Shown: positions 1 through 45,580 of the stretch, piece by piece
Numbering within the stretch: position 1 is the first letter of the stretch
Layout of the letters: each line of letters begins with the position of its first letter
Assembly (NCBI GenBank): GCA_025054835.1
Contig: JANWZQ010000128.1
Span: forward strand, 1 to 45,580
DNA length: 45,580 nt
Direction of reading: 5' to 3'
From: Chthonomonadaceae bacterium
GTDB lineage: Bacteria > Armatimonadota > Chthonomonadetes > Chthonomonadales > Chthonomonadaceae
Notes under the pieces: model-generated
Told to the model about the DNA's origin: nothing
Databases searched by the model: none
Seen by the model: the letters and a program-made list of their open reading frames with translations, nothing else
Program-made: the position numbers and the translations under genes

Positions 1-568
1 TATCCGTATCCTCCCGTAGACCGGAGATCCCTGTGTACTCCTCGCGAAAGCCCCCCAGTTGCGCTACCACCTCACGCCGATAGGCCATATTGCACCCCAT
101 CACATGGTGCACCTCAACGTTCCGGCCCGGATCGGCGGCAAAATAGCCCGTCAGTACCCCGCCGGGCAACAGCAGACCGATCTGCTGCACTCCTTCGGTC
201 TCCTCGCCGGGCCGATGGTTCAGCGCGCGCCCCCCGACCGCGCCCACCTGCGGATCCTGAAACCCGGCACGCAACGCGGCCAGCCACCCGGGGTGTGCAA
301 ACGCATCGTCATCCACAAACGCCAGAATATCCCCGGTCGCCTCCTTGATCCCGAGATTGCGTGACGTGGTCATCCGGCCAAAACCGTCCGGGTTCCGCAG
401 ATACTTCACCGCTGCAAACTCCGCCACCACGCGCGCGGTCCGATCATCCGTGGAGGCATCCACCACCACGATCTCGTCCGGAGGCGGCACCTGCGCCCGC
501 AGGCACTCCAGACAACGACGCACATAGTCCGGGCGATTGAGCGTGATGACAATGACCGAGACGCGCAT
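1..568 (-). CDS. family 2 glycosyltransferase, N-terminal part (runs off the window)
   Basis: Reading the complement from ATG at 568 gives a protein starting MRVSVIVITLNRPDYVRRCL, the opening beta strand of GT-A fold family 2 glycosyltransferases. It is followed by EIVVVDASTDD (nucleotide-binding Asp) near residues 32-42 and LAFVDDDAF, which carries the DxD-like metal/nucleotide-sugar motif, near residue 80. The sequence ends at the window edge in GLREDTD, matching the ED acidic motif that usually supplies the catalytic base. About 189 codons are present and the C-terminus lies outside. A GAGGGGG ribosome site sits about 8 bases upstream of the ATG. The family is known to transfer sugars to lipid, protein or polysaccharide acceptors. 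Donor and acceptor cannot be read from the sequence. It diverges from the oxidoreductase at 619. Confidence 0.88.
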   Translation of the reverse strand, partial: MRVSVIVITLNRPDYVRRCLECLRAQVPPPDEIVVVDASTDDRTARVVAEFAAVKYLRNPDGFGRMTTSRNLGIKEATGDILAFVDDDAFAHPGWLAALRAGFQDPQVGAVGGRALNHRPGEETEGVQQIGLLLPGGVLTGYFAADPGRNVEVHHVMGCNMAYRREVVAQLGGFREEYTGISGLREDTD

Positions 569-618
569 GACGGCCCCCTCTGGCTCCGTTCCGTGCCCGC
601 AGGTCCAGGAGGATTTCC

Positions 619-1965
619 ATGACAGAGCAGAGAAGTCTCCCGGGACACAGTGTATCACATCGTTCGGAGCAATCTGGTATGGACCGACGGAACTTTTTCC
701 GGACAGCAACCACGGCCATGGCCTTTCCCGCGATCCCGGCGTTCGGGGCCCGACAGGAAAAGAAGTACCGCACCGCGCTCATCGGCACCGGATGGTGGGG
801 CATGAACATCCTGCGCGAGGCCATCCAGTCCGGGGCATGTACCGTGATCGCGCTCTGCGACGTGGACGCCAACCATCTCCGGCGCGCCGCCGAAGAAGTG
901 AACCGCCTCTGCAGAGACACGCCGGTGCAGTACCGGGACTATCGGGAGCTACTGGACCGGGAGAAGCCGGAGATCGTGATCGTTGCCACGCCAGACCACT
1001 GGCATGCCCTGCAGACCATCGCGGCAGTGAAGGCAGGTGCGCACGTGTATGTGGAGAAACCCATCGGGCATACAATCAACGAAGGAAAAGCCATGGTCCG
1101 GGCGGCGCGTGAGACCGGGCGCGTGGTCCAGGTCGGCACGCATCGCCGGGTCTCTCCCCATAACATCTCCGGAATGGAATTTCTCCGGTCGGGCAAAGTG
1201 GGCCGCATTGGCATGGTGCGCGCTTTTGTGCACTACCCCGGAGGACCGGGCCGCCCCACCCCGGATACGGACCCGCCACCGGGCCTGGACTGGGACCTGT
1301 GGTGCGGCCCCGCACCCCTGAGGCCCTACAACCCCGCGATCCATCCCCGGGGATTCCGGCAATTCCTCGATTTCGCCAACGGTCAGCTGGGCGACTGGGG
1401 GATCCACTGGATGGATCAGATCCTGATGTGGACCGAGGAGCTCTACCCGAAACGGGTCTACTCCACCGGAGGGCGGTTCATCAAACAGGACAGCACCGAT
1501 GCCCCCGATACCCAGACCGCCGTGTTCGAATTCGAATCCTTCGTCGCGGTCTGGGAACACCGCCTCTACGCGGGCAACGAGGCCGAGAAGGCCAGCATCG
1601 GCTGCTACTTCTACGGCACCAACGGCACGTTCCACATGGGATGGCTGGACGGATGGACGTTCTACCCGAGCGATAAGGGGCAACCGGTAGTGCATCAGGA
1701 GGCACGGCTCCACGAGCCCGACCACCAGAACATCCGGGAACTCTGGGCCGACTTTCTGAACGCGATCCGCACCGGAAAGCGCCCGGTATGCGACATTGAG
1801 ATCGGGCACCGCTCCACCAACATGAGCCTGCTGGGCATGCTCTCGATGAAACTCGGGCGCAGCATCCGATGGGACGGCAGGCGAGAGCGCGTGATCGACG
1901 ATCCCGAGGCCAACCGCCTGCTGGAACGCCCCTACCGGAAGCCCTGGACCTACCCGAAGGCCTGA
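619..1965 (+). CDS. Gfo/Idh/MocA family oxidoreductase with twin-arginine signal
   Basis: This 448-residue protein is a putative NAD(P)-dependent sugar or inositol oxidoreductase. After a Tat-type leader (DRRNFFRTATTAM, then a hydrophobic stretch to PAFGA) comes the Rossmann domain with ALIGTGWWG near residues 53-61. VEKPIGHT near residue 145 carries the Lys-Pro typical of the family, and QLGDWGIHWMDQILMW contains the conserved HxxD of the C-terminal alpha/beta domain. The start at 619 has a strong AGGAGG seven bases upstream. An ATG at 679, with GGAG nine bases upstream, would begin right at MDRRNFF and is a real alternative. Tat export of a cofactor-loaded enzyme fits this subgroup, which is common in Planctomycetes and Armatimonadota. 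The substrate is unknown. It diverges from the glycosyltransferase by 50 bases. Confidence 0.9.
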   Translation: MTEQRSLPGHSVSHRSEQSGMDRRNFFRTATTAMAFPAIPAFGARQEKKYRTALIGTGWWGMNILREAIQSGACTVIALCDVDANHLRRAAEEVNRLCRDTPVQYRDYRELLDREKPEIVIVATPDHWHALQTIAAVKAGAHVYVEKPIGHTINEGKAMVRAARETGRVVQVGTHRRVSPHNISGMEFLRSGKVGRIGMVRAFVHYPGGPGRPTPDTDPPPGLDWDLWCGPAPLRPYNPAIHPRGFRQFLDFANGQLGDWGIHWMDQILMWTEELYPKRVYSTGGRFIKQDSTDAPDTQTAVFEFESFVAVWEHRLYAGNEAEKASIGCYFYGTNGTFHMGWLDGWTFYPSDKGQPVVHQEARLHEPDHQNIRELWADFLNAIRTGKRPVCDIEIGHRSTNMSLLGMLSMKLGRSIRWDGRRERVIDDPEANRLLERPYRKPWTYPKA

Positions 1966-1994
1966 TCCACTCAGCACCGGCGATCCGGCACGCA

Positions 1995-2621
1995 TCAATG
2001 AATGGTACTGGCAGCAGAACCGCCCGTCAGGTCGATGACCGGCCCGTCCTCGAAGGGCACGCGCACCAGCAGATGCCGATCGCCGGCGTTGGCCATGCAA
2101 AAGAGCAACCCCTGCGTGAGCCCCAGCGTCTCCGGAGTGCGCTCGGCGTGCACCCGGACCTTGAAAAACAGGGGCAACACATCCGGCTGGAACTGCCCGA
2201 ACTGCAACGCAGGCCCGCGCTTCTCCCCGTCGTCCCGGTACTCGAAGACGAAGCAGTGTGCGCGGTCCACAATCCCCCGGCGCGCATAGAGGGCAAAAAG
2301 AGCCAGATGGCGCGTGCGGTACTCCTCCACACGCTGCGTCATCTGGCAGGCGCACTCCAGCAGACCGATCACCTCTTCCCGGGACAGAAAACGGCGCTCG
2401 ATATCCGGCCCGACTGCCCCGCCAAACTCCTCCGGCAGGTCTTTCAACTCATAGTAGGCGCCATTCTCCGACACGACCGTCCGCACAACGGCGTTCTCGT
2501 ACACAACACCTGCCCCGACCTGCTCTTTCAGGTAATTGATCTGCACCTGAAACTGCTTCTGATGCGCGGCTCGCAGCAGAGCGATCTCCACTTTCTGCAC
2601 CGGATCCAGCTGGTCCTCCAT
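1995..2621 (-). CDS. hypothetical protein, 208 residues
   Basis: I do not recognise this protein. It begins MEDQLDPVQKVEIALLRAAHQ with a helical, Gln- and Lys-rich first 40 residues, and contains no signal peptide or membrane segment. The middle (about 60-110) is Glu- and Arg-rich and probably helical. The second half (115-200) is rich in Val, Phe and Leu with alternating polar residues (HCFVFEYRDDG, VLPLFFKVRVHAE), which suggests beta strands. The ATG at 2621 has AGGGGG about nine bases upstream. It follows the membrane protein at 2838-3548 in the same direction after a 216-base gap, so co-transcription is possible but not shown. Codon use and composition match neighbouring genes, so I consider it real. 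No catalytic motif is visible. Confidence 0.7.
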   Translation of the reverse strand: MEDQLDPVQKVEIALLRAAHQKQFQVQINYLKEQVGAGVVYENAVVRTVVSENGAYYELKDLPEEFGGAVGPDIERRFLSREEVIGLLECACQMTQRVEEYRTRHLALFALYARRGIVDRAHCFVFEYRDDGEKRGPALQFGQFQPDVLPLFFKVRVHAERTPETLGLTQGLLFCMANAGDRHLLVRVPFEDGPVIDLTGGSAASTIH

Positions 2622-2837
2622 CCAGTGCGGCCCCCTTTTGCGGACTCAGAGCCGACGGGAAGCCGTACCCCGGCCCCGGCACGCCGGCCATACTCCCGGC
2701 AGTACGGACCTCCCCGTCGGTGCATCTGGCAGCTATCCATTTCGACGTCCGGAGCGTGGCGGCCTGCCACCGATGAGCCTGCGCGCAGTCCCGTGCCCCG
2801 AAAAGCAGCTCCAGATGGTCACTGCCCCTGCCGCACT

Positions 2838-3548
2838 TTACCTCTCCCTGCCATATTTTCTCTCCATCCACAGGGGCACCAGAGATACAAGTACAGAACA
2901 CCCCATGATGATGAGAAACGTTGTGAAGCAGGTGTTGAAGTCCTTGCCGCCCATCAAACGCATGAGCACCATCACGAGACAGCCGAGTTGCAGAAATGCG
3001 ACATACACGGCCCCGACCATTACCTGCCCCGTCCCTGCCTGCTGGGAAGCATTCTCCTGGGCCAGCATGTGACGCCATGAGGTAGTAGCAACATAGTAGC
3101 CCATCAGGAGTACCGGGATGGCATTGCGCCCGGTAGCAGCATCAAAGGCCGCGTCAAACACCACATAAGTCCAGCCGGTCATAACGACAGGCGCAGTGAA
3201 CACAAGTCCCAGAACGCCCAGAGCAATACATGGGATGCCCAGTACCGCTTTCGAGAAGGTGCTTGCGGTACTGAAAAGCCACATGCCGGGCAGGAGGAGC
3301 AATCCCCCGAGAACAAGTAACACAGAAATAACAATAAATCCCACGAATGCCCATAGCAACCCGGTAATGAGAATCCTCCACTCGCCGATCACAGCAAGCC
3401 ACAGGAGTACCGGTATGAGTGCTAGCTCCAGAAGATGGCCCAGCACAAGCATCACGCATACCGGGATCATTACTACACCACTTAAGACCTCTTCCGCCTT
3501 CTGAGTTGAATTCAGGCCATCTGAAAGCGGCGCACGCAGCTCGGTCAT
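2838..3548 (-). CDS. polytopic membrane protein of unknown function
   Basis: This 236-residue protein has about six hydrophobic segments, at roughly residues 25-55, 58-92, 103-125, 140-156, 172-196 and 205-226, and a basic C-terminus ending WMERKYGRER. It therefore sits in the cytoplasmic membrane. A short polar N-terminus (MTELRAPLSDGLNSTQKAEE) precedes the first segment. No transporter or enzyme signature is visible. GAGGGGAAACC lies just before the ATG, and a strong promoter (TTGACA, 17 bases, TATAAA) lies about 40-60 bases upstream. The gene is noticeably more AT-rich than its surroundings, including an AT-rich leader, which could indicate recent acquisition or simply membrane-protein codon bias. 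Confidence 0.75.
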   Translation of the reverse strand: MTELRAPLSDGLNSTQKAEEVLSGVVMIPVCVMLVLGHLLELALIPVLLWLAVIGEWRILITGLLWAFVGFIVISVLLVLGGLLLLPGMWLFSTASTFSKAVLGIPCIALGVLGLVFTAPVVMTGWTYVVFDAAFDAATGRNAIPVLLMGYYVATTSWRHMLAQENASQQAGTGQVMVGAVYVAFLQLGCLVMVLMRLMGGKDFNTCFTTFLIIMGCSVLVSLVPLWMERKYGRER

Positions 3549-3581
3549 GGTTTCCCCTCACTGGCTCAAAGTATACTGCCA

Positions 3582-3610
3582 TTTATACATAAATAAAAAC
3601 CCTCTGTCAA
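3582..3610 (-). promoter_or_regulatory. sigma-70 type promoter for the membrane protein gene
   Basis: On the minus strand the consensus -35 TTGACA (3605-3610) is followed after 17 bases by TATAAA (3582-3587). It lies 34 bases upstream of the ATG at 3548. A second -10-like TATACT occurs just downstream. Confidence 0.65.
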
Positions 3611-3760
3611 TAACAGATATCGATCACAGCAGGAAGGGCCGATGCGGTGTCACGTACTGCGCGCAGGGACTTTCCATCAGACACAGGAGATGCACTGGGG
3701 GCAAACCAGAGGGATGGATCCCCGGCGCTCCCGGAGACTGCCGGTTTGCCGCTGCCGATG

Positions 3761-4867
3761 TCAGGGCGCCTTCAGGGATCTCCGCGCCCTGTTGCGCCAT
3801 CGCCGCCCCTGATCCACCCCGGAGGCAATGGCCCGGTGCCACGCTGTCACTGTGTCGCCAAGCAGATTATGCCCTTCAAAGTAGAGCCACACGAAGTGAT
3901 CACAGCGGCTCAACGCCTCCGCCAGCGTTCGGGCATAGATGTCGGGGTTCATCTCCCTTCCGGTAGGTTCATCCGTGCTATCATAGATGCCCCAGCTGAC
4001 GCTCACAGCAGGCCACTCCGGCCGCAACGATGCGGGAATGAATGGAGTCCGGGCCCTCTCCGAAGCGATGCCCCACTTCTGCCACCGGTAAGCCGTCTGA
4101 AACTCCTCTCCGGACCGCAGGGCGTACAGTTCACCGCCATCGCAGAGCAACACGGTCCCGCGCGCCTGCAACATGCCCGCAAAGAAAGGTCCCCACAGCT
4201 CATTCGCCTCCGGCAGGTGATACACTATCGGTGGGCCATTGTAGGCGGATAACGTGGGGCCGTGCAGGGTCACCACCACGGCCTCCGGAAAACCACGGCG
4301 GATCGCAGCCATGACCTCGGCCCCACGCTCGCGAGCCTGCTCCCGGTACGCATCCAGCGTTCTCGGGTACTTGCAGTCCTCCGGAAAGTTGGCCCAGCTG
4401 CCGAAATACTCCTCATTATCAAAAGCGATCCCGACCAGCCCTGCCTCGCGGCACGCCGCCGCGAACGTTTCCCAGTTAGCGATGGCAACAGACCAGTCGT
4501 CAAACAGATCCGCCGGGCGATCGTTGTAAACCAGCGCGAAGTGGTAACGCAGGCGCCGTGCAGGCATGTCCTTCACCGGTCGCAGTTCTTCCCGCACCGT
4601 CTGTGGCGCCAACCGGGTGCTCGACATCACCCCGAAGGACGATTTGTCCAGGTACAGGAAGAAACCGTCGACTCCAACAAGGTTCCTCTCCAGATGCTCC
4701 AGATGCTCCCGGATCCGTTGCGGCCGTGCCCGTTCGGGCCCCCACTGGTGCAGGATCACCCGCGCCTTCGCCCGGAATGATGCCGCGCGCGATCCATCCG
4801 CGCCCGCGCTCGCCGCGCCGGCCAGCACGGCAGACAGGGCAAGCCATGGAATGTACTGTGTGCTCAT
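3761..4867 (-). CDS. secreted protein, possibly a TIM-barrel glycosidase-like protein
   Basis: The 368-residue product starts with a signal peptide (MSTQYIPWLALSAVLAGAASAGA), so it is exported. I place the start at ATG 4867 because GGAGGGA sits five to six bases upstream; an in-frame GTG directly before it is too close. The mature part contains GFFLYLDKSSFG near residue 70, GLVGIAFDNEEYFGSW near 150 with an acidic DNEE cluster, and DHFVWLYFEGHNLL near 335. Alternating strands ending in acidic residues, and aromatic WLYFEG near the end, resemble glycoside hydrolase TIM barrels, but I cannot assign a family. Residues 92-114 are encoded by a 68-base stretch that recurs in inverted orientation at 5067-5134. 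It has no close downstream partner in its own direction. Confidence 0.78.
   Translation of the reverse strand: MSTQYIPWLALSAVLAGAASAGADGSRAASFRAKARVILHQWGPERARPQRIREHLEHLERNLVGVDGFFLYLDKSSFGVMSSTRLAPQTVREELRPVKDMPARRLRYHFALVYNDRPADLFDDWSVAIANWETFAAACREAGLVGIAFDNEEYFGSWANFPEDCKYPRTLDAYREQARERGAEVMAAIRRGFPEAVVVTLHGPTLSAYNGPPIVYHLPEANELWGPFFAGMLQARGTVLLCDGGELYALRSGEEFQTAYRWQKWGIASERARTPFIPASLRPEWPAVSVSWGIYDSTDEPTGREMNPDIYARTLAEALSRCDHFVWLYFEGHNLLGDTVTAWHRAIASGVDQGRRWRNRARRSLKAP
4528..4595. repeat. left arm of a 68-bp perfect inverted repeat
   Basis: This stretch lies inside the secreted-protein gene (residues 92-114, EELRPVKDMPARRLRYHFAL). Its reverse complement is identical, base for base, to 5067-5134. 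Allowing one mismatch, identity extends five more bases, to 4600 and 5062. The arms are 471 bases apart. Confidence 0.95.
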
Positions 4868-4942
4868 CACTCCCTCCCCCCACAGCAGACAATCGGCCCC
4901 GTCACTCTGATATCACAGACGGAGCCGGAGGATCATGCATAA

Positions 4943-4960
4943 GTGTTACGATTGTTACAC
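4943..4960. promoter_or_regulatory. operator-like near-palindrome
   Basis: GTGTTAC, four bases, GTTACAC: seven-base arms pair with one mismatch. It lies 76 bases upstream of the ATG at 4867. The function is a guess. Confidence 0.3.
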
Positions 4961-5066
4961 TGGAAACAGAGCAGAACAGGAGGATCACGGTGCGAAGCGC
5001 AGAGCGGATCATCGATGACGTGAGGGTTGTCGCGATAACGCGCGGGGAACGACCGGCGCGCACGGC

Positions 5067-5134
5067 GCGGGAAGAACTGCGACCGGTGAAGGACATGCCT
5101 GCACGGCGCCTGCGTTACCACTTCGCGCTGGTTT
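5067..5134 (+). pseudogene. inverted 68-bp copy of an internal piece of the secreted-protein gene
   Basis: Read on the plus strand this encodes the same residues (EELRPVKDMPARRLRYHFAL) as codons 92-114 of the gene at 3761-4867, with no base change. The flanking sequence is unrelated on the 3' side and has no recognisable remainder of the gene. It is a partial duplication, not a second gene. Complete identity implies a recent event, ongoing gene conversion, or an assembly or amplification artefact. Confidence 0.8.
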
Positions 5135-5443
5135 CCACGGTGGAGAAAGCCAGAGAGCACAGAGGTCTGCCCCCCATTCACCCCGGCCCCTACCCCGGTC
5201 GGTCCGGCGTGGCCTGCGGGAGCCACACAGTGCCACTGTGCGGTGCACAGGCAGAAATCAGAGAGCGAGCCCTGCGCGATAACGGCGCATACCATGATGA
5301 GCCCGCGCAGAGTTCACTCCCTGCCTGTTCCAGCTATCACCCTGCCCCGCGTTCGTCTGCAGGCCGGTTCTGTTCGGTAGTTGCCCTGGGTCACACGGCA
5401 CCGTCAGCTGGTTCTGAGCAACCGGGTGCACCGGGTCAGTGCG

Positions 5444-6202
5444 TCATCGCACAGAGATTTTTTTCTCGCCGCCACGCCGCTGAAAGCTTTTTCTCACGAT
5501 TGCGGCAATGCTCTCGGCTCGGGGCAGAAACTTCTCCTGCCACTCATAGCAGTACCTGGCATCACGAAACGGCTCCGCGGGCTCGTGTGCGTACAGATGC
5601 AGGAACAGAAAGTCATACGCAATGTACTCTCTGGAGTATCGAGTGAGATACCTGTTCTCCCATTTATGCAGGAAACGCCGTAACTCGAAAAAGGCAGCAA
5701 AGTTATCGTTCATGGAACGGTGCAGAGCAAGCTCCTCCACCACGAACCGGGCCAGGGCTGTCAGACCGCTGCCTGTGGTTCTGCTACCGAGCGTGCTGAT
5801 CCAGTGCTCGTACTCATACCCGCGAAAGCGCAGAGCACATACCGACTCTGCCTCCGCAACCTCGTTCGGAAACACCACCTGCTGCCGATCCGGGTCCAGC
5901 AACGGGACGAGATGGTAGTATCCCTTACGCTTCGCGATATCCACAGGTCTCTCGTCATCAATGTTCGTTACCGTCAAAGATGCCCCCATGTCCAGCAACC
6001 GCTGGATCACTTCCAGCGGCGCATTCCCATGTACCGCCTGATGCAATGGTGTGTACAGGGCTTCCCCTCCAGGACGCGTGGCGTTGATGAGATCCGGATG
6101 CGCGTAGAGAATGTCAAGAACTTTCTTCCAGTTGTACTCTTTCGCCGCATCCGCAAGCTGATGCCGGACCAGAACTCTGCTACCGGGCCTTCCCTGAACC
6201 AT
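5444..6202 (-). CDS. ankyrin-repeat protein
   Basis: The 252-residue protein begins MVQGRPGSRVLVRHQLADAA. I chose ATG 6202 because GGGAG lies eight bases upstream and upstream frame sequence is AT-rich promoter DNA. Residues 15-45 look like a degenerate ankyrin unit (ADAAKEYNWKKVLDILYAHP). Residues 50-80 match well, with TPLHQAVHGNAPLEVIQRLL and MGASLTVTN, and 82-103 form a third unit (ERPVDIAKRKGYYHLVPLL). Ankyrin units generally bind other proteins. The C-terminal 140 residues are polar and aromatic (RFLHKWENRYLTRYSREYIAYD) and not recognised. No export signal is present, so it is probably cytoplasmic. It stands alone behind its own strong promoter with a palindrome over the -10 box. Confidence 0.82.
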   Translation of the reverse strand: MVQGRPGSRVLVRHQLADAAKEYNWKKVLDILYAHPDLINATRPGGEALYTPLHQAVHGNAPLEVIQRLLDMGASLTVTNIDDERPVDIAKRKGYYHLVPLLDPDRQQVVFPNEVAEAESVCALRFRGYEYEHWISTLGSRTTGSGLTALARFVVEELALHRSMNDNFAAFFELRRFLHKWENRYLTRYSREYIAYDFLFLHLYAHEPAEPFRDARYCYEWQEKFLPRAESIAAIVRKSFQRRGGEKKISVR

Positions 6203-6346
6203 GGACGTAACTCCCTGCGTGCAACAAAACATGCGTAGCCCGCCCTCAGAGCGACTACGCCAGACCACAGGCCACATCCTGCTGCGCCGTTGCAGCACGA
6301 CGTGAAGCAAGAACAGCAGGTAGAAATCCGGATTTCTATTGCTTGT

Positions 6347-6375
6347 ATTGTAGCATACAATTTGTATAATGTCAA
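6347..6375 (-). promoter_or_regulatory. strong promoter of the ankyrin gene with overlapping palindrome
   Basis: On the minus strand TTGACA (6370-6375), 17 bases, TACAAT (6347-6352). The -10 is part of a perfect 6-3-6 inverted repeat (ATTGTA, GCA, TACAAT; 6347-6361), a plausible repressor site. The untranslated leader would be about 138 bases. Confidence 0.65.
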
Positions 6376-6878
6376 ACAAAAAAGTTGCCGGAAGCCCCTG
6401 TGGAGACACAACAGACATCGCCGGGAGACCCTCCGGGCAGGAGGCAGAGACGCGAAGAGGACCGGGGCAACGAGGCAAGCGTTTCTCCTGGTGGCCGGGG
6501 ATACGGACAGCAGGAAGGTTGTGCTGGTAACACGGCCGGGAACTGATCACCGGAGCCGCCACAGCGTCCCGTTATGAGCACTTCCCGTCAGCAGGTGGGC
6601 AGAGCGGAACGTTGCCTCTGCGGAAGAGCCGCAGGCCCTGTACGTGCTCCGGTCGGTCGAAGCTGGCAGGATCAAAACGGGTGAGCGGCGTGTTCCTCGA
6701 ATGGGATTAGACGACTGCAACACCCGGAACCCGACTGCAAGCGCGGGCACCTCCCACTTCTGGACCATGCGGGAGCGCCCCGGGCGACGATTACCCGGGC
6801 AAGAGAGGCCGGGGCATGCGTCGTTCTCATGACGACAGCAACGCCCTGGCCCCCTGTCTTCCAGCATTACCACGATGG
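6376..6878. other. 503-bp region with no recognisable gene
   Basis: Between the ankyrin promoter and the parS array I see no gene, tRNA or conserved RNA. Open frames on both strands lack ribosome sites and protein-like composition. Two GC-rich CCCGGG words near 6780-6802 can pair as a short hairpin. Confidence 0.55.
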
Positions 6879-6894
6879 CGTTTCACGTGAAACG
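6879..6894. other. parS: parS site 1
   Basis: 16-bp perfect palindrome whose 14-bp core GTTTCACGTGAAAC equals the core of the Bacillus subtilis parS consensus TGTTTCACGTGAAACA, the ParB (Spo0J) loading site. Confidence 0.9.
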
Positions 6895-6958
6895 GTTGCG
6901 GCCATTCCCGAGCATCCCCGACTGCGCTGCGGGGCACGCCGGCAACGTACAGAGGCAC

Positions 6959-6974
6959 CGTTTCACGTGAAACG
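6959..6974. other. parS: parS site 2
   Basis: Identical 16-bp palindrome, 80 bases after site 1. It opens the first of two related 58-bp units (6959-7016). Confidence 0.9.
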
Positions 6975-7016
6975 GATCGGGTTCTTCCGACTTCGGAGTT
7001 TTCCGGGATAGGTCGA

Positions 7017-7032
7017 TGTTTCACGTGAAACG
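7017..7032. other. parS: parS site 3
   Basis: Same core, with T instead of C as first flanking base, which is closer to the B. subtilis consensus. It opens the second 58-bp unit (7017-7074); the two 42-base spacers agree at about two thirds of positions. Confidence 0.9.
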
Positions 7033-7074
7033 GATGCGGCGTTTCCGAAACAGGAATTTTCCGTGATAGGGCCG

Positions 7075-7090
7075 CGTTTCACGTGAAACG
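7075..7090. other. parS: parS site 4
   Basis: Same core as the other sites, exactly 58 bases after site 3. Confidence 0.9.
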
Positions 7091-7146
7091 GGTGGGATCC
7101 GGCCCGTGCAGGGCTCCTGATGGTGGGGGCTGTGATACCCCGACAC

Positions 7147-7162
7147 CGTTTCACGTGAAACG
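7147..7162. other. parS: parS site 5
   Basis: Same core, 72 bases after site 4. Here the palindrome extends three further bases on each side (7144-7165), making 22 perfectly symmetric bases. It is the site closest to recA. Confidence 0.9.
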
Positions 7163-7185
7163 GTGCCATGCGGAGTACACATGCA

Positions 7186-7213
7186 GATGCCGGGCATGGA
7201 ACTGCCCGGCATC
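7186..7213 (-). terminator. hairpin downstream of recA
   Basis: Perfect 11-bp stem (GATGCCGGGCA / TGCCCGGCATC) with a six-base loop, starting about 20 bases past the recA stop codon. No T-run follows, so it may act as a 3' stabiliser or a weak terminator. Confidence 0.5.
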
Positions 7214-7233
7214 GCTGCGGCGTGCCTGCGCGC

Positions 7234-8289
7234 TCACTCCACAGGATCTGTATCCTCCGCAACACTCAGAGCGGACGCGACGCCACCGGACTGGCGGATG
7301 CGCGCCTCGATCTCGTCCATCAGTTCCGGATGCTCCTCGAGGAAGGCTCGTGCGTTCTCCCGGCCCTGACCGAGGCGGGTCTCGCCGTAGGAGAAGTACG
7401 CGCCGCTCTTGGTGAGCAGACCCATGTCGACTCCAAGGTCCAGGATCGATCCGGAGCGGGAGATGCCCTTGCCGAACATGATGTCGAACTCAGCCTGTTT
7501 GAACGGAGGCGCCACCTTGTTCTTGACGATCTTTACTTTGACGCGTGCGCCAACCGGCTCCGCACCGTTCTTGACCGTCTCGATGCGCCGGACCTCCATG
7601 CGCACCGATGCGTAGTATTTGAGAGCGAGCCCCCCCGTGGTGGTCTCCGGGTTGCCGAACATCACGCCGATCTTCTGACGGATCTGGTTGATGAAGATGG
7701 CGGCCGTATTGGTGCGATTGATGCTGCCCGCAACCTTACGCAACGCCTGAGACATCAGGCGGGCGTGCAGGCCGACGTGTGAGTCGCCCATGTCTCCTTC
7801 CAGCTCTGCTTTCGGCACCAGCGCAGCAACGGAGTCCAGCACCACCACATCGATCGCGTTGGAGCGTACCATGGCGTCCATGATATCCAGGGCCTCTTCG
7901 CCGGTGGTGGGTTGCGCGATGAACATGTTGTCGACGTCCACGCCCAGGTTGCGCGCGTACTCGGGGTCAATGGCGTGCTCCACGTCCACGTAGGCGCACA
8001 CTCCTCCCTTTCTCTGCGCCTGCGCGATGCACTGCAGGGCGATGGTTGTTTTACCCGAGGACTCGGTGCCGTAGATCTCGGTGATGCGCCCGCGTGGAAT
8101 GCCACCCACGCCCAGCGCCATATCCAGAGCGATCGAGCCGGTCGAGATCGCGTCCACGTTCAGGCGCATGGCCTGTCCGAGCCGGACAACGCTTCCCTTG
8201 CCGAACTGTTTTTCCAGATTGGCAACCGTGGTCTCCAGAGCCTTCAGCTTACGGGGATCCAGCTTGCTCTGAACTTCTTCCGTTGACAT
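7234..8289 (-). CDS. recA: recombinase RecA
   Basis: A 351-residue RecA, the ATP-dependent strand-exchange protein of homologous recombination and co-protease of the SOS response. The sequence has the N-terminal oligomerisation helix ([14 protein letters not shown]), Walker A GTESSGKT at residues 74-81, [17 protein letters not shown] (Walker B and following segment), the loop segment with [21 protein letters not shown], and a short acidic tail ending AEDTDPVE. The start is ATG 8289 ([10 protein letters not shown]), preceded by AAAGGATC; the open frame continues upstream but without RecA similarity. The thpR gene lies 188 bases upstream in the same direction, an arrangement seen in many bacteria. 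I see no obvious LexA box in that gap. Five parS sites lie just downstream. Confidence 0.98.
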
Positions 8290-8477
8290 GGTCTGATCCT
8301 TTCTGCGCACCGGGGCGCAACACGTGAGGACGCAGCGGCGCTCCACGCGCCATCGCCTTCCCGATGCCCGAACGTATCTGCAACGGACCGACGATGTGCG
8401 CGTTTGCTCTGGCGCGGTTCCGATGGGGAACCGGGAGCTGGAGCGCGAGTGGCCTCCGGTAGGGAATAGCCGCACCT

Positions 8478-9071
8478 TCACAGGTACCCTGTGGCGCGTG
8501 GCGAGAGGGTGAAGTGCTCCTGGACAGTATACACGGAGCCCGAGGGGCGCAGCTCGCTACGCATCAGCACAAAACATGATACCTGAAATGTGCCAATTTT
8601 GTCTACTGTTTCTGTGTGTTGCTTCAGAACCCGGGCCAGAGCAGCCTGTCCGGAAGGACATCGGGCGCGGGCCAGCGTGATGTGCGCGTGGAACCGGCGC
8701 CGCTCTGGAGAGAACCCGTGTGCTGTCAGCAACTGATCCAGATACTCGGCGAGACCCTGCAAAACCGGAAACCCTTCCCCGGTTCCGGCCCACAACACGT
8801 GCGGGCGGTGCAGGCCCGGGAACGCGCCGATGCCTGCGAGGGACAGTGAGAACGGCGCGATGCGGGAAGCGGCCTGCGTGGCTGCCTCATGCAGAGCGTG
8901 GACCTGCGTTTCTGGCGTTTCGCCAAGGAATTTCAACGTGATGTGGAACTTGTCTGCAGCTTCCCAGCGGATGCCGTGCTCCCCGGCGGCGGCACGCAGA
9001 CGGGCCTGCACCCGGGCCAGATCGGCGCGGATGGCCGGCGGTATTTCGACGGCAAAGAAGAGGCGTAACAT
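8478..9071 (-). CDS. thpR: RNA 2',3'-cyclic phosphodiesterase (2H phosphoesterase, LigT/ThpR)
   Basis: A 197-residue 2H phosphoesterase, the usual length for the bacterial ThpR/LigT family, which opens 2',3'-cyclic phosphates on RNA and can ligate tRNA halves in vitro. The two signature motifs are present: HITLKF at residues 43-48 and HITLAR at 130-135. The N-terminus [12 protein letters not shown] is the classic family start, so I place the start at ATG 9071; an in-frame GTG at 9083 would add MKPR. No strong ribosome site is visible at either. It lies upstream of recA, as in the cinA-thpR-recA clusters of other bacteria, but cinA is absent here. Confidence 0.93.
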
Positions 9072-9148
9072 GCGAGGTTTCACGCGCCGGGTGCGACGGG
9101 CTCTGGTATAGAGGCGGTGCCACGGCTATGTATGGCATCCCCTGTGTC

Positions 9149-9745
9149 CTATTTCGGAGGGCGCGCGAAGAACTCCTCTGAGAGCAGGACGAAGAGCAGG
9201 GTATCGCGCAACGATCCATCCGGGGCGCGCCTGTCATGGCGGAGTATGGCTTCCAGATGATAACCGGCTTGCTCTGCGACCCGGCGACTCCGGACGTTGC
9301 GTGAGTCGCATCGGATCTCGATGCGCCGGGCTCCGGCGTGTTCGAAGCCAGCCCGGGTGACGGCCTGTACCGCCTCGGTCACATAGCCCTGTCGCTGGTA
9401 ACGGGCGCGGCACCAGTAGCCGATCTCAAATTTCGGCACGCGCCGGTCGCGCGGGTGTAACCCGGTGCAGAGCACCAGTTCCCGCGTGGATCGATGGCAG
9501 GCCACCAGCATGCAATCGCGGCCAGCGTGATAGGCAGCGGCGGCGCGCTGCAGGAAGAGGGCAGTCTCTGCAACGCTGGGAAGGCGATCGGCCCAGTCCA
9601 TCCAGGTCTGCAGGTCCGGCCAGGTCTCGTGTAACGCGGCGTTCAATTCCTGGCAGTCCTCCGGGGTAGCCGGCCGGAGGATGAGGCGTGGCGTTTCCAC
9701 ATGTTCCGGGAAGTAGGGTATGCGCTCCTGGAGGGGCACGGGCAT
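9149..9745 (-). CDS. GNAT family N-acetyltransferase (RimJ/RimL type)
   Basis: The 198-residue protein has the RimJ/RimL-like pattern: VETPRLILRPATPEDCQEL near residues 16-34, FEIGYWCRARYQRQGYVTEA near 108-127 with the acetyl-CoA pyrophosphate loop (RQGYVTEA), and IEIRCDSRNVRSRRVAEQAGY near 145-165. Members acetylate alpha-amino groups of ribosomal proteins or small molecules using acetyl-CoA in the cytoplasm. The substrate cannot be read. AAAGGA precedes the ATG at 9745 at short spacing. It follows the radical SAM gene after a terminator-like hairpin, so it is probably a separate unit or depends on read-through. Confidence 0.9.
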   Translation of the reverse strand: MPVPLQERIPYFPEHVETPRLILRPATPEDCQELNAALHETWPDLQTWMDWADRLPSVAETALFLQRAAAAYHAGRDCMLVACHRSTRELVLCTGLHPRDRRVPKFEIGYWCRARYQRQGYVTEAVQAVTRAGFEHAGARRIEIRCDSRNVRSRRVAEQAGYHLEAILRHDRRAPDGSLRDTLLFVLLSEEFFARPPK

Positions 9746-9809
9746 GTCCTTTCCACACGCTGCGACGGCGGGTTGCTGCTGCAGGCAGGTGGGGGTGCAA
9801 GAGAGAAGG

Positions 9810-9837
9810 GCCGGCGGAGCGATGTGCGCTCGCCGGC
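9810..9837 (-). terminator. terminator-like hairpin after the radical SAM gene
   Basis: GCCGGCG G AGCG / CGCT CGCCGGC: an 11-bp stem with one bulged base and a five-base loop. On the minus strand it is followed by a pyrimidine-rich CCTTCTCTCTT stretch. Confidence 0.6.
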
Positions 9838-9868
9838 ACGGGGTTGCAAGGACGTTCCGGTTACCGGA

Positions 9869-11899
9869 TCATATCTGAATGCCGAGGCGTTCGCGGTCGG
9901 CGCGGGTCAGTACCAGTGTCTTGCCTTCTCGCGCCAGTTCCTCGATACGCTGGCGGCCCTTCGCGCTTTCCAGATAGGCGCGGTCGCACGCCTGACAGAA
10001 GGAACAGGGATTGGTGTGACAGTCCGGCGTGAACCGTCCTGCCCGGGCCTTCTTGTCTTCGGCGCGCAGGAAGGCCTTGGTGACCCCGCAATCGATGTGG
10101 TCCCACGGCAGGGGCTCCTCGTAGGATTTGTGGCGATTGGCGAAGAAGCGGGTGTCGACGCCGGTTTCTGCGAAGGCCTCCTGCCAGACACGGTAGTTGA
10201 GGTATTCATCCCATGCGGTGAAGATCTGCCCGCGGCGCCACGCCCGTTCGATGCCGTCGGCGATGCGTCGGTCGCCCAGTGAGAGGATCGCCTCCAGCGC
10301 GGTGCCTGTCGGTTCGTTGGGGCGATAGGAGACCGCCCGGTCCCGGATAGAGCGTTTGAGCAACGTCTGTTTACGGTCGATCTCCTCGATTGTGTCCTGC
10401 CCGTGCCACTGGAACGGCGTGAATGGCTTCGGGACGAAGGCGGAGACTCCAATGGTGATCGTGGGGTTGCGCACGCCATTCTTGCGGGCGATCTGCGCGC
10501 ACTTGCGGGCCAGCTCACCGATGGCCAGCACGTCCTCATCGGTCTCGGTAGGCAGTGAGATCATGAAGTAGAGTTTGATTTTCTGCCACCCGTTGGAGAA
10601 CGCGGTCTCACAGGCCGCAAACAGATCTTCTTCGGTCACCCCCTTGTTGGTGACATCGCGCATGCGCTGGGATCCGGCCTCCGGGGCGAATGTGAGGCCC
10701 GTTTTGCGCACCTTGTTGATTTCCTGTACCAGCTTCACGCAGTCCCGATCGGCGCGCAGAGAGGGCAGGGACACGCCGACCTTGCTGCCCCCGTACTTTT
10801 CGATCAGGCGGTGTACTACCTCGTCCACACGCGAGTAGTCGGCTGTGGACAGGCTCACCAGACTGATGTCCTCGTGACCGGTGTTGCGCACCAGTTCTTC
10901 GGCCAGTTGCATCAACCGTTCAGGCGACTTTTCACGTACCGGGCGCGTGATCATACCAGCCTGACAGAAGCGGCATCCCCGCGTGCATCCCCGCATGACC
11001 TCCAGCGATATCCGATCGTGCACCACTTCGATGTACGGGATGATGGGCTTCGTGGGGTAGTCCAGGCGATCCACGTCCCACACAACGCGCCGACGGATCT
11101 TCTCCGGCACATCGGGGCGCAGGGGGCGTGTCCTGATCAGGTGCGGCATGGTGTCGTTGCGTGCTTCGGCCATCTCTTCCGGGATGCCGGCGGCGTGCAG
11201 ACGCGCGCGGCGCTGCTCCTCTGTTTCGTACACCGGTTCGTAGAAGCGGGGGACGTAGCACCCGTCGATCTGCGCGATCTTCAGCAGCAACTCTTCCCGG
11301 CTGCGGTGCCGATGCGCCTTGAACGTCTCTGTGATGTCGACCAGTACCTCTTCTGCCTCGCCGATGACGAAGAAATCGATGAAGGGAGCCATGGGCTCCG
11401 GGTTGAAGGTGCAGTGACCGCCGGCAAAGATGAGAGGCCACGGTCTGCCATCCGGCCGGCCATGGTCCCGGTCGCGCCATCGTACGGGAACGCCGGCGAG
11501 GTCGAGCATGTTCAGCACGTTGGTGTAGGAGAGTTCGTACGAGAGCGCGAAACCCCAGAGATCGAAATCGGCACAGGGGGTGCGGGTCTCCAGTGTGAAC
11601 AGGGGGACGTGGTGCGCGCGCATGGCCTGTTCCATGTCTGGCCACGGGGCATAGACGCGCTCCGCGACGCAGTCCTGCCGTCTGTTGAGCAGGTCGTAGA
11701 TGATCTGGCAGGCCAGGTTGCTCATGCCGATCTCATATGCGTCCGGGAAAGCGATAATGTATTTGACTTCTGCTCTGGCGTGATCCTTGACCACACTGTT
11801 CAGCTCGCCACCGGTGTAGCGACCCGGTTTGCTGACGTTCGGCAGGATCTCATCCAGGCAGTCCTCGATGTAGGCGCGACTGGCCGTGAATGGGGGCAT
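9869..11899 (-). CDS. B12-binding-type radical SAM protein (TIGR03960-like)
   Basis: The 676-residue protein resembles the TIGR03960 group of radical SAM enzymes, which have an N-terminal cobalamin-binding-like domain and are widespread in Firmicutes, Armatimonadota and Actinobacteria, with unsettled function. Early features are PFTASRAYIEDCL and IAFPDAYEIGMSNLACQIIY. The radical SAM cluster motif is RGCTRGCRFCQAGM (Cx3Cx2C), near residue 310. A Cys-rich C-terminus (NPCSFCQACDRAY) may bind another cluster. I chose ATG 11899 because GGAGG lies eight bases upstream; an upstream extension to 11986 overlaps the promoter. The partner gene (TIGR03936/DUF2344) and ribonuclease G often found next to it are not present. 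A palindrome at the transcription start suggests regulation. Confidence 0.88.
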   Translation of the reverse strand: MPPFTASRAYIEDCLDEILPNVSKPGRYTGGELNSVVKDHARAEVKYIIAFPDAYEIGMSNLACQIIYDLLNRRQDCVAERVYAPWPDMEQAMRAHHVPLFTLETRTPCADFDLWGFALSYELSYTNVLNMLDLAGVPVRWRDRDHGRPDGRPWPLIFAGGHCTFNPEPMAPFIDFFVIGEAEEVLVDITETFKAHRHRSREELLLKIAQIDGCYVPRFYEPVYETEEQRRARLHAAGIPEEMAEARNDTMPHLIRTRPLRPDVPEKIRRRVVWDVDRLDYPTKPIIPYIEVVHDRISLEVMRGCTRGCRFCQAGMITRPVREKSPERLMQLAEELVRNTGHEDISLVSLSTADYSRVDEVVHRLIEKYGGSKVGVSLPSLRADRDCVKLVQEINKVRKTGLTFAPEAGSQRMRDVTNKGVTEEDLFAACETAFSNGWQKIKLYFMISLPTETDEDVLAIGELARKCAQIARKNGVRNPTITIGVSAFVPKPFTPFQWHGQDTIEEIDRKQTLLKRSIRDRAVSYRPNEPTGTALEAILSLGDRRIADGIERAWRRGQIFTAWDEYLNYRVWQEAFAETGVDTRFFANRHKSYEEPLPWDHIDCGVTKAFLRAEDKKARAGRFTPDCHTNPCSFCQACDRAYLESAKGRQRIEELAREGKTLVLTRADRERLGIQI

Positions 11900-11948
11900 A
11901 CTGGCTACCTCCGCTCTGTGTGCGAGCGCGTGCGCACCGCGCAGATTA

Positions 11949-11963
11949 TTTAGCCTTGCTAAA
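11949..11963. promoter_or_regulatory. palindromic operator candidate at the radical SAM promoter
   Basis: Perfect 6-3-6 inverted repeat TTTAGC CTT GCTAAA. It touches the last base of the -10 box and covers the expected transcription start, the position expected for a repressor site. The general form resembles metal-dependent DtxR/MntR sites, but identity is unproven. Confidence 0.45.
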
Positions 11964-11991
11964 GTATACCTGACGCGCTCCGGCACGTCAA
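11963..11991 (-). promoter_or_regulatory. promoter of the radical SAM gene
   Basis: On the minus strand TTGACG (11986-11991), 17 bases, TATACT (11963-11968). The predicted leader to ATG 11899 is about 57 bases. Confidence 0.7.
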
Positions 11992-12037
11992 CGACGGGAT
12001 CGGTGTGGGCGCTCTGCGAGGCGGGGGCGGGGAGAGG

Positions 12038-12430
12038 TCAGTCGTTGTGGGCGCTGTGCACCTTCGCGCCGAGCAGGACGCCTGCGTAGGTCTCCGAGGC
12101 GAGGATCATCACGGCGATTGCGGCATACCCCAGGGCTACCAGCAGGCCACAGGTGGCTACGAGTGCGCGCAGGAGGAAGCCAAGTGGCCAGAGAGGCATG
12201 AATACCGTGAGCAGGCTGCACCAGAGCCATTTGCGCCGGCGTCGGGAGGGGCCGACGATCAGGCCGACCGTGAAGCCCCATGTGAACTGGACTGCCAGCA
12301 CGGACCAGAGGAACACGTGAAGCACCCATGCCGGGGGATCGTGCTGTGCGTGGAGCAACCACCACCAGACCAGACAGACGAACAGGTGGAGCCAGAGCAG
12401 GAGCCGGCCCCACCGACGTGCATTCTGCAT
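12038..12430 (-). CDS. small membrane protein, last gene of the pyruvate dehydrogenase operon
   Basis: The 130-residue protein has three to four hydrophobic segments (about residues 8-27, 33-58, 66-85 and 86-112), with a basic PSRRRRKW loop near 60-68 that probably faces the cytoplasm. I do not recognise the family. It starts 18 bases after the E2 stop codon, the same spacing as between the other genes of the operon, so it is almost certainly co-transcribed. Its role could be unrelated to the complex. Trp- and Leu-rich composition and the ordinary ORF length argue that it is real. Confidence 0.75.
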   Translation of the reverse strand: MQNARRWGRLLLWLHLFVCLVWWWLLHAQHDPPAWVLHVFLWSVLAVQFTWGFTVGLIVGPSRRRRKWLWCSLLTVFMPLWPLGFLLRALVATCGLLVALGYAAIAVMILASETYAGVLLGAKVHSAHND

Positions 12431-12448
12431 TGCTGCGCCTCGCAGGGG

Positions 12449-13717
12449 TCAGCTGAGCAGCGAGAAGGGCGTTTCCAGCGCTTTCTTGACTTCCTGCAGG
12501 AACCGCGCGGCCACCACACCGTCCAGCAGGCGATGATCTGCCGAGAGGGTTACCTTCATGCGCGATTTCACGACGATCTGGTCGTTCGCATCGACCACGG
12601 CATCCCGGGTGATGCCACCGACGGCGAGAATGGCTGCTTCCGGCGGGTTGATGATCGCGGTGAACTCGTCCACGCCCATCATGCCCAGGTTCGAAACGCT
12701 GAATGTGCCTCCGCTGAACTCCTCGGGTTTCAACTGGTTGTTGCGCGCCTTCTGTATCAGCGCTTTCGCCTCGGCGGAGATCTGGCGTAACGTCTTCTGG
12801 TGGCAGTTGCGCACCACCGGCACGACCAGACCGTCCTCGATGCCTACCGCGATGCCGATGTGGACCTCCGCGTAGCGCCGGATAACGCCCTCCGGGGTCC
12901 ACGTGGCGTTCACTTCCGGCACACGGCCCAGGGCGACTGCACAGGCTTTGACGATGATGTCGTTGACGGTGATCTTGTTCCCGTCCCCGGCGTCGGCGTT
13001 CAGCTCTTTGAGCAGTGCCAGCGCGCGGTCCATCTCGATGAGCATCGAGACGTAAAAATGGGGGACGTTCTGCTTGCTCTGCACGGTGCGTCGGGCGATG
13101 GCCTCGCGCATCCGTGTGGGCTTGATGTCCTGACCTGTCGGGCCTGCATCCGGAGGTGCTGTGGCCACAGCAGGCGTCACGGGACCTGTGGTCGAAGCGG
13201 TTTCTACTGCGGGCAGGACTTTGCCTGGCTGACGCTGGAAGGCTTCGATGTCGCGCTTATGGATCACTCCACCCTGCCCGGAGCCGGTGACCTGCCTCAG
13301 GTCGATCCCGAGTTCCTGCGCCATGCGTCGGGCCAGCGGGGAGGCCTTCACGCGCTCTCCCGTACCTGCCGGTGTTGAAGACGGGGGATGAGCGGGGCGA
13401 GCCGCGCCGTCCGGGGTGGCCGGGGCCGGGGCCTGTGAAGATCCGGTGGTTGTCGCAGGAGTTCCGGTTACTTCTGCATCGTTGCCGTCACCGATATAGG
13501 CGATCACTGTGCCGACGGGAACGGTCTGCCCGACCGGGACCAGGATCTTGCTCAGGATGCCCGAGTCGTAGGCCGAGATCTCAACGTTGGCCTTGTCGGT
13601 CTCGACTTCGGCGATGATGTCGCCGGCTTTGACCAGATCGCCCTCTTTTTTCAACCAGACGTTGATGGTGCCTTCTTCCATTCCGTCGCCCATTTTGGGC
13701 ATGCGGACTTCAGCCAT
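12449..13717 (-). CDS. pdhC: pyruvate dehydrogenase E2, dihydrolipoamide acetyltransferase
   Basis: The 422-residue E2 core forms acetyl-CoA by moving the acetyl group from lipoate to CoA. It has one N-terminal lipoyl domain with the modified lysine K42 in EVETDKANVEI and a Pro/Ala-rich linker (about 80-120). A peripheral subunit-binding domain follows (VKASPLARRMAQELGIDL, GVIHKRDI). The C-terminal catalytic domain carries DHRLLDG with catalytic His395 and Asp399. Length and domain order are typical of Gram-positive-type E2. It is third in the operon, 17 bases after E1 beta. Related E2 proteins act on acetoin or branched-chain 2-oxoacids, so the substrate call rests on general similarity. Confidence 0.93.
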   Translation of the reverse strand: MAEVRMPKMGDGMEEGTINVWLKKEGDLVKAGDIIAEVETDKANVEISAYDSGILSKILVPVGQTVPVGTVIAYIGDGNDAEVTGTPATTTGSSQAPAPATPDGAARPAHPPSSTPAGTGERVKASPLARRMAQELGIDLRQVTGSGQGGVIHKRDIEAFQRQPGKVLPAVETASTTGPVTPAVATAPPDAGPTGQDIKPTRMREAIARRTVQSKQNVPHFYVSMLIEMDRALALLKELNADAGDGNKITVNDIIVKACAVALGRVPEVNATWTPEGVIRRYAEVHIGIAVGIEDGLVVPVVRNCHQKTLRQISAEAKALIQKARNNQLKPEEFSGGTFSVSNLGMMGVDEFTAIINPPEAAILAVGGITRDAVVDANDQIVVKSRMKVTLSADHRLLDGVVAARFLQEVKKALETPFSLLS

Positions 13718-13734
13718 CGGTTCTCCTCAGCTCG

Positions 13735-14712
13735 CTACGAGAGTGTGCGTTTTACGGCCGCGATCACATCGTTGTCGTTCGGGATGGCGGCGCGTTCCAG
13801 ATTTTTCGCGTAGGGCATGGGCACGTCGGCCCCGGCAACGCGCTCCACGGGGGCGTCCAGATCGTAGAATGCGTGTTCGTGGATACGTGCGGACAGTTCT
13901 GCGCCGAAACCGACGTTTTTCCACTCTTCATGGACAACGACGGCACGGTGGGTTTTACGAACGGACTGCAGAACGGTCTCGATGTCCAGCGGGACCAGGG
14001 TGCGCAGGTCGATCACCTCGCACTCGATGCCGTCTCTGGCGAGCGCTTCTGCGGCTTTCAAGCACAGGTGTACACCCCGGGAGTAGGAGATCAGGGTAGC
14101 GTCGGTACCCTCGCGTCGGATCGCAGCCACGCCAAAGGGGACCAGAAACTCCGGGTCGTCCGGGACATCGCCCTGCAGGCCGTACAGGCCGGCATGTTCC
14201 ATGAACACAACCGGGTTGGGGTCGCGGATCGCGGTCTTGAGCAGGCCTTTAGCGTCGGCCGGGAACGCGGGCATCACGACTTTGAACCCGGGGGTATGCG
14301 CGTACCATGACTCCAGACTCTGCGAGTGTTGCGCAGACAGTTGCGTGCCGACGCCTGCCGGGCCACGAAACACCACCGGGCACTGGATGCGTCCTCCGGA
14401 CATGTAGGTGATCTTGGCCGCGTGGTTGACCAGCTGGTCCATCGCTTCCAGGGCAAAGGACCAGGTCATGAACTCCGCGACCGGGCGCAACCCTGCCATG
14501 GCTGCCCCGGTGGCCATCCCGGCGATACCGATTTCGCTGATCGGGGTGTCCACCACGCGCATGGGGCCGAACCGATCCAGCAGGCCTTCGGTGACGCGGT
14601 AGGTGCCCTGATACTGCCCGATCTCCTCGCCACAGAGGAATACGGTGGGGTCGCGCTCCATTTCCTCGGTCAGGGCCAGCCGTACCGCCTGTTGATACCG
14701 CATTGTTGCCAT
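13735..14712 (-). CDS. pdhB: pyruvate dehydrogenase E1 component, beta subunit
   Basis: The 325-residue beta chain of a heterotetrameric thiamine diphosphate-dependent E1 carries the glutamate that activates the cofactor. Family features are RYQQAVRLALTEEMERDP at the N-terminus, FLCGEEIGQYQGTYRVTEGL near residues 26-45, DTPISEIGIAGMATGAAMAG near 57-76 and ESWYAHTPGFKVVMPAFP near 130-148. The start is ATG 14712 with GGGAG eight bases upstream; the longer open frame upstream overlaps the E1 alpha 3' end and is not used. It lies 16 bases after E1 alpha and 17 bases before E2, a tight operon. It could serve acetoin or branched-chain dehydrogenase complexes instead. Confidence 0.94.
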   Translation of the reverse strand: MATMRYQQAVRLALTEEMERDPTVFLCGEEIGQYQGTYRVTEGLLDRFGPMRVVDTPISEIGIAGMATGAAMAGLRPVAEFMTWSFALEAMDQLVNHAAKITYMSGGRIQCPVVFRGPAGVGTQLSAQHSQSLESWYAHTPGFKVVMPAFPADAKGLLKTAIRDPNPVVFMEHAGLYGLQGDVPDDPEFLVPFGVAAIRREGTDATLISYSRGVHLCLKAAEALARDGIECEVIDLRTLVPLDIETVLQSVRKTHRAVVVHEEWKNVGFGAELSARIHEHAFYDLDAPVERVAGADVPMPYAKNLERAAIPNDNDVIAAVKRTLS

Positions 14713-14728
14713 GTGTGGATCTCCCTGC

Positions 14729-15754
14729 TTACGAGAAGACGTTTTCGTACAGACTGTCCAGTGGTGGCTCCGGACTGGCCTCGGCGAAGGCGATGGCGTC
14801 GGCAACTTCCTGTCGCACCTCCGCATCGATGGCGTCCATCTGTGTGGTATCCAGGATACCCCGATCCTGCAGGTAGTTGCCGAGTTGCAGGATCGGATCT
14901 CGCTTGCGCCACTCGTTCACCTCGGCCTCTGTGCGGTAGGTAGTCCAGGATTTGGTGTTGTCGTCGCCGATGCCGTGCCCGACAAACCGGTAGCATTCCA
15001 TTTCCAGGAAGTAGGCTTCTCCGGTCTCCCGGATCCGGTCGATGACGCGTTGTGCTGCGTCTCGCACAGTCAGGACGTTCATGCCGTCGATCTTCTCGCC
15101 GTCGATCCCGTGGGCTTTTGCTTTCAGTACGAAATCGGGCTGGCCGGTAGAACGCGCGACGGAGGTGCCCATGGCGTACTGGTTGTTCTCCAGGATGAAC
15201 AGGATCGGCAGTTTGTACAGGCCGACCATGTTGAACGCTTCGTGAACGCCCCCCTGATTCATCGCGCCATCGCCGAAGTAGCACACGCAGATGTGGTTGC
15301 CGCCGCCGAGCATGCGGGCGCGGTATTTGAGCGCGTAGCCAACACCCAGCGCAATCGGTACCGGGCCGCCGACAATGCCGTCGCCGCCCAGGAATCCGCG
15401 GGGCGGATCGATGAGGTGCATGGAGCCGCCCTTGCCCCCGGCGCATCCGGTGGCGCGGCCCAGCAGTTCCGCCATGACTTCCCGGGCCGGCGTGCCACAG
15501 GCAAGCGCGTGGCCATGATCGCGATAGGTGCAGAGCACTTTGTCGTGCGGCAGTTGCAACAGAGGGATCACACCCGCAACGAGCGCCTCCTGCCCATCGT
15601 AGCGGTGCAGGTATCCGCCGATCTTGGCGTCGCGGAACAGCCGGTAGACAGATTCTTCCAGGCGACGGATCCGGAGCATGAGGCGATAGAGGTCGATCAA
15701 TTCGTTTTGCTGGATATGATCTTCCGCCGGACGTTCGACAGTGGTTTTCGCCAT
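14729..15754 (-). CDS. pdhA: pyruvate dehydrogenase E1 component, alpha subunit
   Basis: The 341-residue alpha chain decarboxylates the 2-oxoacid with thiamine diphosphate. Visible motifs are the N-terminal LIDLYRLMLRIRRLEE, GGKGGSMHLIDP with the conserved Ser-Met-His, GGDGIVGGPVPIALGVGYA, and the cofactor-binding stretch GDGAMNQGGVHEAFNMVGLY with LPILFILENNQYAMGTSV. I place the start at ATG 15754 (MAKTTVERP), with AGAGGA about 11 bases upstream; an in-frame GTG at 15787 is less convincing. It is the first gene of a four-gene operon (E1 alpha, E1 beta, E2, membrane protein). No dihydrolipoamide dehydrogenase gene follows, so E3 must be encoded elsewhere. The gene lies 155 bases downstream of mfd. 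Confidence 0.94.
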   Translation of the reverse strand: MAKTTVERPAEDHIQQNELIDLYRLMLRIRRLEESVYRLFRDAKIGGYLHRYDGQEALVAGVIPLLQLPHDKVLCTYRDHGHALACGTPAREVMAELLGRATGCAGGKGGSMHLIDPPRGFLGGDGIVGGPVPIALGVGYALKYRARMLGGGNHICVCYFGDGAMNQGGVHEAFNMVGLYKLPILFILENNQYAMGTSVARSTGQPDFVLKAKAHGIDGEKIDGMNVLTVRDAAQRVIDRIRETGEAYFLEMECYRFVGHGIGDDNTKSWTTYRTEAEVNEWRKRDPILQLGNYLQDRGILDTTQMDAIDAEVRQEVADAIAFAEASPEPPLDSLYENVFS

Positions 15755-15857
15755 CCGAATAGTTTCCTCTCGTTCGCATTGCGGCACGGCAGACAGGTCC
15801 TATCCGCGTGCACATTCTATTGTACCCGCCGCGCCATGCCCCGGCGCGTTGATGGTT

Positions 15858-15870
15858 GCCACAATGTGGC
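15858..15870. promoter_or_regulatory. 13-bp palindrome upstream of the pyruvate dehydrogenase operon
   Basis: GCCACA A TGTGGC is symmetric around one central base, in the 155-bp gap between mfd and E1 alpha. A -10-like TACAAT lies downstream at 15819-15824 on the minus strand, but no -35 is recognisable. The regulatory role is speculative. Confidence 0.3.
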
Positions 15871-15909
15871 TGTTTCGGAAGTTTCCGGGAGTGCGCGTGC
15901 TGTCTGTTC

Positions 15910-18900
15910 TTACGGTCGAGCCGAGCGCGCTGGTTGCGTCCCGCATGGTTCCCCGGACTGCTGAGGGGTGGGAGATGAGGGCGTGCTGTTGCTACGATCC
16001 TGTCGCCCCCGGCGGAAGGTAAGCGCCTGCTCCAGAGTCTGGAGCATCTCTTCGACCTGTGGCATCACAGCAGGTCCACTCAGGGGAACGGTCACGCCGT
16101 CTGGCGTGAAACGATGCCCTTTGAAAGCGTAGGTGAGCAGCTGGATCGCTTCCGGCGTCAGGCGGACGTTGGGCGCGAACCGGAAGACAACGTGCTTTCC
16201 TTCTGTTTTGATGCTGGCGATACCGATCTGTCTGGCTCGCAGCCGGAGGCGCAGGACCGCCAGCGCTTCCCAGATCGGGCGCGGAGGATCTCCGAAACGG
16301 TCTTCCAGTTCCTCCTGCAAATTCTCGATGTCCTCCACAGAGCGTACGTTACTCATACGCTTGTAGAAGTAGATGCGTTCTGCTTCCCCGGGGATGTACT
16401 CGTTGGGAATATATGCGGTGACGGGCAGATCGACGGGGGGCAGGATGTCTTCGACGACTTCTTCGCCTTTGAGTTCCTGCACTGCCTGTGCGAGCAGCTG
16501 GCAGTACAGGTCGAAGCCGACGCTCACCATGGCGCCGTGTTGTTCTGCGCCCAGCAGGTTGCCGGCTCCCCGGATCTCCAGATCACGCATGGCTACTTTG
16601 TAACCGCTGCCCAGGGCAGAGAACTCTTTCATGGCGGCCAGACGTCGCTCCGCTACCTCGGTCAGCTGCTTGTGACGCCGGTAGAACAGATACGCGTAGG
16701 CCTGTCGGTTGGAGCGGCCAACACGGCCACGCAACTGGTACAGCTGGCTCAGACCCATGTGGTCCGCATTGTCAATCAGAATGGTGTTCACATTGGGGAT
16801 GTCCAGACCGTTCTCGATGATGGTGGTGCAGACCAGAATGTCGTAGCGGTGATGGTAGAAGTCGAACATCACGCGCTCCAGTTCATCCTCTGACATCTGA
16901 CCGTGGCCTACTTCGATCCGGGCATCCGGTACCAGACGCCTGATGTGTTGCGCTACGTGATAGATGCTTTCGATCTTGTTGTGGACGAAGTAGACCTGTC
17001 CTTCGCGCTCCAGCTCACGGAGGATCGCGTCCCGTACCAGCTCATCGTCGTACTCGCGCACGTAGGTGATCACCGGGATGCGGCCCTCCGGTGGGTCCGT
17101 GATCACGCTCATGTCGCGCAGTCCGGAGAGTGCCATGGAGAGCGTGCGCGGGATCGGGGTGGCCGAGAGGGTGAGCACGTCGACCGAAGTGCGCAGCTGC
17201 TTGAGTCGCTCCTTGTGCGTGACACCGAAGCGTTGCTCCTCGTCCACGATGATCAGGCCCAGGTCTTGGAACACCACGTCCCGGGAGAGCAGGCGGTGGG
17301 TGCCGATGACGATATCGACCCGGCCTTCCTTCAGGCCCTGCACGGTTCGATGCTGCTCCTGACGGGACCGGAAGCGGCTCAGCAGTTCAATCTGGATCGG
17401 GTAGGCTGCCAGTCGCTCGGTGAAAGTGGCCAGATGCTGGGCCGCCAGCACGGTGGTCGGACAGAGCACTGCAACCTGCTTGCCGGCAGTCACGACCTTG
17501 AACGCCGCGCGGATCGCTACTTCCGTCTTTCCAAATCCCACGTCGCCGCAGATGAGCCGATCCATGGGGCGGTCCGACTCCAGGTCGGCCTTAACGTCGG
17601 CGATGGCGCGCAGCTGTCCCGGCGTCTCCTCGTAGGGGAAAGCTTCCTCCATCTCGATCTGCCAGATGGTGTCCGGGCCGAAGGAGGGGCGCGTGGCGGC
17701 CTGCCGCGCGGCGTACAACCGGATCAGTTCCCCGGCGAGTTCACGGGCCTGTTCGCGCACCCGACGCGTGGTGCGTTGCCACTCTGTGCCCCCGATCTTG
17801 TTGACGATGGGTGGGGAGCCATCTGCTCCGACGTACCGTTGCACCCGGTCGATCTGGTCTCCGGGGACGTAGAGCCGGTCGCCTCCCTGGTACTCGATCA
17901 GAAGGTAGTCTTTCAGTGTACTGTCCGTCTGGCGTTTGACCAGACCGCGATAAATGCCGATGCCGTGGTGCATGTGCACCACATAATCTCCTTCACGCAG
18001 ATCCAGTACCGATGAGATCGCTACTCCCCCGGCCACTCTGCGGCGCCCGATGGCCGGGCGTGCACTTCCGAACAGCTCGGTATCGGTGAGCAGGTACAGG
18101 CGGGTATCGGTGATCTTGAAGCCGGCGCGCAGGCGCCCCTCCAGTACGTAGAGGCCCGGGGTCCTGCCGATCTTCTCGTCGCGTGGGCGCACGGATAGAT
18201 TTCGTTCGGCGAAAATTTCACGGACGCGGTGCGGTTGATCCGAGACGACCATGACCCGGCAATCGTTTGCCAGCCAGATGCCGATGTCGTCCGCCAGCGC
18301 TCCAATGCGTCCCCGGTAGCCCTCCATGGGTGCGGAGTTCCACTGCGTGTGCCGGGCTCCTGTCAGATCCTCTGGCAGGCGCCCGAGCAGCGAGAATGCG
18401 AGGCGCGGGCGGTGCCGGGCAGCTTCCATTGCGGCATCGTAGTCGCGGAGATTGAGGGCGGCATCGAGCAACTCACCACGCTCCCAGTGTCGTTCCCGCG
18501 CCGAAAGCATGTCTGCAGTCATGCGGTTCCAGTGCTCCCGGACCTGATGCGGCTCGTCCAGCACAACGACACCTCCCGGGGGCAGGTAGTCGAGCGCACA
18601 GACTTCGGTGGGCACAAGATACGGGAGGTACTGCTCCAGACCGTCGAAATAGGCCCCTTGCTCCAGTGCCCCGAGGTCGGACGTGATCCGTTCGGTCAGG
18701 CGGTCGATCGCCTCCCGGGCATCGCGTGTGCGGCGTTCTGCCAGCTCCGCCTTCCGCAGCGCCAGTCGCTGCTGGATCGCCTTGCTGGCGCGCTGGATGA
18801 CCTCCGGCGTGAGGAGCACCTCGCGGGCCGGGGCAATCATCACCTGTTCCCGACGCGAGACACTGCGCTGGGTAGCAACGTCGAACACACGGATCGACTC

Positions 18901-19515
18901 TACCTCGTCACCGAAGAGTTCGATCCGGACCGGTACTTCCAGTGTGCTCGGGAACACATCCAGAATACCGCCACGACGGCTGAACTCTCCGGGTGCGGTC
19001 ACGGTGCTGGACGGGCGGTACCCCATGCGCGTGAGGCGCAGCACTACCTCTTCCAGATCTACGATGCTTCCTGCGGCGATGTGAAATGTGGGGGCGACCA
19101 GTGTATCGGGAGGGGATGTGCGTTGCAGAATGGCCTCGGCAGTGCCGATCACAATGGCAGGCACTTCCTGGTGCAGCAGGTACAGGGCGTTGATGCGTTC
19201 ACCGATCACGCGGTGATCGGTGATGTCACCCTCCAGGAACAGGCTCTGTGAGGGGGGCAGGACCGCGACACGGTGCGCAGGGACGCCGAAGTGCGTCAGG
19301 TCATTCGTGAGGTGATACGCCTGTTCTTGCTGGTACGTCAGAACCAGCAGGGGGGTCTCAAGCCGCTGAAAGAGGCGGGCCAGTACAAAGCCTTTGGCCG
19401 CACCAACCAGTCCTTCTACTGCGACGGCCTGTGCCGTCTCCTGCTTCAGCAATTGCACGATCGCATCGAAATCGGGCAGCTGGTCTGCCAATTTCGGAAG
19501 ATCGCTCAGTGTCAT
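15910..19515 (-). CDS. mfd: transcription-repair coupling factor Mfd
   Basis: The 1201-residue Mfd removes RNA polymerase stalled at DNA lesions and recruits UvrA. The N-terminal UvrB-like region includes GLVGAAKGFVLARLFQ near residue 40 and PGEFSRRGGILDVFPS near 180. A CarD-like RNA polymerase-interacting domain begins LREGDYVVHMHHGIGIYRG near residue 505. The RecG-like translocase has Walker A GDVGFGKTEVA near 657, DEEQRFGV (motif II) near 755, and TIIENGLDIPN and QLYQLRGRVGRS further on. The C-terminal D7 domain spans roughly 1020-1130, and the tail is Ser/Pro-rich. The length is normal for the family. It starts with ATG at 19515 and diverges from the SpoIID-domain gene across 188 bases. 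Confidence 0.97.
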   Translation of the reverse strand: MTLSDLPKLADQLPDFDAIVQLLKQETAQAVAVEGLVGAAKGFVLARLFQRLETPLLVLTYQQEQAYHLTNDLTHFGVPAHRVAVLPPSQSLFLEGDITDHRVIGERINALYLLHQEVPAIVIGTAEAILQRTSPPDTLVAPTFHIAAGSIVDLEEVVLRLTRMGYRPSSTVTAPGEFSRRGGILDVFPSTLEVPVRIELFGDEVESIRVFDVATQRSVSRREQVMIAPAREVLLTPEVIQRASKAIQQRLALRKAELAERRTRDAREAIDRLTERITSDLGALEQGAYFDGLEQYLPYLVPTEVCALDYLPPGGVVVLDEPHQVREHWNRMTADMLSARERHWERGELLDAALNLRDYDAAMEAARHRPRLAFSLLGRLPEDLTGARHTQWNSAPMEGYRGRIGALADDIGIWLANDCRVMVVSDQPHRVREIFAERNLSVRPRDEKIGRTPGLYVLEGRLRAGFKITDTRLYLLTDTELFGSARPAIGRRRVAGGVAISSVLDLREGDYVVHMHHGIGIYRGLVKRQTDSTLKDYLLIEYQGGDRLYVPGDQIDRVQRYVGADGSPPIVNKIGGTEWQRTTRRVREQARELAGELIRLYAARQAATRPSFGPDTIWQIEMEEAFPYEETPGQLRAIADVKADLESDRPMDRLICGDVGFGKTEVAIRAAFKVVTAGKQVAVLCPTTVLAAQHLATFTERLAAYPIQIELLSRFRSRQEQHRTVQGLKEGRVDIVIGTHRLLSRDVVFQDLGLIIVDEEQRFGVTHKERLKQLRTSVDVLTLSATPIPRTLSMALSGLRDMSVITDPPEGRIPVITYVREYDDELVRDAILRELEREGQVYFVHNKIESIYHVAQHIRRLVPDARIEVGHGQMSEDELERVMFDFYHHRYDILVCTTIIENGLDIPNVNTILIDNADHMGLSQLYQLRGRVGRSNRQAYAYLFYRRHKQLTEVAERRLAAMKEFSALGSGYKVAMRDLEIRGAGNLLGAEQHGAMVSVGFDLYCQLLAQAVQELKGEEVVEDILPPVDLPVTAYIPNEYIPGEAERIYFYKRMSNVRSVEDIENLQEELEDRFGDPPRPIWEALAVLRLRLRARQIGIASIKTEGKHVVFRFAPNVRLTPEAIQLLTYAFKGHRFTPDGVTVPLSGPAVMPQVEEMLQTLEQALTFRRGRQDRSNSTPSSPTPQQSGEPCGTQPARSARP

Positions 19516-19603
19516 CTCCGGTAAGCCCTGCTGCTACGGATTGCGCGTGCTGGCTCGTTGTGGACGTTTGACCCTGTAACGTGCCGGTCTATTTTACCTT
19601 GAA

Positions 19604-19615
19604 TTTCTGCAGAAA
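19604..19615. promoter_or_regulatory. 12-bp palindrome between mfd and the SpoIID-domain gene
   Basis: TTTCTGCAGAAA is fully symmetric and sits in the middle of the divergent intergenic region. No binding protein can be named. Confidence 0.3.
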
Positions 19616-19634
19616 GATGCGGTCGCCGGACGGG

Positions 19635-19664
19635 TTGCCGTGGAATCAGGGGATGTGCTACAAT
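19635..19664 (+). promoter_or_regulatory. probable promoter of the SpoIID-domain gene
   Basis: TTGCCG (19635-19640), 18 bases, TACAAT (19659-19664). Transcription would start about 33 bases before ATG 19704. Confidence 0.5.
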
Positions 19665-19703
19665 CCGCCGGGAACGGGAAGAGACGTGCCGGAGTGGGGG
19701 GCG

Positions 19704-21035
19704 ATGCCAGAGAGAACCTCCGGGCTGCTGCGGATACGATGGGCCGTTTTTCTGAGCGTGTTGATCCCGACAGGGGTCTCAACGCCCGTACGACTCCATG
19801 AGCAGAGCCTTCCTGCCCCAACATGGAACGTGACCAATCCTCTGGTTCGTGTGGCGTTGACCCGATACACCGGGGCCTCTGTGCTCGCCATCCAGGCAGA
19901 TCCCGGGGCACGGGTGGTCGATGCTACCGGTAGGGTGGTAGCTTCCGGGGCGGGGGTGTTCCGCGTGCGCGTGGTGGGCAATGCGCTGACGGTGGAAAGC
20001 GATGCACTTCGCACCGCAGTCGCTGCGCTACCAGAGGGAATGCTCCGGGTGCAGCCCGAGGATGCCGACACACTCCTGACGATCTGGCAGGAGCCCGGCG
20101 TTCGGGGCGTTTATCGGGGTAGTCTGGAGGTGCGCCTGCAGTCCGGGGGGGTGCAGGTGATCAATGAGATTACGCTGGAGGCTTACCTGCGTGGCGTGAT
20201 TGGCAGTGAGATGGGGCCGCGAGCGCCTCTGGAAGCTTTGAAGGCACAGGCCGTTGCCGCGCGCACCTTCGCACTCTACCGTATTGCCAACCGTCGTGGT
20301 GTGGAGCCTTTTGATCTGCGCGACGATGCGGAGGCGCAGGCCTATGCCGGGACGCGGAGTGAGTCATCGGCATGTGATCAGGCTGTACGGCAGACTGCCG
20401 GGCAGGTTTTAAGGCGTGCGGGGCAGCTGATCCCTGCGCTCTACTGCGCCGACTGTGGGGGCAGAACCGCGCCCGGGAGTTCCCCGGAAGATTACCCGCC
20501 GTCCGTATCGGATGAGGACGCGCACGCGCTGCCGGGTGGTTTCCGCGCTTCGGAATGGGTTCTGCGCTACACTCCCGAGGCGTTGAAACCGTTGTTGCGC
20601 AGGCATCCGCAACTGCAGGTCGAAGGAAGCCTGATCGGTGTGGAGGTTGTCGATCGGGATGTTTCCGGACGCGTATTGCGCGTGCGGTTCTCCTTCCGGG
20701 AGCCACTCCCCGGGGGGCCGGGTGGCCGCGCAATCTCCGGTAACGCAGTGCCAGAGACAGGCAGCGTTGCCGGGGCAGTTATGGTTCGGGAGATCACCGG
20801 AGCGGCTCTGCGCGCCCTGATCGGGCCGAACGTTCTACGCAGCACCCTCTTCTCGGTGCGTCGGGAGCCGGGGGGTGAGATTGTGATCCGTGGCCGGGGG
20901 TGGGGACACGGGCGCGGACTCTGTCAGAGAGGGGCTGTGGCTCTGGCGGCGCCTCCCAGAGCGCTCGGCTTCCGGAGTATTCTGGCGCGCTACTATCCCG
21001 GCGCAGAACTGGCGACGCTCCGTTTCGAGGAATGA
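19704..21035 (+). CDS. exported SpoIID/LytB-domain protein
   Basis: The 443-residue protein begins with an export signal or membrane anchor (LLRIRWAVFLSVLIPTGVS). The SpoIID domain is seen in NEITLEAYLRGVIGSEM (residues 154-170), where E169 matches the catalytic Glu of SpoIID lytic transglycosylases, then ALKAQAVAARTFALYRI, and CADCGGRTAPGSSPED. It ends with GRGWGHGRGLCQRGAVALA, the conserved GxGxGHGxGMSQ-like block. SpoIID cleaves glycan strands of peptidoglycan; the domain is also common in non-sporulating bacteria for wall remodelling. I chose ATG 19704 because GGAG and a G-run lie upstream and the signal peptide follows; a longer frame begins at 19581. No sporulation genes are nearby. Confidence 0.9.
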   Translation: MPERTSGLLRIRWAVFLSVLIPTGVSTPVRLHEQSLPAPTWNVTNPLVRVALTRYTGASVLAIQADPGARVVDATGRVVASGAGVFRVRVVGNALTVESDALRTAVAALPEGMLRVQPEDADTLLTIWQEPGVRGVYRGSLEVRLQSGGVQVINEITLEAYLRGVIGSEMGPRAPLEALKAQAVAARTFALYRIANRRGVEPFDLRDDAEAQAYAGTRSESSACDQAVRQTAGQVLRRAGQLIPALYCADCGGRTAPGSSPEDYPPSVSDEDAHALPGGFRASEWVLRYTPEALKPLLRRHPQLQVEGSLIGVEVVDRDVSGRVLRVRFSFREPLPGGPGGRAISGNAVPETGSVAGAVMVREITGAALRALIGPNVLRSTLFSVRREPGGEIVIRGRGWGHGRGLCQRGAVALAAPPRALGFRSILARYYPGAELATLRFEE

Positions 21036-21055
21036 ATGTGTGCTTTCAAAGGACA

Positions 21056-22225
21056 TTACTCCACGAAACCCGGATCGTTCGCCAGTGGCGAGACAATGCC
21101 GAGACGCTTGAGTTCGCTCACGATTTTGGAGGCATCTGCCAGGATCACCTGGGCATAGCGCTGTGTTTCTGGATCGCTCTTGCGGATCAACAGGTTGGCC
21201 GCAGAACATAGCGAGTGAATGGGGCCCAGAAGGTTTTCTTCGTTGACGAGTTCGCCGGGAAGCAGGGCAGCCGCCTGCTCCAGGGTCAGGCGATCGGAGA
21301 CGGCCGGAGGGGTTGTAGCAAGACCGCTGCCCGTGAGCTCCGGGGCCATGGAGAAGTCGGGCTCTGCGGGGACAGGGAGTGGGGTATCTGGCACAGGACC
21401 GGTTGTGCCCTGCTTCAACCGCTGCTCGATGGCAAGCAGTTCTGCCCGGATGGCCCGGTAGAGGGGGGTGTCGTCCATGTCCTTGTCTACGGAGACCGCG
21501 TAGTCCTTCTTGTTGATCCCGTAGAACATCGGGTCCGTGGTCGCATAGTTCACGAACATGACGGCGATGAACTTCTGGAACACATTGCGATCGAACAGGT
21601 ATTTGTTCTTGTAGTTCCCGTCGTTCTTGACACTGCGCAGAACGTCTTCGAACAGTGTGACGATGAACTCGCGTGCTTCCAAGTGCAGGACCTGCGCCAG
21701 CTCGATGCCGTTGGCAAACTCGTAGTAGTAGAGCAGTTCACTCGTGTCGGTGTGGCCTTCGGCTTCGGCTACCGAGCTGAACACATTCAGCTTCATCATA
21801 CTGTCCAGATTGCGCCGCGGGTAGCCCCGGTGGGCCATATCCAGCGCGTAACCTTTGAACTCGTTGTAGTCCGTGCCGAGAAAGTGGGCCTGATTGGTCC
21901 GGATACGGTCGCGCAGTTCCGTCAGGCGGCGCAGGAGGTTGCCCCGGGCATCGTGGATGATCTCCATCATCTCATCCCGTATGGGGTCGTCTTCCGGGAA
22001 GAGATCGAGCGTCTCGAAGGTGGTACGGATCACAGCAAAGTCGTTCAGCCCGTCCTCGAGGCAGGGGTAGGCAATACCCAGCAGGAGGTCATCGGGGATC
22101 TGGGCGACGGTTTCTGCGTTCCGAATGCCGCTCTCAGGGGTTACCAGCGCATAAAATCGATTGTTCGTTGCCAGACTTTTGATGAGCGCCACGCGCCGAT
22201 TGTCGCCCTTTGGCTGCATCGTCAT
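21056..22225 (-). CDS. hypothetical protein, 389 residues
   Basis: I do not recognise this protein. It has no signal peptide or membrane segment and looks largely helical: HDARGNLLRRLTELRDRIRT near residue 90-110, SSVAEAEGHTDTSELLYYYE near 150-170 and EAREFIVTLFEDVLRSVKND near 182-202. A Pro-rich linker (about 275-315, with PDTPLPVPAEPDFSMAPEL) separates it from a C-terminal helical part with LEQAAALLPGELVNEENLL. The opening DNRRVALIKSLATNNRFYA and GIAYPCLEDGLNDFAVIRTT could be used as probes for homologues. A GAGGTGG lies about 11 bases upstream of ATG 22225. It converges with the SpoIID-domain gene, with only 20 bases between stop codons. Its clean length and composition show it is real. 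Confidence 0.78.
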   Translation of the reverse strand: MTMQPKGDNRRVALIKSLATNNRFYALVTPESGIRNAETVAQIPDDLLLGIAYPCLEDGLNDFAVIRTTFETLDLFPEDDPIRDEMMEIIHDARGNLLRRLTELRDRIRTNQAHFLGTDYNEFKGYALDMAHRGYPRRNLDSMMKLNVFSSVAEAEGHTDTSELLYYYEFANGIELAQVLHLEAREFIVTLFEDVLRSVKNDGNYKNKYLFDRNVFQKFIAVMFVNYATTDPMFYGINKKDYAVSVDKDMDDTPLYRAIRAELLAIEQRLKQGTTGPVPDTPLPVPAEPDFSMAPELTGSGLATTPPAVSDRLTLEQAAALLPGELVNEENLLGPIHSLCSAANLLIRKSDPETQRYAQVILADASKIVSELKRLGIVSPLANDPGFVE

Positions 22226-22343
22226 GGTTCTCTTACCACCTCACTCTAAAAGACCGGCGCACCCGGGTACGAGTTCCCTGCCACGGAACGCGGCACCCTG
22301 AAGCTCGGCCCTGTGCTGGTTTTTTTGCTTTACAGGCCACTCC

Positions 22344-22982
22344 TTACCGGATGAGCGCGTAGTTCAACCCGAAGAAAAGATTGCCGTCGAAACTGTAAGC
22401 GCGGGCCTGCAAATTCCGCACCAACGGGAAGGCCAGCGCGACGTTCGGGCGGTAGCGCACCAGCTCTGTGATCACCGTGAGCCCCCCCCGGAAGCGCACA
22501 CGGGCGCCCAGAAACGCCCCGTTGAAGAAGCTGGTACCGATCCCGGCGCTCCATCGCAGTTCCTTCACGAGCCGCGCCTGCCGGTCAGAGAGTGGCACGG
22601 ATTTCCCCGCAGCGAAGAAGAGTGACAGGCGCTCCTGTCCGGTCAGCGTCAGGTCGCGTGCGCCCACAGAGAGCGCCGGTGTCGCTCCAAGATCCTGCAG
22701 CAGGGGGTACTGCAGGTTGAATGCGTAGCGATTCTTCGTGTCGCGTTCCAGATCTAACCGATGCAGCTCCATCTCGATGCCGTCGGGGGAGGCGTACTGT
22801 GCCCAGGCGAAGCTGGCGTTGCGGCGTTCCGGGTTGATAGCGTACTCCAGGCGGAAGGAGTCGGGTGGCAGGGCCGCGCCATCCGGGGCAAACAGCATAC
22901 GGTCGGCCCGGGCCATGCCGCTCATCAGCACACCGAATGCCAGCAGACAGGCCAGGCCGATCCGGGTCACAAACCGTCCCAT
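22344..22982 (-). other. C-terminal module of the fusion: possible separately translated exported barrel protein
   Basis: From internal ATG 22982 this reads MGRFVTR, a hydrophobic core, then MARA and a predicted cleavage before DRMLFAPDG. The mature part is strand-like (ISIGARDLTL-type alternation) and ends with a phenylalanine- and tyrosine-rich strand. GTG at 22970 overlaps a TGA in the next frame (GTGA), the typical junction of coupled genes, which would fit a one-base frameshift having joined two genes. A short-spaced GGAG precedes ATG 22982. Confidence 0.5.
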
Positions 22983-24185
22983 CCGCTCCAGAGCTTCTTC
23001 CAGCTGGGGAAGTGCCGTCGCATAAGAGCAACGCACGAATCCCTCTCCAGAAGCCCCGAAGGCGTTGCCGGGCACCACGGCGACGCGCTCTTCCATCAGT
23101 AGCCGTTCGGCAAACGTTTCCGAATCCAGTCCCGTGCGACGAATGGAGGGAAAAGCATAGAAGGCTCCTGCAGGCTCATGACAGTCCAGGCCGATGCGAT
23201 TCAACCCGTTCACGAAGAGGCGACGGCGGCGATTGTAGTCCGCCACCATGTGCTCTACGTCGCCCTCCGCATGGTCCAGTGCCTCGATGGCTGCCATCTG
23301 TGCGATGTGTGGCGCGCAGAGCATCGTGTACTGATGCACCCGGGTCATCAGGGTCGCAATCGGTTCCGGGGCGCAGGCGTAGCCGATGCGCCACCCGGTC
23401 ATCGCGTACGCTTTGGAGAAGCCGTTCAGCACGATGGTCCGCTCACGCGCGCCGGGGATGCTGGCCATGCAGATATGCTCCCCGAGGTATGTCAGGCGGT
23501 CGTAGATCTCATCGGAAATCAGATAGAAATCGTGGCGATTCGCGAGATCGACCAGCGCCTGCAACACCTCGCGCGGCTGCACCGATCCCGTTGGATTGGA
23601 AGGGGAACCCAGCAACAGGGCCTTGGTGCGCGGCGTGACAGCAGCCTCCACTCGCTCCGGGTCGATCTGAAATCCATCCGTGGAACCGGTCGGGATCAGG
23701 ACTGGAACCCCGCCTGCAAAGCGCACCATTGGCACATAGGAGACGTAGCAGGGTTCCGGAACGATTACCTCATCGCCCGGATTCAGCAGGACGCGGAGCG
23801 CGAGATCCAACCCTTCGGAAACCCCGACCGTGATCAGGCATTCCGTGGCCGGATCGTAGGAGGCACCGTAGCGTTGTTGCAAACGTGCGCAGATACGCTC
23901 GCGCAGAGGCAGCAGGCCATTATTGGAAGTGTACGTGGTGTAGCCATGCTCCAGAGCCCAGATGCCGGCCTCACGGATCCGCCACGGGGTTACAAAGTCC
24001 GGTTCGCCCACCCCCAGCGAGATCACGTTTTCCATCTGCCGGGCAATATCAAAAAAGCGACGGATACCGGAAGGAGGACAGGCTTCAACAACTGTGTTGA
24101 GAGGTTTGACTGGCGGGCGTCCGGACTCCATGCGCGTGGCCGGTTGCTCCAGATGCCTGTGAGAATGCACGTTCGGGGTCGTCAT
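22344..24185 (-). CDS. class I/II aminotransferase fused in frame to a signal-peptide/beta-strand-rich domain
   Basis: Residues 1-401 form a complete fold-type I PLP aminotransferase of the aspartate/alanine group: SLGVGEPDFVTPWRI near 56-70, YTSNNGLLPLRERI near 85-98, SPSNPTGSVQP near 194-204, YLISDEIYDRL near 221-231, and SKAYAMTGWRIGY with PLP lysine K258. Where such enzymes normally stop (after ALERMGRFVTR), the frame continues into a textbook signal peptide (residues 402-428, IGLACLLAFGVLMSG then MARA). About 185 residues of alternating strands follow, ending FFGLNYALIR, as in small outer-membrane barrels. A 213-codon second gene could start inside the frame at ATG 22982 or GTG 22970. 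The start at 24185 overlaps the regulator's stop codon (ATGA). The enzyme call is firm. Whether one or two proteins are made is open. Confidence 0.85.
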   Translation of the reverse strand: MTTPNVHSHRHLEQPATRMESGRPPVKPLNTVVEACPPSGIRRFFDIARQMENVISLGVGEPDFVTPWRIREAGIWALEHGYTTYTSNNGLLPLRERICARLQQRYGASYDPATECLITVGVSEGLDLALRVLLNPGDEVIVPEPCYVSYVPMVRFAGGVPVLIPTGSTDGFQIDPERVEAAVTPRTKALLLGSPSNPTGSVQPREVLQALVDLANRHDFYLISDEIYDRLTYLGEHICMASIPGARERTIVLNGFSKAYAMTGWRIGYACAPEPIATLMTRVHQYTMLCAPHIAQMAAIEALDHAEGDVEHMVADYNRRRRLFVNGLNRIGLDCHEPAGAFYAFPSIRRTGLDSETFAERLLMEERVAVVPGNAFGASGEGFVRCSYATALPQLEEALERMGRFVTRIGLACLLAFGVLMSGMARADRMLFAPDGAALPPDSFRLEYAINPERRNASFAWAQYASPDGIEMELHRLDLERDTKNRYAFNLQYPLLQDLGATPALSVGARDLTLTGQERLSLFFAAGKSVPLSDRQARLVKELRWSAGIGTSFFNGAFLGARVRFRGGLTVITELVRYRPNVALAFPLVRNLQARAYSFDGNLFFGLNYALIR

Positions 24186-24661
24186 GGAGTAACCATCAGG
24201 CGGTGATCTTCTTCGGTCTCTGCAAAGATCTCGCCATCATCCTTGTAGCGTTTGAGCAGAAAGTGGGTGGCGGTCGCTGTTACCCGGTCGATGGTCGCCA
24301 GTTTCTGCGCCACGAAGTCCGCGATCTCGCGCAGGGACTTGCCGACCACAACGCAACGGAGGTCCTGAGCGCCGGACACGAGGTAGACCGAGCGTACCTC
24401 CGGGTATCGGTAGATGCGTTCGGCGACGTCATCGAAGCCCACGCCGCGCTCCGGGGTGACCTTGACGTCGATGTAGGCCCATACCTGCTCCTCGCCCAGT
24501 CGTTCCCAGTCGATCACTGTCTTGTAGCGCCGGATCACGCCCTCGCGCTCCCACTGGGCGATCTGCCGGGTCACGGTCTCCACGTCGATGCCTGTCTGCG
24601 CGGCGATCTGTGCCGGTGTGGCCAGTGCGTTCTGTTCCAGAATGGTCAGGATCTGTCTCAT
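24182..24661 (-). CDS. Lrp/AsnC family transcriptional regulator
   Basis: The 159-residue protein has an N-terminal winged helix-turn-helix (ILEQNALATPAQIAAQTGID then TVTRQIAQWEREGVIRRYKT) and a C-terminal RAM/ligand-binding domain (VWAYIDVKVTPERGVGFDDV, VRSVYLVSGAQDLRCVVVG). These are the marks of Lrp/AsnC regulators that sense amino acids. I chose ATG 24661, where similarity to the family begins. Its stop codon overlaps the aminotransferase start (ATGA), so the two are translationally coupled. The regulator may respond to the aminotransferase substrate or product. A consensus promoter lies about 60-85 bases upstream, and a seven-codon upstream frame overlaps its own start. Confidence 0.92.
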   Translation of the reverse strand: MRQILTILEQNALATPAQIAAQTGIDVETVTRQIAQWEREGVIRRYKTVIDWERLGEEQVWAYIDVKVTPERGVGFDDVAERIYRYPEVRSVYLVSGAQDLRCVVVGKSLREIADFVAQKLATIDRVTATATHFLLKRYKDDGEIFAETEEDHRLMVTP

Positions 24662-24681
24662 GACGGCGTTGTGGCTCCCAT
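24658..24681 (-). other. possible seven-codon upstream frame overlapping the regulator start
   Basis: ATG GGA GCC ... TCA TGA encodes MGATTPS and ends in a TGA that overlaps the regulator's ATG. The gap between the promoter and the regulator start is short, so ribosomes could enter here and reinitiate. No good ribosome site is seen before it. Confidence 0.3.
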
Positions 24682-24717
24682 GCGGTGTACCGGATCTGAA
24701 GCGGGCACGTAACGTGG

Positions 24718-24747
24718 AGTATAGCGCAGTGTGAGAGCCTCTGTCAA
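24718..24747 (-). promoter_or_regulatory. promoter of the regulator-aminotransferase operon
   Basis: On the minus strand TTGACA (24742-24747), 18 bases, TATACT (24718-24723). The leader to ATG 24661 would be about 50 bases. Confidence 0.7.
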
Positions 24748-24806
24748 TTGTTGTGCCTCTCCGACCCGGAAGCCAGCAGACGCCGGGTGCGCTCTGGCGC
24801 GTGGGA

Positions 24807-25298
24807 TCAGGCCTGTGCGTCTGCGCGATGCTTCTGTAACAGGTATTCAATCTGTGCCAGGTGGTACACATCATGTTCGTACAACTCGGCGATGAACTGA
24901 GGCATCGTGATCTCATGGCCTTCCCACCGGCGGGTCTCCGTGAGTGCCTCGGGAGGCAGACGCTCCAGTTCCGCTTGCCATGCGGTTCCCACCTGTTTGT
25001 ACCACGCCACCAGATTGAACCAGTCGTCGAGTGCGGGTGCGGCAGACGGATCAAACTCGTGCCGGGAGAGGGCACGGCCTCCCGGCTGGAACAGGGGCAG
25101 GGTCAGTTGCTTCCATGCCGCCAGATGGTACACAATGCCGGCGATCGACCCATCCTGCCCGATACCGTAAATGTGGTCAGGCCAGCGATCATGATGGTCA
25201 CGTCGGGCTTGCTCCGGAGAGATGTACTCCAGCGCTTTCAACACGGCGCGAAAACTGCGCTCGGCGCGATGCTTCAGATATTCGGCCAGTGCTTGCAT
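24807..25298 (-). CDS. DinB/YfiT family protein
   Basis: The 163-residue protein has the DinB four-helix-bundle pattern. The three metal-site histidines are likely the one in IAGIVYHLAAW (near residue 58) and those in LYEHDVYHLAQIEYLL (near 140-150). Such proteins are putative metal-dependent enzymes, some of them bacillithiol or mycothiol transferases; others are induced by DNA damage. Sequence alone does not give the reaction. AAAGGG lies immediately before the ATG at 25298. It is transcribed towards the Lrp-type regulator but is separated from it by that operon's promoter. Confidence 0.85.
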   Translation of the reverse strand: MQALAEYLKHRAERSFRAVLKALEYISPEQARRDHHDRWPDHIYGIGQDGSIAGIVYHLAAWKQLTLPLFQPGGRALSRHEFDPSAAPALDDWFNLVAWYKQVGTAWQAELERLPPEALTETRRWEGHEITMPQFIAELYEHDVYHLAQIEYLLQKHRADAQA

Positions 25299-25346
25299 TC
25301 CCTTTACCCGATCCTTTCTCGATCGTCATGTGCGAACAGAATGCGC

Positions 25347-25352
25347 TATAAT
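25347..25352 (+). promoter_or_regulatory. -10 element upstream of the Spy-like gene
   Basis: A consensus TATAAT lies 170 bases before ATG 25523. No good -35 hexamer is visible 17 bases upstream. If used, the leader would be long and contains no RNA element that I recognise. Confidence 0.35.
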
Positions 25353-25522
25353 GAGGTTCATCTGTGTTCCACAGGGGATGCGCGTGACGCCACCACTGCG
25401 TTCCCCCCGGTAACCTTTCGAAGACGTGTATCGCCAGATAATACACCACATGTGGCAACACGTTCCTGCCGGGGATGTTGCGGCATCCAGACAGGTGATA
25501 TCCTTGGTGAGGAGGGGCACCC

Positions 25523-26197
25523 ATGAAGAAGAGCCTGAGCGTCGGGCAGCGGCGCATCCGATGGGCAGCTGGAGGGGTACTCTGCGTCCTGTCTATCAGT
25601 GTGCTCCCGGTGGCTGTCGCTCGTGTACAGCCCGCAGCCGAACTGAGCCGGATCCAGAAGGAAGTACAGGAGCTGACCGAATCCGTCGCCGATATCGGGC
25701 AGTTGAAGTTTCTCAACGCACTCGAGCTGACCGACGCGCAGCTGGAGAAGATCCTTGCCGTGGTAACGTCCCTGCAGGAAGAGCACAACCTGCGGCTGGC
25801 ACAGTTCGACCAGACGGCCCTCAAGAAAATCGCTGCGGACATTCGCACCGCGCGTCGCATTGCGCTTTCCGGAAAGCCAGTGCCGGAGGAGCTGAACGAC
25901 CGCATCAACAAGGCGATTGACGCGCACCTGAAGAACACGCAGAAGCGCCAGGAGTTGTTCAACCGGACCTTGGCCGACCTGAGCCAGAAATTACGTGAGA
26001 TCCTGACGCCGGAACAGATTGCCACGGCTGCACGCATCGCCAGAGAAGAGACAGAGAAGCTCAAGCAGGGAGTGAAGGGGAACGAGGCGCAGTGGTTCAA
26101 CGCCTATGTTCAGAGCGTCATTCTGGGATACCCGCGCATCGTGCCATTGCTTCAGGAGATGCGTGCGGCACGGGTTGCGGAACGGCAGGGGGAGTAA
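25523..26197 (+). CDS. periplasmic Spy/CpxP-like helical protein
   Basis: The 224-residue protein carries a signal peptide (MKKSLSVGQRRIRWAAGGVL, hydrophobic to about residue 34) and is then almost wholly helical and charged. Two LTxxQ motifs, LTDAQ at residues 69-73 and LTPEQ near 160, are the hallmark of Spy/CpxP periplasmic chaperones and metal or envelope-stress sensors. The spacing and length are longer than E. coli Spy, so it is a distant relative at best. Structural helices (RIQKEVQELTESVADIGQLK) may form a coiled coil. GAGGAGG nine bases before ATG is a very strong ribosome site. It converges on trxA across a perfect hairpin. Confidence 0.72.
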   Translation: MKKSLSVGQRRIRWAAGGVLCVLSISVLPVAVARVQPAAELSRIQKEVQELTESVADIGQLKFLNALELTDAQLEKILAVVTSLQEEHNLRLAQFDQTALKKIAADIRTARRIALSGKPVPEELNDRINKAIDAHLKNTQKRQELFNRTLADLSQKLREILTPEQIATAARIAREETEKLKQGVKGNEAQWFNAYVQSVILGYPRIVPLLQEMRAARVAERQGE

Positions 26198-26233
26198 TAG
26201 AATACCGTGTCAGGGCCTGCATACGTGCTACGC

Positions 26234-26266
26234 GATGGCGGTTGAGGCGCGCCCTCAACCGCCATC
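26234..26266. terminator. bidirectional terminator-like hairpin between convergent genes
   Basis: A perfect 14-bp stem (GATGGCGGTTGAGG / CCTCAACCGCCATC) with a five-base loop. It lies between the stop codons of the Spy-like gene and trxA. There is no T-run on either side. Confidence 0.65.
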
Positions 26267-26271
26267 TCCAC

Positions 26272-26595
26272 TCAGAGAAGGTTCTCCAGTTTGCTGGCAA
26301 TGGTGCTCTTGGGCACGGCACCCACAATCTGATCCACGACCTTGCCGTCTTTGAAGAAGAGCAGTGTGGGGATGGACATGATGTCGTACCGCTCGGCGAT
26401 CTCGCGCTCCTCGTCCAGGTTCACTTTGCCCACACGCACACGCCCTGCGTACTCCTCGGCAATCGCATCGATGTGCGGTTTGATCATCTGGCAGGGGCCA
26501 CACCAGGAGGCCCAGAAGTCGACCAGCACAGGGATGGGCGATTTCAGTACCTGCTCCTCGAAATTTGCACTGGAAAAATCGATAGCCTGACCCAT
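26272..26595 (-). CDS. trxA: thioredoxin
   Basis: A 107-residue thioredoxin, the usual size, which reduces protein disulfides in the cytoplasm and is itself recycled by thioredoxin reductase. The active site WCGPC has Cys32 and Cys35, preceded by VLVDFWAS. The cis-proline is in [10 protein letters not shown] (Ile-Pro-Thr), and [15 protein letters not shown] follows. GGAGG nine bases before the ATG supports the start. No reductase gene is near. Transcription ends against the hairpin shared with the convergent gene. Confidence 0.97.
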
Positions 26596-27020
26596 ACAGT
26601 TTATTCCTCCACGTTCTCAATCAACGTCGTTCGCTGGCATTCCGGGAGAGAAAGATCTCTTGCAGCAGTACAGGAGAGACCCGCATCCAGGATCGCGGGG
26701 CGCCATCCCGGATCTGCACGCGTACACAACCAGCGTGAAGTTCGTACCTGCATACGAACGGTTCCAGAGGGAAGTTCCGTTCCCCGCAAGGGCCGATACC
26801 TGCGGGAAGCCGGACAGAATAGACAGAAAAACAACCGGCTTTTCGGCAGTGACCACTGCGACGGAAACCGGTTGGCGTCACCACGGCCGGGATGCAGAAC
26901 ACTTACAGGGAGATCGCCAGGTAAAGTACAGAACGGCAACACCTGTGTCGGGAACACAATTCCCGGAACAGACGTTCTGGACGTGTGCCCACGAGAACTG
27001 CCTGCCTGTAGCGAAGAGGC
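26596..27020. other. 425-bp region without a recognisable gene
   Basis: Between trxA and the cold-shock gene I find no gene, tRNA or clear promoter. Several overlapping open frames on both strands lack ribosome sites and do not resemble proteins. It may hold the trxA promoter, which I cannot pinpoint. Confidence 0.5.
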
Positions 27021-27239
27021 TCAGGCCTGTGAGGTCGGGTTCTGGGAGACGACGTTGGCCGCCTGAGGACCTTTAGGCCCCTGCACGATGTCGAACGTCA
27101 CCTCCTGACCTTCTGAGAGTGTTTTGAACCCCTCCTTCAGGATCGCCGAATAGTGGACGAAGATGTCTTTTCCCTCGGTGAGCTCGATGAACCCGTAGCC
27201 CTTGGCATCGCTGAACCACTTCACTTTACCCGTTGGCAT
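27021..27239 (-). CDS. cold-shock domain protein (CspA family)
   Basis: A 72-residue OB-fold protein that binds single-stranded RNA and DNA and melts RNA structure, for example at low temperature. It starts [20 protein letters not shown] with RNP1 (KGYGFIEL) and has RNP2 (DIFVHYSAI); the end is [18 protein letters not shown], typical for the family. AAGGAGG lies eight bases before ATG 27239. The leader is about 50 bases with a hairpin at its extreme 5' end, and the promoter has both consensus boxes. The short leader differs from the long E. coli cspA leader. Confidence 0.97.
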
Positions 27240-27270
27240 TGAGAATGTCCTCCTTACTGTTGATGCGGGG

Positions 27271-27286
27271 CTGAGGACGACCTCAG
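27271..27286 (-). promoter_or_regulatory. 5'-terminal hairpin in the cold-shock mRNA leader
   Basis: CTGAGG, four bases, CCTCAG pair as a six-bp stem with a tetraloop. It begins within a base or two of the predicted transcription start (about 27287), so the message would start with a hairpin, which often protects RNA from decay. Confidence 0.5.
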
Positions 27287-27293
27287 TCGCGCA

Positions 27294-27322
27294 AGTATAA
27301 CACCTTGCCAGATAATTGTCAA
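27294..27322 (-). promoter_or_regulatory. consensus promoter of the cold-shock gene
   Basis: On the minus strand TTGACA (27317-27322), 17 bases, TATACT (27294-27299). The -35 lies within an AATTG, four bases, CAATT inverted repeat. Confidence 0.8.
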
Positions 27323-27408
27323 CAATTGCATCAAAAATTCCTTGAATTGACTTGCTGCATACCCTGCCTCATGGTGGTGGAGCAGAACAACCTGGAAAGC
27401 AGGCCCGC

Positions 27409-27438
27409 TTGACGCCTGCAGGCAACGGCAAGTATACT
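27409..27438 (+). promoter_or_regulatory. promoter of queC
   Basis: TTGACG (27409-27414), 18 bases, TATACT (27433-27438), leaving a leader of about 127 bases before ATG 27572. I looked for a preQ1 riboswitch in that leader and did not find its conserved words. Confidence 0.6.
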
Positions 27439-27571
27439 CTCCAGCATAAGCCGTATTTGAAAGGGCCTGTTGCCACGTCTGCACACAGCCGCGCGCTGAT
27501 GCGCCCTCTCGTCCGGACAGAGGTGCCCGGTCTCATATCGGCCGCACAACGCGGAGCAGGGAGACATATGC

Positions 27572-28258
27572 ATGAAAGCCGTTGTACTGGTATCTGGAGG
27601 GATGGATTCCTGCGTTACGCTGGGGATCGCCCATGCGCGTGGGGAGGAACTCTATCTGCTGCATGTGAACTACGGTCAGCGCACGGAACGCCGGGAGCTG
27701 CAAGCATTCCATGAACTGGCTGCACACTACGATGTGCCTTCCGAACGCCGATTGGTCTGTAGCATCCAGCACCTGGCGGCCATCGGGGGCAGCAGCCTGA
27801 CGGACACTCGCATCCCCGTCTCAGAAGCGGATCTGGACAATCCGGAGATCCCGACTTCCTACGTGCCCTTCCGGAACGCGCATCTGCTCAGTATTGCGGT
27901 TTCCTGGGCCGAAGTCGTGCAGGCCCGGCACATCTACATCGGAGCCGTCGCCGAGGACAGCAGTGGGTACCCGGATTGCCGCCCGGAGTACTACGAGACC
28001 TTCAATGCCCTGATCCGTGTCGGAACGGCCAGAGGGGATATGCGTATTGAGACGCCGATCATCCACTGTTCGAAAGAGGAGATCGTGCGCAAGGGTATAG
28101 GGGTTAACGCGCCGTTTCACCTGACATGGAGCTGTTACCGGAACGAGGATGTAGCCTGTGGCACCTGCGACAGTTGCGCCCTGCGCCTGCGTGGATTTCA
28201 GAGAGCCGGTGTGGAGGATCCCATACCCTATGCGTTGCGGCCCCGATACGATGGATAG
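27572..28258 (+). CDS. queC: 7-cyano-7-deazaguanine synthase QueC
   Basis: A 228-residue QueC that converts 7-carboxy-7-deazaguanine to preQ0 with ATP and ammonia, in the queuosine/archaeosine pathway. The ATP pyrophosphatase loop is SGGMDS at residues 8-13. NYGQRTERRELQAF, TSYVPFRNAHLLSIAVSWAE and GAVAEDSSGYPDCRPEYYE are family blocks. The zinc site is Cys188, Cys196, Cys199 and Cys202 (ACGTCDSCALR). ATG 27572 is preceded by AGGGAG. The ATG four bases earlier is in another frame. No queD, queE or queF is in the window, so the pathway is dispersed. Confidence 0.96.
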   Translation: MKAVVLVSGGMDSCVTLGIAHARGEELYLLHVNYGQRTERRELQAFHELAAHYDVPSERRLVCSIQHLAAIGGSSLTDTRIPVSEADLDNPEIPTSYVPFRNAHLLSIAVSWAEVVQARHIYIGAVAEDSSGYPDCRPEYYETFNALIRVGTARGDMRIETPIIHCSKEEIVRKGIGVNAPFHLTWSCYRNEDVACGTCDSCALRLRGFQRAGVEDPIPYALRPRYDG

Positions 28259-28271
28259 GCGACGCGCCTGT

Positions 28272-28314
28272 GGAGCGCTTCATCCTGCGGTGGCATCCCG
28301 CAGGAAAGCGCTTC
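28272..28314 (+). terminator. terminator-like hairpin after queC
   Basis: AGCGCTT and CCTGCGG pair with CCGCAGG and AAGCGCT in a two-part stem with a small internal loop. It begins about 14 bases after the queC stop. No T-run follows. Confidence 0.5.
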
Positions 28315-28403
28315 CCGTGAAACCTGACAGGAGTGCACACCGTATCCTGTAGCGTAACTACCCCCGGCGGACACAGCCGTTGTTCCCGGAACGAGTGTGA
28401 GTC

Positions 28404-29330
28404 ATGGCATCTGCAACCAACTATCCGCCCCGGGATCGAACAGCAGAGGACGAAGCGCGTAAGGCCCGGGATCGTAGAGAACAGGCTGCTGTTGTACAGG
28501 GCCTCCTGTCCATTCTATCGCCCGAGGAACAACTGCTGGGCTTCCTGCGAGGAGTGATCGCCGGCGGCCTGAGGGGAAAGCTAGCCATCGGCCCCGAGGC
28601 CTTCTTCGCGCCCCACGTCAACCTGGGATTGACCGACCGCCGGTTCGTTGTGCAACACATACACCCGGAGAATGACCGACCGAGCGAGATCGAGCCGCAC
28701 TTCTTCTCGTTGAGCGAGATCGCCTCCATCGATTTTTCCGATGCAGATACCTTCGGTCAGGAACCTGCCGGCCGCCTGAATATGCGTCTCCACGGAGAGC
28801 TGCCGGTGCGGTTCCGGATCAGTGGCACGACCAACTGCCAGAACGCCCGGGCGCTCGTCACAGTGTTCCAGTCGCTGATGCGACTTCAGCAAGCAGAAAC
28901 GACGCCTGTCCGCCGGCGATGCCCGTTCTGCCAGCATATTCTGGATCAGCCGTTCCGCTACTGTCCCTACTGCGGTGGCCGGATTGAGGGAGCAGACCTG
29001 TCCCCGGCACCTGCAGGAAGCTTGCAGGAGACCCGTGAACCGGTTGGATCCGGGGCGACGGAGCCTGTAGCGCTGGATACCGGTGTCATGCCTGTGTCCG
29101 TTCCGCCGCTGGACACGGAGCAACCGATCTTCCCGGAGAGCGGGGAAGCCGGGCCACTCTCGCCCAACCCCGCACAATCGCCAGACGCAGACACGCCCGT
29201 GCCAGCCCCCGATTCTCAGGGGCTGGATCCGGGGGGCGCACACGATACTCCTCAGGGCAACTCCGATACGACGCCACCACCGTCTTACCCGTGGCAGGGA
29301 GGTACATGGATCCATGACAGCAACACCTGA
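28404..29330 (+). CDS. PH-like domain plus zinc-ribbon protein
   Basis: This 308-residue cytoplasmic protein has no signal peptide or membrane segment. Residues 40-165 (LSPEEQLLGFLRGVIAGG, LGLTDRRFVVQHIHPEN, FFSLSEIASIDFSDADTFG) follow the pattern of bacterial PH-like domains that begin with 'LxxGE' and 'LTDxR'. A four-Cys zinc ribbon follows: Cys173, Cys176, Cys187 and Cys190 (CPFCQ then CPYCGGRI). The last 110 residues are Pro-, Ser- and Gly-rich and probably disordered. The M48 protease gene starts 17 bases before this stop codon, so the two are translationally coupled. The function is unknown; the domain assignment is by pattern. Confidence 0.75.
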   Translation: MASATNYPPRDRTAEDEARKARDRREQAAVVQGLLSILSPEEQLLGFLRGVIAGGLRGKLAIGPEAFFAPHVNLGLTDRRFVVQHIHPENDRPSEIEPHFFSLSEIASIDFSDADTFGQEPAGRLNMRLHGELPVRFRISGTTNCQNARALVTVFQSLMRLQQAETTPVRRRCPFCQHILDQPFRYCPYCGGRIEGADLSPAPAGSLQETREPVGSGATEPVALDTGVMPVSVPPLDTEQPIFPESGEAGPLSPNPAQSPDADTPVPAPDSQGLDPGGAHDTPQGNSDTTPPPSYPWQGGTWIHDSNT

Positions 29331-30288
29331 TCTTACACTCCCCCCACGCGTTCGCTTTCCCGGGCTCTCCAGTGCTGCGTTCGAACACCCGGAGGACCGT
29401 GCCGCGCTCGAGGCTCTACGCCGCACCCCCGGATTGGACCGTCTGTTCAAGTGGCTATCCGACATGGGTGCCGAGCGCTTCGTGCGTATCATGTTCACCG
29501 GGGACAGTATTCGCGTCTCGTCCCGGCAGTGCTCCCGCCTGTACAACGACCTGCGGGAGGCCTGTGCCATTCTGGATGTTCCGGAGCCGGAGTTCTACCT
29601 GACCCAGCACTACCAGCCCAATGCTTTCGCCTTCGGCATGCAACGACACACGCTCGTCATGTCCACCACTCTGGTAGATCTGCTGGACGACACCGAGCGC
29701 CTCTCGGTCATCGGGCACGAGCTCGGGCACATCAAGGCCGAGCACATGCTCTACCGCACCATGGCAATTGCGCTCACCACGGTACTGCAGTCCGTGGCTG
29801 GTGGACTGACTATCCCCGGTGCGATCCTGACACAGGCACTGGTCTACTCCCTCTTCTACTGGTTCCGGCGCTCGGAAATGACGGCGGACCGCGCTGGCCT
29901 GCTCGTCGCGCAGGATCCTGATGTGTGTATCTCCGCTCTGCTCAAGCTGGTCGGAGGATCCCGGCGCCTGATGGACGACCTGAATATTGACGAGTTCGTC
30001 CGACAGGCCGATGCCTACGAGGACATGGATGAGGATCTGCTCAGCCTCTACTATAAGTTCCTCATGGTGCGCGAGCAGACACATCCCTTCCCCGCAATTC
30101 GCGCCCGCCTGATCCGGGAGTGGGCGCAGAGCGAGGAGTACGCCCGCCTGTTGCGCGGCGACTATCCCAGGGTACATACCGATGCAGGCAAACGTACCTG
30201 CGGGCAATGTGGCGTATCCATCGTCAACGTCTCCTTTCGCTTCTGCCCGGAGTGCGGCGCGCCGCTGGACGCACCTCCAGCTGCGTAA
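29314..30288 (+). CDS. M48-family zinc metalloprotease with C-terminal zinc ribbon
   Basis: The 324-residue protein has HELGHIKAEH, the HExxH zinc motif at residues 135-139, in the setting typical of M48 (Ste24/HtpX) peptidases. A third ligand probably lies in RRSEMTADRAGLL (Glu) near 190. LALTTVLQSVAGGLTIPGAI near 150-170 could be a hydrophobic segment. A four-Cys zinc ribbon ends the protein: Cys296, Cys299, Cys311 and Cys314 (CGQCG, CPECG). I start at ATG 29314, with GGGAGG about 11 bases upstream; the frame extends further upstream inside the previous gene but without similarity. The overlap with the PH-like gene, which has the same type of ribbon, suggests joint action. M48 proteases usually degrade membrane or CAAX-like substrates; the target here is unknown. 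Confidence 0.88.
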   Translation: MTATPDLTLPPRVRFPGLSSAAFEHPEDRAALEALRRTPGLDRLFKWLSDMGAERFVRIMFTGDSIRVSSRQCSRLYNDLREACAILDVPEPEFYLTQHYQPNAFAFGMQRHTLVMSTTLVDLLDDTERLSVIGHELGHIKAEHMLYRTMAIALTTVLQSVAGGLTIPGAILTQALVYSLFYWFRRSEMTADRAGLLVAQDPDVCISALLKLVGGSRRLMDDLNIDEFVRQADAYEDMDEDLLSLYYKFLMVREQTHPFPAIRARLIREWAQSEEYARLLRGDYPRVHTDAGKRTCGQCGVSIVNVSFRFCPECGAPLDAPPAA

Positions 30289-30303
30289 CGACTTCCGCCG
30301 GAC

Positions 30304-31359
30304 CTATGCCTCTGGCGGGTGATAGCCGGCAAAGAGCCCGGCTACACCCCCTGTGTGCCAGAAAATCACGGTCTCATCCGGACGGAAATGACCGGCCCGG
30401 ATCGCACCAAGCAGCGCCGCGAAAGCTTTTCCGGTGTATACCGGGTCCAGCAGGATCCCCTCTGTGCGCACCAACAAGCGGATGGCCTCCTCTCCCTCCG
30501 GAGTTGACACCCCGTAGGCCGGGCCTGCGTAGGCCGACTCCAGAACGATATCCCGCAACTGCAGGTCCTCTGATAGCCCGAGCAGCCGGGCGGTCTCGTT
30601 CGCCAGGGTCACGATCGCCCGGTGGAATGGCGAAACACCGGTGGCATCCGGAGGGATGGGGTCGATCTCCACTCCAATGATGGTGCCGGCAAAGCCCGTG
30701 ATACGAGCGCCGATCACCATACCGGCATGAGTCCCCCCGCTGCCGGAGGCGAAGAACAGGGCCCGTACCGTGTCTGCACGATCCGGGGGGATCTGCTGCT
30801 GGATCTCCACCATGGCCTGCACGTAGCCCAGCGCACCGACCGCAGTGGAACCACCGGTCGGGATCACGCAGGGAGTCCGACCGGCAGCCCGGGCAGCCTC
30901 CGCTTCCTCCCGCAGGCCACGACGGAGCGCCTGCTCCCGTCGCGTCTCTCCGTCCTGCATGGTAACCCAGCGAAGGGGGGTGCCTACCCATCGGTGCAGA
31001 AGCACGTTGCCGGTCACACGGTCGGGCGTGGGAGCCGCGCCGTACAGCACGCATCGCACCTCAAAACCGAATTTCCGTGCGGCCATTGCGGTCTGCAGGG
31101 CATGATTGGACTGAGCCGCTCCGCATGTGATCACCGTGTCGCATCCTCTGTGCCGGGCGTCGGCAAGCAGGTACTCCAGTTTGCGCGACTTGTTACCCCC
31201 CAGTGCCAGACCTGTCAGATCATCTCGCTTGATGTAGATCTGCGGTGCCGCAGGACCCAGAGTCGCGCGCAGGCGATCGAGTGGGTGCAGAGGAGTGGGC
31301 AGCAGAGCAACGGGCACTCTGGGATGGGATACCAGCAAGCATTTTGTTTCCAGTCCCAT
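30304..31359 (-). CDS. D-cysteine desulfhydrase / ACC deaminase family PLP enzyme
   Basis: The 351-residue protein belongs to the fold-type II PLP family with D-cysteine desulfhydrase and 1-aminocyclopropane-1-carboxylate deaminase. IYIKRDDLTGLALGGNKSRKLEYLL carries the PLP lysine (near residue 52), AAQSNHALQTA is the substrate/PLP contact segment, and GSGGTHAGM near residue 195 is the phosphate-binding loop. The enzyme would release pyruvate and H2S plus ammonia, or 2-oxobutyrate and ammonia. Which reaction cannot be told from sequence. ATG 31359 is preceded by AGGAGG. It diverges from the SorC regulator. A SorC-type operator candidate overlaps its promoter region. Confidence 0.88.
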   Translation of the reverse strand: MGLETKCLLVSHPRVPVALLPTPLHPLDRLRATLGPAAPQIYIKRDDLTGLALGGNKSRKLEYLLADARHRGCDTVITCGAAQSNHALQTAMAARKFGFEVRCVLYGAAPTPDRVTGNVLLHRWVGTPLRWVTMQDGETRREQALRRGLREEAEAARAAGRTPCVIPTGGSTAVGALGYVQAMVEIQQQIPPDRADTVRALFFASGSGGTHAGMVIGARITGFAGTIIGVEIDPIPPDATGVSPFHRAIVTLANETARLLGLSEDLQLRDIVLESAYAGPAYGVSTPEGEEAIRLLVRTEGILLDPVYTGKAFAALLGAIRAGHFRPDETVIFWHTGGVAGLFAGYHPPEA

Positions 31360-31532
31360 GGCAACCTCCTCTTCTTCCGGGTTTCCCTGTCGGGGTGGGG
31401 TTTCCCTGCGCGCTATCGAAGAAAAAAAGAGACCCGGCTTCGCCATTGAAACCGGGTTCGACCTCAAGCGGCCAGGGCGCACTTGAAGACACAACACAAT
31501 GAGGACGAGAAAGAAGGATACCTTCGCAAATT

Positions 31533-31561
31533 ATGGTACACCATTCTGAATTCTGTGTCAA
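31533..31561 (-). promoter_or_regulatory. promoter of the D-cysteine desulfhydrase-like gene
   Basis: On the minus strand TTGACA (31556-31561), 17 bases, TACCAT (31533-31538). The predicted leader to ATG 31359 is about 165 bases. Confidence 0.6.
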
Positions 31562-31565
31562 TGCC

Positions 31566-31586
31566 TTTTGCGAAAAATTGGCAAAA
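31566..31586. promoter_or_regulatory. operator candidate between the divergent genes
   Basis: TTTTGC, nine bases, GCAAAA form a perfect inverted repeat directly upstream of the -35 of the desulfhydrase-like gene. A second symmetric word, TTTGCGCAAA (31729-31738), lies near the -35 of the regulator gene. Confidence 0.45.
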
Positions 31587-31738
31587 TTTCTGGAAGTTCC
31601 GGCAGAACACGCGGGGTCTTCGGGTTCTCCGGAGCCACGTCGGATTGCGGCTGCCAGAAGGGGAGCGTGGGGATTTTGCATGGAATTGCGCAGATTGCCA
31701 CGGATCCGCTCTTTTGTGCAGATCTCTGTTTGCGCAAA

Positions 31739-31768
31739 TTGGATTTCATTGCTTGCGTCGGATATAAT
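31739..31768 (+). promoter_or_regulatory. promoter of the SorC-family regulator
   Basis: TTGGAT (31739-31744), 18 bases, TATAAT (31763-31768), about 50 bases before ATG 31821. The palindrome TTTGCGCAAA abuts the -35, which would suit autoregulation. Confidence 0.55.
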
Positions 31769-31820
31769 AGAAGCATATGCCAGGCCTCTGGGGCAGGAAA
31801 GGGAGGAAGGGAGGTTCACC

Positions 31821-33119
31821 ATGGCAACTACCGGAGAAAGGCGACGCGGCAGACGCCCTGCTCTGGACCCGAACGAGCGGCGTAGACTGGCGGCGCGCAT
31901 TGCCAAAATGGTGCTGGTCGACCGTCTGGAACAGAAGGTGATTTTGCAGCAACTTCTCAGGACGGAGCCCGGCCTCGGACATATCGACGCCAGCACGATC
32001 TCCCGACTGTATCGTTTTGCGCTGGACTCCGGGATCGTACGCGTGCACATCGACGAGAACGCTCCTTTCAAGCCGCCACGCATCGAGGGTCTGGAGCGCG
32101 AGCTTGTGGCCGCGTACGAACTGCAGTCCGCCATCGTTGCAGATACCGCGGGGCACGATGAGACGCTGGCCGACCCGCTCGCTGACGACCGTCTGCACCA
32201 GGCGCTGGGGCAGCTGTGTGCCGACTATCTGGACACCATCGTCCGGCAGAACGAGGTCATTGCTCTGTCGTCCGGGCGGGCTGTCTTCTACGCCTGCGAA
32301 AGCCTGTTCAACAAACATATCTTCGACAAGCGCAATGTGCGAGGGGTGCAGGTCGTTTCCCTCAACGGCAACATTGCCGCGCAGGTCTGGAGTATGGAGA
32401 GCCCGGACGCGCGCCGGGCCATGGACGCCGACATCAGTGGCGCATGGCTGGCGCGCGCTTTCCCGGATGCCCGACTGATCCGCCTGAACCTGCCGGTCGC
32501 GGTTCGGCATCCGGAGATGGTACAGGACTGGCTACGCGAGGGGCCGGGCCGCTGGATTTCACCGGAAGTCTGGGAGGAGAAAGCACGTGCGGGCAACACA
32601 CCGGGAGCGCAACCGGATGAGGACGATGTGTGCGTGCCGACGCTGGCTCTGGTAGGTATCGGCGGCGTGCGCGCCAGGTCCGGTCACCGCTTCATTGTCG
32701 GGCTTCATGAGCCTATGCTCGGCAACCTGCAACCCGAGCTGGGTAAGATGATCGAACTGATCGAGAGGTACACCGGCAACGGGTCCCCGCTTCTCTCCTG
32801 TGCGGTCGGCGACATCTGCAATCGCCTCTTCATCACGTTGGAGGCGCGGAGACAACTGCCGGCACATGCGCTCACCGAGCTGGAGCACTACGTGAGGAGC
32901 ATCAACGAGCGGCTCCTCTCCGTCACCTTCGAGCAGCTCTATCTGGTGCCGAAAGTCGTTGTGGTTGCGGGAGGGGCCAGCAAGATCGACGCAATCCGTT
33001 CCGTGCTGGAGTGGCAGGCAATGGGATGGAAGCAACCGATCGTGCATGACCTCTGCACGGATCGGGAGACCGCAATCCGGTTGCTGGAGATGAAGCGCAA
33101 GAACCCGCGCTCCCGCTGA
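31821..33119 (+). CDS. SorC-family sugar-binding transcriptional regulator
   Basis: The 432-residue protein has an N-terminal helix-turn-helix region near 25-75 (MVLVDRLEQKVILQQLL, TISRLYRFALDSGIVRVHI), matching the DNA-binding part of SorC/DeoR sugar regulators. A long C-terminal Rossmann-like effector domain follows, with NEVIALSSGRAVFYACESLF, PTLALVGIGGVRARSGHRF, VGDICNRLFI and VAGGASKIDAIRSVLEWQ. SorC proteins bind a sugar phosphate and act as repressors or activators. The N-terminus is Arg-rich and the protein is about 90 residues longer than typical SorC, with inserts near 150-260. The start is ATG 31821 with GGGAGG six bases upstream. Its target may be the divergent enzyme gene or itself. 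Confidence 0.83.
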   Translation: MATTGERRRGRRPALDPNERRRLAARIAKMVLVDRLEQKVILQQLLRTEPGLGHIDASTISRLYRFALDSGIVRVHIDENAPFKPPRIEGLERELVAAYELQSAIVADTAGHDETLADPLADDRLHQALGQLCADYLDTIVRQNEVIALSSGRAVFYACESLFNKHIFDKRNVRGVQVVSLNGNIAAQVWSMESPDARRAMDADISGAWLARAFPDARLIRLNLPVAVRHPEMVQDWLREGPGRWISPEVWEEKARAGNTPGAQPDEDDVCVPTLALVGIGGVRARSGHRFIVGLHEPMLGNLQPELGKMIELIERYTGNGSPLLSCAVGDICNRLFITLEARRQLPAHALTELEHYVRSINERLLSVTFEQLYLVPKVVVVAGGASKIDAIRSVLEWQAMGWKQPIVHDLCTDRETAIRLLEMKRKNPRSR

Positions 33120-33156
33120 TGCTGCGTGGCTTCGGGGAGTGATACCGCGTCTTCAC

Positions 33157-33894
33157 TCATCCCGGCTGTGAGCGCTCCAGTGCCCGGCGCAGCGCCTCGG
33201 CCAGCGGACTGGTGGCGGACGTGTCGGTATCGGCCTCCAGAGCCTCCGTATCGGCATACTGCCGCCATTCCTCGCGCTCCGGGTCCTCCACCACGCCCTC
33301 CCGCGCCTCGGGGAGCTGCCACCCCTCCGGGAGCTCGATCCCGAGCTCCTGTGCTGCGCCTGCGACTGCGTCCAGAGAAACCCAGACGACCCCCAGTTCT
33401 TCATACGCGTCGTCCGGGGGCAGGCAGGGGATGTTCTCTTCCTCCAGCACAGGCACTGGCTCGTCCGCTACGTAGACCAGTCGCTTCAGGACGTACTGGT
33501 AGCGCGGGTCACGGAATAGGATTTCGGCGGCCGTGTCCAGCTGACGCAACCCGACGCCACTCCGCATGTTCTCCGGGTAGGTGAACTTGATCTCGTACAG
33601 ACAGAGCGACTCGTGGTCAATCTGCCACACACCGTCAATCTCGCGATAGAGTGTGCCGTGGCGGTGGTTGCGCAGGCGTTGCTCCCACGAGAGGATCCGC
33701 TCTTCCTGCAACGGTACATGCTGGCTGAGCCAGTGACGCACAGCGCGCTCCACCAGCCCGCCCAGATATTCTCCAGCAGATCGCGGTCCACCACGTGAGG
33801 GGCGTTGGTCGGCCATACGACGCATGAAAGCAATGTAGCCCGGATCATCGGGCCGGACCAGTTTGACGTTCCGAATAGTGTCCGCGTTGTACAT
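33157..33894 (-). CDS. hypothetical protein with a PD-(D/E)XK-like nuclease pattern
   Basis: The 245-residue protein is not recognised as a whole. Between residues 80 and 105 it reads LYREIDGVWQIDHESLCLYE, followed by IKFTYPENM. A conserved-looking Asp in a strand, then a strand ending ExK, is the hallmark of PD-(D/E)XK nucleases. Upstream helices carry HRH and WLSQH segments, and the C-terminus is acidic and Ala-rich (TSATSPLAEALRRAL). ATG 33894 starts MYNADTIRNVKLVRPDDPGY. It lies just upstream of the 6-phosphogluconolactonase stop codon region and in the same direction, so it could be co-transcribed with that gene. The nuclease idea is inference. Confidence 0.65.
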   Translation of the reverse strand: MYNADTIRNVKLVRPDDPGYIAFMRRMADQRPSRGGPRSAGEYLGGLVERAVRHWLSQHVPLQEERILSWEQRLRNHRHGTLYREIDGVWQIDHESLCLYEIKFTYPENMRSGVGLRQLDTAAEILFRDPRYQYVLKRLVYVADEPVPVLEEENIPCLPPDDAYEELGVVWVSLDAVAGAAQELGIELPEGWQLPEAREGVVEDPEREEWRQYADTEALEADTDTSATSPLAEALRRALERSQPG

Positions 33895-33899
33895 CGCCG

Positions 33900-34697
33900 T
33901 TACTCCATGGACCCAACGGCGCCTGCGGTGTCCATTACCGATGGCACCAGCAGGGCGGCTTCCCGGTCCAGCAGGTAGGTCACGTTGCCTTCTTCTGGAG
34001 AAACGTGCAGAACCGGCAGTTGATCGGCAGGCAGGTCGCGGAGCAGCATGTGAGCGACTGTGTGCGCCTTGTCCATGCCTGCAATCAAGAATAATACATG
34101 TGCGGAATGATTGATAACCGGAAAGGTCAGAGTAAGACGAGGAACAAACGGGGCCAATCCGGGCTCTGTGGCCACCACCAGACGCCGGGTTTCCAGCAGT
34201 GCCGGGCGCCCGGGAAACAGGGAGGCACAGTGACCATCCGGCCCCATGCCCAGCAGGATCAGGTCAAAGCGAGGCCATTCTCCGGGGGCAGGGGCGAAAG
34301 CCCGACGGAGCGTCTGCTCGTAGTCCTGTGCGGCCGCGTCGAGATCCGGCTGTTCGGCGGGCATGCGATGGATCTGTTCGGCGGGAACAGGGAGATGCGC
34401 CAGCAGGGCATCGCGAGCCATCCGATAGTTGCTGTCAGGCGCATCTGGTGGGACGGCGCGCTCGTCACCGAAGAAGATTTCCACACGTGACCAGTCGATT
34501 GCGCGTTGAAAGGGCGGGGCGGCCAGTTGCGCATAGAGCAATCGCGGGGTAGACCCCCCCGAAAGTGCTACCCGGAAGGGCCTGCCCTCGCTGATGGCCT
34601 GCAGCGCCAGCGCTGTAAACCGGTAGGCCGCGTCCCGTGCCAGCGCCTCGCGGTTGTTGCAGATCACGATGTCCGGGGATGCCGACCGTGCATCCAT
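33900..34697 (-). CDS. pgl: 6-phosphogluconolactonase
   Basis: The 265-residue protein is of the DevB/Pgl type, which hydrolyses 6-phosphogluconolactone in the oxidative pentose phosphate pathway. Motifs are VALSGGSTPRLLY near residues 43-56, VEIFFGDERAVPPDAPDSNY near 73-92 and LLGMGPDGHCASLFPG near 145-160, followed by RLTLTFPVINHSAHVLFL. I chose ATG 34697; a TTG at 34715 in frame (MSISSG) with an AGGG-like site upstream is possible. No glucose-6-phosphate dehydrogenase or 6-phosphogluconate dehydrogenase gene is in the window. The gene downstream, at 33157-33894, ends the transcription unit if co-transcribed. Confidence 0.94.
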   Translation of the reverse strand: MDARSASPDIVICNNREALARDAAYRFTALALQAISEGRPFRVALSGGSTPRLLYAQLAAPPFQRAIDWSRVEIFFGDERAVPPDAPDSNYRMARDALLAHLPVPAEQIHRMPAEQPDLDAAAQDYEQTLRRAFAPAPGEWPRFDLILLGMGPDGHCASLFPGRPALLETRRLVVATEPGLAPFVPRLTLTFPVINHSAHVLFLIAGMDKAHTVAHMLLRDLPADQLPVLHVSPEEGNVTYLLDREAALLVPSVMDTAGAVGSME

Positions 34698-34740
34698 ACC
34701 AGATGAGATGCTCAATCAGGAAACCCTGTCAGAGGCACGC

Positions 34741-35940
34741 CTATCCGCGATGCGAGAGTGTCAGATCCCCTTTCGATTCCAGGTTCAACTGCACTTCCAC
34801 CATGGTTTGCCCGCCGTCATCCTGCCCGTCCGGGCCCACGCTGTAGAGCAGGTAACCGGCGCCATTACGGCGGTAGCGCAGCGGTTGATTGGAGAAGGGA
34901 TCTGACAGGTCCACACGTGCGTTCAGTTCCGTCAGTGTTGCCGGATACTGACCGCGCTTCTGTCGGTGTGCTTCCAGCAACAGGGCCGCGCAGGTCAGTT
35001 TGAGGCGCGCCTTCAGGTAGTGGTAGCGCACGATCTCGCGCAGGAAAAAGTCGGGTTGCAAAGTCTCATCATTCATCAGCTCGCTCAGCGCTTGCGGCAC
35101 CGACTGTGTTGCGATGGACCGTACGGGTTGCTCTGCCTGTTCTACCCAGTGCAGCATGTAGCGATCCAGTGCCTCGATGGCCGGCGCCTTCGGCTTGAGC
35201 AGGTAGTTCCACTCGTTCGCGTTGCCCGGCCACTGCATCCGCAGGATCCGCTGCCCCATCGGTTCCATGGAGCGGCGCAACTGGGTCACACGAACGTACC
35301 GCTCGTTTTTGAAGATGCGTTGCAGGGGATACTTCTCTTCCAGCACACGCGCCAGTCGAGCCGCCTCGGCTTCACAGTTCGCTCTACGCAGAGCAGGCAG
35401 CAGAGCTGGAAACGCCTGAAACAGCGGGAAGAACGCCATGTAACTCATGGTCAGGTGGAGGGTTGTGCCACCGTTCTGGATCCGATCAGCAAAGATCAGA
35501 CCGTCTACCAGGGTGTGCAACGCCCTGTCCGGTGCGCCGGGCAGAGCATCCTGCGCTTCCAGTGCAATCAACCGCCCGAAAGGCAGAAAATCCAGCGCGG
35601 CCACGAAGTCCTTGCCTGGCTCCAGGTAGGTGGCGACCGCTGGACGGGCATGCAGCCGATGAAATCGGGCAAGCATCTCGCGGTTGGGGGTCAGCAGAGA
35701 GGCGCGTGTGCTTGCATCCGGTATCTGGTCGCCCGGAAGCGACAGGAGCTGGTTTTTCTGTTGCAGGGCGCGCACGCACTGCAGGTAATCCGGATAGGCG
35801 TTGTCAGCAGGGGGGGCTTCGACAGGGCTGGGCAGGGGGGCCGGCAGACGGTTACGACTCCAGGCCAGGCCCGCGGTCGCCAGCCACACGGTGATCGCCA
35901 GCACGAGAATACCGGCAATCCAGCGAACAGCATGTTTCAT
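34741..35940 (-). CDS. membrane-anchored protein with pseudopilin-like C-terminal tail
   Basis: The 399-residue protein has an N-terminal hydrophobic segment (residues 7-26, IAGILVLAITVWLATAG) acting as signal anchor, a large helical body, and a tail YPATLTELNARVDLSDPFSN then PLRYRRNGAGYLLYSVGPDG. That tail, with a DPF turn and an 'LYSVGPDGxDDGG' close, is the calcium-binding-like end seen in type II secretion pseudopilins and many Planctomycetes/Armatimonadota proteins. There is no FTLIE prepilin motif. It lies downstream of a small membrane protein and a prepilin-type gene, with a hairpin between. The function is unknown; it may be part of an envelope or secretion system. Confidence 0.78.
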   Translation of the reverse strand: MKHAVRWIAGILVLAITVWLATAGLAWSRNRLPAPLPSPVEAPPADNAYPDYLQCVRALQQKNQLLSLPGDQIPDASTRASLLTPNREMLARFHRLHARPAVATYLEPGKDFVAALDFLPFGRLIALEAQDALPGAPDRALHTLVDGLIFADRIQNGGTTLHLTMSYMAFFPLFQAFPALLPALRRANCEAEAARLARVLEEKYPLQRIFKNERYVRVTQLRRSMEPMGQRILRMQWPGNANEWNYLLKPKAPAIEALDRYMLHWVEQAEQPVRSIATQSVPQALSELMNDETLQPDFFLREIVRYHYLKARLKLTCAALLLEAHRQKRGQYPATLTELNARVDLSDPFSNQPLRYRRNGAGYLLYSVGPDGQDDGGQTMVEVQLNLESKGDLTLSHRG

Positions 35941-36013
35941 ACGGAGGTCCCGTGATAAAGGTCTCGAAAGTGTGTCGAGCAGTGAAGAAGAGGAAGGGCC
36001 ACCCTCCCACAGG

Positions 36014-36049
36014 GGGAGTTACCCGTTTGCCCCGGAACGGGCAACTCCC
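36014..36049 (-). terminator. hairpin between the small membrane gene and the downstream anchored protein
   Basis: GGGAGTT A CCCGTT pairs with AACGGG C AACTCCC, a 13-bp stem with one mismatch and an eight-base loop. No T-run is evident. It may attenuate read-through. Confidence 0.5.
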
Positions 36050-36079
36050 TTGCAGAAGCGATGGCCCATGAACGACGTG

Positions 36080-36268
36080 CTACTTCTCGGCCTCGCGCTG
36101 GGCTTCGATACTTCCCGGCGGCGCCTGAATGTAGGGAGTACCCGGGTTGTACTTGACGTCGCTCAGGCGTCGTTGTTCCCCAACGTAGCCCGCCACGCGC
36201 CACAGCACAACGGCAGCCGCCACAACCAGCAGCACGATATGCCAGGGCTTGATATCAGACTTGGACAT
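36080..36268 (-). CDS. small single-pass membrane protein
   Basis: The 62-residue protein reads MSKSDIKPWHIVLLVVAAAV then VLWRVAGYVGEQRRL, one transmembrane segment (about 9-27), followed by a polar tail with YNPGTPYIQAPPGSIEAQ. It starts 26 bases after the prepilin-type gene's stop codon, so it is very likely its operon partner. The size and Pro/Gln-rich tail suggest a small envelope component. I do not recognise the family. Confidence 0.7.
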   Translation of the reverse strand: MSKSDIKPWHIVLLVVAAAVVLWRVAGYVGEQRRLSDVKYNPGTPYIQAPPGSIEAQREAEK

Positions 36269-36294
36269 AACTGCCTCTCTGGACGGGGCTCACG

Positions 36295-37149
36295 CTAGTC
36301 CAGGTACCGGGTCCACTGATTGGGCCGGGACTGGCGCAGCGCCTTGGTGTGACCATCAGCGAAGACCGCGTTGAATGTCTCATTATGCCGCTTGGCGACC
36401 CGACCGTACTTGATGCCTCCGATATAGCATCCGGACCCCTGATAGGAGATGCCACGGGTATCCACCTCCACATCCGTGTCGCGCGGGTAGCGGAAGATCG
36501 CCACAGTACCGGAGGGGTTGTCGTTGTGCGGGCAGTTGGGGTTACCGTCAGTATACGCGATGGTGTTGGCTGGCTCTTCCAGCTGTGCCATCGTCGCGCC
36601 GATATCAGCCACAGTGGTGCCGAGCGCGGAAACGAACAGCGCATGGGTCACCATGCCGTGGTAGCAGTTGTTGCCGGTGGGGTCGTTACACCATGCCGGG
36701 TGATCGTTGTAGCTCTCGTTGTACATGAAACCGAGCGCCCACGGGCGGGCCGAGGTACCCAGTGCCGGCACGCCGAAAAGCGCCTCTATGGGCGGGCAAC
36801 CCAGGCGGGTGCTGTCCGCCACGAAGTTGCGTGTCGGGGCGGACGGGCAGGCAAAGAGCTGCGTGTTCCTCACGTAGGGCTGGGTCAGATCCATCCAGGT
36901 GAAGCGAGGGCACTGGCCCCAGGTGTTGGGGAAGAAGTAAGAGCCAACCCAGATTTCGTCGTAGTCCTGTGCATACATCATGCTGGCCGTACCCAGCTGT
37001 CGGGCGTTGCTCAGACAGGACGCCTGTCGGGCCTTTTCCCGGGCCTGTGCGAAGACCGGGAAGAGAATGGCTGCCAGAATAGCGATGATCGCGATGACGA
37101 CAAGCAGCTCGATGAGCGTGAAAGCTGAGAGACGGGATCGATAGCGCAT
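36295..37149 (-). CDS. DUF1559-type prepilin-like protein
   Basis: The 284-residue protein begins [20 protein letters not shown], the type IV prepilin signal (the hydrophobic helix carries Glu at mature position 5). [20 protein letters not shown] and [10 protein letters not shown] are signatures of the Armatimonadota-type DUF1559 family. The end [18 protein letters not shown] is the family's 'H-X9-DG' close. The residue before the mature Phe is Ala where Gly is usual, so cleavage by prepilin peptidase may be less efficient. The start is ATG 37149 with AGGAG upstream; the frame extends to 37173. It would be a surface filament or secretion pseudopilin subunit. Its operon partner at 36080 follows closely. 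Confidence 0.9.
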
Positions 37150-37351
37150 TGACAGATCTCCTCTGCTGCACATGTTGCGCGACTGGGCGCAGTGTTCTGG
37201 TGTGTTTCAGCAATGTGTGCCGGATGCAATAAGGGGCGTCGATCCAGCAGCACGAGAGAGGCGAAGAACCACCTGTCCCTTTAGACAGTTACTACAGTAA
37301 TACGGTTACACCTCCTTGCATTTTTTCCGAAAACTCCAGTGCATGCTTTCC

Positions 37352-37380
37352 ATTCTATAGAGCTTCTCTGGAGCTGTCAA
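37352..37380 (-). promoter_or_regulatory. promoter of the DUF1559-type gene
   Basis: On the minus strand TTGACA (37375-37380), 17 bases, TAGAAT (37352-37357). A GCAAAA word lies five bases upstream of the -35, as at the 31556 promoter, where the distance is four. The leader is about 195 bases and contains an AAGGAGGTG not followed by an obvious gene. Confidence 0.6.
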
Positions 37381-37650
37381 GCCCTTTTTGCAAGTAAAAC
37401 CGAAAAAAGTGGCACATTTTGCTAATTTCTCGCCGGATAACCGGGGGAAAGGACAAATTGAGAGGATGATCATGAGAGAGTTCCGATCCTGCCCGATGTC
37501 CAATGTTGCAGGGGTGATACCTGTGCAGGGGAAGGACTTGGCGCGCCTGTTAGCGAAAGGGGCAACGTCGCTGCTGGGGAGTTTCTCGTGCCGCTTCTGG
37601 CGTAAAGCAAGTAACTGCGTTCCACACAACACTGGCAAGTGGAGGGAAAA
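37381..37650. other. intergenic stretch upstream of the deacetylase-like gene
   Basis: Together with the long leader of the divergent prepilin-type gene this makes about 500 bases without a gene. I see repeated TTTTGC words (37386-37391 and about 37418-37423), but no convincing plus-strand promoter. Confidence 0.4.
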
Positions 37651-38358
37651 ATGCCTACACCAACGGTTGCCATCACCGTAGACTGTACCTGCGCGGTGCA
37701 GGGTAAGTGCTATGTCGCCGGGATCGTTGACGTCTGCGAAGAGTTCCGGATCCCGCTCACCTGGTTGCTTGGCGTCGCTGAGCACGACCCGATGACCAAC
37801 GTACGACACTACCACAATGAGTTGCTCCACCGTATCCCCTCGTGGCATGAGATCGGGCTCTACCTCACTTTCGATACCGGGGCCAGCAACACCGTCGATC
37901 GTGGTGATCTGATCCGGGTCGGCAAGGACCTGCTCAAGCAGTTCTCCATCAAGCCGACTGCCTTCCGGGCAGCCAATGGCGACCTGGAGACACCGGACAT
38001 TCGCGCCCTCGAGGACATCGGGATCATCGTGGACTCCACACCCGGGTCCAGCGCGGGTCGCCCTCTCGGAGCGCCTGTCGCTCCCTACCATCCCTCCTAC
38101 GACAATGTACACCAGGCCGGGGATGCCCGGCTCTGGATCGTGCCGGTGGCCAATCTGAACGGTGCGCGAGGCTACATCGACGAGGGCTTCGACCGCATCA
38201 AGCCAATCATCGACGCGCACCTCAGCCAGACCTCCTACCTGTGTCTGGGCATGTGTGACTGTGTGGATAATGCGGAAAATCTGCGTCACGTCGTCAGCTA
38301 TCTGAAACAGGGAGGAGCCCGGTTCGTTACCCTGACACAGATGGCCACAGAACTCTGA
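37651..38358 (+). CDS. polysaccharide deacetylase-like (NodB-fold) protein, probably catalytically altered
   Basis: The 235-residue protein follows the NodB order: strand VAITVDCT near residue 10 where TFDD is expected, HEIGLYLTF near 70 where HxxxH is expected, FRAANG near 113 where FRxPxG is expected, and IDEGFDRIKPIIDAHL near the end. The first Asp (D11) is kept, but the second Asp is Cys12 and the second His is absent, so the usual zinc site is lost. It is rich in Cys (12, 14, 20, about 30, and LCLGMCDC near 205). GGAGGG lies four to five bases before ATG 37651. It may be an inactive or re-purposed family member. Confidence 0.7.
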   Translation: MPTPTVAITVDCTCAVQGKCYVAGIVDVCEEFRIPLTWLLGVAEHDPMTNVRHYHNELLHRIPSWHEIGLYLTFDTGASNTVDRGDLIRVGKDLLKQFSIKPTAFRAANGDLETPDIRALEDIGIIVDSTPGSSAGRPLGAPVAPYHPSYDNVHQAGDARLWIVPVANLNGARGYIDEGFDRIKPIIDAHLSQTSYLCLGMCDCVDNAENLRHVVSYLKQGGARFVTLTQMATEL

Positions 38359-38488
38359 CCGGGCAACCGGAGATGGGCAATCGTCGGAACAGGACTCTCG
38401 GGGCGCACGGGCGGTCATCGAACAGGAGCGGCCGTCATGCTCTGAAGATCCTGTTCCGCTTTGTGTGCGAGAGTGAGGAGTAGATCGA

Positions 38489-39232
38489 TTGGTTGCGGCA
38501 TCGGGTAAGATTGCGGTGGTCACCGGCGCTAGCAGTGGGATCGGGGCAGCTACGGCAGTCGCGCTCCATCGCGCAGGATTTCAGGTCGTGCTCGGCGCCC
38601 GCCGCGTGGAGCGCCTGCAAGCTGTAGGAGAGCCCATCGGAGCGCGATGTCTCCCGCTGGATGTGACGGACCCGGAGAGCGTGCGGACTTTCTGCGCACA
38701 GGTACCGGAAGTGCATGTGCTGGTGAACAACGCGGGAGGTGCACTGGGTCTGGACCCGATCGCACAGGCCAGCGATGCCGACTGGCAGCGGATGTACGAC
38801 ACCAATGTGCTGGGCCTCATGCGCATGACCCGGGAGCTGCTGCCGAAACTGGAAGCCTCGGGTGCAGGACATATCGTCAACGTGGGCAGCGTGGCCGGCC
38901 GTGAGCCCTACGTGGGAGGTGCCGGGTACAACGCCGCCAAATTCGCTGTGCGCGCCATCACGCAGGTGTTGCGTCTGGAGCTGGTGGGCAAACCGATCCG
39001 GGTGACCGAAATCGTGCCCGGCATGGTCGCTACCGAGTTCAGCCTGGTGCGCTTCAAGGGCGATCAGGAAAGAGCCGATCGCGTATACGCCGGCATGCAG
39101 CCCCTGGTCGCCGATGACGTGGCCGACTGCATCGTCTGGGCCGTCACGCGCCCGCCCCACGTCAACATCGATGAGATCGTTGTCAAACCCCTGGCGCAGG
39201 CGTCCGTGACGGTGGTGGCCCGCAATCTCTGA
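38489..39232 (+). CDS. short-chain dehydrogenase/reductase (YdfG-like)
   Basis: The 247-residue classical SDR binds NADP(H) through TGASSGIGAA near residues 13-22, with the Arg pair GARRVERL supporting NADP preference. VLVNNAGGALG near 76-86, GSVAGREPYVGGAGYNAAKF near 128-150 with the Ser, Tyr and Lys catalytic residues (YNAAK), and VTEIVPGMVATEF near 173-185 follow. It resembles YdfG, which oxidises 3-hydroxy acids and serine; the real substrate is unknown. The start is TTG 38489 with GAGGAG about ten bases upstream, as no ATG or GTG fits. YgfZ starts 17 bases after the stop, in one operon. Confidence 0.92.
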   Translation: MVAASGKIAVVTGASSGIGAATAVALHRAGFQVVLGARRVERLQAVGEPIGARCLPLDVTDPESVRTFCAQVPEVHVLVNNAGGALGLDPIAQASDADWQRMYDTNVLGLMRMTRELLPKLEASGAGHIVNVGSVAGREPYVGGAGYNAAKFAVRAITQVLRLELVGKPIRVTEIVPGMVATEFSLVRFKGDQERADRVYAGMQPLVADDVADCIVWAVTRPPHVNIDEIVVKPLAQASVTVVARNL

Positions 39233-39249
39233 GCGAACAGGAGGCACGT

Positions 39250-40242
39250 ATGGACGGGGAAGCGTATCGGCAGTACAGAGCGGTGCGCGATGCAGCTGGC
39301 TGGATGCAACGCGAAGGGCTCGGGCAGCTGGCCATCCGGGGCAATGATCGCTACACGTGGCTGCAGGGCATGGTCAGCAACGATGTACGCCCGCTCGCCC
39401 GGGGAGAAGTGCAACGCGTGCAAGCCTGTGTGCTGGATGCGACCGGCCATGTGTTGACTGATCTGGCGCTGTTGAACGGTGCAGGCGACCCGCCGTGGGT
39501 GCTGGCAGAGATGCCCCTGCAAACGCTGACCTCCATCACAGCACAGTTCGAGCGCTACATCATCATGGAGGACGTGCAGCTGGAGGATGTGACTGCGACG
39601 GTTGCGGGTATCTCCCTGCAGGGACCGCAGGCCCTCGACATCTGGGCGACATTTCAAGAAGAGACAGAGTCCGCGCAGGTAGTCGCATGGGCCGGGGCAG
39701 ACCACACTGGCAGTGGTGGCGTGGACCTCTACGTCCCGGTAGCAGAATTCGAGGTCTGGGTCCGCCTGCTGGAAGCCCGGCAGGTTCCCCGGATCGATGC
39801 GGAAGTACAGAATGTGCTGAGAGTGGAGGCAGGGATCCCGAAGTATGGCGCCGAGCTGGATCCGCGGGTGATCGCGCTGGAGGCGAATATCGGGCCGACG
39901 CACATCAGCCTGACCAAAGGGTGCTACGTGGGGCAGGAGATCATGGCGCGCATCGATGCGCGGGGGCATACCAACCGGGCATTGACCGGTCTGCTCATCA
40001 AGAGCAGTACCCTGCCGCAACCGGAGGATCGACTCTTCTTCATGGAGGAGGGGAGCGAACGAGAGACTGGCAGGATTACGAGTGTGATCGCCTGCTCTCC
40101 GGCGACGCAGGGGCTACCGGTTGCGCTGGGCTATGTGCGTCATGAGCATCGGACACCGGGCACCCTGCTGGAGGCCCGGAACGAAGAGCGCCGTGTCCCG
40201 GTGCAGGTCTGTACGTTGCCTTTCTACACGCGCTCTCTGTAG
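39250..40242 (+). CDS. ygfZ: folate-binding protein YgfZ (GcvT-like)
   Basis: The 330-residue protein is a GcvT paralogue that uses a folate cofactor in iron-sulfur cluster upkeep, for example for MiaB. The signature KGCYVGQE is at residues 223-230, with its conserved Cys225. WLQGMVSNDVRPL near 37-49 and GISLQGPQALDIW near 120-132 fit the GcvT fold. The length is ordinary for bacteria. AGGAGGC lies shortly before the ATG. It follows the SDR gene in an apparent operon with a 17-base gap. No functional link between the two is evident. Confidence 0.94.
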   Translation: MDGEAYRQYRAVRDAAGWMQREGLGQLAIRGNDRYTWLQGMVSNDVRPLARGEVQRVQACVLDATGHVLTDLALLNGAGDPPWVLAEMPLQTLTSITAQFERYIIMEDVQLEDVTATVAGISLQGPQALDIWATFQEETESAQVVAWAGADHTGSGGVDLYVPVAEFEVWVRLLEARQVPRIDAEVQNVLRVEAGIPKYGAELDPRVIALEANIGPTHISLTKGCYVGQEIMARIDARGHTNRALTGLLIKSSTLPQPEDRLFFMEEGSERETGRITSVIACSPATQGLPVALGYVRHEHRTPGTLLEARNEERRVPVQVCTLPFYTRSL

Positions 40243-40264
40243 AGCGTGCGAATTCAGCAGAGGA

Positions 40265-41041
40265 CTAATCCCCGGTCTTTGTTTGCTCCGCGCCCCCTGC
40301 AACGCGCGCAGGTTGCCGTGAGGCAGGCGTGTAGCGGGTCCACTCATCCATCAGGCTCTCCACGATCTGGTCGTGCGCCTCTGTCCAGTCCACAAAGACG
40401 TACTCACGATTGCCGATGCGCGTGAGTGGGCGCAGCACATCCACAACCTGTTGCAACACCTCGGTTCCGTCGGCCAGCAGTACGAAGAATCCGGCCCGGC
40501 ACCGCACGTGCGGGCTCTCGTGCCAGATCCCACAGGCGTCTACCACTGTACGGCCGTTGTTGCGCCGCGGCTCATCCAGTGTTCCGAGCAACAGAGCGTC
40601 GGCTTTCAGAACAGCGCAGAGGCGTCTGACGATCTCCGGGACAGGTCGTGCGAACCGGTTCCCGCGCATACGGCCCCCGTTCTGAAAGAATTGTTCCGGG
40701 GTGAGCAACAGATCCTCGAGAGCGGCCTCCACCTGCGCGTGGGGGATCACCTCGAAGGGCGTGCGTGCTGCCACGCGTTCTGGAAGGCGTGCGCGCATCC
40801 GGACTTCCAATCGGCGTAACTGTTCCATGTAGAGCGCACGGGCCGTTATGTCGACAGTCTGCCCTTTCCCCTCCGGCTTTGGCGTTGCGTCTGGCGCAAA
40901 GAACGGCGGCAGGATCGCCACACGACGCACGGGCGCAAGCAGGGCACGCCGATTTTCGGCAGCACGGTCAACCTGGCCGGCCTGCGCAGGCGGGCTGGCA
41001 AGCGCGCACAGCAGAACGATCAGAGCTATCATGATGCGCAT
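40265..41041 (-). CDS. secreted protein with a TolB/CsgG N-domain-like region
   Basis: The 258-residue protein starts with a signal peptide (MRIMIALIVLLCALASPPAQ, cut before GQVDRAA). LLAPVRRVAILPPFFAPDA near residue 33-52 is the pattern of the first strand of the TolB/CsgG-like domain. ALRYM-type helices and ADALLLGTLDEPRRNN near 165 fit the second half of this domain, where 'ADxxxxG' is expected. No lipobox Cys is seen. GAGGGGA lies eight bases before ATG 41041. It converges with ygfZ, with 22 bases between stop codons. The role, possibly an outer-membrane or periplasmic assembly factor, is inferred only by fold. Confidence 0.68.
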   Translation of the reverse strand: MRIMIALIVLLCALASPPAQAGQVDRAAENRRALLAPVRRVAILPPFFAPDATPKPEGKGQTVDITARALYMEQLRRLEVRMRARLPERVAARTPFEVIPHAQVEAALEDLLLTPEQFFQNGGRMRGNRFARPVPEIVRRLCAVLKADALLLGTLDEPRRNNGRTVVDACGIWHESPHVRCRAGFFVLLADGTEVLQQVVDVLRPLTRIGNREYVFVDWTEAHDQIVESLMDEWTRYTPASRQPARVAGGAEQTKTGD

Positions 41042-41757
41042 GGTGAGATCCCCTCAGGCGTGCATATTCTCAAACTCAGCACCGGGAACGTCATGGAACA
41101 CGTATTCCCGTTTCAGGTTCTGAGCGCTCCGATTGCGTATGGTAGTCCTGCTCTGCACATACGCAAGTTCGGTGCCACGGTTCCCGGTTTCCTGCCCGGT
41201 TTTGCCCTTAGAGCGGCGCGCGAGCAGGGAAAAACCGGTGCGAATGCAGATAAAGCGCGTACGCAGGCCGTGGCAGAACCAGTCAGGAAACGCAGAACCA
41301 CGTTTCCCATCCAGAAGCGGGCAACGGATGGGGAGACTGACTGAGGACCCGGCACGAACACCCCGAAAATCACGGATAGCTGGCAGCAGCACAGACTGCA
41401 CCGATCCCCTCTACAGGGCCGTTGAGTGATCCCGTCCGTCCAGACTGGTTTGAAACAAAGTGCGGACCTGTGTATGTGCACAGTGGAACACCGGGGATGA
41501 TTGCGCGGTCAAACACGTGAAAGACACGCGGTCACGGAGGATGCGTTCCAGTATTTTTGCAGGAAACTTCTGCAAAATGCGCCAGACACCCCCTTTCCGA
41601 TCCGCAGGATGTTCGTTACCATAAACCGCTACCGGATGAGAAGCTCCTGTCATGCAGTATGCTTCCTGTGTCGCAACTCTGAACCAGAAGAGACGTGCGC
41701 TCTCGGATCCTCCGGGCGCACCTGATCGTGAAGTCGTTGAAAGGAGACTACAGTTCC
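41042..41757. other. 716-bp region without a recognisable gene
   Basis: It separates a minus-strand secreted protein from a plus-strand pilin-like gene. I see several short open frames without ribosome sites, and a strong inverted repeat at 41555-41577. No tRNA is found. Confidence 0.5.
41555..41577. promoter_or_regulatory. perfect inverted repeat, operator candidate
   Basis: TTTTGCAG, seven bases, CTGCAAAA: eight-base arms pair perfectly. It lies 180 bases upstream of the pilin-like gene. The half-site resembles the TTTTGC words at 31566 and 37386, but the spacing differs. Confidence 0.45.
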
Positions 41758-42183
41758 ATGGCTCACACGCGCACGCGTAAAGTTCGCCGCGGTTTTACCC
41801 TGGTTGAACTGCTGGTAGTTGTTCTGATCCTCGCCATCCTGATGGCGGTTGCGTTGCCTCTATATCTGGGCGCGATTGCCAGTTCCGAAAAGGCCACCGC
41901 GCGCGCCAACATGCAGACCATCGCCAACGCGAACCAGTCCTTCAAGCTGCAAACTGGCGCATTTGCTACCAACATCGCCCAGCTGTACTCGCCGAACTCG
42001 GACCTCGGGCCGAACCCGCTTACCGGACCCGGGACGCGCACCTATGACCTGCTGACTACCGGTGCCTGCGATCATGATGGCAATCCGGATACCCCGGATC
42101 AGAATATTCCGGCAGGTTCGTTTGCCGTCAGATCCAGTATTGCTACCGACGGTTGCTTCATTCCCGGATTGAGCAACCGTTAG
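41758..42183 (+). CDS. type IV pilin/type II secretion pseudopilin-like protein
   Basis: The 141-residue protein carries a canonical class III signal: basic MAHTRTRKVRRG, then FTLVELLVVVLILAILMAVA, with Gly before Phe and Glu at mature position 5. The globular part is short (about 100 residues) and has DHDGNPDTPDQN near 115, a possible calcium loop, and a C-terminal Cys pair (ACDH and GCFIPG) likely to form a disulfide. It is a filament or secretion subunit processed by prepilin peptidase and needs an assembly machine encoded elsewhere. GGAG lies about 11 bases before ATG 41758. A strong terminator follows 33 bases after the stop, so it is probably a single-gene unit. Confidence 0.9.
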   Translation: MAHTRTRKVRRGFTLVELLVVVLILAILMAVALPLYLGAIASSEKATARANMQTIANANQSFKLQTGAFATNIAQLYSPNSDLGPNPLTGPGTRTYDLLTTGACDHDGNPDTPDQNIPAGSFAVRSSIATDGCFIPGLSNR

Positions 42184-42215
42184 CTGCGCGGTTCGTTGCC
42201 GCGGTAGCGAGGCAC

Positions 42216-42247
42216 ATGCCGTCTCCTCGAACGGAGGCGGCATTTTT
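42216..42247 (+). terminator. rho-independent terminator after the pilin-like gene
   Basis: ATGCCG T CTCC pairs with GGAG G CGGCAT (one mismatch, six-base loop), followed directly by TTTTT. This is the clearest intrinsic terminator in the window. Confidence 0.85.
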
Positions 42248-42377
42248 GTGTTCGAGCCCCTGTGATGGCGGCAGGGTGTGACAGGAACTGGCGCACGTGT
42301 GTCGAAAAGAAAGGGCGCACGGTCGCAACCCGGAGAAGAAGGGTTCGTGCGAGCAAGCGATGGCTGGAGAGGGCAGA

Positions 42378-43406
42378 ATGGAGGATCCCCTGCGCATTGG
42401 GGTCATCGGATGTGGCAGTATGGGGCGCGAGCACATGCGCCTGATTGCCAGCATGTCGGAAGGGCAGCTTGCAGGAGTGTGTGACACGCATACTGCGAGC
42501 GCGCAACGCGCCGCGGAGATGTTCGGCGTGCCGGCCTGGACAGATCTGGACCGGTTTCTGGAGGAGGCGCGACCGGAGGTCGTGCACATCTGCTCGCCTT
42601 CGGGCCTGCACGCGGATCAGGCCATGGCAGCGGCCGAGCGTGGAGTGCATGTGCTGAGTGAAAAGCCTCTGGACCTCAATCTGGAAAAAGTGGATCGGCT
42701 CATCGCGCTCTGCGACCGCCAGGGGGTGTGGCTGGGATGCATCTTTCAGCGACGCATGAGCCGGGCCCTGCAGACAGTGCGGCAGGCTATTGTGGAAGGG
42801 CGCATGGGGCGTATCCTCTCCTGCAGCGTGTCCATCAAGTGGTGGCGTTCTCAGGAGTACTACAACAGCAGCCCGTGGCGTGGAACATGGGCTCTGGATG
42901 GAGGCGCGCTGGCCAATCAGGGCATCCACGCACTGGATCAGATGGTCTGGATGGCGGGCCCGGTGGAAGAAGTAGAGTACGCGCATCTGGAGACGGCAAT
43001 GCACGCCATCGAGGTAGAAGACCTCGCCATTGCCGTGGTGCGGTTTGCCAGTGGAGCACGGGGAGTGATTGAGGTGACGACCTGCTGTCGGCCTGACCTC
43101 GGAAGCCGGATGGAGATCTACGGCACGAACGGCGCAGCAGCTTTCGAGGACGCCCGGGTGGTGCGGTTCGGCCTGGATGGGGAGGACCTGATGCCCACGC
43201 TGGACGATCCCGGTATGCTGACCGGAGGGGGCTCGGACCCGATGGCGATCCAGCTGGCGGGACACGAGGCGCAGATCCGCGACTTCTACCGGGCGATACG
43301 GGAGAGACGCCCCCCCGTGGTGGACGGACGTGAGGCGCGCCTGTCAGTCGACCTGCTGAACCGGATTTATGCGCGAGCCCGGCCCGGACAGAAGCCGGGC
43401 ACATAA
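42378..43406 (+). CDS. Gfo/Idh/MocA family oxidoreductase, cytoplasmic
   Basis: The 342-residue protein has an N-terminal NAD(P)-binding motif GVIGCGSMGREH near residues 8-19, CDTHTASAQRAAEMFGVPAW near 35-55, HVLSEKPLDLN with the catalytic Lys-Pro near 93-103, and a C-terminal domain with ALDGGALANQGIHALDQMVW. Family members oxidise or reduce sugars, inositols or related polyols. The start is ATG 42378 (MEDPLRIGVIG), with GGAG and AGGG upstream; other in-frame ATGs lie at 42360 and in the upstream frame. The PhyH dioxygenase gene starts 18 bases later, so the two form an operon. The substrate is unknown. No Tat signal is present, unlike the paralogue at 619-1965. Confidence 0.93.
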   Translation: MEDPLRIGVIGCGSMGREHMRLIASMSEGQLAGVCDTHTASAQRAAEMFGVPAWTDLDRFLEEARPEVVHICSPSGLHADQAMAAAERGVHVLSEKPLDLNLEKVDRLIALCDRQGVWLGCIFQRRMSRALQTVRQAIVEGRMGRILSCSVSIKWWRSQEYYNSSPWRGTWALDGGALANQGIHALDQMVWMAGPVEEVEYAHLETAMHAIEVEDLAIAVVRFASGARGVIEVTTCCRPDLGSRMEIYGTNGAAAFEDARVVRFGLDGEDLMPTLDDPGMLTGGGSDPMAIQLAGHEAQIRDFYRAIRERRPPVVDGREARLSVDLLNRIYARARPGQKPGT

Positions 43407-43424
43407 CGATCAGGAGCACATACG

Positions 43425-44192
43425 ATGCCGAAGCAAGCGCTCAGCGAGGAACAACGTCTGTTCTTCGAGACCAACGGGTATCTGGTGATCCCGAATGCGC
43501 TCTCCCCGGAGGAACTCCAGCGTGTGCGCGCAGCCGCCGACCGGGCCGAGGCGCTCTGGCGTGCGGACCCATCCCGCCCTGGCCTGCGTCGGGAGAACCT
43601 GCAACAGGTGCAGGCTCCTATCGAGTACGATGACGTGTTGCTGGAGCTGATGACCCACCCGAAAGTCTTCCCGATGGTTCGGGAAATCCTGGGCAACACA
43701 ATCCAGATGATTGACAACGACTACTTCATCTCGCCCCCGCATACGGGCAGTCACGCGACCTGGCATCATGACGTGGGCATGCCAGGCGTGTATCACCCGC
43801 GCTCCACGTTGATGGTGAAGGTGTTCTATCTGCTGTCCGATGTACCGGAGGGGGGTGGGGGCACTGCGCTCATCCCCGGATCGCATCGCTTCCCAATGGA
43901 CTATCCGCTGCCGCAGGTGGAGGACCCGGACGCGATGCCCGGGAAAGTGGAGATGGCCTACCCGGCAGGAACGGCCTATCTGTTCCACTGCCGGATCTAC
44001 CATGCCGCTCTGAACAATCGTACGGACCAGACGCGCCGGGTGCTGATCTACAACTACGGACACAACTGGATGCGCATCTGGCCCGGATACGAGCCTTCGG
44101 AGCGACTGAGGGCAAAGGCGAGCACGCCGTTGCTCCGGCAGCTGCTCGGGCTCTCCGATGCCTACGTTTCCGCACTCACCGATGCGGATTGA
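43425..44192 (+). CDS. PhyH (phytanoyl-CoA dioxygenase) family protein
   Basis: The 255-residue protein is a putative Fe(II)/2-oxoglutarate-dependent oxygenase. FFETNGYLVIPNALSPEELQ at the N-terminus is typical. The iron triad is His114 and Asp116 (WHHDVGM) with distal His193 (CRIYHAALNN), and the 2-oxoglutarate Arg is probably in QTRRVLIYNY (204-205). GGGGTALIPGSHRF is the family's loop. The natural substrate is unknown; bacterial members act on many small molecules. It lies 18 bases behind the Gfo/Idh gene, which may supply or use its product. It converges with galK, with six bases between stop codons. Confidence 0.9.
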   Translation: MPKQALSEEQRLFFETNGYLVIPNALSPEELQRVRAAADRAEALWRADPSRPGLRRENLQQVQAPIEYDDVLLELMTHPKVFPMVREILGNTIQMIDNDYFISPPHTGSHATWHHDVGMPGVYHPRSTLMVKVFYLLSDVPEGGGGTALIPGSHRFPMDYPLPQVEDPDAMPGKVEMAYPAGTAYLFHCRIYHAALNNRTDQTRRVLIYNYGHNWMRIWPGYEPSERLRAKASTPLLRQLLGLSDAYVSALTDAD

Positions 44193-44198
44193 GTGTGC

Positions 44199-45383
44199 TC
44201 AGAGCAGGCGTTCGGCACCCTGCGCTGCTGCGGTGACGTAGATGGTCGCCTGCAATCCCGTTGCCTGCCGGTACCGCTCGGGGACGACCTGCAGGAAGGT
44301 CTCAATGGCCTCTGCTGCGACAAGGCTGACAGTGCACCCGCCGAAGCCAGCACCGGTCATGCGCGCGCCATAGACTCCTTCGACAGAACGCGCTGCGTCG
44401 ACCATCGCATCCAGCTCCGAACAGCTGACTTCATAATCGATCTTCAAGCTCTCATGGGAGGCGTTCATGAGCGCGCCGAAGCGCGCGATGTCCCCCGCTT
44501 TCAAAGCGTTTACACTCTCCAGAGTACGGGCGTTCTCCGTGACGACATGGCGGGCGCGTCGCAGGACAGTCTCCGGGAGCGCCCGGGCATGGCGCTGCAG
44601 GGCTTCTGCATCCACATCACGCAGAGCGGTGATACCGGGCAGGTACGCACGCAGGAGATGCACCGCCTGCTCACACTCCGCGCGCCGCGTGTTGTACTCG
44701 GAGTCTACCAGCCCGCGCTTTTTGTTGGTGTCGGCGATCACAATGCGGACTCCGGAAGCGGGCAGGGGCACAGCCTCACAGGTGAGTGCGCGTGTGTCGA
44801 TCAAAAGTGCGTGATCTTTCTGGCCGAGCGCGGAGATAAACTGATCCATGATGCCGACGTTGACTCCGACAAACTCCCGCTCGGCACGTTGCGCTATGAG
44901 GGCCAGACGCACCCGTTCCACGTCGATGCCAGTGGCCGCGGTCATCAGGAGACCGGCGGCTACCAGCATCGCAGCAGAGGAAGAGAGACCGGCGCCGAGA
45001 GGCACGTTGCCCTGCACCACGCAGTTGAGCCCCTGCACCGGCAAACCCTCCTGTTGAAGGGCCCACGCCACGGCGCGCAGGTAGTTGCTCCACCGTTCGG
45101 GCCCTTCAGCAACGCGATCGATCCGATCCAGAGCGAAGGTGGAGGCCTGCTGGAAGTTCATGGAGAAGGCACGTATCTGAGGGTCGTTACGCCGACTGGC
45201 GGCCATAAGCACATGCCGGTCGATAGCGGCAGGGAAGACAAAACCGTCGTTGTAGTCGGTGTGCTCGCCAATCAGGTTGACACGACCGGGAGCGCGCACG
45301 ATGATCTCCGGTGCATGGCCGAACAGCTCCTGAAAACGCTCCCGGATTACATCGAGCGTCAGGTCCTGCGAAGTTGCGGGCAT
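44199..45383 (-). CDS. galK: galactokinase
   Basis: The 394-residue GHMP kinase phosphorylates alpha-D-galactose at C1 with ATP, the first step of the Leloir pathway. The galactokinase signature GRVNLIGEHTDYNDG is at residues 33-47, the ATP-binding GHMP motif PLGAGLSSSAAML at about 128-140, and the third motif GARMTGAGFGGCTVSLV near 345-361. IMDQFISALGQKDHALLIDT supplies the catalytic Asp. The length is typical. ATG 45383 follows GGAGAACGCT. No galT, galE or galM gene is in the window. A related possibility is a galacturonokinase or N-acetylgalactosamine kinase, but the motifs favour GalK. Confidence 0.95.
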   Translation of the reverse strand: MPATSQDLTLDVIRERFQELFGHAPEIIVRAPGRVNLIGEHTDYNDGFVFPAAIDRHVLMAASRRNDPQIRAFSMNFQQASTFALDRIDRVAEGPERWSNYLRAVAWALQQEGLPVQGLNCVVQGNVPLGAGLSSSAAMLVAAGLLMTAATGIDVERVRLALIAQRAEREFVGVNVGIMDQFISALGQKDHALLIDTRALTCEAVPLPASGVRIVIADTNKKRGLVDSEYNTRRAECEQAVHLLRAYLPGITALRDVDAEALQRHARALPETVLRRARHVVTENARTLESVNALKAGDIARFGALMNASHESLKIDYEVSCSELDAMVDAARSVEGVYGARMTGAGFGGCTVSLVAAEAIETFLQVVPERYRQATGLQATIYVTAAAQGAERLL

Positions 45384-45461
45384 AGCGTTCTCCGTGGTGC
45401 GGTTTTTCTGTGTACAACCAGTGGCCTTGCGCAGACGCGGCAGACAAAGATCCTGATGGCG

Positions 45462-45580
45462 TCACTGCGCCCGGTTATTCAGGAGTGGAGACCCTTCCGG
45501 GACGCCAAGGGGCAGGAGTTCGTACTGCGTGGTGCGGCGCATGGGCTCGTAGCCTGCGTCGCGGATCAGGCGCTCGATCT
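45462..45580 (-). CDS. C-terminal end of a protein cut by the window, possibly MqnC/MqnE/CofH-type
   Basis: The last 39 codons of a minus-strand gene are visible, reading IERLIRDAGYEPMRRTTQYE then LLPLGVPEGSPLLNNRAQ and stopping at TGA 45462-45464. 'LIRxAGxxPxxRxTxY' near the end is typical of the radical SAM enzymes of the futalosine menaquinone route and of F420 synthesis (MqnC, MqnE, CofH). The active-site part is outside the window, so the family remains open. It lies 78 bases upstream of galK in the same direction, and galK could share its transcript. Confidence 0.35.
   Translation of the reverse strand, partial: IERLIRDAGYEPMRRTTQYELLPLGVPEGSPLLNNRAQ

Follow-up and report, generated by a model that had tools for sequence, protein, structure and literature searches.

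A perfect 68-nt inverted copy of a gene segment beside its own gene start in a Chthonomonadaceae genome: a probable template-switch insertion

Introduction

In E. coli, as reporter work shows, the polymerase can switch to copying the nascent strand where inverted repeats are imperfect (PMC7202029, excerpt; citations so marked refer to a part of the source). Template switches in great apes copy tracts that measure 12 nt in the median and 128 nt at most, and most of these events lengthen the sequence (PMC7954356, excerpt). In a yeast study, spacers of up to 70 nt were taken and switching favored short spacers; homogenized arms and inverted spacers were reported as well (PMC8604942, excerpt). Invertons, in turn, have been described with repeats of 10-40 nt (PMC11892184, excerpt).

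Here we describe an inverted pair found in a 45,580-nt stretch of DNA from a Chthonomonadaceae bacterium (assembly GCA_025054835.1, contig JANWZQ010000128.1), referred to throughout as the window. Like E. coli quasipalindromes and the short-range four-point switches of great apes, the pair consists of a perfect local inverted copy with little or no homology beyond it; unlike typical template-switch cases, it has a tract of 68-73 nt and a spacer of ~0.47 kb, both of which are longer (PMC7202029, PMC7954356, PMC8604942; excerpts). It likewise resembles the templated insertions at yeast DNA breaks that give rise to inverted duplications by fold-back, although those are mostly ~5-34 bp and belong to a eukaryotic repair setting (PMC11724301, excerpt). 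The locus is similar to invertons and invertible promoters in that inverted repeats flank a short segment holding the 5' end of a gene. Unlike these systems, it has no PF00239 or PF00589 hit on its contig, longer arms, one arm within a conserved coding region and an alternative end that is not coding-like. A literature search for comparable bacterial insertions recognized none of this size and spacing among titles and the opening lines of abstracts.

Results

Geometry of the inverted pair

Comparison of the window with itself identified a perfect inverted run, identical at 68 of 68 positions, between 4528-4595 and 5067-5134. Allowing one mismatch extended the match to 73 nt (4528-4600 versus 5062-5134), and 471 nt (4596-5066) separate the perfect arms. 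An initial annotation of this DNA had described a 68-base perfect inverted duplication with arms 471 bases apart, growing to 73 bases with one mismatch, and each of these figures was reproduced. It had further assigned the repeated segment to codons 92-114, in close agreement with the measured span of arm 1, which begins with the third base of codon 92 and ends with the first of codon 115 when counted from GTG 4870. Based on base composition, the number of such perfect 68-mers expected by chance across the window is ~5e-31; the 68-nt inverted match far exceeds chance. The features of the locus are as follows.

3761-4870, minus strand: source gene, encoding a 369-aa protein (open reading frame, homolog searches, structure model)
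4528-4595, minus strand: arm 1, the source, 68 nt within the gene comprising complete codons 93-114 (self-comparison, homolog alignment, model)
4596-5066, no strand assigned: spacer of 471 nt, holding the gene start and approximately the first 92 codons
5062-5066, plus strand: inner edge, ACGG (4 matching bases) plus one mismatch, partner of 4596-4600
5067-5134, plus strand: arm 2, the copy, with these 68 nt in inverted orientation and surroundings that show no coding signal (self-comparison, codon scores)

Searches of the organism's own genome, a draft of 3,712,152 bases in 202 contigs with a completeness of 96.98, returned matches at the two arms only (E <= 0.001). A mobile element or dispersed repeat was ruled out on this basis, there being no third copy at that threshold. 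When 22-nt words were taken every 4 bases across 4870-5445 and compared with 234 kb of own sequence, each occurred at no more than 2 places, its own included, with up to 4 mismatches allowed. An RNA search of the window yielded 0 Rfam matches at gathering score and 0 tRNAs, and viral contigs contained 0 matches to an exact 32-mer of the copy.

The finding of 0 differences in 68 positions bounds divergence of the arms below ~4.3% (95%), and gene conversion is therefore unnecessary to explain their identity. The initial annotation had also offered a very recent copy as one option, and the bound of only ~4.3% supports this less firmly than was stated.

Edges of the copied tract

At the outer edge, the score of an anchored extension was reached by 73/300 and 132/300 shuffles under two scoring schemes. 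The corresponding extension at the inner edge, 5 bases in length, was reached by 13/300 and 91/300 shuffles. Free alignment of the wider flanks gave scores attained by 74/300 shuffles on the inner side and by 12/300 on the outer side, the latter being borderline, and a protein-level alignment past the inner edge added three residues, of which one was identical and two were unlike. The copied tract thus has fairly sharp edges, without clear homology beyond them. In light of these edge tests, the copy looks like a discrete tract rather than the center of a decayed larger duplication. The ACGG and adjoining mismatch at the inner edge possibly represent microhomology or one later substitution.

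Assignment of source and copy

Arm 1 carries a conserved protein segment, whereas no coding signal surrounds arm 2; the gene arm is therefore the ancestral one and the source, and the intergenic arm is its copy. Codon scores were trained on 14 genes of the window, and the reference windows were drawn from those same training genes. Scores were negative in all six frames across 4871-5061 and 5135-5443; the earlier placement of the copy in a gene-free stretch holds as far as this test reaches. In the copied frame, the 68 nt of arm 2 scored 0.40 per codon, which is what a copied gene piece should give. The codon test is not a strong one, since the other parts of the source gene average just 0.13-0.16 per codon.

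Two start codons, GTG 4870 and ATG 4867, were considered for the source gene, and ATG 4867 is the more likely. The N-terminus of the encoded protein appears signal-like by eye, and the protein is probably secreted. It had no match in Pfam (E <= 0.1), in NCBIfam (threshold 0.01) or among PDB sequences (threshold 1), but relatives of the protein were present in 31 of the 60 genomes searched (E <= 0.001). The best named homolog, L027 (contig 'MAG: Anaerolineae bacterium isolate FR_5'), shares 42% identity across residues 10-337; the alignment is ungapped from residue 10 through 115, with residues 10-35 only weakly alike. Because L027 aligns through arm 1 as assembled, it is this orientation that yields the proper gene. 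We also ran tblastn on 20 loci, consisting of L027 and 19 from relatives. Twelve align with the gene, and in 11 of these the alignment includes some or all of residues 92-115; the remaining one starts at residue 116.

A structure model built from two sequences (mean pLDDT 59, pTM 0.70) suggests, with moderate confidence, a 'barrel-like' alpha/beta fold. Among the best 50 matches of a structure search, the model resembled assorted enzymes with TMq values of 0.34-0.44; judging by their names, these enzymes are barrels. In the model, arm 1 starts inside helix 89-100 and reaches into strand 109-115.

Inverted pairs elsewhere in the genome and in relatives

Local pairs were surveyed using a seed of 14, arm starts within 3 kb and a length minus 4x mismatches of at least 22. 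The sample of the own genome comprised 61 records and 811,956 bases (6,521 N), equal to 22% of the genome, and contained 4 local inverted and 14 direct pairs. Besides the 68-nt pair, the inverted pairs comprised two of 22 nt, one parS-like and the other a perfect palindrome (L097), as well as one of 34 nt that carries a single mismatch (L035); none but the 68-nt pair attained 40 nt in these 812 kb. The window was picked because of its 68-nt repeat, so the rate obtained is an upper figure. The sampled 22% of the genome is without a signature of inverted duplications.

Two genomes of the same family were sampled at 20 records and 400 kb each. One (G002) contained 6 direct pairs and 1 inverted pair, whose 55-nt arms differ by 5 mismatches and lie 2.6 kb apart. 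The other (G008) contained 108 direct and 47 inverted pairs, and the latter all fall in a single repeat array. This array (L129, 15290-17637) is a dense imperfect direct-repeat array with inverted 25-32-nt units. The 34-nt pair of the own genome lies within TTATTCACC-rich repeats at L035 16143-16300, which are perhaps DnaA-box-like or iteron-like, although this is a guess.

parS-like palindromes and other observations

Five exact GTTTCACGTGAAAC palindromes, spaced 80, 58, 58 and 72, occupy window positions 6880-7161 upstream of recA. We take GTTTCACGTGAAAC to be the core of the parS 16-mer. The own genome contains 89 exact GTTTCACGTGAAAC sites, many of them in arrays and distributed over many contigs, compared to 0 for a reversed-pattern control. 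In 40 relatives we found 0-2 sites each, with 11/40 having any. Inspection by eye of 41 distinct site contexts indicated that arrays on several contigs share similar units spaced by 58 nt. The parS 16-mer occurs once in the text of PMC7022226 (excerpt).

Two ParB-family (TIGR00180) hits were observed, L135 (G000:C70:46972-47475) and L136 (G000:C185:50292-50849). The former is ~0.4 kb from a parS-like array whose sites run from C70:47844 onward; our guess is that the latter may be another ParB- or Noc-like protein. The GTTTCACGTGAAAC palindromes appear parS-like by sequence, and in our view they are more striking than the inverted copy and merit a study of their own more than it does. A pilin-like sequence, reminiscent of Armatimonadota, was also noted at window 36295-37173.

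Discussion

The inverted pair had been interpreted initially as a phase-variation design, in which the arms recombine and 4596-5066 flips, such that the secreted protein alternates with a new-start fusion or the gene is turned off. Long perfect arms could recombine, and both arms of this pair are in the same reading frame. When 4596-5066 was flipped in silico, the inverted form stayed open into the gene body, with a GTG preceded six bases upstream by AGGAGG (ribosome-binding-site-like) and followed by 26 residues before the body. This open fused frame with its ribosome-binding-site-like sequence is the best argument for a phase switch. However, the genome as a whole contains three hits to the two recombinase families examined, 1 to PF00239 (C124, adjoining an ATPase-like frame as judged by eye) and 2 to PF00589 (C159 and C196), and all of them are off this 45.6-kb contig. 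The alternative start scored -0.10 per codon over 24 codons, whereas the 5th percentile among 25-codon windows from the training genes was 0.03; this is a weak test given the average of the source gene itself. Inversion would moreover cost this conserved protein ~92 codons in exchange for 26 start residues that are not coding-like. Going by the structure model, the fused product would lose residues 1-92 and with them the N-terminal helix, two strands (37-43 and 69-74), two helices (50-63 and 76-80) and the beginning of helix 89-100. Finally, at 68 nt the arms exceed the inverton range of 10-40 nt (PMC11892184, excerpt). Taken together, these findings speak against the phase-variation design, which we regard as improbable. 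A related idea is an intragenic inverton, accidental or selected, that operates through the 68-nt arms without a dedicated invertase and exchanges the signal-like N-terminus for the 26 residues and ribosome-binding-site-like sequence of the alternative start, to yield exported and non-exported forms of one protein; to this we attach very little weight.

An assembly or library artefact, in which a fold-back chimeric fragment or a misresolved repeat placed an inverted gene piece in the contig, fits with the fragmentation of the draft into 202 contigs, with the lack of a same-genus genome among the 60 relatives and with the finding of no further event this large in the 22% of the genome that was sampled. 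Yet both junctions lead into unique sequence within a contig of 45.6 kb, the reading frame of the gene is unbroken, and a library chimera would presumably need to win the consensus at two junctions. An artefact is therefore unlikely. The pair could also be what is left of a larger inverted duplication or paralog whose middle was kept alike by gene conversion, as might be argued from the five further bases at the inner edge, four of them matching, from the single identical residue that accompanies two unlike ones in the protein alignment there, and from the borderline free alignment of the outer flank. In contrast, the outer edge showed no anchored extension, the free inner alignment was within chance, and a full divergent paralog misfits the geometry, its first codons having to overlap the gene itself. 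We accordingly view a remnant as very unlikely, and a decayed divergent paralog in particular as unlikely by geometry and by flank tests, one of them borderline. A third proposal is that the stem itself is selected, as RNA or DNA, with a leader transcript from beyond 5134 pairing its 5' end with codons 92-114 and leading to cleavage by a double-strand RNase or to a block of translation. A minus-strand transcript of 4520-5140 folds at -364.7 kcal/mol (z -12.4 versus 20 shuffles), an effect caused by the repeat by construction. The long stem proposed earlier is thus favored by folding at the RNA level, provided that both arms share one transcript. The interval 4500-5500, which includes the segment where the initial annotation had placed the gene's promoter, contained 0 sigma-70-like sites, where shuffles give 0.1; this is uninformative as a test here, as promoters of this organism may differ from the sigma-70 model. 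Such a stem would be expected to harm the gene's own mRNA, and we consider a selected stem highly improbable.

We favor instead a single templated inverted insertion made by polymerase template switching, to which we assign a probability of roughly 0.72. Template switching was one of three origins listed in the initial annotation, and it is the one that best fits a perfect local copy without clear homology beyond. In the proposed mechanism, a strand being extended rightwards would leave its template near 5062-5066 and pair with the + strand ~0.5 kb behind, either on its own nascent strand or on the sister strand. Approximately 68-73 nt of the gene would then be copied in reverse, from 4600 down to 4528, after which the strand would return to its original template. 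The product would be an inverted gene fragment, probably functionless, upstream of an intact gene. Mechanism, direction, strand and pairing bases, as well as the lack of insert function, are what we infer from the pair. The 60 relatives, none of the same genus, had no DNA match to 3600-6600 apart from two of 36-40 nt in one genome of the same phylum (G052), both inside the gene; with no empty-site match among these relatives, the insertion as an event is therefore likewise our inference. Both the copied tract and the spacer are long for a template-switch mechanism, which counts against it; the length of the tract falls within reported lengths, and the spacer exceeds those usual in the studies compared.

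Finding a long perfect inverted repeat next to the start of a gene does not by itself constitute evidence of a phase switch. Beyond being a mutation scar with a longer tract and a longer spacer than the published cases compared, the inverted copy matters little, and we view it as useful but ordinary. If the template-switch reading is true, the locus would preserve a single such event as a clean fossil, in a lineage represented here only by a draft genome.
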